NCBI GenBank assembly: GCA_039707465.1
Contig: CM077643.1
Location: forward strand, 332,526,419-332,590,418
Direction of reading: 5' to 3'
Length of the DNA stretch: 64,000 bases
Source: Rhabdophis nuchalis
Taxonomy: Eukaryota; Chordata; Lepidosauria; Squamata; Natricidae
In this document: one piece after another, positions 1 to 64,000 of the stretch
How positions within the stretch are numbered: the stretch's first letter is position 1
Layout: each line of letters opens with the position of its first letter
Made by a program: the position numbers and the translations under genes
The notes under the pieces: model-generated
What the model was told of the DNA's origin: nothing
The model's database searches: none
Seen by the model: the letters and a program-made list of their open reading frames with translations, nothing else

Positions 1-543
1 AAGATAGGAAACTGAAACAATTGAATTATGAAAGTAAGTGGCCTAGGAAATTAGCCAAATTAAATGTGTGCAGGATACGGAATAAATATGGGCTTATATT
101 TGTTCTTACTGCAGAGAAATTTTGAGATTTTGATGATGTCATCGAGGATTTTCTCCCCCCCCCAAGATATTAAGAACAATAGTGACAAAAGATTTTCCAT
201 CCTCCCTACAAATAGGGCCCCAAACACAACATCCCTTACTTCTATCCTAGATATGTATTCTTGAATCCGACTGTTCCTGAATAAAATATTCTTATCAGTG
301 GGCAACTAATTTGTAAAAGAGAAAAAAAGAACCGGAAGAAACCAGAACTCTCAGCATTATTTATCAAGAAAGACTTTGCAAATCAACAGACATTGGACAT
401 CTACAGTATGTAAGGTTTTCTGTTTAAAGATATAAGGACTATACTTCATGTCCATGGTTCATGCATACGTCCTGATTAACAATATATGGTTAAGATATTT
501 CCTTTTCATTTTAGTTTTAGGAAATTTCTGTGGCAGCTAAGAC
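1..543. other. AT-rich stretch, nothing recognised
   Basis: No gene, repeat family or long open frame stands out. The short open frames lack splice context and homology. Confidence 0.5.
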
Positions 544-745
544 CAGGGGTGAGATTTAGCCGGTTTGCACCGATTCGAGTGAACCGGATGTTAATTTTAC
601 ATCTGGTTTGCTGAATTGGTAGTTGCAAGAAGTGGCTGTCCCCCTCCCTCCCCTCCCCCCCTCCCAGGAGTCTCCACGTGGCCTGTTCATCATGCCAGGT
701 AAGTGCAGGACCTGCATGGAGGCTCTGGGAGGGGGGGGGGGAAAC
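544..745 (+). mobile_element. hAT-type non-autonomous element, partial
   Basis: It starts with CAGGGGTGAGATTTAGCCGG and continues with paired 'accgg/ccgga' blocks, as in the GGTGGGTTC-type MITEs elsewhere in this window. It then passes through C-rich and G-rich tracts. No matching 3' terminal repeat or target duplication is visible, so the right end is lost or degenerate. Confidence 0.55.
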
Positions 746-844
746 ATCCATGAAGTCATAAAGAATCAGACATGACAGTGAGTGAACAATGACAAATTTG
801 TAAGATTTGCTAAAGTAGGGTTACAATATGTTGAATTGAATTGA

Positions 845-1213
845 ATGTTTATTTGTATACTGCTCCCTCTCCCCGAAGGGACTCGGGGTGGTGCACAGGG
901 AATATAAAACATAAAAACATACAACAATATAAATATCTAAAATTAAATTAAATTACAATAACCCTGCACTAAAACCTAAAAAGACTAAAACCCTAAACCC
1001 CCTAAAAACCCAATTAAAAATTTAAATGTACAGACTGGAGGTGTGAAAGATAGATTAGGCCAGGCCGGCCAGTTGGAAGAAATATGTTTTGAGCTTTCGG
1101 CGGAAGGAGCGGAGGTCCGGAGTTATTCTGAGGTCGGGGGGTAGGTCGTTCCATAGGATAGGGCCTGCAACAGAGAAGGCCCTTCCCCTGGGAGTCGCCC
1201 GCTGGCATTGCCA
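845..1213 (-). mobile_element. CR1/L3-type LINE, 5'-truncated 3' end
   Basis: The right part reads on the minus strand as the C-terminal end of the L3 ORF (compare the 21.7-24.5 kb copy). The left part is its 3' UTR, with the block 'ccccgaagggactcggggtg'. The element starts abruptly near 1213, as expected for 5' truncation. The tail is GAATT-rich rather than a long microsatellite. Confidence 0.8.
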
Positions 1214-1399
1214 CATGTGAGTTTCACAATTCCATATCCCAAAGGTACTTTTTCAAAGGGCAGCTGGACTTATAACACAGTCCTTCCAGCAGTTCCAAGC
1301 AGGTTCCTCACACATTTGCACTATTCAGGTGGCCCTGAGGGCACAGATAAACTTCCAAGTTCCTCAATGATTCTCAGAAAAAATGCTAATGACCAGATG

Positions 1400-1555
1400 A
1401 CTACAAGTTCCGTCCTCCACCATTCAGTCAGAACTGAAGAGGTTTCTTGGGTGAGAAGCAAAATGTCTTCAAGAAAAAACAAAGGCCAGTTGCCTTTTGA
1501 AAAAAGTACCTTTGGAACAACAATGACCTGGGTGATTGAGAATCTCCATCAACAA
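1400..1555 (+). mobile_element. Penelope-like fragment with damaged hammerhead-like core
   Basis: CTGAAGA at 1434-1440 is followed by a pairable stem (GTTTCT with AGAAGC) and then AAAA where the catalytic GAAA should be. Then comes 'ttcaagaaaaaacaaaggcc', a segment shared with the copies near 35.65 and 48.36 kb. The core G is mutated, so activity is not expected. Confidence 0.5.
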
Positions 1556-1739
1556 AACTCCATATGTTTATTGTATGGCAAAAAAAGGTTAAAGGTTTCT
1601 CCCCCACTTTGCTGCCATCTAGCAGTTATCGAGATTTCGCCTACCAAAATGAACTGTGATTTGACATGTGTAACATCATTTAATAACCTTATCTGTCCTT
1701 CTAGGGTCAAAAATCTGAAAGAAGACCTTTAGTTTATGA

Positions 1740-2708
1740 CAGATGCATTAAAAAAAAAATCCTTTCTCCCCAGCATACATTTGGAAAAAAAACAAACACT
1801 TAATATAAGGTATTATAGAAGCAATAAAGTTTGAAATATAAGAAGAAATTTGTGGACAAAACTCTTAGACAAAGTTGCATACCAAGTTGTTTATTAAGGA
1901 AAGTTGAGAAAAGACAATGAATGCAGATTTTCCAGCATTCAAAACAGATCATACAAATTTAGATAGAAAAGAATAATACTTGAACATCTGTGACATTGAC
2001 ATGGACCAGATTTAGACTAATCTGCACATCCCTTGTAATTAATATTGTGACAGTTTTGTTCTGTATTTAATATGAATAATGGTTCATTAATTCTGTCTAA
2101 ATTTTGCTTCAGAGCATTCATTTTGGTGCTAGATTCAATTATGCATTGTGATTTCCAGTATCCAATTGGCCCAAACTTTGGATTTTAGTACATATGAATC
2201 AACTCTTGGAATAACTCATAGATAGTAGCTAATATTATAATCTATATTATGACATTGATGGATGTGGAATGAAATCTCATGATGTAAGCATGATGGTGCC
2301 AATATATAGATGCAATTTTCAATTTCGGTCATTTTTCCGACTTGTTTACAAGGTTGGAAAGTGACAACTCCATCACTTTGCCATATTGTTGTGCTTACTG
2401 GAGCCTATCCCCTGATAGCCTTTTTCTGTTTAATCATAGATTGAAACTTGTCTTCCAAAGTAAGATAAACTCAGCTGAGAAACAAGGAAAGCAATGCCTC
2501 AAAGAAAAAGAGAATTATTATTTTGGAATTTCTCTAAAAAAAAATGAAATTCTAGGACTCTGTGAATTAATGTCTTTTTGGCAAGCTAAATTTTAATAGT
2601 TTAGGACCTTTTTATGTGAATTTAGTTTCCATTGTGTTTCTGATTGAAAGAAAGGGGCTGATGTTTTTTAGTAGGTCAAGACATGTCATCTTCAAACAGG
2701 ATTTTTGG
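1740..2708. other. unannotated AT-rich sequence
   Basis: I see no repeat family or gene signal here. The 84-codon open frame near 2342-2596 has no coding character that I recognise. Confidence 0.45.
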
Positions 2709-3405
2709 CATTTGCATTGCATTGGCATAGGCATCCTTCAGTCTCAAAAGACTATGATATCATGCTCTGGAAAGAGGTAAAACTGGAGTGTCCTCTCCAG
2801 AGCACAAGGTTTGGGTAGATTAATATGGAGGATAGACTGTTACCCAAGCAGCAGATCCCCCCCTCCTCACATCACTGGTATAGTCCAATGGAATAGCAGA
2901 GCCTATACCAGGGGTGGGCAAACTTTGCAATTTTAAGTCTGAAGGACTTTAGCTTCCAGACTTCCAGAATTCTGGGAGCTGAAGTCCTTGTTGCAAAGTT
3001 GCAAAGTTTGCCCAGCCCTGGCCTATACAATTGGTACCAGCTGCATTGCAGGAGTTACCAGAATGTGGTTGTACAGAGTCACGAACTGCTACCGGGACTC
3101 CGGATTTTGCCTTGAGGTTGACTCCTGAAGCCTTTTCCAGTAGTGGATATTGCCACAAGGCAGTGGAGGTTTGTAATCAGAGTATCCCTTCTAGAAGATT
3201 GTTCTTCTGCTTTATCTGCCGTTGGGGCATAAAGCCCTCTTCCACCTTCAAAACCGTTGACCGTCTTCTTCTGTAACCCTGGAAAGGGGCCCTTATGAGG
3301 TGCTACCAGTCAGGCCAACTGGCTGGACCAAGGTTTTTTTTAAGGAGGTGTTACTCCTCCATCACTCACCCTTTGTCCTGGCTTGTGATAGGCAGAGCCT
3401 GGCTT
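2709..3405. repeat. dispersed reptile repeat, unclassified
   Basis: The motif 'ggcataggcatccttcagtc' followed by an 'agactatga' block and 'ctccagagcacaaggtt' is a repeat type common in reptile and bird DNA. The class cannot be assigned by eye. It is interrupted cleanly by a MITE at 2909-3020. Confidence 0.45.
2909..3020. mobile_element. palindromic hAT MITE (112 bp) with perfect 8-bp TSD
   Basis: It begins CAGGGGTGGGCAAACTTTG and ends CAAAGTTTGCCCAGCCCTG, so the whole element is close to a palindrome. GCCTATAC flanks it on both sides (2901-2908 and 3021-3028). This is one of six related copies in the window. Confidence 0.9.
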
Positions 3406-3409
3406 CCCA

Positions 3410-4451
3410 AACGTTGTGCCCAGGATGGGGGGGGGGGGTTATTTTATTGTTAGCATATTGAGAGGTCAAATCAAGGCTTTAAGATCAGACACTATGACAT
3501 TTTGGAAGACAGATCTCCATGCAGAAGGGTTTCAAGATCATGACATTACAAGACAGTGCACAAAATCACAAGCAATGCTGGGGGAAAATGGCTTTTCCAT
3601 GACTAATACATTATGGTTTTTGGTTTGCCCAGTGCCCCTTTAGTGATGATGTTCTTTTTGTACAGCAGCACACAGACTAAAGATGGCAACGGAAGATAGC
3701 TTTTCCTGCCTTCTTTCTCCTCCTGATTGCTATACCTGGTGGGTGTGTATGGGGGGGGGGGGATGTGTATAAAGTTTCAAGAGAGTTAACAAAAATTCCA
3801 AGGGCTTTCTAGACTGGAGGTCATCACCTCATAATGTTCACATACTGACATCACTATTCAGATTTATCTATAGACCCTTACAAACTACTGATTCATTACT
3901 GGGTTATTTTTTTTCCCTATGCAAGCCATTTTTATTATTTTCAAGAATTAGGTCTGATTGTATTTACACAAAAGGAGGTAATTCTGAACTGATTAGTTAG
4001 CATTGCACACAGTTGGCAGTGAATCATTTTAAAAGTCTAATCATGTTAAGCAGAATGCTGCGTATTAGATAAGCCAGGGCATCTTGCCACTATACATATT
4101 CTGTTCCATTTGATTGAATTTCACATTTTCTACCCATGCCTATATCTCTGTCTTTGTTCCGCATATTTAGTAGGTATTGAGAGCATCACATAGTCTTGAT
4201 AATTTCAAAGAGGAAGAAGAATTTCAGAAATGAGGAAAAGGTCCCAGTTTTGGAATCCCTGGGTTATTTGTCAAATAAACGCATATCTTTTCCAAATGTT
4301 GACATATGCTGCTTTCATGTCATCCTCTCATGTGCCCAGTTCTCCCTTTTCCATCACACTGTTCTCTTTCAAGTTGGCAATATTATAATGGGGATAAGAA
4401 AAAAGGAATTAAGCTAAATAAATTCAAGGCATGACATAAGGAAAATGAAAT
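3410..4451. other. no gene seen; two poly-G tracts
   Basis: Poly-G runs lie near 3426-3437 and 3750-3762. Otherwise this is ordinary AT-rich sequence without a recognised element. Confidence 0.45.
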
Positions 4452-4860
4452 TGTCAGGTCTGCTTCTAACAATAACCAATAAAGAATCCACTAAAAGAAT
4501 TAAGAGTACTTTTACTGGTTATGAAAAGAACAGCATAGATGTAAAGCAAGGTCTGAGGCTTTTGCATGCGAAAGCATACATATCAATATATGTCCAACCC
4601 CCTTTTCCCAATAACCCCCCACCCCATTGTCCAATGCGTAAACCCCTTTGGTGTCATGTGGGTTGAATCTTCAGGAGCATCATCAGGATGGCATGCAAGA
4701 CCATTGACCTTGACCACTGCACGGCCCCAGCCACCGGTATGTGAAGTAGATGGTGAGAATATACTCCCTTCTCCAAATCTCCCTCCTGCACTATACAGTC
4801 CCATTCCCAAATACTAAAGCCCTTCCCTCCCCATTATGGCAGCTGAAGCAAGCAGTAAAG
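4452..4860 (-). mobile_element. possible solo LTR or LTR fragment
   Basis: The left boundary reads TGTCAGGTCTGC, which gives a CA-ending LTR on the minus strand. The adjoining 'aaccaataaagaatcc' and 'acttttactggttatg' resemble the R/U5 layout of squamate LTRs. The right boundary and the target duplication were not found. Confidence 0.25.
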
Positions 4861-5462
4861 CGGAGGCTGACAGAAATACAGCTAAATATAATTTACAACA
4901 CAATACTTTATACTTTTCCATCCCTTTCTATTTAAAAAAAAATCATATTTGCATCTGCTGTATCTATAAATGGACTCAAATATTGCCTTTTGTTCTTTAA
5001 ACTTCTCAATTTCTTCAAGTATGCATTCTTGAAAATTCATCAGCTCCATCAAATCACAATATTTTGCTTGACTCGTTTATTTTTCCTGTATACATTTGCT
5101 CTGGGACTCAATCCTAATCTACTAATTTTGCAGGCTATATTACTATGGTTCTGTCTATTGGCCAATCAGTTTTCAATTCAATCAACATCCATTCAGTACT
5201 GATTCATTCTTGGCAATATCTCTTCTTTTACCCACTTAAATATCTCTGAACTACTTCATTCAATTTACTTTTAATTTTCTCTTGACCTATCCATCTCTTA
5301 TTTCCTTATAACAATGTGGGTAGAAGTGTGCACTTTTCAAGGCATATTTATTCCTCACAACAGGCCATATATTATCTAGTTCTTTCCATTAGAATTGGCA
5401 CCTTTTACCATTTTTACATCAATTATATTTTTAGTAAATGTTTTACACAAATGTATCTATTA
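4861..5462. other. T-rich sequence, nothing recognised
   Basis: AT-rich with no gene or repeat boundary identified, up to the Helitron 5' end at 5463. Confidence 0.45.
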
Positions 5463-5639
5463 TCTATATAAATAAAAATGTAAAATAGTTTGTCCGAATC
5501 CACTAATCTCAAAAACTACTGGGCCGATTTAAACGAAACTTTTAGACAACGTAGCCAAGGACTTCCGATAATAGAATAGCTAATCATTTTGTGCCTAGCA
5601 CACGTGTGTTGTGTACAAATTACACACAAAAAAATGTAC

Positions 5640-6130
5640 TCACTGGACACGGTTTAAGCTCCGTGTAACTCCTCCCATCCGGCTGTACGTCATGGACACG
5701 TAACGGCAGAAAACCGCCTTGAAGGAACGTTGCCAGGGGCAACGTGGAAAGCAACGCATGCGCCTCCCTGTCTGCCTGCAGCTGCTCTCTTCCACAAACA
5801 CGCGCGCGTGCGCACACACACGCACGCAGGGCCACAGGATCAGAAGCGTCCGAGCCCCGTGTGGTAGTCGCCTGGCGGGCGTGTCGGGCGGGGCAGCCGG
5901 CCGTGTCTCCACTAGCTCTCTCCGATGGCCACCGAGGTGCACTTTCCGGAGCCGTTGGAGAGAGCTGGTAGGGGCATGGCCGGCTGTCCTGCCCGCGGTG
6001 CGCCTGCCGGGCGGCGGGGGCTGCATGTCGCGGGGCTCGGGGTCATCGGCGGCGCGGGGCTGGTGGGGGTGGGCATGCAGTGCCCGGACGGCCACGCTCA
6101 CTGTGGGAGGAGGCAGCCCTCGACTCCTCA
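5640..6130 (+). other. GC- and CpG-rich Helitron cargo, candidate captured promoter/first exon
   Basis: This block is strikingly GC-rich against the AT-rich window. An ATG at 5925 in good context opens 'MATEVHFPEPLERA' and is followed by a possible donor G|GTAGGG at about 5967. I do not recognise the peptide. Helitrons are known to capture host gene pieces, and a CpG island with a first exon would look like this. It could equally be an ordinary GC-rich part of the Helitron family; comparison with sibling copies would decide. Confidence 0.35.
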
Positions 6131-6169
6131 GCCCGATATGCCAGCCTTTTCGCTGCTTGCAGAGGGGAG

Positions 6170-6425
6170 GGGGGGAGACTGATACACAGAGAGACAGAGA
6201 GAGAGGGAGAGACGAACAGAGAGATAATGAATGAGAGAGATCGACAGGCACACACACAGTGACAGAGAGAAATGGAGGGGAGAGAGACAGACACACAGAG
6301 AGAATGAGTGAGGGAAAGATAGACAGGCAATCATACGCAAACAGAGTGACAGAGATGGGGGAGGAAGGAGAGAGAGAGACAGAGAGACAGAGAGAATGAC
6401 AGAGAAGGAAGGAGGTGACAGAGGG
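6170..6425. repeat. GA-rich simple repeat inside Helitron
   Basis: Imperfect GAGA/GACAGA repeats on the plus strand, with scattered CACA runs. Long reverse-strand open frames here are low-complexity artefacts. Confidence 0.85.
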
Positions 6426-6539
6426 ACAAAGAGACTAATGACTTTGCCCACCACTGTGTTAGGCACAAGGGAGGGAGGAAGGGAGGGGGGGCCTGGAGGG
6501 GGTTGACTGAGGGGGGGTGGTCTGGGGAGGGGAGGGCTA

Positions 6540-7215
6540 TTTATTTAGGTAGAGGAATATAGAGAGAAGAAGAAATACAGTAGGTAGTTAGGTAAGTAGA
6601 GGGATAAACGAGAGGGATGAATACAGCAGGTACAGGTAGATAGGTACAGGTATATAGAGATACATACAATAGGTAGGTAGGTAGAGGGAGAGAGGGAAGA
6701 ATACAGTAGGTAGGTAGGTAGGTAGGTAGGTAGGTAGGTAGGTAGGTAGAGGGATAGTGGGAGAAATACACTAGGTAGGTAGGTAAGTACAGGGATAGAT
6801 AGAGAGGGAGAAATACAGTAGGTAGGTAGGTAGGTAGGTAGGTAGGTAGGTAGGTAGGTAGGTAGAGGGATAGATAGAGGGAGAAATACAGTAGGTAGGT
6901 AGGTAAGTACAGGGATAGATAGAGAGGGAGAAATACAGTAGGTAGGTAGAGGGATAGATAGAGGGAGAAATACAGTAGGTAGGTAGATAAATAGAGGGAT
7001 AGATAGAGAGTAAGAAATACAGTAGGTAGATAGGTAGGCAGGTACAGGGATAGATAGGGAGAAATACAATAGGTAGGTAGGGGGATGGATAGATAGATAG
7101 GGAGAAACACAGTAGGTAGGTAGGTAGGTAGAGGGATAGATAGGGAGAAATACAATAGGTAGGTAGGTAGGTAGAGGGATAGATAGGGAGAAATATAGTA
7201 GGTAGGTAGGTTGGG
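6540..7215. repeat. GGTA/GATA minisatellite with higher-order unit
   Basis: About a dozen units alternate runs of (GGTA)n with 'gagggatagata' and 'gggagaaatacagta'. Unit length varies with the number of GGTA copies. The same motif in reverse complement occurs in the Helitron at 62957-63482, so the repeat is part of the Helitron family rather than a chance local expansion. Confidence 0.85.
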
Positions 7216-7303
7216 GGTTATACGGTGGTTGTGTGTATGTGTGCAGATTGGTTGGCTATTTAACCAGACTGGGCCACAGCAACGCGTGGCCGGGTATAGC
7301 TAG

Positions 7304-7712
7304 TACACTATAAAAATAGTTCCACAATCAGAACCTTTCATCACTCTTGTATCATGTACTAATTTTCTCAATCATTTATAATATGTGCATTTATGTTTAT
7401 ATTCATTCATTCATTCATTCATTCACTCCCAACCACTCCATTACAAAGTACAACAGCCTCATGAGGCATGAGATCACATATAAACTAGCTATAGTCAAGC
7501 TTTGAAACTGGTTCTCAAGACTCAATTCAGATGTTTCACCATATATCATGCTAGAAGATATCAATAGAGTCCTTATGACAATCCCTATAGTGGTAGACTA
7601 TGTTTGTCTAAAAAATAAATCCCTTCCCACTCATATTGGTGTGTTCTTCAATTTCAAGTCTTCTACGTCTGGAAGACTGGAGTTTCTGTGCAGGATCTTA
7701 GCTGATTGTAGC
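7304..7712. other. no gene; short (ATTC)n run
   Basis: Contains (ATTC)6 near 7401-7425. Nothing else is recognised. Confidence 0.5.
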
Positions 7713-7858
<146 letters not shown>

Positions 7859-8268
7859 ATCCCGCCCTTCTCCACAGAGGACCCAGGGCGGCGCACAGGA
7901 AAATTAAAAACATACAAAATACAATAAATATAATTTAAAAGACTATTAAATAAACCTATCCTGCGCTAAAACCAAATTTTAAAAGCCCAATTTAAAACTA
8001 CATAAAAGTCCCCATGGGAGGTTAGGCTAGGCCGGCTTGTTGAAACAAATATGTCTTAAGACATTGGCGGAAGAGGCGGAGGTCGGTGATGGTACGTAAT
8101 TCAGGGGGTAGGTCATTCCAGAGGGCTGGCCCCGCCACAGAGAAGGCCCTCTCTGTGGGAGCGTATCGGTCTAAGGGATGTATGGGGCAGGAGGCGGTCT
8201 CGCATATAACTAGGCCCCGAGCCATGGAGTGCTTTAAAGATAGTTGTCAGAACCTTGAAGCGCATTGA
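7859..8268 (-). mobile_element. CR1/L3-type LINE, 5'-truncated 3' end
   Basis: The minus strand at 8022-8225 reads an L3 C-terminus, with 'AFSVAGPALWNDLPPELRT' matching 'ALSVAGPALWNDLPPDIRT' in the 21.7-kb copy. The 3' UTR block 'ggacccagggcggcgcacag' and the (ATTT)n tail follow. Homology stops near 8268, which is the truncation point. Confidence 0.88.
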
Positions 8269-8971
8269 ACTCTTCTATACAGAGGGCTTTGATCTTGTTC
8301 CTGAGATCTGTTGGACTCCCTCTCCCAATTTAGCAGTCACCCTCTGAGTGCTCCTACACCACTAGGAGCATGTTGGTCTTTATTTTCATATCCTCTAGTT
8401 TTTCCTTCAGATCCTGGTATCATACGCAGCATGTGTAATAAACTACATATTATTACAAACAACTGAATGGAAACCAAGGGCAGCTGAAAAGATTCCTTAC
8501 TAATTTTTCAGAGATATTTTGATTAATCTTCAGCACTTCATCAAAAGCAAAATGATCTAATGAATTTATTTTGTAAATTTGACACAATACATGATTTGAA
8601 ATCAGTAGATACAGAAGTATGCACTCTATTTTTTTGGGATAATGCAGCTTGAATTTTATTATGAGTGTTTGATCTATGAATGTCATACAAAGTTTGTGTA
8701 AATCAATGTTTGTTTGACCGCATAATTATAATCAAGAGTAAGTCAGACCTAGAGCTGCCTTAGTGTTAATTGTATTTATTATATCCTTAACTGTGAGGTC
8801 AGTTTTAGCATTTTTGTCTGTAGAAATTCAGATGTTATTTCTGTTTAAAATCTTCCTTTCTCATTTCTGTTTATGTGTACGTAAGCTTCCTATCAAGTAT
8901 AGTAAAGTTATAGTATACTGAGAAAATATAATGCTGATTTTTGAAGTAATTCTAATACTAGTGAATAGTTG
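8269..8971. other. unannotated AT-rich sequence
   Basis: No recognised repeat or coding signal. Confidence 0.45.
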
Positions 8972-9506
8972 TGTCCTTCTGGGTTCAGTTCAAAGTGGGG
9001 AAAAGGATACTGGAAACATGGGGGTTTCTTGGAAAGATGGTTTTAATGGTGGACAGGACCACATGGTTTGATGTCCCGAACAGAAAAAGTGATCACATGC
9101 TTCAAGATGTTAGGTGAAGAAGAAAAAAGCACCGAGATGCTGAAAGTCCCTGGTTTCATGCCCTCTGTTGGGTCCCACCCTGGGGCCTCCCGTTCCTGTG
9201 CAAAAAATGCACTCTGGCTGTCAGACTCCCATGGGACCATGCAGTGACAACTCTGTAGGCTGTGTTTTGAGTCCAGGTTTTGTTGAGCATTGCTTCTTCC
9301 CAGGTGCCCTGTGGTGAGATGGCTAATACTATAATGTCTTAATCCCATCAAGCTGGAGCTGAATGGGGATCTTTGTTATGTAGAATAGACCGGGTCAGGC
9401 ATTTTAATGGGCCATTGATAAAGGTGGGGGCTATTAAGGGTGAGTCTGTTTCCTGCCTAAAAACAGACATTTCTTATCCCGGGAAATATAATATTCTGCC
9501 TTTTCA
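8972..9506 (-). mobile_element. LTR-like dispersed repeat, copy A
   Basis: It shares about 500 bp, in direct orientation, with 34664-35162, from TGTCCTTCTGGG to CCTTTTCA. TG...CA ends suit a solo LTR. The minus strand looks better because 'ccattaaaac' lies near that end. No clean target duplication was found and no coding sequence lies between the copies, so they are dispersed insertions rather than one provirus. Confidence 0.45.
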
Positions 9507-10619
9507 ATATTTGTTTTTCTGTTATAGTCAGTTTCTGCCCTTGTGTCAGCTCCTCAGAGCTCCTCTAATGTGAAGAACTGAGTGAGGTGTACAAGATTTC
9601 TCTAGCAAATATAACAATTACTACAGTGACAGCAATTGAAAGAAAATTCACCTGAAAAAGTAGTGGCTAACACTTAACTTTTACAGTTCATAAACAGTAA
9701 TCCAAATAGAGGCTTACAGGCCATCTTTGGTTAGTAAATCAGAAATGTACTAAAGCTTTTTCTACCATACTTCCTGCCAGCTACCCAGTCAGAACATATC
9801 CATATAAAATATGTTCTTTCTTCTTTCCAGTCCCTTCCTTTCCATCTTGCTCTCTTTCTTGGTTTCAGCATAATTGATCCATAAAACATGAATCACTCAA
9901 TATAAATATACTATTAAAAAAACATTTTGGGGCAAAAAAGTCTCACATACCCAGCAAAACAGTGGAATCAAGCACAGGAAAGTACAGGCTACCTCAGTGA
10001 ACATATTGACTCAGATTCCCACCCTGTTTTATTTATGTATTAAATGTATATGCTGCCTATCTCACTTTGCATTTTGAAAAGTGACTGGGCAGCATATACA
10101 TGTACATTTAATCCTGTTTGTTTGTTTGTTTATACTTAGGACGTGAAATGCATTTATACAATTTAGGAAGTGAACAGAAATAGTAAAACAAACAATTATT
10201 GTATAGCAAAACATTCCAATTCAAAATAATTTCATAAAAATACATTTAAAAGATGCTCCTTCTTAAAGAAGGAAGAGAGAAGTAGGAATGATCTCCAAAG
10301 AAATTTGCATTCTGTAGGGTGAGTGTTGTATCTCCTTTTCCATCAGCCCTCCTAAGGAGACTTCTACTAACTTTTGTAAGGGCTTCCCAAGAAAAGCAAA
10401 GGCTTTTCTTTCAAATTCATAGGCTCATGAGACAGGAAAACCTTCAGAGAGCCATTCATTCAGCTGTTCATAACTCTAAAGGTCAACATTAGTGCTGTGA
10501 TGATTTTTTGGGGATATGTTTTAACCATTTTTATTCAAATTTGATGGAAAGCAAATGCTTTCAAAACGGTGATCAAATAAGAAAAACTTTTTGGTGACAT
10601 TCTCATGGATGGTTTACAA
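9507..10619. other. mostly unique sequence with a small fold-back
   Basis: A short imperfect inverted repeat (10039-10057 with about 10088-10112, 'atgctgcc...ggcagcat') is the only structure seen. No gene. Confidence 0.45.
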
Positions 10620-11856
10620 CAGCGGTCACCAACTGGTGATCCATGGACCACTTGCGGTCTGCAAGAACATTTTGGTAGTCCACAGAAAAAATATTTGCAT
10701 CTCTTATATTGCATTAAATCAGGGATCCTCAAATTACGTCCCCTGGGATGGAGACGTGAAATGAATATTTGTGTTGCTGGAGAGAGTCTCCCTCTTCAGG
10801 ATCTTTTTCTGTGGGTCGGAGGGGCAAAGAAATTACAACTGGTAAATTTGGTGAAGAGCCGGAGGGCCTTGTTCCAGTGGGACTGCATCAGGACTTGGAA
10901 CTGGCTGACCATCTCAGCTCGCTGAGCCTCCAAGCACCAGTACCTGCCCTTGCATTCCCACAGGTCTTCCCTCTGCTTGGAAAGCTTATTTTTATTTCTT
11001 GGATTTGTATACTGCCCTATCTCCCCGAAGGGACTCAGGGTGGTGCATAGGTAAATATTAAAAACAATACAAAAATACAATGTAAATACAATAAAAATAT
11101 ATTAAATTTAAACCCGTGCTAAAAACATCTTTAAAACCCATCTAAAATCCCTTACTAAAATCCCTACAATTTGTTATTAACATCTAAGCCAGGCCAGCCA
11201 GATGAAAAAAGTAAGTTTTAAGCTCCTGGCGGAAGAGGCGCAGGTCCGTGATGGTACGAATATTGGGGGGTAGGTCGTTCCAGAGAGCTGGCCCTGCCAC
11301 AGAGAAGGCCCTTCCCCTGGGGGCCGCCAGCCGGCATTGGCCGGCAGACAGCACCCTGAGGAGGCCCTCCCTGTGCGAGCGGACAGGACGGAGAGAGGTA
11401 TGTGGTAGGAAGCGGTCTCGCAAATACTCAGGTCCCGTGCCATTGAGCGCTTTAAAGATGGTTATCAGTATCTTGAAGCGCACCCGGAAGGCCTTATGCT
11501 TGTAGACCTCTGTGAGGTGCTTCTCTGTGAGCCTCCTTCTCAATCAGATCCAATTTGAATTGATCTGTTTTGCCAACTCTTTCTTGTAATGGCTGCTTAG
11601 CTCCAACAACTGCTTCCGGTTGGAGCTCTAAGGAGCCAGGTGGGGAGGGGAGGAGTGGCTGGGAGGGGAGGGGCGAGTAGAGGCCAGCAAGACACCCCTC
11701 AACATGAATGGCATTGAGTTGGCCATGCCCACCCAGTCACAGGACCACCTAGCCATGCCCACCCACCCAGTCATTAGGCAGATCATATTAGTGTTCCACG
11801 GGATTTTAAATTATGAATTTAGCGGTCTCTGAGGTCCAGAAGTTTGGAGACCCCTA
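10620..11856 (+). mobile_element. hAT-type element with nested L3 insertion
   Basis: The left end is CAGCGGTCACCAAC. The right end read inward is TAGGGGTCTCCAAAC, an imperfect terminal repeat. GTTTACAA is duplicated exactly at 10612-10619 and 11857-11864. A second hAT-like left end (CAGGGATCCTCAAATTACG) begins near 10730, so an inner element may be present too. An L3 LINE end sits at 10985-11500. Confidence 0.78.
10985..11500 (-). mobile_element. CR1/L3-type LINE 3' end nested in a hAT element
   Basis: The minus strand reads 'FRVRFKILITIFKALNGTGP' through 'GPALWNDLPPNIRTITDL', matching the L3 C-terminus. The 3' UTR 'ccccgaagggactcagggtg' follows. The 5' truncation point is near 11500, where sequence changes to unrelated codons. 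No microsatellite expansion here, only 'tttatttttatttc'. Confidence 0.88.
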
Positions 11857-11864
11857 GTTTACAA

Positions 11865-13348
11865 GGTATTTTTACCCACTTTGCTCAGCAGATGCCAAAG
11901 CTTGTGTATGGCAGTTCCCTATCTTTTACTGTGCAATAATCATTCTTGAGGTCTACAGCCTTCTTGAATTTCTGCACATCCAGTAAACCACTAAACTATC
12001 TGATCTCTAAAACCCATCTTAACACTTTCATCATCTGAATCTTTAGTATATCCTAAAATGAAATGCTTTAAATTCTATGTGGATGTAAAAGTGTCCTAAC
12101 TGAAGAAGGCCATTGTACCAGAAGGCATAAGTAGCAGGGAGATTGCAAAAAGATGAAGAGATGAACAACAGAAATTCCATACTCTCCATAGTGGCAATGA
12201 AATAAAATTAGGAAAATCATCAAAAGACAGCACAAAGAAATTCCGAAAGACCCTGAAAATAAACTGGAAAAAAACATAACACTTTTAGAAATCGAAGGAT
12301 TGGTTTCAGTACAATATTAAGATTGATACTTTGAATTGGTTCCCAGAAATAAATAATGCAGATTTTTAAATTTTTAGAATAGTATGATCAGATACCTATT
12401 GGAATATAGTTGCTGGTACTTTTATTATGAACCATTAATTTATCAATAATGCTGAGATTCATGAAAGTATAGAAAAGTGTTCCTTAATAGATTTTATTAA
12501 AATAAACTTAATATCAAATGTTGAACCATATCCATATCTTTCAAGGCTCCCTAGCCCAGCATAGAACATGGATCTTAAATAGTCCTCCATCCATATTGAA
12601 TTATCTCCCTCCCACCAATTCTATTTTCTTCATATTATAAGTTCAACAATTACTACCAGGGTATTCTTTATTATGATTTTTTTCCATGCCAGAAATGGAC
12701 AGCAAGATCTCAAGACAAAATCTCTTTAGCGGCCATCTGCATGGATATAAAAGAACAGCATACTGATTTATAGAATTATGAAACATTAAGTGCCAGCAGA
12801 TGGTGCTGTTTCTGTTAAGTACAAGATTTGTCTAAGTACAATAATCTGAAAGCCATAGGATATAATGCTATCTCTCCATATCTCTTCACTCATCTCTTAT
12901 ATTTTAAAATCACAATGGTAGGCAATGTTTTAGTGCCTCCAACATGTAGAAGAAACTACTGTTAAAAAGCTTCTATATTCTCCTGCAATTCAACCATTTC
13001 AACATTCTCATCTTCTGCATAATCTATATGTACATTATATATGTATTTCTGACTATGGTATGCTGCTCAGGTATACTTTCCTCAGTTTGCTCTATAAATT
13101 AGATTAATAAATAATCAAAAAAGTGATTTAACAAAAACTACATCACAATGCAAACTGAATAGATTCAGAGTCCTATCCAGCCCCCTTTCATTAATTTAAT
13201 GTATCTAAATGTCACAACTACACATTTTATGCTTCTCCAAAAATTTCTGTCAGAGAAACTCTGTTGTGCCAAAATAGCCTAATCTGCTTTTTTTCTGCCT
13301 CCAAAAGCAAGACTTCAAAGGAGGCAGTTGTTGATAAAACAAGCAGCA
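11865..13348. other. unannotated, AT-rich
   Basis: No element boundaries or coding signals recognised over about 1.5 kb. Confidence 0.4.
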
Positions 13349-13976
13349 TGTTGTGGCCCACCAGTGGCCAGCGGCCAGTGGCCAGCAAAGCTGGTGGCAG
13401 ACTCAGACAGTTGAGGAGAAACATGGGCCAGTCCTAGAGTCTGGGAAAGTCTCTGATAAGTGTTCTCTGTCGGACGCAGAGATCGGGCTAGGTCTGTCCA
13501 ACAGTTATCAGCTGCCTTTGGAGTCGGAGATCAGTGAGGCAGAAGAAAAGCTGGAGTCTGTTCCTGTTGTGTGAATGTGTAGAGCTGCCAGGAGAAGGGA
13601 ACAGTTAAGGAACAAGGGCTGACTTGGGAGTGAAGGCACAGGCGGATGGTAAAGGGCCCCTCCCATAGGGAATAGAGAGGAACGGAAGGGGAATGGAGTT
13701 TTCAGGAGACAATTTGTTCATTTAATTAATGTGAAGATTTGTTTGTGACTCTCAGAGACTCTTTGCCAAATATTTTCTTCTTACAGCCATGCGTTTGGAA
13801 GATATCAGCAGCTCTCCAAGCCTGATAAGGTATGTGGTGATAAATTCATCCTTGAAAGACTGTTTACCAGGACTTTGCTGGATGTGAATGAGAGGAATTC
13901 ATATTAGCTTAATAAAAAGAGTTTTTGTCGAAACAAGCAGTCTGCTTCATTATTTTCTGAAGCCTAGGTCGGAACA
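13349..13976 (+). mobile_element. solo LTR, probably Gypsy-type (628 bp)
   Basis: It begins TGTTGTGGCCCACC and ends CCTAGGTCGGAACA. A polyadenylation signal AATAAA sits at 13911-13916, 60 bp before the end. The flanks CAGCA (13344-13348) and TAGCA (13977-13981) match at four of five bases, as an aged 5-bp duplication. No internal gag/pol sequence flanks it, so only the LTR remains. Confidence 0.65.
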
Positions 13977-13981
13977 TAGCA

Positions 13982-14715
13982 TGTGGACAAACAGTACTGA
14001 AACCAATTTAGTTTTGGCACTAATTGTAAAGGCAACAGGCAGAAAAGGAAGTACCCAGCTGTTCCAGCTTGCAAATGGAGCCCTTTTGTAGAGTCCACTC
14101 ACTCTTTATTGATAGTAAAGAGTGAAGTTAGACTAGAGGCACAAAAAAGGAAGCATTAAACTTGCTTCTGCTTCAGCATGAAAGTTGATCATTATGCTAT
14201 ATCATGTGTAAAAGCTAAAATAGGATTGAGAGAGTTCTTAAGAAATTCTCAGCTTACTCTAGCTTGAAAATGACATAAACTCAAGCCCGACCTTATCCGT
14301 TTCTTGCAATTTCCTATCAAACCCATTATAAAAGAAAACTGAAGTAAGCTATCGGAAAAGATACTTGTCCTTCATTACTTTATCTTTCAGCTTTCAGATG
14401 TGTGCTAGCTTAGAAGCAAATGTCAACAGTGTGAAGGTTACTTGCATTTTCATTACTGCTGCCACTAATCAGATATTTTAAAAAAACCAACCTTAGTAAA
14501 CAAAAGAAAAAGAATACACCATCCTTCAAGAATCTGCATTGTCACCATCTTCAAAGTGGCTGGTGCAAACTACCTATCAAAATCTATTTATCAGTAATGA
14601 ATTTTTGGAGACTGAAAAACTGTTTTTGCTTCTCTTTAACAGAGTTGGGAAAACAACAGGAGCAACAGATATTTGAAAGAGATGGCATTGCTAAGAATAT
14701 GATAATTAACTATAT
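13982..14715. other. no gene seen
   Basis: Ordinary AT-rich sequence. Confidence 0.45.
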
Positions 14716-14870
<155 letters not shown>

Positions 14871-15559
14871 ATCATCTTGCAAGCTGTCTTAGACCAAAGG
14901 TTGATTTAGTCAGCATTCTATTCCTGTTGTGTCCAATCAGGTGTCAATGGGATGTCCTCAGCAGGACAGGAGTGCAATAACACCATTCTCCTTGTGTTTC
15001 CTAGCAACTGGTATTTAGAAGCCTAATGATACTAGAAGTGATAAATAGCCAGCATCCTTGTGACTAGTAGCCATAGACAGCCTTATTACCAATTAATCTG
15101 ATATCTTAGCTGATTCAGGTAATGCTTTGGAAAAGCTGGAGTAGTGTTTAAAATCAGTAATGGACATGTAGTAGATCAATAAAAAAAGGAATTCAGTCCT
15201 CCTAAGAGAGATACTGTTTGCAATTGGAAATGGTGATAATTTGTAGAAGATTGTATTTCACTGAAAGGGTGGTGCTTCAGGATTGTTATTTAAGTAATTT
15301 GGTCCAGTTTTTGTAGAGGAGTTGTTTAAAGTGTTAGCTGCATAAAATTTAATAACCAGGGCAGGGGAATGAGTTGGGATACACAGTAGTATACTCCATC
15401 CAAGGGAGACAACCATTTCCAGTTCCTAATCAACCACAACACCCTGCCAAGTAATTGATGCTGGGGGCTTACTAGAGATATGAGAGAGTGAATTCCATTC
15501 CCACTTGGGGAATGGAAAGATGGGGCTTTGAATGGCATTTCTAGGGACACTGGGAGAGC
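14871..15559. other. no clear feature
   Basis: Possible old LINE sequence, but nothing that can be assigned. Confidence 0.35.
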
Positions 15560-15840
15560 TGCCTTGTCCTGTCAATATGCTCTATGGAACAGATGCAGAT
15601 TGAAACTGTTCTTCCTCTACTAACCTGTCAGAGATGTGGAGACAACCAGAACTGCAATGGGGGAGGGCTTATGTGGATCAATTTCACTCAGGTTGCACTC
15701 AGTGATCAATACTGAAATCATGTGTTAATGAACTTTGGTGGAAAAGGACAGTTATGCTACAACTGTCCCGATTCTTTGATCTCTCAGTGGCTTTTTGTAT
15801 CATCAGTCATGGTATTCTTCTGAACTCACTATAGAACAGA
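15560..15840 (+). mobile_element. degenerate CR1/L3-like LINE fragment
   Basis: Around 15768-15830 the plus strand gives 'FFDLSVAFCIISHGILLNS', which parallels 'LLDLSAAFDTIDHGILLHR' of the L3 RT in the 21.7-kb copy. The left boundary is uncertain. Confidence 0.45.
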
Positions 15841-16466
15841 GTAAGTTTATTCCCCCATTATATTTACGGTTATGTTTATTTTTAAGAATCGTATCTACTT
15901 TTAATTTATATGCTGTCAAGCCTCAGTTTTGAATAGGATGGCATTATAAATCTAAGTGTAAATAGCAAGGTGAAATATTCAGAAATAAAAATATGAAAAC
16001 AATTAAAAATCTAATTTGTTTAGAAGCAAAAAACATCAGGAGGATATTTGAATAAGAATGATTTTGGAAGCATGCCTATTCTTAATATTAATGTTTCAAA
16101 TCCTTACGTTAAGATGCCCAGAGTAAGTTTGTCTCAGGGAAGATAGGAACAAATATTCCAAAGAATCCAAAACATGGTTTATATTTCTGAGCTTATTTTA
16201 TGATAAATGAAATATATGCCTCCCACCTTTATAATAACAATAACAGAGTGGTTGACAAAACTAGAATCAATAAATAGACAAAAAACTAAAACTTAGAAAC
16301 CAGCAAAAAAATATAAATGATATTTTTGGGCCTCTGACTTGGTATACATAACTATTGTGGTTATAATTTTTTTTAATCAATTCACTTATTCTGTTTTGTT
16401 TTTTGGCTTGAATTGCTTGTTTACCTCCCAGAATCACAGTCAGGAGATGGGTGACAATATAAATGG
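15841..16466. other. AT-rich, nothing recognised
   Basis: No gene or repeat boundary. Confidence 0.4.
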
Positions 16467-16546
16467 TTTAAATGAATGAATGAATGAATGAATGAATGAA
16501 TGAATGAATGAATGAGCGAATGAATGAATGAATCAATCAATCAATC
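16467..16546. repeat. (AATG)n/(AATC)n microsatellite
   Basis: About 16 AATG units with one AGCG variant, changing to AATC at the right end. Confidence 0.95.
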
Positions 16547-16579
16547 ACCTAATAGCATCGGAATCTTACTTTCTTTGTA

Positions 16580-16985
16580 TTGCTCTATGATGATTATGAT
16601 GTCATCCATTCAGTCATGTCTGATTCTTGTCAATTATATGGATCTGGTGTCTCCATATTTTCTGATCTTGCACTACTTCTTTGAGTTGTTCTATGCACCA
16701 GCTGGTGTCAGTTTTGAAGGTCGCCAGCCACTATGTTCTTTGGCAGCCTGGTTTCCTTTTACCGCTAACTCTTCCAAACATAATTGCCATCTCCAGTGAA
16801 TTCCCCCACATGATATGGCCAAAATAAGTGAGATGCAGTTTTGTGATTTTGCCTTCTAGTGACATTCTCGTGTTATGTGCTCCAATACTTGCTTGGTTTT
16901 GCTCTAATGTTTCAGCTTTTCATTGTCTGCTTCCATCATTAATTTGCTTATTGTTTCTTAAAAGTAGAATGCTCTTCTGGCCATT
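16580..16985 (-). mobile_element. ancient L2-like LINE fragment
   Basis: The text 'tcagtcatgtctgattcttg' followed by 'ctccatattttctgatcttg' and 'cataattgccatctccagt' resembles the reverse complement of the RT end of old vertebrate L2 LINEs. It is heavily diverged with no open frame. Confidence 0.45.
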
Positions 16986-17974
16986 TATTTCTCAAAGTGA
17001 TTCATGAATTAAAAGACCAATGTCCAGCCTTTCTATTATGCTTTCTCTTCCCCCTTTTTATTCCTCACTCTTTTAGGCAAGGCCAACATGTCTTGAATAG
17101 CAGGGAAGTCCAGATCATTCTGTATATTCTCTGTACCCTGTTGTGAAGAATGGAGCATCACTATATTATCTCTTGCAGGGCTCTGCCATTTGCCACCTTA
17201 CAAGAAAGAAAAATCCATCTGCAGGCTGCTATAATTGCCTTGGCTTGAAAGCTGTAACTCCACAAAAGGAAGAAGGATATTTATACTCTAAGCAAAGTGA
17301 AGGATAATGGGGCTGAAAGCAGTAAGTTATAATAGAATTAAAGAACAGGTGAAGGATGGAGTTTTTCCCACATTTGCTTGGTGCAGTTCATTTAAATGTA
17401 ACATTTTGCCAATTTTATAGCCAGACTTTGAGAACTTTCTTTTGCTAAAATGATATCAACTGGAACTCTTTAGGATTTGATCTAAGTCACCCAAACTAGT
17501 AAGTGTTGATATTCTGATTTTAGAGCTATACATTGGAAGAACACATGCTGAGTCATTAGATGAGTATGTCATCAATGGAAATAATCCAGTGGTGAAAAAG
17601 ATGGAGGGTGGTAGGTTTTGCATAAACTTCTTTCTCAGAATAATATTTACTCAGCAATAAAAACCCATTTTAAAAACACACACTAATTGCAGTTAATAAG
17701 GAGGAAAAATGTGTGTCACCACTGCAATGACTCTTGAATAATTGCAGCACTCATAGTTCTCCACATGACATTTCCATTGGGTAAAATTTCAGTAGCATGG
17801 GATAAAAAGAAGGAATTGTTTCCTGATCTGATCTTGCAATGGCTTCCAAGTTGCTTAAACATATTAAAAGTGAAGGAAAATTTGTTTGATGAAAGACCAT
17901 GGAGAAAATAAGCTATGTGTTCTGATTTTCTTGAACCTGGAAACAGTGCCTCTATATATTACAGAGTTAAGGCT
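16986..17974. other. no gene seen; low-repeat sequence
   Basis: Apparently unique. Around 17360-17500 it has the look of constrained non-coding DNA, which only alignment can test. Confidence 0.35.
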
Positions 17975-18312
17975 CTATAGTAGAGGTTCCCCTCCCACAT
18001 ATATGCCAGTCATTCCTGACTCTAGAGGGTGGTGCCCATCTCTGTTTCAAAGCTGAAGAGCCAGCACTGTCTGAAGACTTCTCTGTGGTCATGTGGCCGG
18101 CATGACTAAACACCAAAGGCACACGGAATGCTGTTCCCATCAAAGGTGGTTCCTATTTTTCTATTTTCTACTTGCATTTTTACATGATTTTGAACTGCTA
18201 GATTGGCAGAAGCTAGGACAAGCAAACAGCACTCACTCCATTACACGGTGCTAGGGAATGCCAAACTTTCTGATTGACAAACTCAGCATCTTAGCCACTG
18301 AGCCACTGAGTC
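17975..18312 (-). mobile_element. Sauria-type tRNA-derived SINE
   Basis: The right end, read on the minus strand, is the tRNA-like head: 'ggctcagtggctaagatgct' holds the A box. The body 'agccagcactgtctgaagac' and 'gtggtcatgtggccggcatg' and the 3' end 'gaggttcccctcccaca' complete a full-length copy. It is diverged by several per cent from the copy at 45.5-47.4 kb. Confidence 0.88.
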
Positions 18313-19001
18313 CCTTCATAGAAGATAGTTTTTATTTAATACATAGCTCATTACTCATCTTTGGATAGCAACCATCATTCAGATAATTACTGCGTTTTGA
18401 ATTTCCATAGTTCTCCAATAGGTTTAGCAACAAGGAGGATACCTACTAAAATACAGGGCATATAAATAACACTACAAAATGGTCAATGTAGTTGATCATG
18501 CGGTCTCAAATCCAGTGGTTTGTCCATAGCATATCTAGTTTTCTAGTCGTGGGGGACTCAATAGCAACACAGTCTTCTGCTTAACAATATAAGTAGTCTT
18601 CACTTAATTATGATAATTGGCTGTATAATTTCCATTGCCAAGCAATGTGGTCATGAAGTGAGATGTTACATGACTGCATCACTTAAGCAGCAACAATCCC
18701 AGCAGTTCCCATTGCCATCATTAAGTGAAGATCTTGGGTCATTCAATGAGAACCTCGTGTGACTGCAGCTTCCTGCTGCCTTTCAACAAGCAAAATTAAT
18801 GGGGAAGCTGGTAGAAAACTGTAAGTCCTAGACACAAGTCTTTCCTTAGTCAGCTAGTGAGCAAAACGGTGGGTGGGTGTGCACTGTGAAGTGGCAGACC
18901 AGGGGTGGATGTTGCAGCCCAGCACAATTGTGGCTCAGAAGAGGATGGGTGTACTATATGTACAGAGTAAATGCAGATGGGAAAGAGGTGGGTGCTCTGG
19001 A

Positions 19002-19002
<1 letters not shown>
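18313..19002. other. mostly unassigned, with a degenerate DNA-transposon fragment
   Basis: 18585-18790 ('agtcttcacttaattatg', 'ttaagtgaagatcttgggtc') resembles the 'aggtagtcnttgacttacaa' family seen better at 29648. The rest is unassigned. Confidence 0.4.

Positions 19003-19082
<80 letters not shown>
19003..19082. repeat. (AAT)n microsatellite at a LINE tail
   Basis: About 26 AAT units directly against the LINE 3' end at 19083. The long poly-Asn, poly-Tyr and poly-Ile frames across it are artefacts. Confidence 0.95.
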
Positions 19083-19083
<1 letters not shown>

Positions 19084-19325
19084 CTTTATTGTCATTGTAA
19101 TAAGAATTTAATAAAATTACAATGAGATTGGTATAAGGGCTGCCTTGGGAGAACAAAATGTAATGGAAGTGACAGCAATATACAACCTTTCCTGCTGGCT
19201 TCCCCACTGACTTTGCCTGGTGTTAGAGTACAACATAAGATTGTTCCTGCAATAATTCTTCTCAATTGCTGTTAGCTGGCACCTCTCTATTTTACCGAAT
19301 GTCTGAGAGAAATAAAGCACCTAAA
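19083..19325 (-). mobile_element. non-LTR retrotransposon 3' end (CR1 superfamily, Rex/L2-like)
   Basis: The minus strand ends ACAATGACAATAAAG before (ATT)n, the same 3' terminus as the element at 36661-37112. It is short and 5'-truncated. Confidence 0.6.
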
Positions 19326-19715
19326 ATGATGTTAAAATGTTGATGTGCTCAGACCAAATATAAAGGTAACCAAATATTGATATCAGCTAAGTAGAGCTTA
19401 GTAATTATAAGAGTGACAAAGAATTTGATATTTACATTTATTGTGTCTGTAGATTTCCACCCACTGGCTCTATTTAAGGTAATAAAAATCCTTTCTGGGA
19501 AGACGACGTATGTGGGACTAAATGTTAGCAGACCACCCAGCTGAGTTTGTGGGTTTCCTTGCCGATAAAGTCACTGTGTGTGGACACTAGTAGGGCAGAG
19601 CTCTCTGTATTGTGCAGGGTGTATCTTGACTTTCTTTGGAGTTTGTGAATCTTGAAGAAGTGGATAGGGTTTTATGTAAGTTAGTTCCATGCCTCTGTTA
19701 ATTCCTCCAAGAAAA
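19326..19715. other. nothing recognised
   Basis: No repeat or gene. Confidence 0.4.
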
Positions 19716-20009
19716 TGGGATATGTGTGATCATTACTTTTTTAAAGGGAGGGTGTTATGTCACTTGCTTTAAAAAGTAAGGTGTAGTTGCTTGAAGAAGC
19801 CACCTCTTGATATGTTCATACTTGATAATTTTTATTCTGTCTCTATCTTCTTCTTTCTGTTGAAGCTTTTTGATAAAGGTGGAAAAGCAGCTAAAGGATA
19901 TTAGACAAAATGGATTATCTAGATTTTTTCCTTTCAAAGTACACCTTACTTTTTAAAGCAAGTGACGTAACACCCTCCCTTTAAAAAAGCAATGATCACA
20001 CATATCCCA
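19716..20009. mobile_element. fold-back inverted-repeat element (294 bp)
   Basis: Arms 19716-19785 and 19940-20009 are near-perfect inverted copies of about 70 bp (TGGGATATGTGTGATCATT against AATGATCACACATATCCCA), with a 154-bp spacer. No coding sequence. The flanks show no clear target duplication, so the class is unknown. Confidence 0.7.
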
Positions 20010-20071
20010 TTGAAAGCCATGAAGCCATTGGATAGAAACAATAGTGGTCATTCTCATAGATTACTTTTGTC

Positions 20072-20427
20072 CAGGGTGTTAACCTCATGTCATCATGGCA
20101 TCATCACATGACATGACATGTCACCAGGGGTGGGTTCCAGCTGCTGCTACTGCTGGTTTACCCAGGTATGTTTTTCATGCGCGCAGCACTAAAAATGTTT
20201 CTGTGTATGCGCAGAAGCAAAAAACAAGATGGTGGCACCTACAGTGCTGCTGAGAGAATCAGTTTGGGAATGTTGCAGGCTGAGTTACTACCTACTTGGC
20301 CAAACCAGTCCGAACCGGTAGGAACTCACCTCTGCATGTCACAACTCCCCCCCCTTCACTAAACTGGATATGGGTGTGGCCAGTGCATGATGCATCTAGC
20401 CCGCAGGCTGCAAGTTTGACAGCCCTG
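20072..20427 (+). mobile_element. hAT MITE hosting a second hAT MITE
   Basis: The left end is CAGGGTGTTAACCTCATGTC and the right end is AAGTTTGACAGCCCTG. CTTTTGTC is duplicated exactly at 20064-20071 and 20428-20435. The right half matches the 55537-55646 element ('ggtgtggccagtgcatga'). It is split at 20125 by a younger MITE. Confidence 0.88.
20125..20334 (+). mobile_element. hAT MITE (210 bp), nested, perfect TSD
   Basis: Ends are CAGGGGTGGGTTCC and GGAACTCACCTCTG. CATGTCAC is duplicated at 20117-20124 and 20335-20342. The internal 'agttactacctacttggcc' and 'aaccagtccgaaccggtagg' recur inverted at 61785-62004. Confidence 0.92.
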
Positions 20428-20435
20428 CTTTTGTC

Positions 20436-21427
20436 ACAATATGGAAGTGAGAAGTGGGTTCCCCTTTAGTTCTGATACATTTGATTGTCTAACTTTGTGG
20501 ACAGGTTAAATTGTACACCCAAGCAAACAGAATATATATATATACAAATTTCTATGTGACTCACTAGCATATGTGACTTCTCACAAAATCAAAATTCTGT
20601 GCTGATAACAGTGGTGTCAGACCCAAGTACCATTAAAACATCATGGATCACCAAAAAGAAACAAAGACAGATATCACACGGGAAAAAATCAATTCTTAGT
20701 TCTCACATGAAGCACAAATAACCTGAATTAAAATGTCATATTCTGATTATTTCATGTGAAGATTTAAATCTCTTGAGATATTTTATAATGCCAGGAAAAG
20801 TGGAATAAAAAAGGGCAATCAGTAAAGTGAATGGACGCTATTACATTGGTCTTGGGTACATTGTTGAAAAACCTGAAGGAGCAGATTGGGGATAAATAAT
20901 CCTAGAAAAGGTCTTTGTGTTAACATTAAGATTATCATAACATTATCGAGTTTGGGTAATGAAATGTCCGCAAGGAAGGAACCAAGTTCAGAGAGCATCA
21001 TAGACTCCTTATTTCAAGTCTGAACTACAAATATTCTTTATTGTTAAATCTGATGCATACATTTTTCTAAATAAGGCTCTTGTGACTTAAATAAATGATT
21101 CCTTTAAAAGTCAGAATTCATTACAGGTTCCAACAAAGCAGCCAGCATTCTCTTTTCCAAGAAGATACCTTCATGGAGTTGAGGGTATATTTCATCGTGC
21201 ACCTTATCAGTTAAGAGTAGAGAAACTCCTGAGTCAAATTCAACCTCTAGTAACTACAACCATGTCATTATCTTGGCAGTGTTATTGAAGAGGTTTGTGA
21301 CTGCCTTTTTCTGGATGATTTCCCAGTCCAGCAAATAGCCCTGGAATTTCCAGCTAATCACTCATTTAAGTACTAACCATGGCTAATCTATAACAGCCTA
21401 GGTTGGTTAGGTATTGTCACCTGTTAC
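20436..21427. other. no gene; short (AT)n at 20527-20544
   Basis: Otherwise unassigned AT-rich sequence. Confidence 0.4.

Positions 21428-21513
<86 letters not shown>
21428..21513. repeat. (AAT)n microsatellite, L3 LINE tail
   Basis: About 28 AAT units at the 3' end of the near-complete L3 copy. Confidence 0.95.
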
Positions 21514-21515
<2 letters not shown>

Positions 21516-21724
21516 TTTATTTGTAGCCCGCTCTCTCTCCCCAGAGGGACTCGAGGCGGGGCACAGGAAAATTAAAAAACAATAAACACAAACAGAATAC
21601 ATAATTTAAAATCACAATTAAACAAATCCTGCGCTAAAAACATCTATAAAAACTAAAAACTGTCCCTAAAACCCCTTAACACTACAAATAATTAAAATTA
21701 CCCTAAAACCCCAGGACAAGGAGG

Positions 21725-24538
21725 CTATCCCAAGCCGGCCAGACGGAAAAAGTAGGTTTTCAATTTGAGACGGAAGGAGCGGAGGTCCGTGGTCGTCCTA
21801 ATATCGGGGGGAAGGTCGTTCCAGAGGGCCGGGCCCGCCACAGAGAGAGCCCTTCCCCTGGGTGTCGCCCGCTGACACAGTCTAGTGGACGGCACCCGGA
21901 GAAGCCCCGCTCTGTGGGAGCGAATCGGCCGTGAGGATGTATGGGGCAGGATCCGATCCTGCAGATAGCTAGGTCCCGAGCCATGGAGCGCTTTAAAGAT
22001 GATAATTAACACCTTGAAGCGCACCCGGAAGACGACAGGTAGCCAGTGCAGCTCGCGTAAGAGCGGTGTTACATGGGTGGACCTTGCGGTCCCCATAATT
22101 GCTCGCGCGGCTGCATTCTGGACTAGCTGAAGCCTCCGGGTGCACCTCAAGGGCAGCCCCATGTAGAGAGAGTTACAATAGTCCAGTCGGGATGTCACGA
22201 GAGCATGAGTGACTGTGCGAAGGGCGTCCAGATCCAATAGGGGGCGCAATTGGCGAACCAGGCGAACCTGGTAAAACGCCCTCCTGGCCACGGCTGTCAC
22301 TTGATCTTCCATGGACAGCCGGGCATCCAGGAGGACACCCAAATTGCGCACCCCATCCACAGGGGCAAGATGTTCGCCCCCTATGGCCAGCGATGGAGTG
22401 AGCTGGTTGAATCGGGCAGCCGGAAACCACAGCCACTCGGTCTTGGTCGGGTTGAGCTTGAGTCCGTTACTTCCCATCCAGATCCGTACAGCTTCCAGGC
22501 ACTGGCACATCACCGCTACGGCATCGTTGGGGTGGTTTGGGGTAGAAATGTACAGCTGTGTATCATCAGCGTACAGATGGTACTCTACCCCAAAACCACG
22601 GATGATCTCACCCAGCGGCTTCATGTATGTGTTGAACAGGAGGGGCGAGAGGACCGACCCCTGAGGCACCCCACATGCGAGGGGTCTCGCGGTCAACCTC
22701 TGCCCCCCTGCCAACACAAATTGCGATCGGCCAGAGAGGTAGGAGGAGAACCACCGTAAAACGGTGCCTCCCACCCCCAACCCCCCCAGCCGATGCAATA
22801 GGATACCATGGTCGATGGTATCGAAAGCCGCCGAGAGGTCTAATAGGACCAGGATGGAGGAACATCCCCCATCTCTGGCCCTCCAGAGATCATCGACCAA
22901 TGCGACCAATGCCGTCTCGGTGCTATGCCCGGGCCGAAAGCCGGACTGGCGCGGATCTAGATAATCAACTTCCTCCAGGTGACGGGGAAACTGTTGTGCC
23001 ACCACACTCTCAACAACCTTCGCCAAGAAGGGAAGGTTGGAGACTGGACGATAGTTGTTCAAAACAGCTGGATCCAAAGAGGGCTTCTTAAGGAGGGGCC
23101 TCACCATCGCTTCTTTTAGGGAAGCAGGCAAGGAACCCTCACTTAAGGATGCGTTGACAACCTCTTGGAGCCAGCCTCGTGTCACCTCCCAGGATGCCAG
23201 TACAAGCCAGGAGGGACACGGGTCCAATAAACATGTGGTGGCTCGCAGTCGCCCACGTAGCCTGTCCATATCCTCGGAAGTAACGGAGTCAAACTCCTCC
23301 CAAACAAGATCTCTCTCGTGGCATCCCACTGGGCCATGAATGGGGGCTAGCTCGTTCTGTATCTGAGCGATTTTCTCCTGCAGAAAAGTCACAAATTCCT
23401 CTGCTCTACCCTGTAACGGGGCTTCCCGCACCCTCTGTTGAAGGAGGGAGCGGGTCACCCTAAACAGGGCGGCAGGGCAGTTTTCTGCGGATGCTATGAG
23501 AGTAGCACAATGGTGACGTTTGGCCACTCTCAGCGCCACAATGTAAGTCCGTAAATGGGCTCTTACCTGTGTCCGGTCAGATTCAGATCGAGTAGACCTC
23601 CATCTTCTCTCTAGGCATCTCTTGCGGCGTTTCATCACCCTCAGCTCCTCGGAAAACCAAGGAGCCAGGGTGTTTCGCCGCCGCAAGAGAGGCCGCAAGG
23701 GCGCGACCCGATCCAAGGCTCCCGTGGTCGCAGTATTCCATGCGGCCACGAGGTCCTCCATCGGGGCGCGGGCCAGGGGTACAGGAAGTGGCCCAAGCGC
23801 CGTCTGGAACCCATCCGGGTCCATCAGGCGCCTGGGGCGGAACCAGATTGGTGACTCAGGTTCCGCCTCCCCGCGGAGGGGAGCAGCGGTCGGAAAGTCG
23901 AGCCGGAGAAGTGAGTGGTCTGTCCATGACAAAGGTGTGATGACTATATCCCCTATACCCAGATCACTCTTCCATTGGCCTGAGACAAAGATGAGATCCG
24001 GTGTATGTCCACCCTCGTGAGTGGGGCCTTGAATTAGTTGGGTCAGGTCCATGGCCGTCATGGAAGCCATGAACTCCCGAGCTGCCTCGGATGATTCGCC
24101 CACCGATGGCAGATTAAAGTCCCCCATGACTAAAAGTCTGGGGGTCTCAACTGCCACCGTAGCGATCACCTCGAGGAGCTCGGGCAGGGCTGCTGCTACA
24201 TAGCGGGGAGCCAGGTATACAACCAGCAAGCCCAACTGCCTCCCTAGGCCCCACTTCACACAGAGGGACTCACAACCGGTGGTCTGTGGCACAATGGTCT
24301 CTCTCGGCTCAAGACCTTCCTTTACAATGACCGCTACCCCACCGCCCCTACCTAGGGCCCGGGGCTGATGAAACGCGCGGTAACCTGGTGGGCACATTTC
24401 AACGAGGGGGAGTCCACCCTCGTGGCCCAACCAGGTCTCCGCAATTCCCACCAGGTCCGGCTCCCCCTCTGACACAAGGTCATGAACGAGGGGGGCTTTG
24501 TTGACAACGGACCTGGCGTTGCCAATATCATCCCATGT
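21725..24538 (-). CDS. L3/CR1 LINE ORF2: APE-type endonuclease plus reverse transcriptase
   Basis: The product nicks target DNA and reverse-transcribes LINE RNA from the nick in the nucleus. From the GTG at 24475 there are 916 codons; the same frame is open back to a TGA at 24539-24541, adding 21 codons that read 'GNARSVVNKAPLVHDL', a typical run-in to the endonuclease. Endonuclease marks, numbered from the GTG, are AETWL (12-16), GDFN (118-121), TPDLIF (158-163) and TDHS (185-188). RT marks are NNYRPVSNLP (473-482), SGFRPGHSTETA (511-522), AAFDTIDHGIL (549-559), GVPQGSVLSPLLF (602-614) and YADD (635-638). The C-terminal 'GPALWNDLPPDIRT' block recurs in the truncated copies. No ORF1, promoter or authentic start remains, so the frame is probably not expressed. 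All catalytic motifs I can place are intact. Confidence 0.9.
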   Translation of the reverse strand, partial: TWDDIGNARSVVNKAPLVHDLVSEGEPDLVGIAETWLGHEGGLPLVEMCPPGYRAFHQPRALGRGGGVAVIVKEGLEPRETIVPQTTGCESLCVKWGLGRQLGLLVVYLAPRYVAAALPELLEVIATVAVETPRLLVMGDFNLPSVGESSEAAREFMASMTAMDLTQLIQGPTHEGGHTPDLIFVSGQWKSDLGIGDIVITPLSWTDHSLLRLDFPTAAPLRGEAEPESPIWFRPRRLMDPDGFQTALGPLPVPLARAPMEDLVAAWNTATTGALDRVAPLRPLLRRRNTLAPWFSEELRVMKRRKRCLERRWRSTRSESDRTQVRAHLRTYIVALRVAKRHHCATLIASAENCPAALFRVTRSLLQQRVREAPLQGRAEEFVTFLQEKIAQIQNELAPIHGPVGCHERDLVWEEFDSVTSEDMDRLRGRLRATTCLLDPCPSWLVLASWEVTRGWLQEVVNASLSEGSLPASLKEAMVRPLLKKPSLDPAVLNNYRPVSNLPFLAKVVESVVAQQFPRHLEEVDYLDPRQSGFRPGHSTETALVALVDDLWRARDGGCSSILVLLDLSAAFDTIDHGILLHRLGGLGVGGTVLRWFSSYLSGRSQFVLAGGQRLTARPLACGVPQGSVLSPLLFNTYMKPLGEIIRGFGVEYHLYADDTQLYISTPNHPNDAVAVMCQCLEAVRIWMGSNGLKLNPTKTEWLWFPAARFNQLTPSLAIGGEHLAPVDGVRNLGVLLDARLSMEDQVTAVARRAFYQVRLVRQLRPLLDLDALRTVTHALVTSRLDYCNSLYMGLPLRCTRRLQLVQNAAARAIMGTARSTHVTPLLRELHWLPVVFRVRFKVLIIIFKALHGSGPSYLQDRILPHTSSRPIRSHRAGLLRVPSTRLCQRATPRGRALSVAGPALWNDLPPDIRTTTDLRSFRLKLKTYFFRLAGLG

Positions 24539-24545
24539 TCAAAGC

Positions 24546-25714
24546 TAAAGCAAAACAAAAGTTGAAAAACTTTCCTCTTGATAGATTCATCAAAACATAA
24601 GTTAAGTTACTTTCCAGAAGAGCTGTAAGGCAGTTTTTCTAACCAAATACCATTTCATTCTACTGCTGGGAGGGAGGGGGGAGCTATTATGAAGTTATAA
24701 TCTTTGCATACAGATTTTTTCCCTTAAGGGATATAAATGGGCTGTAAAATAAATCCTTTAAGTTCCTCACTATGGAAAACATCAGTTGAACAACCTGCTG
24801 GGTAGCCTATAAATCAAAATTTGCATGAAGTTTGCCAAAGTAGAAGGTCAAAGGTTTCAAAATCCACTATAAAACATATTTTCACCAGTATGGTTCTCTC
24901 TTCCTTTCCATGAAACATTCTCATATTTTAATCCCTACATTTTATTTTCCTGTTGGCAGAAGTTATGGGGAAGCAGAAAAAGAAATTTTCCATATCAAGG
25001 GCAATATACCATTTTACAACTCTAGCAAAACAATAGACTTCTGATTCAGAAAGCCACATATATTTCCTGGATATAACAGGCCATTTTCTCTTTTCCTTGC
25101 TTCCTCCCCACAGAAAAATTTAAAATTAGTTGCTGAAGGGGCTCAAGTGTTTGTACTTTGTTTAAAAAGAAAGGAAGCCTTTTCAGATCATCCGTCTGCA
25201 AACAGGAAGAGGAAATAAAAGGACAGTAACAATATCAATGATTAGCTCTTATTGGAAAGTGTGCCAGAGTGTACAGCTCTCAGATGGGCCAGGATAAAAG
25301 CTTGTCATTCATCAGGTGTAGTTACTATAAGGGCTACACCAGTGGGACTGCTGATGACATAATGAGAAGGCTTGTGAATACTGGGCTCTGTACTTAAGTG
25401 TTTATGATTCTATCTTCCTTGAATTGCAGAGGTTGTATAGAAGTTTTGTTTGTGGCTTTACATCCATCGCTACGCGAGATTGCCCACAAAAGTTAATATC
25501 GAAGTGTTTGTCCCTTTGGAATCCACATTGGAGGATAACAAGGGCAAAACCATCTCCCTGACAGAAGACGTGTGGAAGAGAGAGTGAGGTCAGATTTCTT
25601 TAACATGTATTGAACTATGTCAAGGAAAATAGGGATAGGAGGAAACTGCATAGAGAAAAGTTGACACTTTTCCAAGACAAAGAAACTACAACATCCTTAG
25701 GACTATTCTGAAGC
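24546..25714. other. apparently unique AT-rich sequence
   Basis: No repeat or gene recognised. Confidence 0.4.
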
Positions 25715-26333
25715 CAGCAGGGGTAGACTGCTGGGGGTTCACAGGGGTTCAGGAGAATCTCTAGCTAAGATTCTGTGCAGTTTGTAGAACCCTCAAATCC
25801 TAATCCTGGCTGGACCCACCCACCCTGCTCCTCCCAGGAGCCCCCACACGGCCCATTTTGGATGCAGATAAGTGCAGGGCACACACGGAGGCTCAGGGAA
25901 GATGAAAAACAGGTCTACTGGAAGTTTGGGAAGGCCAGAAATGAGCCTGTTTCTGGCCTCCAGAGGGCCTCCGGAGCCTGGGGAGGCCATTTTCACCCTC
26001 CCAAAGGCTTGAGGTAGCCGTTACTTCTGGTTTGCTCATAGCGTTATGTTTAGTTCTTCCGAGGCTTCAGGGATTTTCAGGAGGCTTCCCTGAAGGTTCC
26101 GGAGGAACTAAAAAAGGCCCTATGAGCAAACCGGAAGTCACTTCCAGTTTGCTCGTAGCGTCGTGTTTAGTCCTCCAGAGGGCCTCCGTGGTTTTCACCC
26201 TCCCCAGGCTCCTATAAAGCCTGGGGAGGGCGAAGAATGGCTTTAAAAATGGCTGAATCAGCTGGCCTCGGATGCCCTGCCAAATGGCTCTGCATGCCAC
26301 CTGTGGCACGTGTGCCATAGGTTCGCCATCACT
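25715..26333 (+). mobile_element. composite hAT-type elements, ends partly lost
   Basis: The left part starts CAGCAGGGGTAGACTGCTGG, like the GGTGGGTTC-type family. The right part ends 'ggttcgccatcactg', the terminus of the element seen complete at 32962-33459, with 'tgccacctgtggcacgtgtg' shared. A junction probably lies near 25900, so this is a fusion or internal-deletion chimera. No target duplication found. Confidence 0.55.
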
Positions 26334-26340
26334 GGTGTAG

Positions 26341-26400
26341 AGTAGGTGATTGGTGATTGGACTAGAAGACCTCCAAGGTCCCTTTCAACTCTGTTATTTT
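26341..26400 (+). mobile_element. CR1 LINE extreme 3' end
   Basis: 'actagaagacctccaaggtc' then 'ctttcaactctgttatttt' is the conserved 3' terminus of classic CR1, in plus orientation and very short. Confidence 0.7.
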
Positions 26401-27059
26401 GGTATTGCTTGTTTTTACTTCTGAACATCTGGTAGGTTGTAAAAATATTATCTTGTTATCATAATTGGATCACTTCCTGGTGTGATTTGGTTTAACTGCT
26501 GCTCACTTCTTATGAGTGAAGGGTCATTTAGGATGGCTTTCCTCTGAAGATTTCATCTGAAATGTGAATGATTCTTCAATGCTTAGGGGGAGTTCTCTGA
26601 TCAATATGATTGATTTTTGTCTACTTACGTTCTAGCCTTGTTATAAAAGAAGCAAGATGGCCCAGGGGATGGAGAGGATCATATCAAAGCATTCCCTTCA
26701 CTCACTTTTTGCCCAGAGGGCTCCTTGGTTAACTGAAGAGCAAAGCAGGTTGAAACAAACAGAGAAAAAAGCTAAAGTGCCAATGCTCCAATGTAACTTT
26801 TATGAATAAGTTGAGAGTGCATTATTATCACTGTCATTGGCAATTATATAGAGAAGTTCACTTTTCCTTCTGTTGCTGCATCCACATATTGAACAGTACA
26901 TGAATAGCTTTCCATTAGTTAGCCATCTGAATATGTAGAGATGGTTTGGATTCCAGGTTAGGAAAACAATGTAATGAGCGTGTAGTGCGTTTTATCATTT
27001 AAATACATATCAATTTAGAATGCCAAATTAAAAGTTGAATTGTCAGGAATGATCTCCCC

Positions 27060-27545
27060 ATTGTGATTATTCCTCCAGGTTTTGTCCTCTTGATTCTTGT
27101 TCTTTGTGGCTCTTAAAGATAAATTGGTCAGGACTGTTGAAGCGAGTTCAGAGAGGCCCTTTCAAGTTAGATGAGATGTTGGTTAACCTGAAAGGGCCTC
27201 ACTGAACCCAGAGATTATACTTCTTACATCTATTTCACCATTGCTGATATCCAGTTTTATTCAGTGGTATATTGGCAATTACAGGAACCATTGGATGAAA
27301 CTTGTTAAGTCCTTGCGGCTGCACCGCTGCCCAAAGACATTGCCTATATAAAGAGCTGTCAGATGGCAAATGTTGTTGCAGGTTCGGGAGTTGCCTTGTA
27401 CTTTGCCTTGTTAACTTGGTAGAATAACAAGTTAACGTTAACTTGTTAGAATAAAGGTTGTTACTGTTCAACCTGCCTCGCCTTAGTTCCTGCCTGGCTA
27501 GTTCTCCATACAGAGCAAAACTAATTTCTGAAACTGTCACAGTCC
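27060..27545 (+). mobile_element. LTR-like sequence with promoter and poly(A) signals
   Basis: A TATA box (TATATAAAG, 27345-27353) lies 97 bp before AATAAA at 27450-27455, and the sequence ends near 'gaaactgtcacag'. This is the U3-R-U5 spacing of a solo LTR. The left end is uncertain (27060 or about 27135) and no target duplication was found. Confidence 0.5.
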
Positions 27546-27789
27546 ATTTTTAGAACTGGTTTCAGCATAAAAACAAACTTGGTAGATGATCTTTACTAAA
27601 AGGAAACAGGAGGGGTGTTGCTTTCTTTATCCTTTTCAATTTCTTACTGACTTTTACTATCATGGATCTGCTTGCACCAACTCTACAGCTGGATATTGGA
27701 GGTGCTGTGTTGCAGTTTCTGTGTTCAGCTTTCTCCTTAAAAAGTTGTGCTGGGTACTTGCCTTTGGCACCATGGTGCTGGTGCTATTG

Positions 27790-28165
27790 TATTATTGTTG
27801 TTGTTGTTGTTGTTAGTTTCAAAGTCATGTCTGACCCATCACGACCCCATGGACCACATTCCTACAGGCCTTCCTGTCCTCTACCATCCTCTGGAGTCCA
27901 CTTAAGCTCACGCCTACCGCTTTGGTGACTCCATCCAGCCACCTCATTCTCTGCTGTCCCCTTCTCTTTTGCCCTCAATCTTTCTCAGCATTACGCTCTT
28001 GTCCAGTGAGTACTTCTTTCTCATTAGGGGGCCAAAGTATTTGAGTTTTATCTTCAGGATCTGGCCTTCTAAAGATTCAGGGTTGATCTCCCCTAGGACT
28101 GACTGGTTTGATCGCTTTGCAGTCCAAGGGACTCACAGGAATCTTCTCCAGCACTATAGTTCAAA
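27790..28165 (-). mobile_element. BovB (RTE) LINE 3' end
   Basis: On the minus strand it ends with an (AAC)n tail (27796-27815) after 'gggtcagacatgactttgaa'. Upstream reads 'ttggactgcaaagcgatcaa' and 'actggacaagagcgtaatgc', the well-known BovB C-terminal coding end. It is 5'-truncated and inserted in an old L3. BovB supplies the tail recognised by squamate SINEs. Confidence 0.88.
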
Positions 28166-28430
28166 ATTGTGTTACACAAGGTTAAATCTTTTTTACCAAC
28201 CTGTTTAATATATGTGGGAAGTTTTTTGAAAAGTTTGAAGTGAGATACTATTACTAGGCAGGTGATCTTCATCTCCGTATCTCCTTTTCATCTGCACCAG
28301 GAGAGGCAGTTGAGCATCTCGATCAATATCTGCAGGTAACTATAGATTGGATGAGAACCAATGCATTAAACATGAATCCTGGAAACTTCCTTGCATTCAA
28401 AAATGGTCTTCCTCATGAAGCTATATACTG

Positions 28431-28859
28431 TAATAGCAGACTTCAGTTCAGGCACAATTTGGTCCAGTAAGCTGATATATAAATCCAGAAACTCAATCCT
28501 TCAATCTGAAAACTAACAGAAAACTGAGGTTTATTTTACTGCACTCATACAACAAACTATACAAGGACAAGGACATACATGTTAGACTACATGTATTGTA
28601 CTCTTGTTGATTCTCAAAGTAGAAGCATATTAATTATATTTTGTTCTGTGGACTGACACATACAGGTAGTCGTTCACTTACAACCACAACTGAGCTCAAG
28701 TACATGCTGGTAGCTAAATACCCAAATTTTAATCAGGTGACTGTGGAGATAACGCAACAGTTGTAAGTATGAGAACTAGCAGTAAGTCTCCTTCTTCTAC
28801 CTAGCTAAACCTCTAGAAGGCAGATATTAAAGAACATGAATGGATCTATCTGTCTGCAT
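28431..28859. other. unassigned, with a small DNA-transposon fragment
   Basis: 28668-28790 starts 'acaggtagtcgttcacttac', a fragment of the family at 29648. Nothing else seen. Confidence 0.45.
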
Positions 28860-29115
28860 CAGTGGTGGGTTCTGGATCCTGTTGCAACTGGTACGTTGCA
28901 ACGGGGCTGGGCACCCACTGCGTCCACGTGCACGCATGACCACCCACGATGCTCCAGCTGCTTGGCGCTCTGTGCACGTGTGCAAATGCCCCAATTGGCT
29001 CAAATAGCAGTAAGGAGAGCAGGTGGGCGGGTGGACCCTCCAGAGCACCATACCGGAACGGTACCTGGTGCTCCCAGCAGGCATACCGGGGCATACCAAT
29101 TGTATCCCACCGCTG
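28860..29115 (+). mobile_element. hAT MITE (256 bp)
   Basis: Ends are CAGTGGTGGGTTCTGG and TTGTATCCCACCGCTG. The flanks GTCTGCAT (28852-28859) and ATCTGCAT (29116-29123) match at seven of eight bases. The interior is GC-rich with 'accggaacggtacc'. Confidence 0.88.
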
Positions 29116-29334
29116 ATCTGCATGCATATATCCCATGACTTTGCAGTATGCGGCATGCTTCCCTGGTCTCAAGCCCTCCATATTTTACAAATTAAGACTC
29201 TCATCTAGATGAGTGCAATATATTAAGAGACTACTAGTTTGGGGAAAGCTGGAATATGGAGATAATTGTTTGGCTAATCAGATATAAGCAAAATATTTCA
29301 ATTTGCTTTCGATGAGATTTTAAATCACTTAACA

Positions 29335-29639
29335 CAGGGGACCCCAACCCCTGGTCCGTGGACCGGTGCCGGTCCGTGGCTTGATAGGAACCGGGCCGCA
29401 GGGCCGGAGAGCAGGAGGAGGGGGCAGCCCCCTGGGCAGAGCGCGCACCAGATGCGAGAGAGCGCAGGCGCGGCTGTTTGCACCATTGGAGGCCCTAGAG
29501 GGCCGAGTGAGCCGACTCCCCCCCCCACATGCACATGCGCCGCCTGTTCCCCCTCCCCCCCGCTCCTACTCTACGCCAGCCGGTCCACAGAATTTTCTTT
29601 AAAATGAAACCGGTCCCGGGTGCAAAAAAGGGACCCCTG
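29335..29639 (+). mobile_element. hAT-Charlie/MER1-like MITE (305 bp), perfect TSD
   Basis: Ends are CAGGGGACCCCAACCCCTGG and GGTGCAAAAAAGGGACCCCTG (shown in part). 'ggtccgtggaccggtgccgg' is typical of tetrapod MER1-like elements. ACTTAACA is duplicated exactly at 29327-29334 and 29640-29647. Confidence 0.92.
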
Positions 29640-29647
29640 ACTTAACA

Positions 29648-29945
29648 CATACACATACATATGCAGGTAATTCACAAGTTGCAACATTTCGTTTGGTCAC
29701 CATTCAAAGTTACAACAGCACTGAAAATTGTGACATGGCTGCTTTTCATAGTTATGACTTTGGCAGCATCCCCATGATCTTGTGATCAAAATCCAGGTCA
29801 TATTTATGACCTTTGCTGTGTCCCATGGTCATATGATCACCTTTTGTGACCTTCTGAAAAGTACAGTCAATGGGGAAGACAGATTCACTTAACAATTAGG
29901 TTACTAACTTATCAACTGCAGTGATTCACTTAACAACTGGGTCAA
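29648..29945 (+). mobile_element. DNA-transposon-like repeat, unclassified
   Basis: A well-preserved copy of the reptile repeat with 'ccattcaaagttacaacagc', 'gcagcatccccatgatcttg' and 'gtgattcacttaacaactgg'. Fragments recur at 18.6, 28.67 and 49.8 kb. Its right end is cut by the Penelope-like element at 29946. Confidence 0.5.
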
Positions 29946-30310
29946 GAAATGAGATTGTCTTTGCAACGTTTCAGCAAGATCTCACTTGATGTGATGACGT
30001 GATGATACCTCCCGCCTACCAGACATCTGGAAACCAGCACTGGCTAACAGATGAGCCCCACCCACCACCCAAACCATTGAAATACAAAATAAGGAGAAAC
30101 ACACAGATAGTACCAATCAACATCAATCTACCAATCATGATGCAACTGCATAGCCAATCAACCCGCTCATAGCAACAAAGTCAGCACTCCACCCCCCCCC
30201 CCCAAGATTTAAGGAAGGGCGGCATCTAAGCAGCCACAGACCGAAGCCTGAAGAAGGCAAGTGAGATCTTGCCGAAATGTTGCAAAGACAATCTCATTCT
30301 TACATGGGAA
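29946..30310 (+). mobile_element. Penelope-like inverted-repeat element with hammerhead-like end
   Basis: Inverted arms of about 45 bp (29948-29993, 30255-30300) surround unrelated interior sequence. At the right arm CTGAAGA (30248-30254), GGCAAG/CTTGCC (stem II, 6 bp) and GAAA (30274-30277) stand in hammerhead order. Stem I and stem III pair poorly. Penelope-like retroelements are known to carry minimal hammerhead motifs, and that is the most likely source. No coding sequence. Confidence 0.55.
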
Positions 30311-30336
30311 AACATCTGAATACAACAAGACCAGCA

Positions 30337-30402
30337 TACCTACACCCATGAAAATCTATGAATATATATATATATATTCATAGATTTTCATGGGTGTAGG
30401 TA
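30337..30402. repeat. perfect 66-bp palindrome
   Basis: The two 33-bp halves (30337-30369, 30370-30402) are exact reverse complements centred in an AT run. It begins 'tacctacacccatgaaaatc'. It follows the Penelope-like element and precedes a TATG array. Confidence 0.95.
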
Positions 30403-30414
30403 CATGTATGTATG

Positions 30415-30448
<34 letters not shown>

Positions 30449-30450
30449 TG

Positions 30451-30480
<30 letters not shown>
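30403..30480. repeat. (TATG)n microsatellite
   Basis: About 19 units with one TATA variant. It lies at the 3' end of the minus-strand hammerhead SINE, so it may be that SINE's expanded tail. Confidence 0.9.
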
Positions 30481-30481
<1 letters not shown>

Positions 30482-30782
30482 TTGTTTCACAACAACCTGT
30501 TAATAGGCCCCAATTAAGGGAGGAGACATACTGTTTCCTTTCCTGCCTTTCGGCTCATCACCAGAGACCATCTAGACAGCAAGCCAAGAATTACGTTGTG
30601 TAATTTTTTTTATGTGTGTTAGTTTTATGAGCTGATCAATAAATTAAATTAGAGGGACCAGGATAGATCTATTTCGAGCTTATTAGCTCTCATCAGCTGG
30701 CCATACCCTTTACTGGGATTCGAACCGGGACTGTATTGCATGCCAGGCAAGAAGCCTAGCACTTCAGCCACACCGGCTCCCC
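30480..30782 (-). mobile_element. tRNA-derived SINE carrying a hammerhead ribozyme, copy 1
   Basis: Read on the minus strand: a tRNA-like head begins at 30782 (GGGGAGCCGGTG), with an A-box-like TGGCTGAAGTGC (30759-30770) and a perfect B box GGTTCGAATCC (30716-30726). A linker (CCAGTAAAGGGTATGG) leads to the hammerhead (30656-30702). The body runs from 'attgatcagctcataaaac' to 'ggcctattaacaggttgttg' and ends in the (CATA)n tail. The body is shared with 38349-38575 and, inverted, with 30866-31005. Transcription would be by RNA polymerase III. The design parallels Schistosoma Sm-alpha, whose SINE RNA self-cleaves; I know of no named squamate family of this kind. Confidence 0.72.
30656..30702 (-). 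ncRNA. type I hammerhead ribozyme, all core bases present
   Basis: In order on the minus strand: stem I 5' strand GGCCAG, core CTGATGA (30696-30690), stem II GAGCT-AATA-AGCTC, core GAA with A15.1 (30675-30672), stem III ATA-GATC-TAT, C17 at 30662, stem I 3' strand CTGGTC (30661-30656). Stem I has six pairs, one G-U. Predicted cleavage is between 30662 and 30661. Stem III is only 3 bp with a GATC loop, as in minimal retroelement hammerheads, which often need dimerisation to work well. Confidence 0.82.
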
Positions 30783-30819
30783 TATTGCATCAGCTGAGAC
30801 AGGCTATATTAGTATAGGT

Positions 30820-31005
30820 AATTGTTTCACAACAACCTGTTAATAGGCCCCAATTAAGGGAGGAGCTTATTGATCAGCTCATAAAACTAACACACATATC
30901 TAAAAAAATTACACAACAAAATTCTTGGCTTGCTGTCTAGATGGTCTCTGGTGATGAGCCGAAAGGCAGGAAAGAAAACAGTATGTCTCCTCCCTTAATA
31001 TATTA
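30820..31005. mobile_element. rearranged partial copies of the hammerhead-SINE body
   Basis: 30820-30866 repeats 30480-30526 directly ('aacctgttaataggcccc'). 30866-31005 is the body in inverted orientation ('gatcagctcataaaactaac' to 'tatgtctcctcccttaa'). With copy 1 this makes a hairpin-forming array. No ribozyme core lies in this part. Confidence 0.7.
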
Positions 31006-31212
31006 AATTAAATTTCATTCAAGAGAGGCCTTTGCCTAACATGCATGTCCATGCAGCCACACCAAAAGCAAATACAGTGCTACAATGCTTCTAGGGACCC
31101 AAAGTTAACTTGTCACTTTTTCCATTTCACTGGAAGCCCAACCGGCACAAGGCTATGACATTCCATTTGCCTTAAGCTTCAAGACGAAGTTGATTTAATA
31201 TTTCATACTTAC

Positions 31213-31326
31213 CGCTCGTGGTTCAATTCCCATTTGCACTGGTTCAGTGACTGCCTTTGAATAGTTAATCCCTTTTCTGAATCCCATGTCATGAAAATGA
31301 GATGACAGTTCCTCACAAACTACTTT
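31213..31326 (-). CDS. candidate host-gene internal exon (38 codons)
   Basis: On the minus strand a pyrimidine-rich run ('ccttgcttttctaatctgtg') precedes AG at 31328-31327. The segment is open for exactly 38 codons in phase 0 (starts KVVCEELSSHFHDMGF, ends AVTEPVQMGIEPRA). It ends CGAGCG and is followed by the strong donor GTAAGT (31212-31207). The protein is not recognised and no partner exon was found. Against it: such patterns arise by chance in 64 kb. For it: unique-looking sequence, balanced composition, symmetric phase and consensus sites at both ends. Confidence 0.28.
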
Positions 31327-31610
31327 CTCACAGATTAGAAAAGCAAGGGATGGAAGGGGAAGGGTGTCTCACCATTTGCAATAGTGGAAGCTATCTTAAA
31401 AAGCATTGCAATCTATTGTAATGTAATAATGCCAGATAAACCATGTCCCACTGGGTTATCATCTCGGAGATATTTCCTTATCTAAACAGAGTAATAGAAT
31501 GTCCAAGAGTGGCAAAAACAACAATAACAACAACAACAATGGGAGCAGAAGTGACATCTGACTTCCATGCCTACTCATTTGGATAACTGGCAAGGAGCAT
31601 TGGAAATCAA

Positions 31611-31710
31611 CCTTCCTCCTCCCTCCCTCCCTCCCTCCCTCCCTCCCTCCCTCCCTCCCTTCCTTCCTTCCTTTCCTTTCCTTTCCTTTCTTCCCTTTCT
31701 TCCTTCCTTC
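31611..31710. repeat. (CTCC)n/(CTTC)n/(CTTTC)n pyrimidine tract
   Basis: Three related arrays in series. Confidence 0.95.
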
Positions 31711-31719
31711 CTTCTTTCC

Positions 31720-32191
31720 AGGAGGCAAGTAAGTCTGGCGCTGGGTGGGGGAAGGAACGAAGGATTGCAAGACTGGCTGGAAAACTGTCATGGAAAATCG
31801 AAAGTAAAAATCACGGGATTGCAGCAACAGCCGGTTGCACTGAAGCAGCCATAGTTTTCCCAACTTTCAATCCTTCAGGAGCCATGGGTCCCAGACTCTG
31901 ACATGTGCTGTAAATTAACGCATTAGAGGTACCTTGGTTCGAAATGTTTTGTTCTGTGAAATACCATTTTGTCCAGTCAAAGGCAATGATGAGAGTTTTA
32001 GTATTAAATAGATACTACCTTTGCTTGATGACTTGCTATGTATTTTGTGATCTGAATAGGCAAATGAAGCATTCTGTAGTTGCCATTGTTGGTATCTGCT
32101 GAGAGAATTCTTAATTTTTCAACTTTGGAATTCTTACTTTTTCAATAATAGTAAGTTGTAATATGTGTGATACAAGGATAGGTGGCGATCC
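31720..32191. other. no gene seen
   Basis: A mildly GC-rich start (31730-31860), then AT-rich. Nothing recognised. Confidence 0.4.
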
Positions 32192-32573
32192 AGGTTCATT
32201 CTCCAAGCTTGTGGGTTGGTTTCCAAAGATTGTGACACATTGATCTACAACCAGCCTCAGAATCCCTCAGAATCCAAATCAACCGCCCAAGCAACCAGAG
32301 ACAGCACTGACCCCCCCAACCAACCCATGCAACCCCCCATACCAGCAGTTCACCTCCCAATGACCCTGACCTGATGTAATTTCCTTACATCACAAGACTC
32401 ACCGATGACTCACATCTGACCCATCACAAGGCCCTCACATGATACACCCACCCCTGAACCCCTTATAAAGAGAAGAACACTGACATTGACATCCCCTAAA
32501 CTCTGTTGAAGATGTTAACCTAGTCCAGTAATGAAACATTTGGAAATTAACCCACAAGCTTGGAGAATGAACC
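32192..32573 (+). mobile_element. Penelope-like inverted-repeat element
   Basis: Arms of about 36 bp (32192-32228: 'aggttcattctccaagcttg'; 32539-32573 inverted) flank an AC-rich interior. The right side reads 'ttgaagatgttaacctagtc' then 'aatgaaacatttgg', a degenerate hammerhead-like end related to one near 57.2 kb. Confidence 0.5.
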
Positions 32574-32961
32574 TCATCCTACACCAGAGCTACAGATAGT
32601 CACCACTATTGCAAGGATAAGTATCTATGGAGTGGTTGTCAAGAAAGTGAAGATGGAAGCTGTAACTGCATGAGTTGGCACTTTCTAAATGTGCTTTGCC
32701 TTTTATACATGCTTAATATACATGTAAACCTATAAATAAAACTTTGATCATTTCATCACTGCTGCCAGCTTGCCTTTTGTCCCCCCCCCCCCAGTCCCCA
32801 AACCTCCCTTTTACATAAACATGTGTTTGCTGATTAGCTGACTGCCCTTAACACAGACTCCTAATATGTGTCAAAGTTGGTCTTTCAAAATATACATAGT
32901 TCCATGGAGCTGCCTTGTAAGACCAAACCTCTATTATTGTTTACCAGTAAATTCTTTAGGT

Positions 32962-33459
32962 CAGTGATGGCTAACTTTTTTGTTGTTGGGTGCCATAAAT
33001 GCGAAGGTGCACGTACGATAGTGTGCGTGTGCCGGCACCCATAATGCAAAGTGAGCCCCCACATAAATGCACAACTCCCCCACGCTCTGCCCCAAACACG
33101 CGTCACACTATTCATCTCCAAGCTGAGCTTGATATTTCCTCTTAGGGCTGTTTTCGTCCTCCCCAAGCTTTAGGAAAGCCTCCGGAACCTGAGGAGGATG
33201 AAAAACAGGTCCAACGAGCCAACCGGAAGTTCATTTCCAAACTTCTGGTAGGCCCATTGGGCCTGGTTTTTCCCCTCCCCGTGCTCCGGAGGCTTTCCTA
33301 AAGCCTAGGGAGGGCGAGAACGGCCTCCCTCAGCCCTCGGGAAGGCCAAAAATTAGCTGGATGATGTGCACATGCATGCTGGAGCTGACAGCTCACGTGC
33401 CAGCAGGTATGGCTATGCATGCCACCTGTGGCACCTGTGCCAGAGGTTCGTCATCACGG
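32962..33459 (+). mobile_element. hAT-type non-autonomous element (498 bp)
   Basis: Ends are CAGTGATGGCTAACTTTTT and AGAGGTTCGTCATCACGG. The flanks CTTTAGGT (32954-32961) and CTCTAGGT (33460-33467) match at seven of eight. The interior repeats GC-rich 'ctccggaacctgaggagg' blocks also seen at 26.0 kb. Confidence 0.85.
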
Positions 33460-33518
33460 CTCTAGGTAATCAATGGAATTTATTTTCTTTTTTTCTTTCC
33501 TTGCTCCACAGCAGTAAT

Positions 33519-33520
33519 GA

Positions 33521-33571
<51 letters not shown>

Positions 33572-33603
33572 CTACCTCCCTACCTCCCTACCTACCTCCC
33601 TAC
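33519..33603. repeat. (TC)n followed by (CTAC/CTCC)n
   Basis: About 25 TC dinucleotides, then a CTACCTACCTCC-type array. Confidence 0.95.
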
Positions 33604-33740
33604 CGTGAGATTCAAATAATTTAACAACTGGTTCTTTGACCTAATGATTTCTTCCAACATCCATTTCACCAAACTGCTCAGAAAGTTAACAACCGGTTCT
33701 CCTGAAGTGGTGCAAACTAGCTGAATCCCACCCACTACTG
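33604..33740 (+). mobile_element. hAT MITE, diverged
   Basis: 'taacaactggttctttgacc' and 'gttaacaaccggttctcctg' are inverted-style motifs of the GGTGGGTTC family. It ends 'gctgaatcccacccacta'. Terminal bases and target duplication are unclear. Confidence 0.5.
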
Positions 33741-34663
33741 CTACCAACCATCCATCCATCCTTCATATTTCTTAACTGCCCATCTCCCTTGGGTTCTCAC
33801 AAGTGAATGGCTTTACTCATTGTTACTGTCTATGACAGAAACTGTCAAACACATTAAATAACTGATTAGCTGTCAGTTATTTAATAGTTAAATAACTATT
33901 CGACTGTCATTAAATAACTGATATTATTTAAACATAAAGCAAAGTGGTACAGCTTTCAGGTTTATCTTTAAAAATATAAAAAAATCTTTGCATCAAGCTT
34001 CTTGGATCTCACTAATGGACATCTTATCCGCAAGCAATTATCTTATATAAATCAATGTACATTTTTGCAGGAGATTCCAAGAGATAATTCATCCTATGAG
34101 TAATTGATTCCCATCTCCATCAAAGAAGTTGCCACTTGCTTTAGCTGCTGGGCTTGCTAGTCAGTTATATTGAGCATGGAATACTCAGCTGCTGGTGTTT
34201 CATGGGCCTTTGACCTTCAAGATACATGTCAGGCTATTAGCATCAAGACTTGCCTTGTAGTGTCATGATCTAACTTTGCTCCATTGTGGCACCCTTGTTT
34301 GCTGAAAGTACGAGTGGGATCAAGTGTCTTTACTCTTTTCTGAAGCATATTTGTTCTGTCAAGATAGCTTGCCCCTCCCCAGAAGAAGCAGAAGTGGGTG
34401 CGAAGTTAATCTAAACAGCACATGTTCTTAGCAATTCCCTTCTGCTCATAGACCTGAATGCAAACAAAGTAGTTTGTTCATTTCTGTGAATATTTAAACA
34501 TGTATTACAACAGTATTGGCTATTTTAATTTATTGTTTTACTTTTTTTTACAAAGGCAAAATGGTATACATGAATTTTACTTTTGATTATGCTTTTTAAT
34601 TTTCCTAATTTTGAAAAGCCTTGAAAAAAATTGTGCTACTAATTAGGGTAGTGTTGGAAGAAA
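33741..34663. other. no gene seen
   Basis: A local duplication of 'ttaaataactga' occurs around 33855-33925. Otherwise unassigned. Confidence 0.4.
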
Positions 34664-35162
34664 TGTCCTTCTGGGTTCAGTTCCAAGTGGGGAAAAAGAC
34701 ACTGAAAACCTGAAGGCTGCTTGGAAAGATTGTTTTAATGGTGGACAGGACTACATGGTTTCAGGTCCTGAACAGAAAAGGTGATCACATGCTTAAATAT
34801 GTTAGGTGAAGAAAAAAAGAGAGTGAGATACTGAAAGTTGCTGGTTTTATGCCCTCTCTGGCCTTTGATCTTGATCTTGTATTCTGATTGGTGGTCAGAC
34901 TCCCATGGGGCCATGCAGGGCAACTCTTTAGGCTATGCTTTGAGTACAAGTTTGGTTGCCTTGCTGGCTGATGTAATTTTCCCAGGTGCCTTGTGGTGAG
35001 ATTCTGTAGAAGGCTAATCCTACCTTTGTTATGTAGAGTAGAAAAGTTCAGGCTTTTTAATGGTCCATTGACAAAGGTGGGGGTTATTAAGAGTGAGTGT
35101 TTCCTGCCTAAAACATGTTTGTCCATTTCCTATCCAGGGAAATATAATATTTTTCCTTTTCA
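34664..35162 (-). mobile_element. LTR-like dispersed repeat, copy B
   Basis: Direct-orientation partner of 8972-9506 (shared: 'gtggacaggac', 'tgatcacatgctt', 'gactcccatggg', 'ggtgccttgtggtgagat'). Internal indels distinguish the copies. TG...CA ends are conserved. No open frame or flanking retroviral genes. Confidence 0.45.
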
Positions 35163-36660
35163 ATGTTTCCCAGGATATTTTATTTTTCTAGGAGAGGTGT
35201 GTGCGTGTTAATTTCCTATAGTAGTCTGAGAGAAGTTTATGGGTTACAAAATATGGTAGGGGTGAGGGTGCCACATGAGCCATCTTGCAACATAAATGAA
35301 TACAGCAGATAAGTATAAACAAACACAATGGTATTTTCAGAACATAAAGAGAAGGGAATCACCAGTTGTCCATATTTGCCACAGGATGCGATGATAACCA
35401 CTAACCCAAACAGCTTTATAAATCATGTAAGCAAATTATCGTTCTACATATTGTGTCTAGAATTAGGGAGAACAGATGTCTGAATACTGGATGTTCGGAA
35501 AAGCAAGGAGGGTGACTGTGAAGAAATTATTAAATATAAGTCTGTTTTGAAAAGCAGCACCAAATACCAGTGAATTGGTGACATGGTGAATCACCAAAGT
35601 GGTTTTCCCAAAGGCAGCTGGATTTTTCTTTGACTTTTTAACCAAGGAAGTCATGTTGCCTTTTGGAAAAACACCTTGGGAACACCCATGACCTGGATAA
35701 TTGAGAATCTCTATAGGTATTGTGGCATGGTGACAGTATAAGGATATACATTATGTTAGATGTGTTATGTCATTAGAAGGTGATTTATAATACTATTACT
35801 GTGTAGTGTTATGTTGATTATTATTGTTTTAGGAAAGGGTGCTTTGTTCCCTGTGAAGTAACATTAAAGCGTGTGAAATAAACGCCCCTCCCTAGAAACT
35901 GCCATACATTTTGCTCATACCTGAATTTTGCTTCCCTTTTAAAGACTTGTGCTGTACTCCTTCATATGAATAAAAGCCCATTTCCCTCTTTCAGATCTTT
36001 ACCTGCACATAATGTTATCTAGCGCAGATGTTCGTTTGTTTCCTGTCTTAACTAGATTACAAACTAATGGACAGCATGACCGTTGTAATGTCAATTCACA
36101 TTTTCAGATTAAAAAAAATAAATCATTTGGCTTTATGGAGGAGCGATTGCAACAATTTCCTTTCTGTTTGAAATAGGACTGTTCAATGATTGCCTCACAG
36201 CTTGATATAAGGCTGTCTTAAAGCAAAATAGCACCAACATCCCAATTAGTTCTGCTGAAATTGGCTGTATATCAGCAGCATTTAGAAAAGAAGTTGCACA
36301 TTGGACACATCATTTAAATCAGGCGGTCATATGGGAATCTCAGTTATTTTATTTTCTGATAGGCTTTAACTTGTTATAAGGTGGCCTTATTAAAAGTACC
36401 ATCTGTTCCAAATTATGGGGCTTTGTCTTCAGCAAGTCATCAACCTCTATTAGGCACCCTTTTTGATTGCTTGCTCTTCATTTGTATTGTAACTTGGTTT
36501 AGTAAAGAGCAAAACTTGGTTTAATAAAGAGCAAAACGGAAACCAGGCGGTTCTGCCATGTAGCTCCTCATGGTATTTTAATTGAACCTTGTAGTACCAT
36601 TATTGATATAGTTCCATAAAAATAGAACATAGATATTATGTACATGTGTGTGCATTTACT
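35163..36660. other. largely unique; small Penelope-like fragment
   Basis: 35650-35710 ('gttgccttttggaaaaacac') matches the fragments near 1.5 and 48.4 kb. 36110-36480 is repeat-poor and looks like possible conserved non-coding sequence. Confidence 0.4.
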
Positions 36661-37112
36661 TGTTTACTTTACTTTATTGTCATTGTACATATATACACAG
36701 TTTACACATACAACAAAATTCATATAACACCCAGAGACCAGGCCCAACATGCATAACAATCCCCAAATACAGCCCCACCCACCCAAAAATTCCCCGCCCC
36801 TAAACCACCCAAATATCTACACAACCGACCAAGGAGTGCTGTCCGATAGCTCACTGATGGTGGCCCTTTAGTTCATTGTTAAGTGCAATTATAGCTCTGG
36901 GCTAAAAGCTATTCAGAAGACGTGTGGTCCTAGTTTTAATTGTTCTGTATCTTCTGCAAGAAGGCAACAGTCTAAAAAGATTGTAAGCAGGATGGGAAGA
37001 GTCTCTGAGAATGCTATGCAACTTCCTCAAACAGCAAGATGAGAAGATGTCATCCAGGGCTGGTAGCTGGAGCCCGGTGATATTCTGGGCAGTTTTAATG
37101 ATTCTCTGTAGA
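36661..37112 (-). mobile_element. non-LTR retrotransposon 3' end (CR1 superfamily, Rex/L2-like)
   Basis: The minus strand translates 'ALQRIIKTAQNITG', 'LPALDDIFSSCCLRKLHSI', 'RDSSHPAYNLFRLLPSCRR' and 'YRTIKTRTTRLLNSF', the conserved C-terminus of this LINE group. A 3' UTR follows and ends ACAATGACAATAAAG. It is 5'-truncated. The clade within the CR1 superfamily is not certain. Confidence 0.75.
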
Positions 37113-37923
37113 GCTTATTATTCATATATTTAAATTATATTACTAGTCTAAGCTTAATTGGCTAAGGAACCAGATTAAATGTATAAAAAATTTCATCCAA
37201 TTGCTCTAAACTTGCACTGGTTTTTCTGTTGGTAACATTTTACATTCACAAAAGAGGACGCTCCTTCGCTAACATTGATCATTAGTGCAGGTGCATTATA
37301 TATCTACATAGCAATAGGAATTTTCTCGATCTGGAACATTTTCCAGGAAGAAGATTGAGGACCTTTGACTTGAAGTAGATAAAAAATCATTTTTATTTGC
37401 TCATGTCTTTTTAAGTGTATTTTATGAGGGCTATTATTGGGACTGTGATTTTATCTTCTGTGAAAAATTATTAAGGCACAATCAATTGCTCAATCAACTG
37501 TATAAATGCTACCTCTTGATGTTGGCACTTCAACAACCAGTTCTCCTTTCATAGGACTCTTTATTTAAACTGGACTTGGATTTCATAGAGGATGACACCA
37601 GACCCAAGCACCATGGAGTGTGATTGAAGCCATATTGTACCATAAGTATTGATTTTTTGGCACTAGGCTAGCAGATACCCAAATTGTTACATCTTGGGGT
37701 TAATGGTTATCCATTTTCACTTCTGTCAGAAAGAAAAGATGGATACAACTGTTTATGTCTCCATAGTAATAAATCAGAATGGGAAATGTCAGTCCAGAAT
37801 GATACACTGTCAGTTGCGAGAATGTTTTTTTCCATCATCATATTTATTAATATAATAAATGTATATATTAAACCATCAAGATCCAATTAAACAAAAAAGC
37901 CAACCAAGTACCATTCATCAAAA

Positions 37924-37924
<1 letters not shown>
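37113..37924. other. no gene seen
   Basis: Unassigned AT-rich sequence. Confidence 0.4.

Positions 37925-37957
<33 letters not shown>
37925..37957. repeat. (TA)n microsatellite
   Basis: About 16 TA units next to the Penelope-like end. Confidence 0.95.
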
Positions 37958-37959
<2 letters not shown>

Positions 37960-37960
<1 letters not shown>

Positions 37961-38110
37961 GGTCTTTGGTTGTTCGGGTTTTCTCCCGCGTAGAATTGGA
38001 AGTATCTTCACGACGTTTCGATGAAATCTCATTCATCATCTTCAGGCTGGTGCTTCGGGCTTGGTGCTTCCAGGAGCAATGGAAGCACCAAGCTTCCACC
38101 AATATATATA
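37960..38110 (-). mobile_element. Penelope-like terminus with hammerhead-like motif
   Basis: Minus strand: CTGAAGA, then GATGA...TCATC pairing, GAAA and CGTC (about 38043-38011), followed by 'cttccaattctacgcggg'. An extra T between the first core block and stem II departs from the canonical hammerhead. A 13-bp hairpin ('gcttggtgcttcc' with its complement) lies near 38069-38102. Confidence 0.5.
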
Positions 38111-38148
38111 TGTTAGATTTTTTGTAAGGGCTGATTTAATAAATAAGA

Positions 38149-38195
38149 GACCAGGATGGATCCATTTCGGGCTTATTAGCCTTCTTCAGCTGGCC
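38149..38195 (-). ncRNA. hammerhead ribozyme, copy 2
   Basis: Minus strand: GGCCAG, CTGAAGA, stem II GGCT-AATA-AGCC with an A-C mismatch at its base, GAA+A, stem III ATG-GATC-CAT, C17 at 38155, CTGGTC. All invariant core bases are present. Cleavage is predicted between 38155 and 38154. Confidence 0.75.
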
Positions 38196-38240
38196 TCATA
38201 TGCTGGAAAGCACCGGTTCAAATCCCAGTAGAAGGAGTAT

Positions 38241-38287
38241 GGCCAGCTGAAGAAGGCTAATAAGCCTGAAATGGATCCATCCTGGTC
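38241..38287 (+). ncRNA. hammerhead ribozyme, copy 3
   Basis: GGCCAG (38241-38246), CTGAAGA (38247-38253), stem II AGGCT-AATA-AGCCT, GAA+A (38268-38271), stem III ATG-GATC-CAT, C17 at 38281, CTGGTC (38282-38287). Relative to copy 1, stem II changes GAGCT/AGCTC to AGGCT/AGCCT and stem III changes ATA/TAT to ATG/CAT, so pairing is kept by paired substitutions. Confidence 0.82.
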
Positions 38288-38348
38288 TCTTTATTTTCAG
38301 CCCTTAAAAATCTAACACACACACACACACACACATATATATGTATAT

Positions 38349-38575
38349 GTAATTGTTTCATAACAACCTGTTATTAGGCCCCAATTAAGGGAGGAGACAT
38401 ACTGTTTCCTTTCCTGCCTTTCGGCTCATCACCAGAGACCATCTAGACAGCAAGCCAAGAATTACGTTGTGTAATTTTTTTAGATATGTGTGTTAGTTTT
38501 ATGATCTAATTTAATTTATTGATCAGCTCATAAAACTAACACACACACACACACACACACATAGATAATTGTTTT
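38349..38575 (-). mobile_element. hammerhead-SINE body copy without ribozyme
   Basis: Nearly identical to 30480-30640 ('ctgcctttcggctcatcacc', 'gacagcaagccaagaattac') and joined at 'tttatgatctaatttaattt' to an inverted tail piece with (AC)n. The head and ribozyme are missing. Confidence 0.65.
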
Positions 38576-39150
38576 CACAATTATTTTATATATATATAAA
38601 ATAAATAAAGCAATGCAAATATTTTATCTCTGACCAAATTAGGACACTGCAATCTCACCTACCAATTTATGCTTACATCAATAGGATTTAATCCTCACAA
38701 ACACCAATATGGACTTTTGATGCTTGAAATTAAGACTTCTTCAAGTTGCTCTACTTGATGACTTCATGGACACATCCGTATCATTTTCTTAGCAACAATA
38801 TGTACGTGGTTCACCATTGCTTTAATATGAGATGCTTCTGCATCTAGTCTATAGCCATAGTATATTTGAATTCATGCTGTAGAAAAGCAATAAGTTACAG
38901 GCAATGGAAGAGCATGTGAAAGTTTTATTGGCTCTGATACATCTGTGATGGCACATTATCATGTTTCTTCTGATTAATATGTTCTGTCTATAAGAAGTGA
39001 ATATGCAGGCATGAATCAGGCTTTAGGGATCCTTGACAGGTGTTCTTTGCTAACAATGATAACTTGTGAGATTAGAAAAAAGTAATGAGAATTGCATTGA
39101 TATGTTATGTCACTAGGAGAATGTTATAGCTGCAGAAATTGATACTAATA
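38576..39150. other. no gene seen
   Basis: A short self-complementary AT run near 38580-38605. Otherwise unassigned. Confidence 0.4.
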
Positions 39151-40215
39151 AGCTGACACCATCAGCCACACACTGAAATCAAGGGGAATTGAACACATCA
39201 TAAGAGTGAAGAAGATCTAAAAAGTCTAGTCACCAGATGGGACATTAGATACAGTTTAGACTCAATCAGAATTAAAAGCCCTAGAGAGGAATATCAGAAA
39301 AGTAATGACAATGAATCAATAAATCATGCCCTTCATCTACACAGCATCATTGACAGACTCTATGTACAAAGGAAAATAGGTAGGTGTGGAATGTTGCAAG
39401 CATATCAGAAAACTGAAGAAGGAAAAAGGGCATTGTAAGAATACCTGAAGAACAACGAAGATGCACTGAAGCTAGTATACCATGAAGACTTGCTGAATAA
39501 GGGAGAGACCAAATGAAGTAAAGAGAATGACAAGGCAAAGTATTACATAGCCAATATATAAAAAGAATAGTAGGCAAAACAGATAAGAAGACCTGGTAAT
39601 GGCTAAGAGCAGGGGAGTTGGCAAAAGAGACAGAGGGGCTTATAATACTGATTGCACAAGCACAACCCTTAAGAACAAAGGAATAGCAATCGGAAGTGGC
39701 AAGACAGTAACAGAGAACACATGTCACCTGTGCAAAGAAGCTAAAGAAATAGTGACTTTAGAGATAGCTGTTATTAGAAGATCAGAAGATTAGAAGATTA
39801 AAGAGTAGCATGACAAAGTGGTAACAATTGTGCATTGGAATATCTGCAAAATATCCCATTTGCTTGCAAGCAAAAACTGGTGGGACCACAAAATAAACAA
39901 AGCAATAGAAAATGAAGAAGCTAAAGTTCTCTGAGACTTTCAAATTCAAACCAATAGGGACCTGCCATATAGCATCCCAGACTTACTATTGTAAGTAAGA
40001 AAGACAAAGAAGTCTGGATACTGGACGTTGCAGTACTGGAGACTGCAGAATAGAAGAGGAAAAACTGGAGAAAATTGCAACACACAAAAATCTGCAAATA
40101 GAAGTAGAGCAACCATGGCAAAAGAAAGCAAAGATAGCAACATTAGTAATAGGTTCCTTGCGTGCAATCCCCAAAAATCGGAGTGCTGCAAGATCCAAAC
40201 TGAGTCGGTCACTGG
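39151..40215 (+). pseudogene. degenerate R2/R4-type LINE (restriction-like endonuclease clade)
   Basis: Broken plus-strand frames give 'TENTCHLCKEAKEI', then 'NWWDHKINKAIENEEAKVL', a stop, and 'DFQIQTNRDLPYSIPDL', followed by remnants of the region after the PD motif. This follows the Cys-His motif and C-terminal restriction-like endonuclease of R4/Dong/R2-like LINEs. Many stops and frameshifts are present and the N-terminal RT is not readable. The end merges with an inverted-repeat element at 40230. Confidence 0.6.
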
Positions 40216-40229
40216 GACTGGAGATTTCA

Positions 40230-40600
40230 TTGTCTAAGCTTTCATACTCATGCTGGAGCCCAACCTAAGGAAACTTCTCTCTATCAGAGTGTGTGCTTTG
40301 CACTATTCTGTGTATGGTATTTATATGATGCCTGTTGTGTATATAGCTTTTTATATATTGATTGGGGTGTTGATGACTGGCTAGTAAGTGGTTGGTTATA
40401 TTATTAATAACCAGGCATCAACACCAAATCAATATCTAAAAAGCCACACACATATAAATATTGCACACAGAATAGCCCAAAACACATACTCTACTAGAGA
40501 GAAGTTCCCTGATGGGCTTCTCAATGGGCTCCAGTACAGGTCTGAAAGCTTGGAAAACAATCTTGACTGACCAAGATTGGATCCTGCAACATTATCCTGG
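40230..40600 (+). mobile_element. Penelope-like inverted-repeat element
   Basis: 'aagctttcatactcatgctg' at 40237 pairs with 'gctccagtacaggtctgaaa' near 40530. The sequence 'ggatcctgcaacattatcctgg' (shown within limits as two overlapping blocks: ggatcctgcaaca, cattatcctgg) recurs at 60128-60150. A degenerate CTGATG...GAAA order is present on the plus strand. Confidence 0.45.
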
Positions 40601-41575
40601 TACATATATATATTTGTCTTCATTCATCTGGAGTACTACTTGAATTCTATCAACACTGGGAGAGAAAAAAGCCACCATCAGTCAATTGCAAAAAGTAATT
40701 TTATTTGGAACAGCTTACATCCTGTGACAATATTTTTAACACCGCCACAAATATTTACCTATCCCAGGTCCTTGGGAAGCACTTGAAAGGTAGACAAAAA
40801 TACCACATCCAGTCTAAAGAGCGGCTAACCGCACAACCAAATATAACGTCATGCTTCTCTTATTGCACCAAAAGCAAAACTATGCACTCCACCCACCATC
40901 TATTATCAATTGTACAAAAAGAGATTTAATAAATTCTGACTCCTGGAAGAAATAAATTATCATAAATGATAAAAAAAGCTATTCACTTCTAGTTTACCCA
41001 TCCATAAAGCAAAGAGCAAGAAGTGGTTTCGATGCAACATTTGGCTTGCAGGCCTTCCTTACAAATGTGTCCCTTTTGGCAGATAGCATTTTATGTATGT
41101 TCATAAAATGCTATCTGCCCAGGATGCTTAGTCTTTTATATAGCCTTATTAATGGCACATCACAAAAAGTAGGTAAGATCTCAGAAATAAATACATTTTC
41201 ATTTAATATGGAATTAATTAAACTTGGCTAATCTTATTACACCCCATGTAGTCTCATTCAAACTTTTCATTTGGCAGCAGCTTTTGGAAAGGCTCTGGAA
41301 AATAATTCCCTGAGCATGGATTATTATACAGCCAAAATGATGCTAATCTATAATATGGGGAGTCTCAGCAAGCTTTGGGGAACAAGTAAATTTAGGGAAA
41401 TAATCTCAAGAACCAACAAAGCATGCAGTAGTGTCGACTGCTGGTTGGGAATAAATCTTTCCTGAATGCCTGGATAAAAAAATATAGGGTATAAAAATAT
41501 ATTGGATATCACGGCAAACCAGGCATGAGCATATTGTGGAGGCCTGGAACACAAGTTATATGTCAGAAAGTGACA
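40601..41575. other. no gene; repeat-poor sequence at 41080-41470
   Basis: 41080-41120 contains an exact short inverted repeat 'tagcattttatg'/'cataaaatgcta'. The rest looks unique. Confidence 0.4.
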
Positions 41576-41690
41576 CAGAGAGCGACGGACAGAGAGGGAG
41601 AGGGAGAGGGAGAGGGAGAGGGAGAGGGAGAGGGAGAGGGAGGGAGGGAGGGAGGGAGGGAGGGAGGGAGGGAGGGAGGGAGAGAAGGAG
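41576..41690. repeat. (GGGAGA)n/(GGGA)n purine tract
   Basis: About 9 GAGGGA units, then about 13 GGGA units. Confidence 0.95.
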
Positions 41691-41731
41691 AAAATATGTT
41701 TCCGGAGTAAAATAGATAAAACAGTCTAAGA

Positions 41732-41837
41732 CAGGGGTCTCCAAACTTTGCAACTTTAAGTCTGAAGGAATTCAGCTCCGCAAAGTCTGGGAGCTGAAGT
41801 CCTTCAGACTTAAAGTTGCAAAGGTTGGAGACCCCTG
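41732..41837. mobile_element. palindromic hAT MITE (106 bp)
   Basis: CAGGGGTCTCCAAACTTTGC to GCAAAGGTTGGAGACCCCTG. The flanks GTCTAAGA (41724-41731) and AACTAAGA (41838-41845) match at six of eight. Same family as 2909. Confidence 0.88.
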
Positions 41838-41845
41838 AACTAAGA

Positions 41846-42879
41846 GATTTGTTCACATAAAAAATGGGGGCTCTCTACATAGGAATACCATATCTGGACT
41901 ATATCTCTTTGTTGCTGTCTCGTGGCAATCCACATTTCTACAGCTCAGAAATGGTAGTTCTAGGCAACCTCTTTCACAGTTTGTATATACACACTGGAGA
42001 AACTGACTTAAACATGGGCCATGGGATTTAACCTTCTTCGATATCTTGAGGTAGCAGGCTAATTTGGCATGGGAGAGCTCTGGCATACAAAGATCTGCTC
42101 TCCAATAGAGGAAGCAATCAGTGAATCTGCATTCTGAGAATGTGTCAGTATATTGCATAGATCTCTATAGAGCTGCATGTCAATGGAAGAACCAGTCTAC
42201 GGTAAAATCAATCAATGCATTCCAGAGGGAAAATACTCTATTAGCTGTCATAAATGACTGAAAATAAGATGAAATTTAGGAAAGAAGCGATTGGCTAATC
42301 ATAGAACCTTAAATGAATGAGAATGACCATGAAGTATTGACGTTTAAAGGGTCTTTCCTTTTGACCATATTATCTGGAAATAAATCTATTCATATGTACT
42401 CTTAGCAAAGGAATAAATACAGATTTAAAAGCAAGACTGATATAATTATTTATGATGGAAAAGTGAGAGAAGTAGTGAAAAACAAAATAATGACAAGAGG
42501 TTCTAAATATAGGGCAGATTATTACTTGATAGTGTCAAGAGTAAGGTCTCAGAGGAAAAATGGACCCAGAAGAGACTATAGTGAAAGCTGAGTGATTTCA
42601 GGAAGGAAAAATATGAGTTCTCTATGAAATATGTAATGGAGAATACTTCCCCAACCAAATGAATAGAAAATTAATATACGAAAAAATATGGAAGGTTCAT
42701 GAAATGCATGAAATTATGCCATAGAAGTATGGAAAATATGGAAACTTATGAAACGAAAAGGGCTGTAGATGAAGAGAAACTAAAGAAAAGAGAATTATTG
42801 CTGAAATAAATGAGAAAAAAGGGAAACGTAGCTAAATAGACAGAATGTAGAATGTAGTTAAATCGAACAAGCAACATTT
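41846..42879. other. AT-rich, possible upstream part of an old LINE
   Basis: No reliable signal before the RT remnant. Confidence 0.35.
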
Positions 42880-44130
42880 ACAAGTAAAGGAAAGAGAGCA
42901 TGCAAACAATTTTGATGCAAATGAAACATTGTTTTGGAATTTTTGAGGGTCACACAAGGAGCTGCTCCATAGAGTGAATGGGATTCAAATTGAAAAGGAT
43001 GAAATTACTTGGGATAAAACTGGAGTGATGAAATGGTAGATAGACTATTTTAAAGATGTGTATAGTAAAATTTGTGCTGTTGAAAAACTGAAATTAAAGT
43101 GGAATAAAAATGGATGCTATAAATATCAGCATAAGAAAGGTGGGGGGAAGCAGGCCATAAATGTTGTGAGATTGTTGCGAATGTAAAGCTGGAAGGATAC
43201 ATGGTGTTAATTAGAAATATAGTGGAAATAGCTTATTTGCTTATGGAATGGCTGTGCAGTTTAATATGTTTGGTAGGCATTTGGAAGAATGGGGTTATTG
43301 TTCCTCATACAAATGGAAAAATAGCAGAAATAAATGGAACAATAGGCAGATTAATTTGTTAAATGTGCCGGAGAAGATTTGGCAGAATCCTGATAGAAAG
43401 ACTGTGAGAATTAACTGTGAACAAAATTTAGGAAATGTTCCATGGCTTTATGTGAGGCAGGATGCGTGCAGACTTGCTTTTCAGCAAATCACTATGAAAC
43501 ATATGATTGAGAGAAATAAATTTTATCACAGAGAAGTTGATTTAGAGAACGAAAATGATAAAACAAATAGGCTTGAGTTTGCATGAATATGGGGTTAGTT
43601 GTGGTTATTCAGTGCAATGAGACTGATATGTGATAGAAATAAAAACATGCATAACATATAAATGGAAGGTTTAGTGAAATGGTTTAGCATTGAGAGGCAC
43701 TATAAGCATGCATCATGTTCCCTTTGTTATTTTTATGCATAAATGAAAAATGAATGCGTGTAGCGACTTTATAGGCATGTTAACTGAGGACATGAGTGTA
43801 CATACACTGATGTCATGTTCTTGGCTGAGAAACTGATTGGTTTTCAGCAGGTGCCAGATAAACTATATGGTGCAATAAGCAACACAGAGCTGAAAATTAA
43901 TGTATCAAAGAGAAATATTGTATAGTTGAGAATGTCAAAATAAATGGAGTCAACGTGCATGGATATATCAAGACTGGTAGAATTATAATGAATAGCACAT
44001 TGCCTATTGTGAGGACACAATGTTTGCAGTAAGAAGCAAGAATGGCTGGATATAACATCACGTTTCTTTGTGATACAAAATGGAGAGTTGAGTACATTAT
44101 GTTTGATATTTCTATCCCCCATCCCCATTT
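42880..44130 (+). pseudogene. degenerate non-LTR reverse transcriptase, another LINE lineage
   Basis: Plus-strand pieces in changing frames read 'IWKNGVIVPHTNGK', 'RRFGRILIERL' and later 'MFLAEKLIGFQQVPDK' and 'NTELKINVSKRNI'. These follow the RT order 'NGVIVPLYKGKG', 'RILIERVRE', then 'FADD.VL' and 'LKVNVNKSK' of LINEs distinct from L3. The catalytic aspartates are not readable in any intact frame. Very old. Confidence 0.5.
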
Positions 44131-44175
44131 ACTTTCTTAGGAAGTCGCTTTATTCAGCATATGGTGCTATTAGAG

Positions 44176-44310
44176 CAGGGGTCTCCAACCTTTGCAACTT
44201 TAACTCTGAAGGACTTCAGCTCCCAGAGTTCTCCAGCCAGCAAAGCTGGCTGGAGAAGTCTGGGAGCTGAAGTCCTTCAGACTTAAAGTTGCAAAGGTTG
44301 GAGACCCCTG
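44176..44310. mobile_element. palindromic hAT MITE (135 bp), perfect TSD
   Basis: CAGGGGTCTCCAACCTTTGC to its complement, with a central 'ccagccagcaaagctggctgg' hairpin (given in part). TATTAGAG is duplicated at 44168-44175 and 44311-44318. Confidence 0.93.
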
Positions 44311-44509
44311 TATTAGAGTTTCTAGTGTAGTATGAAGTAGGTAGATGTTTTCATTCTAGAGTAGAATTAAACATTGAGTAACCGTGGTGGATCTGTCAGC
44401 TTCAACTTCCAATCTTCAACCTCTGAAATCTTTGGTTCTTTATGTGATGTTCAGATTTCTAAAGTTAAAATTTGACTTATTGACCCTGAGATTGATCAAC
44501 ATTGATTAA

Positions 44510-45505
44510 CATTCTGATAATATCCAGCTTTATATCTCCATCTCAGGCTCCCTGAACAATGCAGTTCATGTCTTCTTCTCAGTGACTGGAGGCTATAAGC
44601 GACTGGATGGGATGCAATGGGCTTCAAATCAACTCAAACAAAACAGACTGGTATTTGAACCTCTTGGTGACAAGGTTTTTCCACCTCTAGTCCTGGATAG
44701 GGTGGCACTGTCCCAGACAAACCCAATTTCCCAGTGTGGTGTACAGACTGGGACATTTCTTACACTCATGATTCTTACTAGCACAGCAGGGGAACCCATG
44801 ACCAGGAGGCTGTTTGCCCACCTTAGAGTAGTACACCAGTTTCTTTCATTCCTGGATCAGGAGGCTTTACTCATAGTCACTCATGTCTTCATGACATCTC
44901 ATTTGGATTATTGCAAGGTGCTCTATGTGGGGTTGCCCTTGAAGAACATTTGGAAACTTCAATTGGTGCAGAATCTGACTATATGAGTAGTAAAGAGAGT
45001 GTGATATTCATGAGTTTCATTGGTTGTCTATTTGTTTCCAGGTACAATTAATGTTACTTATCACCTTGGGATCAGGTTACTTAAGAGAACCATCTTTTCC
45101 CAGTTTTGTCTACCCATCTAAATTAGTCAGGCAAGTTGGTCATGTTGTGAGTCCCCTCAACCAAGAAATGTTGGCTGGTGAGAACCAGGAGGCATGGCTT
45201 CATGTTGTAATCCCTGTCTCCTGGAATCATTTCCCTTCAGATATCAGGATGTCCCCAACTCTGATGACCTCTCACATATCTGTGGACACTTAGTTGCAGG
45301 CTTAGGTCGGGGGGGGGGTTGTTCAAGGGCCCTATGTCTTCTCTGTATTAATATCCATAACCACAGTTTTACTTGGTGCCCTATATATTTATTTTGTACT
45401 GTTTTGATCCTTTTAATAATTTTAATAGTAGTTTATCGTCGTTTTTATGTTTTATCATGTATACCACCTAGAGTCACGTTGAGATGGACAGCTACAGTAT
45501 AGAAT
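44510..45505 (+). pseudogene. old L3/CR1 LINE RT and C-terminus
   Basis: Plus-strand frames give 'MTSHLDYCKVLYVGLPLKN' with 'WKLQLVQNLT', parallel to 'VTSRLDYCNSLYMGLPLRC' of the intact L3. Upstream 'DNIQLYISISGSLNNAV' parallels the stretch after YADD. The 3' UTR ends 'ataccacctagagtcacgtt'. Several stops. Its 3' end abuts the split SINE. Confidence 0.75.
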
Positions 45506-45508
45506 TCA

Positions 45509-45679
45509 AGTAAGGTAAAAGTTCCCCTCACACATATGTGCTAGTTGTTCCCGACTCTAGGGGGCGGTGCTCATCTCCATTTCAAAGCTGAAGAGCCAGT
45601 GCTGTCCGAAGACATTTCTGTGGTCATGTGGCCATCATGACTAAATGCTGAAGTGCATGGAATGCTGTTACCTTCCCAC
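45509..45679 (-). mobile_element. Sauria SINE, 3' half (split by a hAT insertion)
   Basis: 'aggtaaaagttcccctcaca', 'ttcccgactctagggggcgg' and 'gtcatgtggccatcatgact' match the 17975 copy. It stops at CTTCCCAC (45672-45679), the target duplication. Confidence 0.9.
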
Positions 45680-45883
45680 CAGGGGTGGGTTTCAAAATTT
45701 TTGGAACAGGTTCTGTGGGTGTGGCCTGCTTTGTGGGAGTGGCTTGCTGGCCATGTGACTGGGTAGGAGTGGCTTGCCAGCCATGTGACCGGGTGGGAGT
45801 GGCCAACTTGGAAAATGTGAAACTCACTTAACAATGGTCTTGGTTAACAACTAAACTTTTGGGCTCAATTGTGGTCATACGTT

Positions 45884-46345
45884 CTTTCTTTCTTTCTCTT
45901 TCTTTCCTTCTCTCTCTCTTTCCTTCTTTCTCTCTCTCTTTCTTTCTCTCTCTCTTTCCCTCTTTCTCTTTCTCTCTTTCTTTCTCTTTCTCTCTCTCTT
46001 TCTCTTTCTCTTTCTTTCCCTCTTTTTCTTTCTCTTTCTTTCTTTCTCGCTTTCTCTTTTTCTTTCTCTCTTTTTTTCTCTCTTTCCTTTCTGTCTCTCT
46101 TTCTCTGTCTTTCTCTCTCTCTTTCCCTCTTTCTCTTTCTCTCTTTCTTTCTCTTTCTCTCTCTCTTTCTCTTTCTCTTTCTTTCCCTCTTTTTCTTTCT
46201 CTTTCTTTCTTTCTCGCTTTCTCTTTTTCTTTCTCTCTTTTTTTCTCTCTTTCCTTTCTGTCTCTCTTTCTCTGTCTTTCTCTCTCTCTTTCTTCTCTCT
46301 CACTTTTTTTCTTTCTTTCTTTCTCTTTCTTTCTTTCTCTGTCTC
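45884..46345. repeat. TTTC-rich tract with a tandem 167-bp duplication
   Basis: The irregular (TTTC/TCTC)n tract contains two near-identical copies of a 167-bp block. The rare 'tcgctttctc' occurs at 46047 and again 167 bp later, and the irregular order around it is the same in both. This indicates segmental duplication of an already irregular tract. Confidence 0.88.
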
Positions 46346-46357
46346 TCTCCCCTTCAT

Positions 46358-46927
46358 CCGCCCATCTATCACTCTGTGTTTGTGTGTGTGTGTGTCTGTC
46401 TCGCATTCACGCACTTAATCACTTTCTGCATCTCTCTCTTTCTCTCCCTCCCTCCCTCTCTGTCTCTGTGTGTGTGTCTGTCACTCTCTGATTCCCCCCT
46501 CCGCTCGGCCTTTGAAGCCTGCCGGCTAGGGGCAGCAGAACAAGAGCGCGCTAAGCTGCGCAAACCCCCACCCCACCCCCCGCCACTCGCGGCAAAACTT
46601 TCCCTGTTCCCACACACACACACACGCTTCTCAGCTGCAGGCGGCCGGGCGGCGGGGAGGCAGGCTAAGGTGAGTGAGCACAGCGGCCCCGGGATGAAGA
46701 GGCTCCGCGGGGGACGGGCGGGCGGGCGGACACGACGACAGACAGACAGAGAGAGGCACAGACACAGAGAGAGACAGGGAGTGGAGGGGGGAATCAGAGA
46801 GTGACAGACACACACACAGAGACAGAGAGGGAGGGAGGGAGAGAAAGAGAGAGACGCAGAAAGTGATTAAGTGCGTGAATGCGAGACAGACACACACACA
46901 CACAAACACAGAGTGATAGATGGGCGG
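46358..46927. repeat. near-perfect 145-bp inverted repeat with 279-bp spacer
   Basis: The left arm 46358-46503 and right arm 46783-46927 are reverse complements with about two mismatches in 145 bp, including non-repetitive parts ('cgcattcacgcacttaatca'). The spacer is GC-rich. The structure could extrude as a cruciform or give a long RNA hairpin. Confidence 0.93.
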
Positions 46928-47174
46928 GGTTCACGCAGCCTAGCGCGCTCTTCCACCCCGCCCCCCGCGCCAACAGGGAAAGCAGGCCCGGCAGCTTCAA
47001 AACTAAAGCGCCTGGGTCTTGAAACTTTCCCTGCTAGGGATACACGAGCGAGCCACGTGTTCCTTAGATACTTCCGGGTCCACGATCCAAAGGGCTCACT
47101 CGGGATCCGGAAATTTGATGAAAGGGCTCGCGCGAACCCCTGCGAGCCCTCAGGAACCCACCCCTGCTTCCCAC

Positions 47175-47355
47175 AAAAGGTTGTTCCTATTTTTTTACTT
47201 GCATTTCTACATGCTTTCGAACTTCTAAGTTGGCAGAAGCTGGGGCAAGTAATGGGAGCTCACTCCATTACACTGTGCTAGGGATTTGAATTGCCAAACT
47301 GCCAACCTTTCTGATTGACAAGCTCAGCGTCTTAGCCACTGAGCCACGGCATCCC
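47175..47355 (-). mobile_element. Sauria SINE, tRNA-head half
   Basis: Continues the SINE after the hAT insertion ('ttgttcctatttttttactt' through 'tcagcgtcttagccactgag'). Minus-strand A box TGGCTCAGTGGC. Together with 45509-45679 it rebuilds one SINE of about 350 bp. Confidence 0.9.
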
Positions 47356-48463
47356 AAGATTTCAAATAGATAATAACAATTTTATCTAAATACTGCATAA
47401 TTATTGTATTTATTAATCTCCTTTTTGACCAAAACTTCTCTAACTTCCTGTAAATTATTAAGATAATTATTAAGAAATGGGGAGGGTAAAGATACCCCCC
47501 CCCAGAGATAAGGCTGCATTTCAGCACACAGAGAAATCCATTTGCAGGCAACTGCTGAAAGAATGGAAGGAGGCCCCTAACAATGAATCTTAATTTTGCA
47601 AATCTCTTGGAACCTTTCAGCATTTAGCTGCTGGCACGTTCATCTTATTTTGTATAGCTTTCATCATTGTTGATAATGACAAACTGTATTCTCCTCTTTT
47701 TTTCATTTTGTTTTGTTTCCAAGCCGACTCTCGGTGGCAGATTGTGCCAGCTCATTTGTTGCAATGAATGCCTATTATCTGGCCTCTCCCTTGAAAATAA
47801 CTTCAAATAACTTCTTGCTCTTGAACAGCATTTTAAAATGTTCTGTATTAAAGTGTCCTCTTCCAGTCGAGCCATACAAATTATTTTAGACATCCAATAA
47901 TCTGTTTCTGTTAGCAAAGTCTGCTTCTATTTCACCCCTTATATGTGAGCTTGATCTAATACTGATGGGAGAAATATTTGTAGTAGTCAGAATGTTTGCA
48001 AAATTAGACCACGGCTGTTTCTTTCCCTTTCTTAATTTTCACTTTAAGAAATACTTTGGGCAGAATTAGATACTTAGGGAAGAACATTTTTCTAGGCAGC
48101 ATTGGAATGAGGAAATTCAGCCTTCTGAAAATCTGTCCAGCCTCCTCAGCAAGTAGACATAACTTCTTTCAATTTAGTACCATCAGGAAGTTTTATACCT
48201 TCAAAGTGATTTAAAAGGTTCCATTTTTTTACTCATGTAAGTATAGGTAAGAGCTTTACTGGTTCTTCACTTTTTATGTTAAAACCACTGAAGCCCAAGG
48301 GTAGTTTTTCAAAATACAATTGGAGAGAGGTTTCTTGGATGAGAAACAAATCATCTTCAAGGAAAAACAAAGTCCAGTTGCCTTTTAAAAAACACCTTTG
48401 AGACAACCATGACTAGAATCCCTGAGACTCGCCATAGTCAGTTAGAAGGATGGGGATATAGGG
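47356..48463. other. mostly unique; one Penelope-like fragment
   Basis: 48325-48420 ('gaggtttcttggatgagaaa', 'caaagtccagttgcctttt') is the same Penelope-like fragment as at 1.45 kb, with its core lost. The rest is unassigned. Confidence 0.4.
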
Positions 48464-48715
48464 CAGGAGTGAAATGCTACTGGTTCAGATTATTTCTGAC
48501 GATCAGCTGTGATGTGCAATTTATATTAGCTAAAAAGTAGGATTTCTACTTACCTTTCAGGCGTGCTTGGTAGCAGGCTTCACCCACCCAACCGGACATT
48601 ATCACATCCGTTTTTGATGCTCTGCACATGCGTGGAAGGTCCTGCACATGCGCAGAGGTGGCGCATGTACTCACATTTGTAAACTGGTAGTGAAGGTAAG
48701 TAGATCTCACTCCTG
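48464..48715 (+). mobile_element. hAT MITE (252 bp), diverged
   Basis: Ends are CAGGAGTGAAATGCTACTGG and GTAGATCTCACTCCTG. Interior 'gcacatgcgcagaggtggcg'. The flanks ATATAGGG and ATATCTAG agree only partly. Confidence 0.7.
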
Positions 48716-49861
48716 ATATCTAGGGCCATTTCGATTGAATTTCAAATTATCTCCAGGACCTTAAAAGACAGAAAAGTCCTGAGAGCATCTGGTCTTAAAC
48801 CTTCTCAAATTCTTCTCAAACAAGGTTTTGAATTAGTAACTATTGCTGTTCAGAGAGTTCTTCCAAGCCGACAGTGTTAGGGATTCCCAAAGATTTCTAC
48901 TCAGGAACATAAACATTGCCCTATTGGACCCTGTCCCATCTAGTCCTATTCCCTATTCCCCATGGATAAAGATTGGTTTTTCTGAGGTCCTTTACTTTCT
49001 TTGGGATTATTTAATCTGGTTGTGTTGACTCACCATGAGTATCCTTCTTCAATTGGCTTTTTGAGAAGAATTAATTAACTGAAAAACAACATCATGTCAA
49101 CAAAAATTGACATTTCTTTTAAAAAAGATCTATAACCATGAGCTCTCATGTCCAATGAGGCTAAATTTGTCTAATGCTAAGTAGTTATGAAAATAGACAG
49201 AGAGAAGGCAGAAGCTGAGATGGCTGTAGAGCTATGATATTGAAGAGCTGCTTTTCAACATGAAACCCAGGCTGGATGGTAGAGTGATAGAACTTGAATC
49301 CTTGTCAAGCTCTCCAGATGCAAAGCAGGGAGGCTTAAGAACTGTACAGATTTCAGAAAGACTTCTTTAATGGTAGTCTGGGATAAAAAATACCTCCTTC
49401 AAAACTGTAAGAGTAAATTCCTAACCAGATTTGAATTAATTAAAGTGGAGTCTCCTTCAAAACTTTCTACTTAGGGCTTCCACATCTGGACTGTGTACTT
49501 TCTTCTCACCTAAGCTGCAGTCTTCTTCCACTTTTCCCCATAGTCTCTCACATTCTTCCATGTATATTATGGATTCTCTGCTATTGAGCCATGATGAAGT
49601 AGGTGCTGCATGAATTTTCTTTGGGCTGGGGGGGGGGGAGATTTCTTTGTAGGGAAAAAGTTAGTCTCCAGTGCTCAGCTCCTACTGCAGCTCCCACTTG
49701 GTCTAGCCTTTTATTACTTTTGTTGGTCATTGTTCTTACCACCAACTATTTTATATTTCAGTTCCTGTTTTACTTATTTCCTTGTTTGTTTCATTAGTTT
49801 TATAGGTAATCCTCAATTTACAGCCATTTGTTTAATGATTATTTGAAATTACAATGGTTTA
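48716..49861. other. no gene seen; small DNA-transposon fragment at 49800-49861
   Basis: 'ggtaatcctcaatttacagc' is a fragment of the 29648 family. Poly-G at 49628-49637. Otherwise unassigned. Confidence 0.4.
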
Positions 49862-50440
49862 GCAATAGAAATAACAGGATAACAGAATTGGAAGGGACCT
49901 TGGAGGTCTTCTAGTCCAACCCCCTGCTCAAGCAGGAGACTCTATACCATTCCAGGCAATTGGCTGGCTTGTCTCTTCTATAAAACCTCCAGTGATGAAG
50001 CACCCACAACTTCCGAAGGGAAGCTGTTCCATTGGTTCATTGTTCTCACCATTAGGAAATTTATCCTTAGTTCTAGATTGCTTCTCTCCTTGATTAGTTT
50101 CCATCTGCTGTTTCTTGGCTTGCCTTCTGGTGCTCTTCTTTATGACAGACCTTAAGTATAGGAACACTACTATCATGCCACCTCTAGTCCTTCTTTTCAT
50201 TAGTCTAGACCAGGGGTTCCCAAACTTGGCAACTTTAAGACTTGTGGATTTCAACTCCCAGAATTCTCCAGCCAGCATAGCTGGAGAGTTGAAGTCCACA
50301 AGTCTTAAAGTTGCCAAGTTTGGGAACCCCTGGTCTAGACAAACCCATTTCCTGCAATTGTTCTTCATATGTTTTAGCCTCCAGCCCCCTAATCCTCTTT
50401 GTTGCTCTTTTCTGCATTCTTTCCAAAGTCTCTACATCTT
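49862..50440 (-). mobile_element. classic CR1 LINE 3' end, hosting a MITE
   Basis: 'ggaagggaccttggaggtct' and 'ctagtccaaccccctgctca' at the left are the reverse complement of the CR1 3' terminus. 'cttctctccttgattagttt' and 'gctcttttctgcattctttc' continue it. It is interrupted at 50211-50332. Confidence 0.88.
50211..50332. mobile_element. palindromic hAT MITE (122 bp), perfect TSD
   Basis: CAGGGGTTCCCAAACTTGGC to its complement. GTCTAGAC is duplicated at 50203-50210 and 50333-50340. Inserted in CR1. Confidence 0.95.
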
Positions 50441-51395
50441 TTTTTAATAATATGTGATCAAATTATGGTCATATCAAGAATTACCTGTATTTGTAATATA
50501 CATGCATTGTTATTTACTGATGATAGGAAGGAAAAGGAATACAAGTGAATAAGCCGAAGCTCTTTGAGTTCTCCAAAGCCAGCAGAGCAGTAAAAATGTA
50601 TGCATATTCTCTTTTAGAGGAAAGGAATTGCTAAAACAGAAAGCAAAGTAGATACATTTTCCCCACTCTGAACAACTATGCTATGCTGGACCAGGCTGGG
50701 ATTCTTGCTAGAACTAGAGTTAGAAAAGAAAGGTCTGAAAATGCTCTCCTCTTCTCTATTTTAGGAAATTAGCACAACTGGATAAATCACCTTCTTCGTT
50801 TTCAATACTGTCAACAATTTTAGTTTTACAGCTCGATGTTCCCTCTGAAGGATTTCTTAAAGAGTTCATATCTTCTATATAACAAAGAAGGAGGAGTTGT
50901 TACAGGAAGACTTGGATGTTGATGGGATCAAGCTGTGCTGTTTAATTGTAGAAACAGTAATTGCCTTTTTAAACAAGTAGCAGCAACAAACCAACTGATT
51001 TGTTAAAATGTGACTTCATACAAAAAACACAAAATTTGACTGTTTTTACTTTTGAGATACTTAGCAAGTCAACACATTGGCTAACCAGACACAGAATGAT
51101 TAAACCAGACCCTTAAAACTTAACTCTTGGCTTCAAGTCAATCAGATCTTTACGAAGTAATTCCAACAGAATTAATAGGGACACTGGGGTTTCTGGAAAA
51201 ATCATCATTCACACCTTGTTCAACTCCTTTGCTGCCATCGTCATTGTACTGATTTGAGTGCAATCAAGTGATAGCTGAGCCTGGTAGGAAGAAAGAAGAT
51301 TCATTTAATATTTATTTGCTAGATGTGCTTCTTGCCTTCTGTAGAGCAGCTCAAGGCTGTATACATTATGCTACCTGTTATTCCCCCTCCCTGAC
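50441..51395. other. no gene seen
   Basis: Unassigned sequence up to the L1-type element. Confidence 0.4.
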
Positions 51396-51410
51396 AATAA
51401 TCCTGAGGTT

Positions 51411-52950
51411 TTGAGGAAGCGGGCGTTTCTTATCTGGACTGCTTTAACAAGCGAAAGTGATTTGCGGCTTGTTTTTTCACAATGTATCTAAGTCCGGCTG
51501 GCTTGAAACAATTTTTCCTTTGCTACTTTCTCCTGCTGGCTTTCAGTTTGGGCGGTGGAAGATGGCTTCCCTTTGTTCTTGAATGACTATTTCACTTATG
51601 GAAAATTACCAACATCCCTTTGTGACTGGGACTTCCTCTCTCTATTAATGAAGAAATTTCTGGACTAATTGATCCCATCCCTGGAGTGCCTTCTCTGCTG
51701 CAACTATTGATTGTGAAAGCTGTTTTTTCTCTGGATATTGAACTTTTTAATCCTGATTTGGACTTTTCTCCTCCTGATTTGCTTCAACGGCCCCACCCAA
51801 AAAACGCCATCTTAGTGGCACTGACTTTAACAGCTTACCATGGCACAAAAATCAGAATTGGCAGGTTTGGAACAAAGGATGTCTTCTTTGGAGACAGTGT
51901 TACAAGCTTTGGTGCAAGAAATTAAAGCTTTGAGAGAAGATAATTGCAGCTTCAAGAAGGATCTTTTGGAAACACGGAAGCAAGTGCTGGAAAACACACA
52001 GAAGACTGAGGAGTTGGAAGGGGGGCTGGCTGGGGCAAAGGGAGAGCTTAAAAATGTTAATAGTGAGGTTGGAGAACTAACTGGGCATATGTCTAGGATG
52101 GATTTTGAAAGGATGTCATATTTTTTAAGATTTCAGAACATTTCTGAACAGGCTGGTGAATGTCTTCCTGAACTCATGAGTACAATTTTAGCAGACTATT
52201 TATAGAAACCTAAAGATGAGATCAGGGGGGACATTGACCTAGTCTACAGAATAAATTCAGCATATGCCAGGATAAATGAAGTACCCAGAGAGATACACAT
52301 TAAATTTGTTAGAAGGTCAACCAGAGAGGGAATTTTGAAGGCGCAGAGAGGGGGCCCATTAATTTACCAACAAAAGGAAGTCGTCATCTTGAAGCAGATC
52401 CCAAAAAAGATTAGAGAGATGAGAAGGAGGTATTCCTTCTTATCCAAAAAATTGTTTGACTATGGGATTTGGTTTAAGTGGGCGATGCCGGAAGGGATGC
52501 TGGTGTTCTGGGAAGGAGGGAGAGTTAGGATTAAAACAGTTGTTGAGGCGGAAGCCTTTTTTAAGAAACATTCCTCAGTCCTGGGGGAAGATTCAGGGGG
52601 GACGGGAGAGGCCATGGCCCCGCCCACTGGGGGCCAGGAAGGAGAAAAAGAAGATACAATTGCCAAGAGACTTAGATCAAAAAATGACTTTGCTTGTTTT
52701 TTTATTAATATACTTTAACCTTGTTATCTGGATGTTTGTATATGACTGCCAGCATAGAATTGAGAATGTATGCACTTATTTTCATCTCGTAGTACTTCTG
52801 AAAAATGTCTTTCTTAATGTTTTATTGTGAAGCCCTGGAAGGGCCAATGATCCCGACACAAAAGTTCTCAAAATGTTTCTGTATCCCTTACCTTTCCCTT
52901 TTGGAAAAATTGTAAAAACCCAATAAAACTTTTTCAATATAAAAAATAAT
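51411..52950 (+). mobile_element. ORF1-only L1-type retroelement (1540 bp) with 15-bp TSD
   Basis: AATAATCCTGAGGTT is duplicated exactly at 51396-51410 and 52951-52965. Between them are a 5' UTR of 429 bp, a single ORF1 (51840-52718), a 3' UTR of about 200 bp with AATAAA at 52922-52927, and an A-rich tail. ORF2 is absent, yet both ends and the target duplication are intact. The element therefore inserted in this form, using L1 machinery in trans, like mammalian HAL1 (half-L1) elements. Confidence 0.85.
51840..52718 (+). pseudogene. L1-type ORF1 protein gene, one nonsense codon
   Basis: ORF1p is a trimeric RNA-binding chaperone that coats LINE RNA. The frame has 292 codons. Residues about 1-80 form a heptad-rich coiled coil (starts MAQKSELAGLEQRMSSLETV). 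The RRM-like core begins at LRFQNISE (about 98). The C-terminal domain contains 'REIHIKFVRRSTREGILKAQ' and 'WFKWAMPEGMLVFWEG'. The only break is TAG at 52203-52205, between DYL and KPKDEI; flanking codons stay in the same frame. The start ATG at 51840 follows ACC. The short acidic/basic C-terminus is low complexity. Confidence 0.85.
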
Positions 52951-52965
52951 AATAATCCTGAGGTT

Positions 52966-54639
52966 GAAAGTCACCCTTCCATAGCTAGAACCTGGGTCTC
53001 TCCAGTGCTAGTCCAAAATCTCAACAATTAAATTGAAGTTTCTCTTCAACTTGTACTTTTCTGTATAACTATTCTATAATTCCACCTTATGTTGTATAAA
53101 ATCAAAACCTTTTAATTGTGCATCATTTTTTTCTGATATGGTGTTTCCTAATGAGAAAACTCTGGTAATTATTTTAAAGGAGACAGCTGAGGACTAACTA
53201 CTTGGCATTGTGCTGATAACTTACCCAGTGTTCTTGTGCTACTGCAATGTTTATAAATCAAATTTTAAGCAATCAATCTGAATCCAATGAAAAGTTCTTT
53301 AAATAGCTTATCACAAGCCCAGCTGAATAGCTCTTTCACTATACTTTCAACCGATCAATAATTAAAAAATATTTCCTATTCTTGGAGGGGTGGAGAAGGT
53401 TCTTAAGCAAATGGTAATATCATATTAATATTATTTATGCAGCTGAATTATTCTCTTTTGCAGAAACCATGCCTGCTGCTAACAGTATAAAACAGGAGAT
53501 AATTGTTTCCTTTAATGTCACTGAAACAGAATTGAATCAGAGAACTAGAGAGTTAAAAAGACCACTAGAGCCATGGAGTCCAATCTCCTTCCCAGTGCAG
53601 CAAATCAAATTTAAAAATCTCAGTTATATGAGTGTGTAGCTCCTGTTTCAACACAAATGTTGAAGGAAAACCAACCCGCTCTGTGGGTAATTGGCAAGCT
53701 GGTCTTATCATCCCCTCCCCCCCCCCACTTAATATTTATTCGGAAACTGCCATTCTTCTGTGCCTGCCCTGCATTGAAATAAGAGAGAACTGGTGAGAGT
53801 TACCCTTCAATTAAACCCTTCAATTAAATATCTCAGCAATGAATAAGTGTATTCCTCTAGAACAAATAAGCCAATTTTAGGTTTTCTGCTTCAGGAGAAT
53901 ATTCTCCGTCTTCCTGTTGTAATGCTATCAGTTGACCCAAGTTCTTGACTTTGGAAGACTCTCAAGAGCTGACCCAGTTCTTGCAGAAGTCCTTTGGTTA
54001 TATAAATTCAGGTAGACTCTTTGCCTGTGTTTCTATTAGTAAGGGATTATTTGACAAGTGCGTAACAGTTCAAAAATACATTAGTAGCCATTTCTAAGCT
54101 CTATAGGGTCAATAGTACATTAGTTTCTCCACAGGCTGTATTGATCCAGAACATACAGTATAAAATCTTATTAGGAGTGAAAGAAAGGTTTGCATGAGAG
54201 CCATTTTATTCAGACCTTTGGATCCAAAGATGTGTTTGCTTTATGGTAAACAGTAGGTGTCTAGTCTTACAAAGATTTGAGATGTCATATTTTGGCTGAA
54301 GCACAGAATTAGTATTACAATATCTTTGTGGATATTACCCAGACACCCCTCTTAATGTTTTCCTCTGACTCATTCTCAGTATGGATCCTAGTTATCCCAA
54401 AGGAGACATCAACTTAAATCCTGGCTATGTTCTGTTTATCAAATCGATAAAGCTGCCCGTTTCATAAAAAGTGACACTGGGTGACATACAATAATCAATA
54501 AAAATATGTATATAAAAACAGGCATTTAAAAATATAAAAATCAACATTACCAATAGAGATCAATTAAAATTTATATCAACCACAAGCAGAGAGAGAAAGA
54601 GTTCATCCAGCTCAATCTAAACAAGTCAGCAGTGTCAGG
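52966..54639. other. repeat-poor sequence, no gene seen
   Basis: 53030-53400 has no recognisable repeat and may be conserved non-coding DNA. Poly-C at 53718-53728. Confidence 0.35.
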
Positions 54640-54669
54640 CCTGATGGTGCAATATGGAGTTCACTAGGG

Positions 54670-54804
54670 CAGGGGTCTGCAAAGTCGGCTCTTTTAAGAC
54701 TGGTGGACTTCAATTCCCAGAATTCCCCAGCCAGCTATGCTGGCTGGGGAACTCTGGGAATTGAAGTCCACCAGTCTTAAAAGAGCCGACTTTGCAGACC
54801 CCTG
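54670..54804. mobile_element. palindromic hAT MITE (135 bp), perfect TSD
   Basis: CAGGGGTCTGCAAAGTCGGC to its complement with 'ccagccagctatgctggctgg' (part) at the centre. CACTAGGG at 54662-54669 and 54805-54812. The arms are almost identical, so it is young. Confidence 0.95.
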
Positions 54805-55536
54805 CACTAGGGCATGAGTGACTGTGAGTAATGCATCCCAATCCAAGAAAGGGCACAAGTGGTGCACAACATGAAGTTAGGCAAAGGCTGTTCTATCCAT
54901 GACTGCTATTTGCACTATGAACAGAATTGTGAGGCTAGAAGGACACCCAGATAGCACTTTGGGTCTGTCTGGGATATTGTGACCACATCCAGCACCAAAG
55001 ATGGCATAGTCCTACAACTATGGCTCCCAAACCCACAGCTACTCAGTCTTGCTAGGGTTCATCTGAAGCCTGTTCTTCTCCATTCAGATCGTCATAGACT
55101 AATACATCACTTTAACTAAGGTATTGCTTAATTTGCCAGGGGGCCAGATGTATAGTTGGGTATCATTAATATGCTCATGGTGATGGGTGAGCTCAACTAA
55201 TGGCCACATGTGCAGTAGATGTTAAAAAATAGAGAACCTTGAACCCTAAGACATCCTACATAGAAGGAACCTAGGGTAGGACTTTACCACCTCAATCATA
55301 ACTGACAAGAATCAATCTTGAATACAGGCAAATCAGGACATCACACCCCCCCCCCAATCTTCTGAGCCAATCCAGAAAGGCACCATGGTTGATGGTATCA
55401 AATGCCACCAAGAGATCAAATAAGACACAGATAGATAAACACTGCTATCCTGCCCACACCAGAGATCATTCAGGCATGACCAATGCTGTTTCCATCCAAT
55501 ATTTAGTTTTAAATACTGATTGAAAAGGATCTAGAT

Positions 55537-55646
55537 CATAGGTGTCAAACTCATGGCATCACGTTGCCATCACGTGGTATTTTTTCCCTTCGTGGAGCTA
55601 TGGTGGGCATGGCCTGTGCATGACACATCTGGCCTAGATACCCCTG
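55537..55646 (+). mobile_element. short hAT MITE (110 bp)
   Basis: CATAGGTGTCAAACTCATGG to CTAGATACCCCTG. The flanks ATCTAGAT (55529-55536) and ATCTAGAC (55647-55654) match at seven of eight. Related to 20072-20427. Confidence 0.85.
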
Positions 55647-56130
55647 ATCTAGACAATCCAAGATCCTCTCAAATTTTTCTTCAATCACTTTCTCAACGAT
55701 CTTTCCCCAAAAAGGAAATTAGATATTGGATGAAATTGGTCAGTATAGTGGGTTTAGCAATGGCTTCTTATGAAGGCAGTGAACCAAGGCTTTTTAAGAT
55801 GTAACAGAACAATCCTCTCAGTGAAAGAATAATTAATCACTGCTAATATACCCATTCACATGATAACCACCAGCCTGGAGCAGCATAGATCTAAAGAGCA
55901 GGTGGCTGCGGTCACAGACCTAAGTTCTTTCTTCCATTTTCTCAGATCCAACAAGTTCAAATCATTCCCCGATAACTCTACTCCAAGTGTTTCTTCTGAA
56001 CCTGGAGTCCAACCAGCATCTAATTGGAAACAAATCTGAGTGCTTTTGTCCCACAGATCCTGAGGAAATTCCTCTGCATGCCCATGCAAATGATTTCCCA
56101 GGCTTCCTTCACCCAAGAGGGCTCAGGCCA

Positions 56131-57522
56131 CCTGAACCCAGGCTGTAGAATGCCAATCTGCCAATGCAATAATGGTGAAGAAATGCTGCCTTATCACAAG
56201 GTAGGCCTTGATAGTGGTTCTAACATGTGTTCAGTCAAGTTTGTTGCTGGTTACGTGCCCACAACACTCTTGATATCTCTTCTTCCTGATCCTGCCACTA
56301 GAATTAATACAATGCCCACAAGATGAGCAGACTTTCCTCTCTTGCAGATCACAGCAAGCTTCTTGATTCATTGATGAAATCAGCAGACACCCAGAGCAAA
56401 ATTGGAGAAGAACAAAATGTGAAAGCAACCCACAGCTCTCTGTCACGTCCAGGAGCATACTGTAGTGGTAAGGACAGCAACACATGTTCATGTCCAGAGG
56501 CTTTATTCAAGGTTATCCACTCCATTTTACAGAAGGATGCAGGTGAAGACACGCTGTGCCATATTGTAAACTTTTTCACAGTTGATGTCACATTTGTTTC
56601 AATCTGGACTCTACTTGGATGGCTCATTTCTCCTCAGTGTAAATAAGATATTGGAATATTCTTCTTGGGAAATGACTTTATTCATGTGAAATGGAGGGTG
56701 TCTAAACAATCATATCTTCTTGCATTGTGCATCCCAGCATTAGGTTTGCTCTATTCTTGTTGCCCCCCTTTCAGAGAATGGGCCAGGCTGAATTTGTATT
56801 CTATTCATACTTATTGCATCTAGATCTGAAATTGCCAATTATTTTCAATAAGGAAAATGTATGCTGCCCGAAATGTTTGATAAAAGTTGGAACCTACACT
56901 CCCTTCCAATCACATCTGCAGTTCCTAGAAATCTATCAAACATACATGTTTATGACAGGTATGACAGATGTCTGTAGGTGTGTGGGTGAATCAGGGGAAA
57001 GGTGATTTGAATAACTAACCCATCTTTGTGAACTGATTCAGTTCACATTTCAAATGCAGTTCAGAACATCAAATCCAAGTTGGATTTCCAAATCAAATAG
57101 TCAATCTAATAAAGGATAATATTTGTAGGTCAGGGTTGATATGAGCAGTCCTTGATACTCTCTACACTTGCTTGTTTTCTTGAAGACATTTCATTACCCA
57201 AACTAGGTAACATCACCAATGTGTAGTTGTTGTGATATTGTGACATAAAGAAAATAAGAAATAAGAAAATAAACAAGCTCAGAGAACACCAACCCCCTCT
57301 GTCAATCTGAAATTGATCTGAAAAAAACAACACATTTCTGATTATCCATACAAGTCATCTAAACAGACTGAATCAATTTGGAGGCATCCATTTCTATTTT
57401 ATTAACTCATGCTGATTTGTCAACTTGGAATTCTAATTCAGCTTTGAGCATTGACTGAATCACCTTCTGAGTCTCCAAATTAAGTTATACTTACACCTAT
57501 TATTTGTTTTCTGAAATGTATA
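56131..57522. other. unassigned; degenerate Penelope-like end near 57165-57225
   Basis: 'tgaagacatttcattaccc' with 'actaggtaacatcaccaat' is the reverse complement of a hammerhead-like end whose first core block has decayed. The rest may contain LTR remnants, but none is supportable. Confidence 0.4.
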
Positions 57523-57548
57523 ATCCTTCCTTCCTTCCTTCCTTCCTT
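57523..57548. repeat. (CCTT)n microsatellite
   Basis: Six units. Confidence 0.9.
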
Positions 57549-57554
57549 TTTCTT

Positions 57555-57765
57555 TCTTTTTTTGGATTAGCAGCTTCTACTGAATCAGCAGGTAGAATTT
57601 ATGATCTGGGTAGTGTGCTGTGCTTTGCTCAAGTGCAACTGATAAAACAAATATGGTCTTACTTGGGGCAGGAGGACCTAATCCACGTAGCTCATACACT
57701 CATCACAATGTGCATAGACCACTGCAATGCAGCCCACAAGGGACATTCATTCAGTTGGTGAAAAA
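57555..57765 (+). mobile_element. degenerate L3/CR1 LINE fragment
   Basis: 'YLGQEDLIHVAHTLITMCID' followed by 'HCNAAHKGHSF' parallels 'PLLDLDALRTVTHALVTSRL' and 'DYCNSLYMGLP' of the intact L3. Confidence 0.6.
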
Positions 57766-59980
57766 TAAACAGATGCATGCCAGTGTACCGATATTTGAAT
57801 TCTATTCAAATTCTTGCATTTGTCAGTTTGGTTCCTGATGTTGCTAGTACATAAAGAAATTAGACATCATATTTGATCTTAAAAGATTTGAGTATCTTTT
57901 TTGGCAGGAGAGGGGTGTTATGACTACAATAAAAAGAGTATTTTTAGGACATCTATCTCTGCCCTGAGACAAGACAGAGACCAGATTATCTCCCCTCTTT
58001 GCATAATCCCATCATACCTAAGGAAATGATTCCCTTCCCAGAACAAACCTTCCCTAATCCTTTCCTTCCAAAAAGAAAGAAGTGTTGCTCAGCTTAACAA
58101 AAGCAGAATGAAATTGACGAGAGGCAGTGGAGATCCAGCCCTATGCAATTTTCTAAAGCAAATCTAATAAGAAAGGGGTGGCAATATAACTGTGCAAAAC
58201 TGCAGATGTTTCATTGTCAATTAAGAGCACCTGCCAGGTCCCATCAATGTTCCTCCACTCATTAATAAGAGATAATGGCTATTTCCAGCTTTGCTGCCAC
58301 TTCTAAAAAGCACAGTTTTCCTTAATAATAAAAGTCTGTCCTTACCCAACAAAACCTCCCTGGTTTTTCTTATATAGTCCCAAAATATGATGGCAAATCA
58401 GAATCTTATTTTGCCTTTCGGCTGTCCTCTGTTCCTCTTCGTTTGTATGCTGGAACCCAGGGATCATCATTTCAATAAAATATGAGCTTTCTTCTTAGAG
58501 TTGTTCACCATTTTTTCCTTCAAAATTTTACATCTGTTTTGTATCATTTCATCAGGACAACAATAGCAAGAAAGACAACTGTGATTGGAATATTTTAGGA
58601 ACCAGAAAAGGGGCCATGGGTTGCTCTCGCCTATCTGTAACCAAACATCTAATAATTTCATTCCTTCATTTGTGGCTTCAACTACCTGTTGTAATTTGGC
58701 AGGTCTAAAAGGAGAACAAACAACCCAAAGGCCTATTCCAATGTCCAGTTGGGTCAGGACAATGTAGACACTTAGAAGGATTTATGAACACTAGATGTAT
58801 TTTGGAAAATAGGGTGGGAGGGATGAATTTGAATTCCACAAATTGTAATTTTTTTTTAAATTTAGCTTGATTGTATCCTATCAGAATAATAGTTGAACAG
58901 AATGAATGACTGGCTTCATGGCTAATTGAGTGAAGCACATCATCAGAATTGGACCTTGATATGAAATGGAAGAGCTGGATTTCAGAGCTTGTTGAACCAA
59001 TCAACATCTTCTTGGAATATTAGCTTCTTGAGAAAGATTAGAGAAGAATCAGGAAACTTTGATATCTCCTGTCCTTTTTGCTTTTCTATCAACAATATAT
59101 TTGTTAGTTACTTTCAAAACCCGTGGATAAGCATTTGGAATTGCTAACAACATTATTTCATCAAAAACACAGTGTCACAGAGATGATAACTTTAATGAGG
59201 CATTTAAAAAAAATAAAGTGCATGGCTCCTGGGATGGAATACTAAGTCCTGAGGATAACAGCAGCAGTGACAACAAATGGAACAGCAAATCCTTTGGAAG
59301 AAAAAAGGAAATAAATCTGTTATTGTGCTAAAAAGATTCAAAGGAGAATTTAATGGGTGCCCTTAGATGTTCTAAGCATCAAAAGGGAACTATTAATAAT
59401 CAACAATTAAGCCTGTAAACTAGGAAAAAGATATGTCTCCTGGTGTGATTAAAACAAATACAACTTTATTGTATCTGTTGATGGACTGTTTTGCTGATAG
59501 CTGACTCTCTGAAATGGGTATAATCCTAGTTTTCTTTATAACATTTTCTCTTTCTGATTTCCATTACAGAAGTCAGACTGCTAACTTCCTCTGTTCATTA
59601 TATGCTCTATCTGCAATTGTAGCAATCTTATAAATGTTTATTCAGCAAAACATCTTCAGCAGTATATGTGTAAATAGTACTGCACCATTCTAGTCTCTTG
59701 CCTTCTCCTAGATAAACATAGGGTAAATGTTTATGACCATTCAATGCAAACTTTTACAGATTCCAATGTTTTGAAAGCAAGTTCAGATCTTCAGGTTGGG
59801 GAAAGAGTAGTGCACATTAATATTTCACAATCAGGTACAGAGAAAACAAGCAACAGCCCTCACACCCTTTCTAATGGCAATATTATGAAATAGGCCAGGT
59901 TTGTGGGGTTTGCTACAATTTTTCTTTCTTTCTGAAGATGGGCATTTTCAATATGGACAAATATTTGCTGAAATAATCTA
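57766..59980. other. 2.2 kb without recognised features
   Basis: Repeat-poor. 58080-58340 in particular lacks repeat signatures. No exon with good splice sites was found by eye. Confidence 0.4.
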
Positions 59981-60135
59981 TGCAGGATCCCATCTGGGTC
60001 AGGCACCAGGGCCAAAGGTTTTGTGTTCTGAGCTTTCAGACTTGCACTGGAGTCCATCTTCAGGCTCCAGAAAAAGTCCAAAAGCTCTGAAGACAAAACC
60101 TCTGGTCCCGGTACTGACCCAGATGGGATCCTGCA
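59981..60135. mobile_element. Penelope-like inverted-repeat element
   Basis: Arms TGCAGGATCCCATCTGGGTC (59981) and GACCCAGATGGGATCCTGCA (ending 60135) are exact complements. Minus-strand CTGAAGATGGACT...AGTCTGAAAGCTC in the middle has hammerhead-like order with one stem mismatch. Confidence 0.55.
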
Positions 60136-60794
60136 ACATTATCCTGGCACACGTATATTTGCCTTCGTTTATAAAATAATCTGTCCCTGCGGTCAAATAC
60201 TGTTATTCTATTGTCACCTCATCTGCAATTGGCATATATTTAGACAGCTTTGCCTTATGTAAAAGAAAGAAAATATTGCCATATTCATTTGAATGTGTGC
60301 ATTTCTTTTCCGGTTGTACAATGTTGGGGATGCTTAAATCTAATTAAGGAAAAGTACCTGTCTCAGCTTGTCAGTTAGTCATCACAGCCACCATCTAGTT
60401 AATTCTTCTAAAGCTGCTGTAGTACGCAGATAATTTGCTACATTGCTGCCAAAGCAGAGAAAGCTTTGATTAATAATTATTTCACTTAAAACAAACAAAT
60501 AGTAGCTCACGTTGCTATGCTAAGCAATGTGCTTTCTTCCAAAACCAAACTCAACTAAACCAAAAATAGCTCCTGAAATTTTTCCTTTACTGCTCTCAAA
60601 AATGCAAGATATTGCTTACCCTTTAAAAAAACAACAACCAGAAAATAACTTTTTGAGGAAATTGGGAGATGATTTAGGCTCCATGTTACTCACATCTTTT
60701 ATTGCTTGAACAAATGTACAGAAGTCCTTTTGTACAAGGCTGAACTTGAACCTTCAGTAGAGCTCTGGGATTGACTGAGTACCTTCCTGTAGCA
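60136..60794. other. repeat-poor sequence, possible conserved non-coding DNA
   Basis: 60190-60490 shows no repeat and balanced AT-rich composition. No gene. Confidence 0.35.
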
Positions 60795-60906
60795 CAGGGG
60801 TGTCCAAACTTGGGAACTTTAAGACTTGTGGACTTCAACTCCCAGAATTCCCCAGCCAGCATTCGCATAAGTCCACAAGTCTTAAAGTTCCCAAGTTTGG
60901 ACACAA
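60795..60906. mobile_element. palindromic hAT MITE, right terminus damaged
   Basis: CAGGGGTGTCCAAACTTGGG and the complementary 'cccaagtttggacac' are present. The final CCCTG is replaced by AATG, and one arm has a deletion in the centre. Confidence 0.8.
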
Positions 60907-61784
60907 TGTAAGGCTGGACTATATGAACCTACATAGTAAACTTTTGCAAATTCTAATTACATGTTTAATATGTGCATAGAACATGTTATCTTTTAGATTT
61001 TTAAGCTATAATTTCCAACTCAGTAATAAGTCATTTAGCACCTTAAAGAAATATCAATTTATTATGGCTTTACTTATTATGGCCAAGTTTCTTTATTGCT
61101 TTTTTTTCAACATAAATCTGTGGTTTAAACAGTCTGTTCACACTTATTTGAGAGTAAATCTCACTGAACACTATAGCATCTTACTTTGGGATAAGCATAC
61201 ATAATTATGCCATATGTTTCTATTTTATTAATCAGAAAATATGTTTTGACTTTATGGGACAATGTTGCAATCTAGTCCTTTTATTTTTTTCTTTCTTTAA
61301 TCATAAGAAGTCTGATCGTTTTTCATTAATAGACATCCCCATTCTACTCAATTCCGAATCAGCAGAACTGCATAAAGAAGTTTGCAAATTCTGCTGTTTG
61401 AACTTGGATCTATCAAGCGAAGTTGACAACTCGCCTTTCAATTATTTGTGGTGTACATGAAGAATCAGATTTGACTCAATGTGCTTCACTAGGGATGCTG
61501 AATGATAACCTAAGACGAACCTGTGACCCTGAAAACATCTCATGCAAATGGCTCCATTGCCAGGCCTCTGGTTTCCGTTCACTACAATCAGCTCATCCAC
61601 AATCACAATCTAACCTTGCCCTGCGTCTGCAAGACACTAATAAAGAATTCTGTTCCCTTAGAGATGACTTGTATATTCAAAAAACCAGATCTGCAAAGTA
61701 GTCAACTGCCCTTAATTTGGATGTTTTCTTTTCCTTCCTCGCTCCAGTTTTTTGGGACTAACATACCAGTCACTGTCTCTTTAT
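60907..61784. other. no gene supported
   Basis: Overlapping open frames at 61254-61831 were inspected. They lack recognisable homology or consistent splice sites. Confidence 0.4.
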
Positions 61785-62004
61785 CAAAGGTGGATTCCTA
61801 CCAGTTCGGACCGGTTTGGCTGAGTAGGTAGTAACTGCCACATCCCTAAAATGGTTCTCTTGGCAGCGCCATAGGCGGCACCATTTTGTTTTTTTTTTGC
61901 TTCTGTGCATCTGCAGAATCCTTTTTTTTAGTTCTGTGCATGCGCACATAGCACAGCGCGTCCCTGAGCAAACCAGCAGTAGCAGCAGCCAGAACCCACC
62001 CCTG
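61785..62004 (-). mobile_element. hAT MITE (220 bp)
   Basis: CAAAGGTGGATTCCTACCAG to AGAACCCACCCCTG. The flanks CTCTTTAT (61777-61784) and CTCTGTAT (62005-62012) match at seven of eight. It is the inverted sibling of 20125-20334. Confidence 0.88.
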
Positions 62005-62012
62005 CTCTGTAT

Positions 62013-62956
62013 ACAAATTATTAAGTAACTAATGCAGTAGGTAGAACAGAACTGGAAGCTTAGAACATGGAAATGTATATTTCAATGTTACCTACCAAGC
62101 CTATGATGGTCTGAACTGTAAAAGGAAAGGTAGAAGAAAACCACCTCTTACTGGCTGCTTTCCTGGAAACCCCCTTTCGTCATTTATTACCTTTTTAAAA
62201 CCTCCTATATTGTCATCAGGCCAATATTAAACCAACAATAAATTTAGATTTTGCTATAGTTTTTGAAGAAGCAGTTTTATAGTGTTATAAAGATATTTTG
62301 TAGGGCGAGGGAATAGATATAAAATCACATTTTTTAATTAAACATAAAATTCTCAGAGAAACACCTCAGTTTAAGCATAGTCAGATGCCTTCCCTTTATC
62401 AGGTGAGATTTAGCACTGAAACGATTTCTTTCAGCTTGTTTTACTCCACTCGTCCTGCAGTTCTGCCTTTTAAATTATTTTGCATTCAGATCAGTTTCTT
62501 TTTTCCCTGTTACCTAAAGTTCCTTTGCAAAACTATCATGTCTCCTCCTTAACATACCTTTCCTTGCTTGCCTGTAGCACTTACATATATGATTCTAGTT
62601 CTCCCTTACAAGGGTGATAAAGTTTTTATAACTGCCTGTTCCCATAGAAAATATATTTCCTTCCTCCCGAGGCTTGAATTTTCTGAGTTGACCTTTTCAG
62701 CCCTTGGTAAGGATGGCCTCTAAATAGAAAAGCAAACATTTTTCGAAGAAAAACAAACATAAAATGGCTGAACAGATTCATTCACCCAGAATGAAGACTA
62801 GAGATGTTCCTCCCTCCAAGATAGATTATGAGCATCAGTATAGCGTTATTTTCACCAAGAGGAACTTCTCTAATAATTTTAAAAGTACCTTTGGGATGAT
62901 ATTTTTTATTAAGATTACAACAGGTGGGAAATTTTTGACTTTTTCCTTATATACTA
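62013..62956. other. no gene seen
   Basis: AT-rich, unassigned. Confidence 0.4.
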
Positions 62957-63482
62957 CTAGCCGTTCCCGGCCACGCGTTGCTGTGGCCCAGTCTGGTTAA
63001 ATGGCCAACCAATCTGTGTGTAGATCTACACCTGCACACACAAACACGTACACACAACCACCATATAACCCCTAACCTACCTACCTACTGCATTTCTACC
63101 TACCTACTTACATACCTACCTACCTACCTACCTACCTACCTACTGCATTTCTCCCTCCCTCTCTCTTTCCCTATAGCTGCCTACCTACCTACTGTATTTT
63201 TCCTTGAAGCTTATGGACAGAGTATTTTATGTCATAAAGGATGACATAATACCTGTGGCCCACTGCTCTCTCTGTATCCATCTACCTACCTTTTTTACAA
63301 TTTTTTACTTTTCCGTTGCGTGTACCTGGCACAGGTGTGACATCTACACAATCTATATATATATATATCATTGGTGCCGTATTTGAAAGGAATGTTGTGT
63401 GAAAATTTGGAAGCGATCGGTGCAGTACTTTCGGAGATTAGCGGTTTTGAACAAACTCTTGTTAGATTTTTATTTATATAGA
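62957..63482 (-). mobile_element. short non-autonomous Helitron (526 bp)
   Basis: The 3' end is at the left: CTAG (62957-62960), then hairpin GGCCAC (62969-62974) with GTGGCC (62983-62988). The 5' end TCTATATAAATAAAAATC is at 63482. Host A/T flanks fit. Inside are (ACCT)n repeats matching the other Helitron's minisatellite, and 'gcgatcggtgcagtactttc'. No cargo block. Confidence 0.88.
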
Positions 63483-63580
63483 TTTTCCTGTTCCTGTATG
63501 GAAGGGGAGCATCCCTAAACAGAAATAGACATGCCAGATATGAACTACAGTTATCCATACATCCAGGTGAGAGCAGCAGT

Positions 63581-63832
63581 TGTCAGAGTTCCAAGTAACA
63601 TACCCCTAGCAAACAGAACTCCGTGGCAGGTGACATCCTCAAAGAATAGTTTTATTGTATATATCACATTGGCACAGGCTGGTGAAAACTGACTCTGAAT
63701 GTTCCCATGGTTTTCACCTAATTAAAAATAAAAGTTTTCTCCCTTTCCCTAGCAATCTGTCACATGGTCCAATCAAGGTGTTGTCTATTTGTCTGGTAAC
63801 TTCACTCCTCCTCTCTTTGACCACCTATGACA
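63581..63832 (-). mobile_element. possible solo LTR (252 bp)
   Basis: TGTCAGAGTTCC at the left and CTATGACA at the right give TG...CA ends with a 5-bp terminal inverted repeat. A minus-strand poly(A) signal lies near 63650. No target duplication was confirmed because a hAT element adjoins. Confidence 0.35.
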
Positions 63833-63836
63833 GGGG

Positions 63837-64000
63837 CAGTGGTGGGTTTCTGCAGGTTCGCACCTACTTGTGAGAGCCGGTTGGTGAAATTTAGAGAACC
63901 GGTGAGAGGGAGTTCCACCGGCGTATCTGGAAGCAAATCTGGCCCGCCGCTGCCAGTGACCCAACGGGAAGGAAAGGAAAGGAAAGGAAGGAAGGAAGGA
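63837..64000 (+). mobile_element. hAT MITE, runs off the window
   Basis: Starts CAGTGGTGGGTTTCTGCAGG with 'accggtgagagggagttcc' inside. Ends in a GGAAA/GGAA array at the window edge. The likely left target site is GACAGGGG (63829-63836). Confidence 0.7.

Follow-up and report, generated by a model that had tools for sequence, protein, structure and literature searches.

A candidate retrozyme-type SINE joining a tRNA-like head to a type I hammerhead ribozyme in a snake genome

A 64,000-nucleotide stretch from Rhabdophis nuchalis (GenBank assembly GCA_039707465.1, contig CM077643.1, positions 332,526,419 to 332,590,418 of the forward strand; hereafter the window) carries a repeat unit of about 340 nt in which a tRNA-like head is joined to a complete hammerhead ribozyme. 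The reading that we favor, with moderate confidence, is that this unit is a non-autonomous squamate retroelement of the retrozyme type, in which a tRNA-Ala-like polymerase III promoter is combined with a type I hammerhead and which would spread by the full mechanism proposed below. Judged from its sequence, the first locus (copy 1) is a real element and very likely a member of a real family, whose ribozyme seems to have been maintained; we read this family as a squamate, probably snake, tRNA-SINE of the retrozyme type. Elements of this kind are already known; no account of a squamate element that combines a tRNA-Ala-like promoter with a canonical hammerhead and Penelope-like junctions was found in the open-access literature.

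Results

Copy 1 carries a head, a linker, a ribozyme and a repeat-derived tail on the minus strand

The first-pass annotation of the window had proposed a tRNA-promoter SINE with a complete hammerhead ribozyme, built of a tRNA-like head, a linker, the ribozyme and a repeat-derived tail in this order on one strand. All four parts are present in copy 1 on the minus strand, with the head at 30777-30715 followed by the linker, the hammerhead at 30711-30651 and the tail from 30653. The proposal of such a SINE-like unit in a squamate is upheld, and a second locus repeats the B box, linker and ribozyme. The proposed arrangement of the element stood as well, but the start of its head, placed at 30782, had to be corrected to 30777.

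The head (30715-30777, minus strand) corresponds to tRNA positions 1-63. Both promoter boxes are at their exact tRNA positions, the A box (30770-30759) at 8 and the B box (30726-30716), which is perfect, at 52, and the 44 nt between them equal the spacing in tRNA genes. A pair of A and B boxes spaced by 30-60 nt was found in none of 400 dinucleotide shuffles of the window. Read by hand, positions 28-31 of the head can pair with 39-42 round a 7-nt loop in the manner of an anticodon arm, with one pair open, and four of the seven acceptor stem pairs are possible, one of them a G-U pair. When the head was aligned with 18 human tRNA sequences, the best scores were obtained for Ala-AGC (z 7.1), Cys-GCA (z 6.6) and Gly-GCC (z 6.0). 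ARAGORN with the bacterial code reported no tRNA at the head and Rfam listed no tRNA match for it at E ≤ 10, therefore its tRNA origin rests on the boxes, their spacing and the tRNA alignment. B-box-like sites with two to three mismatches also occur at 44646-44661, 31220-31235 and 28997-29012, and no hammerhead model match stands out at these sites.

The unit has a GC content of 43.2%, and no closed stop-to-stop frame of at least 110 aa was found in 30480-30999; in particular, no frame of this length in the element could represent the reverse transcriptase plus GIY-YIG protein of Penelope-like elements. A protein search with the unit translated in one frame per strand gave no candidate sharing three words, and otherwise four candidates, none at E ≤ 1.

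The ribozyme of copy 1 has a complete hammerhead core

The type I hammerhead of copy 1 (30651-30711, minus strand; core structure 30702-30656) contains all invariant core bases, namely CUGANGA, GAA, the A15.1-U16.1 pair and H17. Stem I is formed by 30702-30697 with 30661-30656 and is followed by the core motif CTGATGA (30696-30690), stem II (30689-30686 with 30679-30676), GAA (30675-30673), stem III (30672-30669 with 30666-30663) and C17 at 30662. Cleavage is predicted between 30662 and 30661, so that the computed position of the 5'-OH end, 30661, agrees with that given in the first-pass annotation. A stem I internal bulge GUAU and a loop II UAAUAA complete the structure; both, the candidate partners of a tertiary contact, are the same in copy 1 and in the direct ribozyme of the second locus.

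A strict descriptor (CTGATGA, stem II of at least 4 bp, GAA, stem III of at least 3 bp, U16.1, H17 and stem I of at least 5 bp) matched no site of the window but that of copy 1, and dinucleotide shuffling of the window gave one match in 300 shuffles. Looser patterns were less selective: CTGATGA with GAAA occurred three times against 2.06 expected, and a CTGAWGA core with stem II matched two sites against six in 200 shuffles. The folding energy of the 56-nt hammerhead piece is ordinary (z -1.28, 25 of 200 shuffles equally good), and the complete 340-nt unit folds better than its shuffles (z -2.82, 1 of 100 equally good). The nearest Rfam family is the amniote Hammerhead_HH9 (RF02275), which matched copy 1 over the full model with 31.1 bits (E 2.5e-5 in 2 kb) but below its gathering score of 52, a database threshold rather than a property of ribozymes; the window has no matches at the curated thresholds. 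We take HH9 to be an intronic, non-mobile hammerhead motif.

A second locus repeats the B box, linker and ribozyme

The finding of other copies that share the head and the ribozyme had been named as one of the points on which the proposal turned. Such a second copy is present in the window, although its head is reduced to the 3' portion. In the plus-strand part of this locus (copy 2, 38109-38333), which spans 38209-38333, the head is represented by its end and the B box GGTTCAAATCC (38215-38225), followed by the linker, a hammerhead (38232-38292) and an AC-rich tail with (CA)n; it has no A box, and TTTT follows its ribozyme. A second hammerhead with a tail lies on the minus strand at 38109-38195, inverted relative to that at 38232-38292 and overlapping with it in sequence. 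The inverted ribozyme occupies 38195-38144, and its first stem II pair is an A.C mismatch. The Rfam HH9 model scored 28.3 and 20.1 bits at this locus. The core of copy 2, CTGAAGA, differs from that of copy 1 only at position 7, which is variable in the hammerhead consensus CUGANGA (PMC8490949).

When a covariance model was built from the three ribozyme instances, 23 matches were listed in the window and only these three stand out, the next-best match reaching 12.9 bits (E 0.21). The family thus has two loci in the 64-kb window. No two hammerheads in direct tandem were seen at the two loci; what is repeated directly, at 340 bp, is a segment named R below, whose copies flank one hammerhead.

Differences between the ribozymes preserve their pairing

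Over 61 nt, 11 positions distinguish the ribozyme of copy 1 from the direct one of copy 2. Eight of these differences make up four compensatory pairs, one in outer stem I, two in stem II and one in stem III, and the remaining three are a change at the free core position N7, a change from A-U to G-U and a change that turns an A.C mismatch into A-U. None of the pairs is lost, and the invariant core bases are all unchanged. In a random placement test with 11 changes and the transition count kept, at least four compensatory pairs were reached by 28 of 1,000,000 placements, and all conditions of the test together by 1 of 1,000,000. The five outer stem I pairs entered this test after both sequences had been seen, and the test was repeated without them: in the 47-nt core structure alone, three compensatory pairs among seven differences were reached by 22 of 1,000,000 placements and all conditions by 5 of 1,000,000.

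The same pattern was examined in all three ribozyme sequences. The three stems, open at stem I, contain 19 pairs, and 96.2% of the 52 cells are paired across the three instances. A pair counter found four pairs changed on both sides, and slid versions gave none in five of six cases and one in the other. The covariation score of the three sequences is modest, being reached by 21 of 500 column shuffles. The compensatory pairs together with the absence of broken pairs argue for a family rather than a chance neighbor, and for source copies that were probably under ribozyme constraint. The evidence that the source copies were kept as ribozymes is good but not overwhelming, and it suggests that the ribozyme mattered while the element was spreading.

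A further feature of the ribozymes is the 10-nt palindrome of stem III, which is perfect in both copies (ATAGATCTAT and ATGGATCCAT). Unconstrained two-strand folding of the 61-nt ribozyme predicts for both copies a dimeric hammerhead in which stem III is intermolecular and 10 bp long. The predicted energy gain upon dimerization is unusual for copy 2 (2 of 300 shuffles equally good). For copy 1 it is ordinary (111 of 300), which gives no support to a special tendency of this copy to dimerize. For amphibian retrozymes, better performance of the hammerhead in dimeric form has been reported (PMC7229834).

The unit is flanked by direct and inverted repeats with AC-rich ends

Three segments follow the ribozyme in copy 1 on the minus strand, and we refer to them as T, Y and R. 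Segment T (30612-30653) ends in the AC-rich motif CTAACACACA. Segment Y (30528-30611) is known in three copies, the other two being at 38481-38399 (100% over 83) and, inverted, at 30902-30984 (96.4% over 83). Segment R (30480-30527) runs into a (CATA)n microsatellite, and an upstream copy of R at 30815-30865, also on the minus strand, is a direct repeat of 30475-30525 at a distance of 340 bp with one difference in 51. Upstream of this copy, an inverted copy of part of T, of Y and of the start of R (30867-30999, plus strand; 95.5% over 133 columns) forms the 5' end of the insertion. Along the minus strand, copy 1 therefore consists of the inverted piece (30999-30867), R (30865-30815), a spacer (30778-30814), the head, the ribozyme, T, Y, R (30527-30480) and (CATA)n. 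Beside copy 2, a T-Y-R segment is located at 38351-38510 on the minus strand, with an inverted T at 38505-38545.

The AC-rich motif CTAACAYA occurs ten times in the window, six of them at the two loci, where three pass directly into a dinucleotide microsatellite and three into segment Y. Two of the three R ends enter a simple repeat and one enters the spacer and head. These distributions suggest that there are two preferred sites at which insertions end; the simple-repeat tails at their ends are (CA)n, (TA)n and (CATA)n. Copy 1 spans both sides of the cleavage site and has R at both ends, as would be expected if its template had been circular or a multimer that was not cut, but not if it had been a linear monomer released by cleavage. 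With its 340-bp direct repeat, inverted pieces and AC-rich ends running into microsatellites, the unit resembles Penelope-like elements and metazoan retrozymes in arrangement.

Probable Penelope-like termini adjoin both loci

The two ribozyme loci are directly adjoined by two probable Penelope-like termini, which are neighbors and lie outside the SINE. The first (29948-30402, plus strand) contains a minimal hammerhead-like motif, an inverted arm and a palindromic end; this end, at 30337-30402, is perfect and has 33-nt arms. The second is located at 37958-38113 on the minus strand and joins the tail of copy 2 with its first bases, and a short perfect hairpin is found in it at 38059-38093 (14-nt arms, 7 nt between them). 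The two termini are homologous to each other, as none of 20000 shuffles gave an equally good match. The first-pass annotation had suggested that the ribozyme perhaps came from a Penelope-like element. This origin is not supported, as the nearby termini carry a different, minimal motif and sequence comparison found no similarity of the SINE to either of them.

The termini were also compared with PAc, a Penelope-like element of Anolis. For the first terminus, 31, 46 and 27 of 200 shuffles were equally good against three PAc pieces, and anchored comparison gave 9 of 1000 with gaps and 6506 of 20000 without gaps; the corresponding values for the second terminus were 2, 4 and 164 of 200, 318 of 1000 and 2925 of 20000. 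The PAc match of the termini is thus weak and method-dependent in sequence, and because the comparisons disagree, the label Penelope-like rests on the motif and the arrangement more than on the match. Homology between the SINE unit itself and PAc, which had been suspected by eye, was rejected, since 15 to 130 of 200 shuffles were equally good in nine comparisons.

Several other repeats are present in the window. A possibly young LINE at 21725-24538 (minus strand) has an open frame of 937 aa with endonuclease and reverse transcriptase domains. The frame has 276 protein matches, and the named relatives among the 120 listed are mostly squamates. Among the matches listed, the best scores belong to lizards (Varanus, Podarcis and Anolis). 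Identity is highest for snake proteins that match part of the query (Pituophis 83% over 22%, Erythrolamprus 71% over 50% and Ahaetulla 68% over 53%), in line with a snake as the likely host. A diverged internal repeat array at 6546-7217 shows self-matches of 73-78% at several offsets and several open minus-strand frames. An inverted pair of 149 bp with 98.7% identity lies at 46358-46506 and 46779-46927, its arms 272 bp apart.

Copies elsewhere and comparison with known elements

A scan of viral contigs with five unit patterns and the LINE protein gave no copies, and one unit pattern in genome contigs matched six stretches, all in bacterial records and none with an adjoining hammerhead core within the stretch, where by our estimate about seven chance matches were expected; both collections contain hardly any reptile DNA. 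In the open-access literature that was searched, no description of a squamate SINE with a hammerhead was found. The word ribozyme does not occur in the main texts of the squamate-repeat papers examined, including PMC10702118 and PMC7983390.

Hammerhead SINEs or retrozymes have been reported from flatworms, molluscs, corals and amphibians (PMC7761336, PMC7229834, PMC8490949). The Sm-alpha and Sj-alpha elements of Schistosoma (Ferbeyre 1998; Laha 2000, cited in PMC8490949) are likewise SINE-like, similar in size and equipped with a type I hammerhead, and W36.2_W001, which is similar to Sm-alpha, has 335 bp (PMC8490949). Their hosts are flatworms, whereas the present unit is from a squamate, and the likeness is one of description. 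Sm-alpha has a polymerase III promoter.

Metazoan non-LTR retrozymes share with the unit the type I hammerhead, a GC content below 45% and the absence of a protein (PMC7229834, PMC7761336). Their RNAs are about 170-400 nt, they form tandem units of about 300 bp, to which the direct repeat around the hammerhead of copy 1 may correspond, Penelope-like elements are a candidate partner, and the amphibian retrozymes are said to need dimers (PMC7229834, PMC7761336). It has been stated that they could be regarded as a novel SINE family, and that animal retrozymes have no conserved motif revealing the partner retrotransposon (PMC7761336). Unlike for the snake unit, no tRNA-like promoter is described in the accounts of these elements that were consulted (PMC7229834, PMC7761336), and the main text of PMC7229834 contains no occurrence of SINE, polymerase III, Pol II, reptil, lizard or snake.

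Penelope-like elements such as Anolis PAc also have a hammerhead, tandem or partial-tandem copies and an AC-rich site of reverse transcription; for PAc, the start of reverse transcription lies within an AC-rich stem-loop (PMC11167929). In contrast to the unit, they encode a reverse transcriptase plus GIY-YIG protein and carry a minimal hammerhead (PMC11167929), and the unit has no significant similarity to PAc. Tandem polymerase III repeats of amphibians are similar in size, tandem and contain a tRNA-like sequence, with PolIII/TAN of Cynops at about 360 nt, Rana/polIII at about 250 nt and Hy/polIII, whose tRNA-like sequence has been doubted, at about 200 nt (PMC10702118). They differ in their amphibian hosts, their source has no mention of a ribozyme in its main text (PMC10702118), and they too are likened by description. 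The squamate SINEs Squam1 (Sauria), Squam2 and Squam3 likewise have tRNA-related heads, about 190-350 nt and the same hosts, and are set apart by the description of their tails, among which An, (AC2T3)n, (TA3)n and (CT2)n are named and neither (CA)n nor (CATA)n (PMC10702118, PMC7983390). Tandem duplications have been described inside Squam1 and Squam3 (PMC10702118).

Discussion

From the anatomy of the unit we infer its transcription, cutting, closing and partner alike. Polymerase III would start at the tRNA-like head and read through tandem units, which is possible since copy 1 has no TTTT within 340 nt from the start of the head. The hammerhead would then cut the multimers, perhaps as a dimer held by the palindromic stem III, and a host ligase may close the monomers into circles; the RtcB ligase closes axolotl and mussel retrozyme RNA in vitro (PMC7229834). 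A Penelope-like reverse transcriptase, by analogy the likely partner, would copy uncut or circular RNA from the AC-rich site and leave tandem and inverted pieces behind. Caution on this mechanism comes from the insertion of PAc in vitro, for which cutting is not needed (PMC11167929). Further evidence against the full mechanism is that the two loci come from one window, that copy 2 lacks an A box and has TTTT after its ribozyme, and that no two hammerheads were seen in direct tandem.

The SINE anatomy of the unit could also be that of an ordinary tRNA-derived SINE that captured a hammerhead once and carries it along as a relic, while a LINE partner spreads the copies without cleavage. LINE insertions can carry inversions, which agrees with such a course; repeated AC-rich ends are, to our knowledge, not known as LINE tails. 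Several squamate tRNA-SINEs are moved by LINEs and have internal tandem duplications (PMC10702118, PMC7983390), and mutation of the PAc hammerhead left insertion in vitro unaltered (PMC11167929). Because they also occur inside other squamate SINE families, tandem duplications alone do not point to a retrozyme (PMC10702118), and for this reason we gave less weight to the retrozyme mechanism and more to a LINE partner. Still, the four compensatory pairs and a core that is intact in diverged copies speak for maintenance of the structure. The LINE frame of the window was not matched when 30471-31020 served as the query, and we regard a relic spread by a LINE as unlikely, although it deserves to be taken seriously.

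The two remaining explanations turn on the surroundings of the ribozyme and on chance. The unit could be a non-autonomous Penelope-like element that underwent an internal deletion and gained a tRNA-like promoter in its pseudo-LTR, with R as the pseudo-LTR and T-Y as a remnant of the coding region. Such a descent agrees with the two R copies that flank the head and ribozyme, with the inverted pieces and AC-rich end and with the Penelope-like termini that adjoin both loci, but T, Y, R and the ribozyme have no detectable similarity to PAc or to these termini and the ribozyme is a canonical hammerhead, larger than the minimal one of Penelope-like elements; we consider this descent improbable. That a tRNA-like piece and a hammerhead-like piece came to lie side by side by chance is already largely refuted and hardly credible: what speaks for it is that there are two loci only, that no tRNA model matches and that the bare core motif is ordinary in the window, against the single strict descriptor match in 300 shuffles, the lack of an A and B box pair in 400, and the B box, linker and ribozyme joined at two diverged loci with compensatory changes between them.

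A retroelement of the retrozyme type with its own polymerase III promoter is the reading we retain. A bolder version of it, which we put forward tentatively and consider rather unlikely as a whole, is that the family is the first polymerase III retrozyme of amniotes: a tRNA-Ala SINE whose tandem read-through transcripts would be cut by paired hammerheads, circularized at a length of about 340 nt and integrated by the reverse transcriptase of a Penelope-like element, with a ribozyme of the lineage that amniotes would have domesticated as the intronic HH9. If a squamate family does combine a tRNA promoter of its own with junctions in the Penelope style, it would be a concrete case in which to test promoter, ribozyme and partner together, and it could bear on the origin of the conserved hammerheads in amniote introns.
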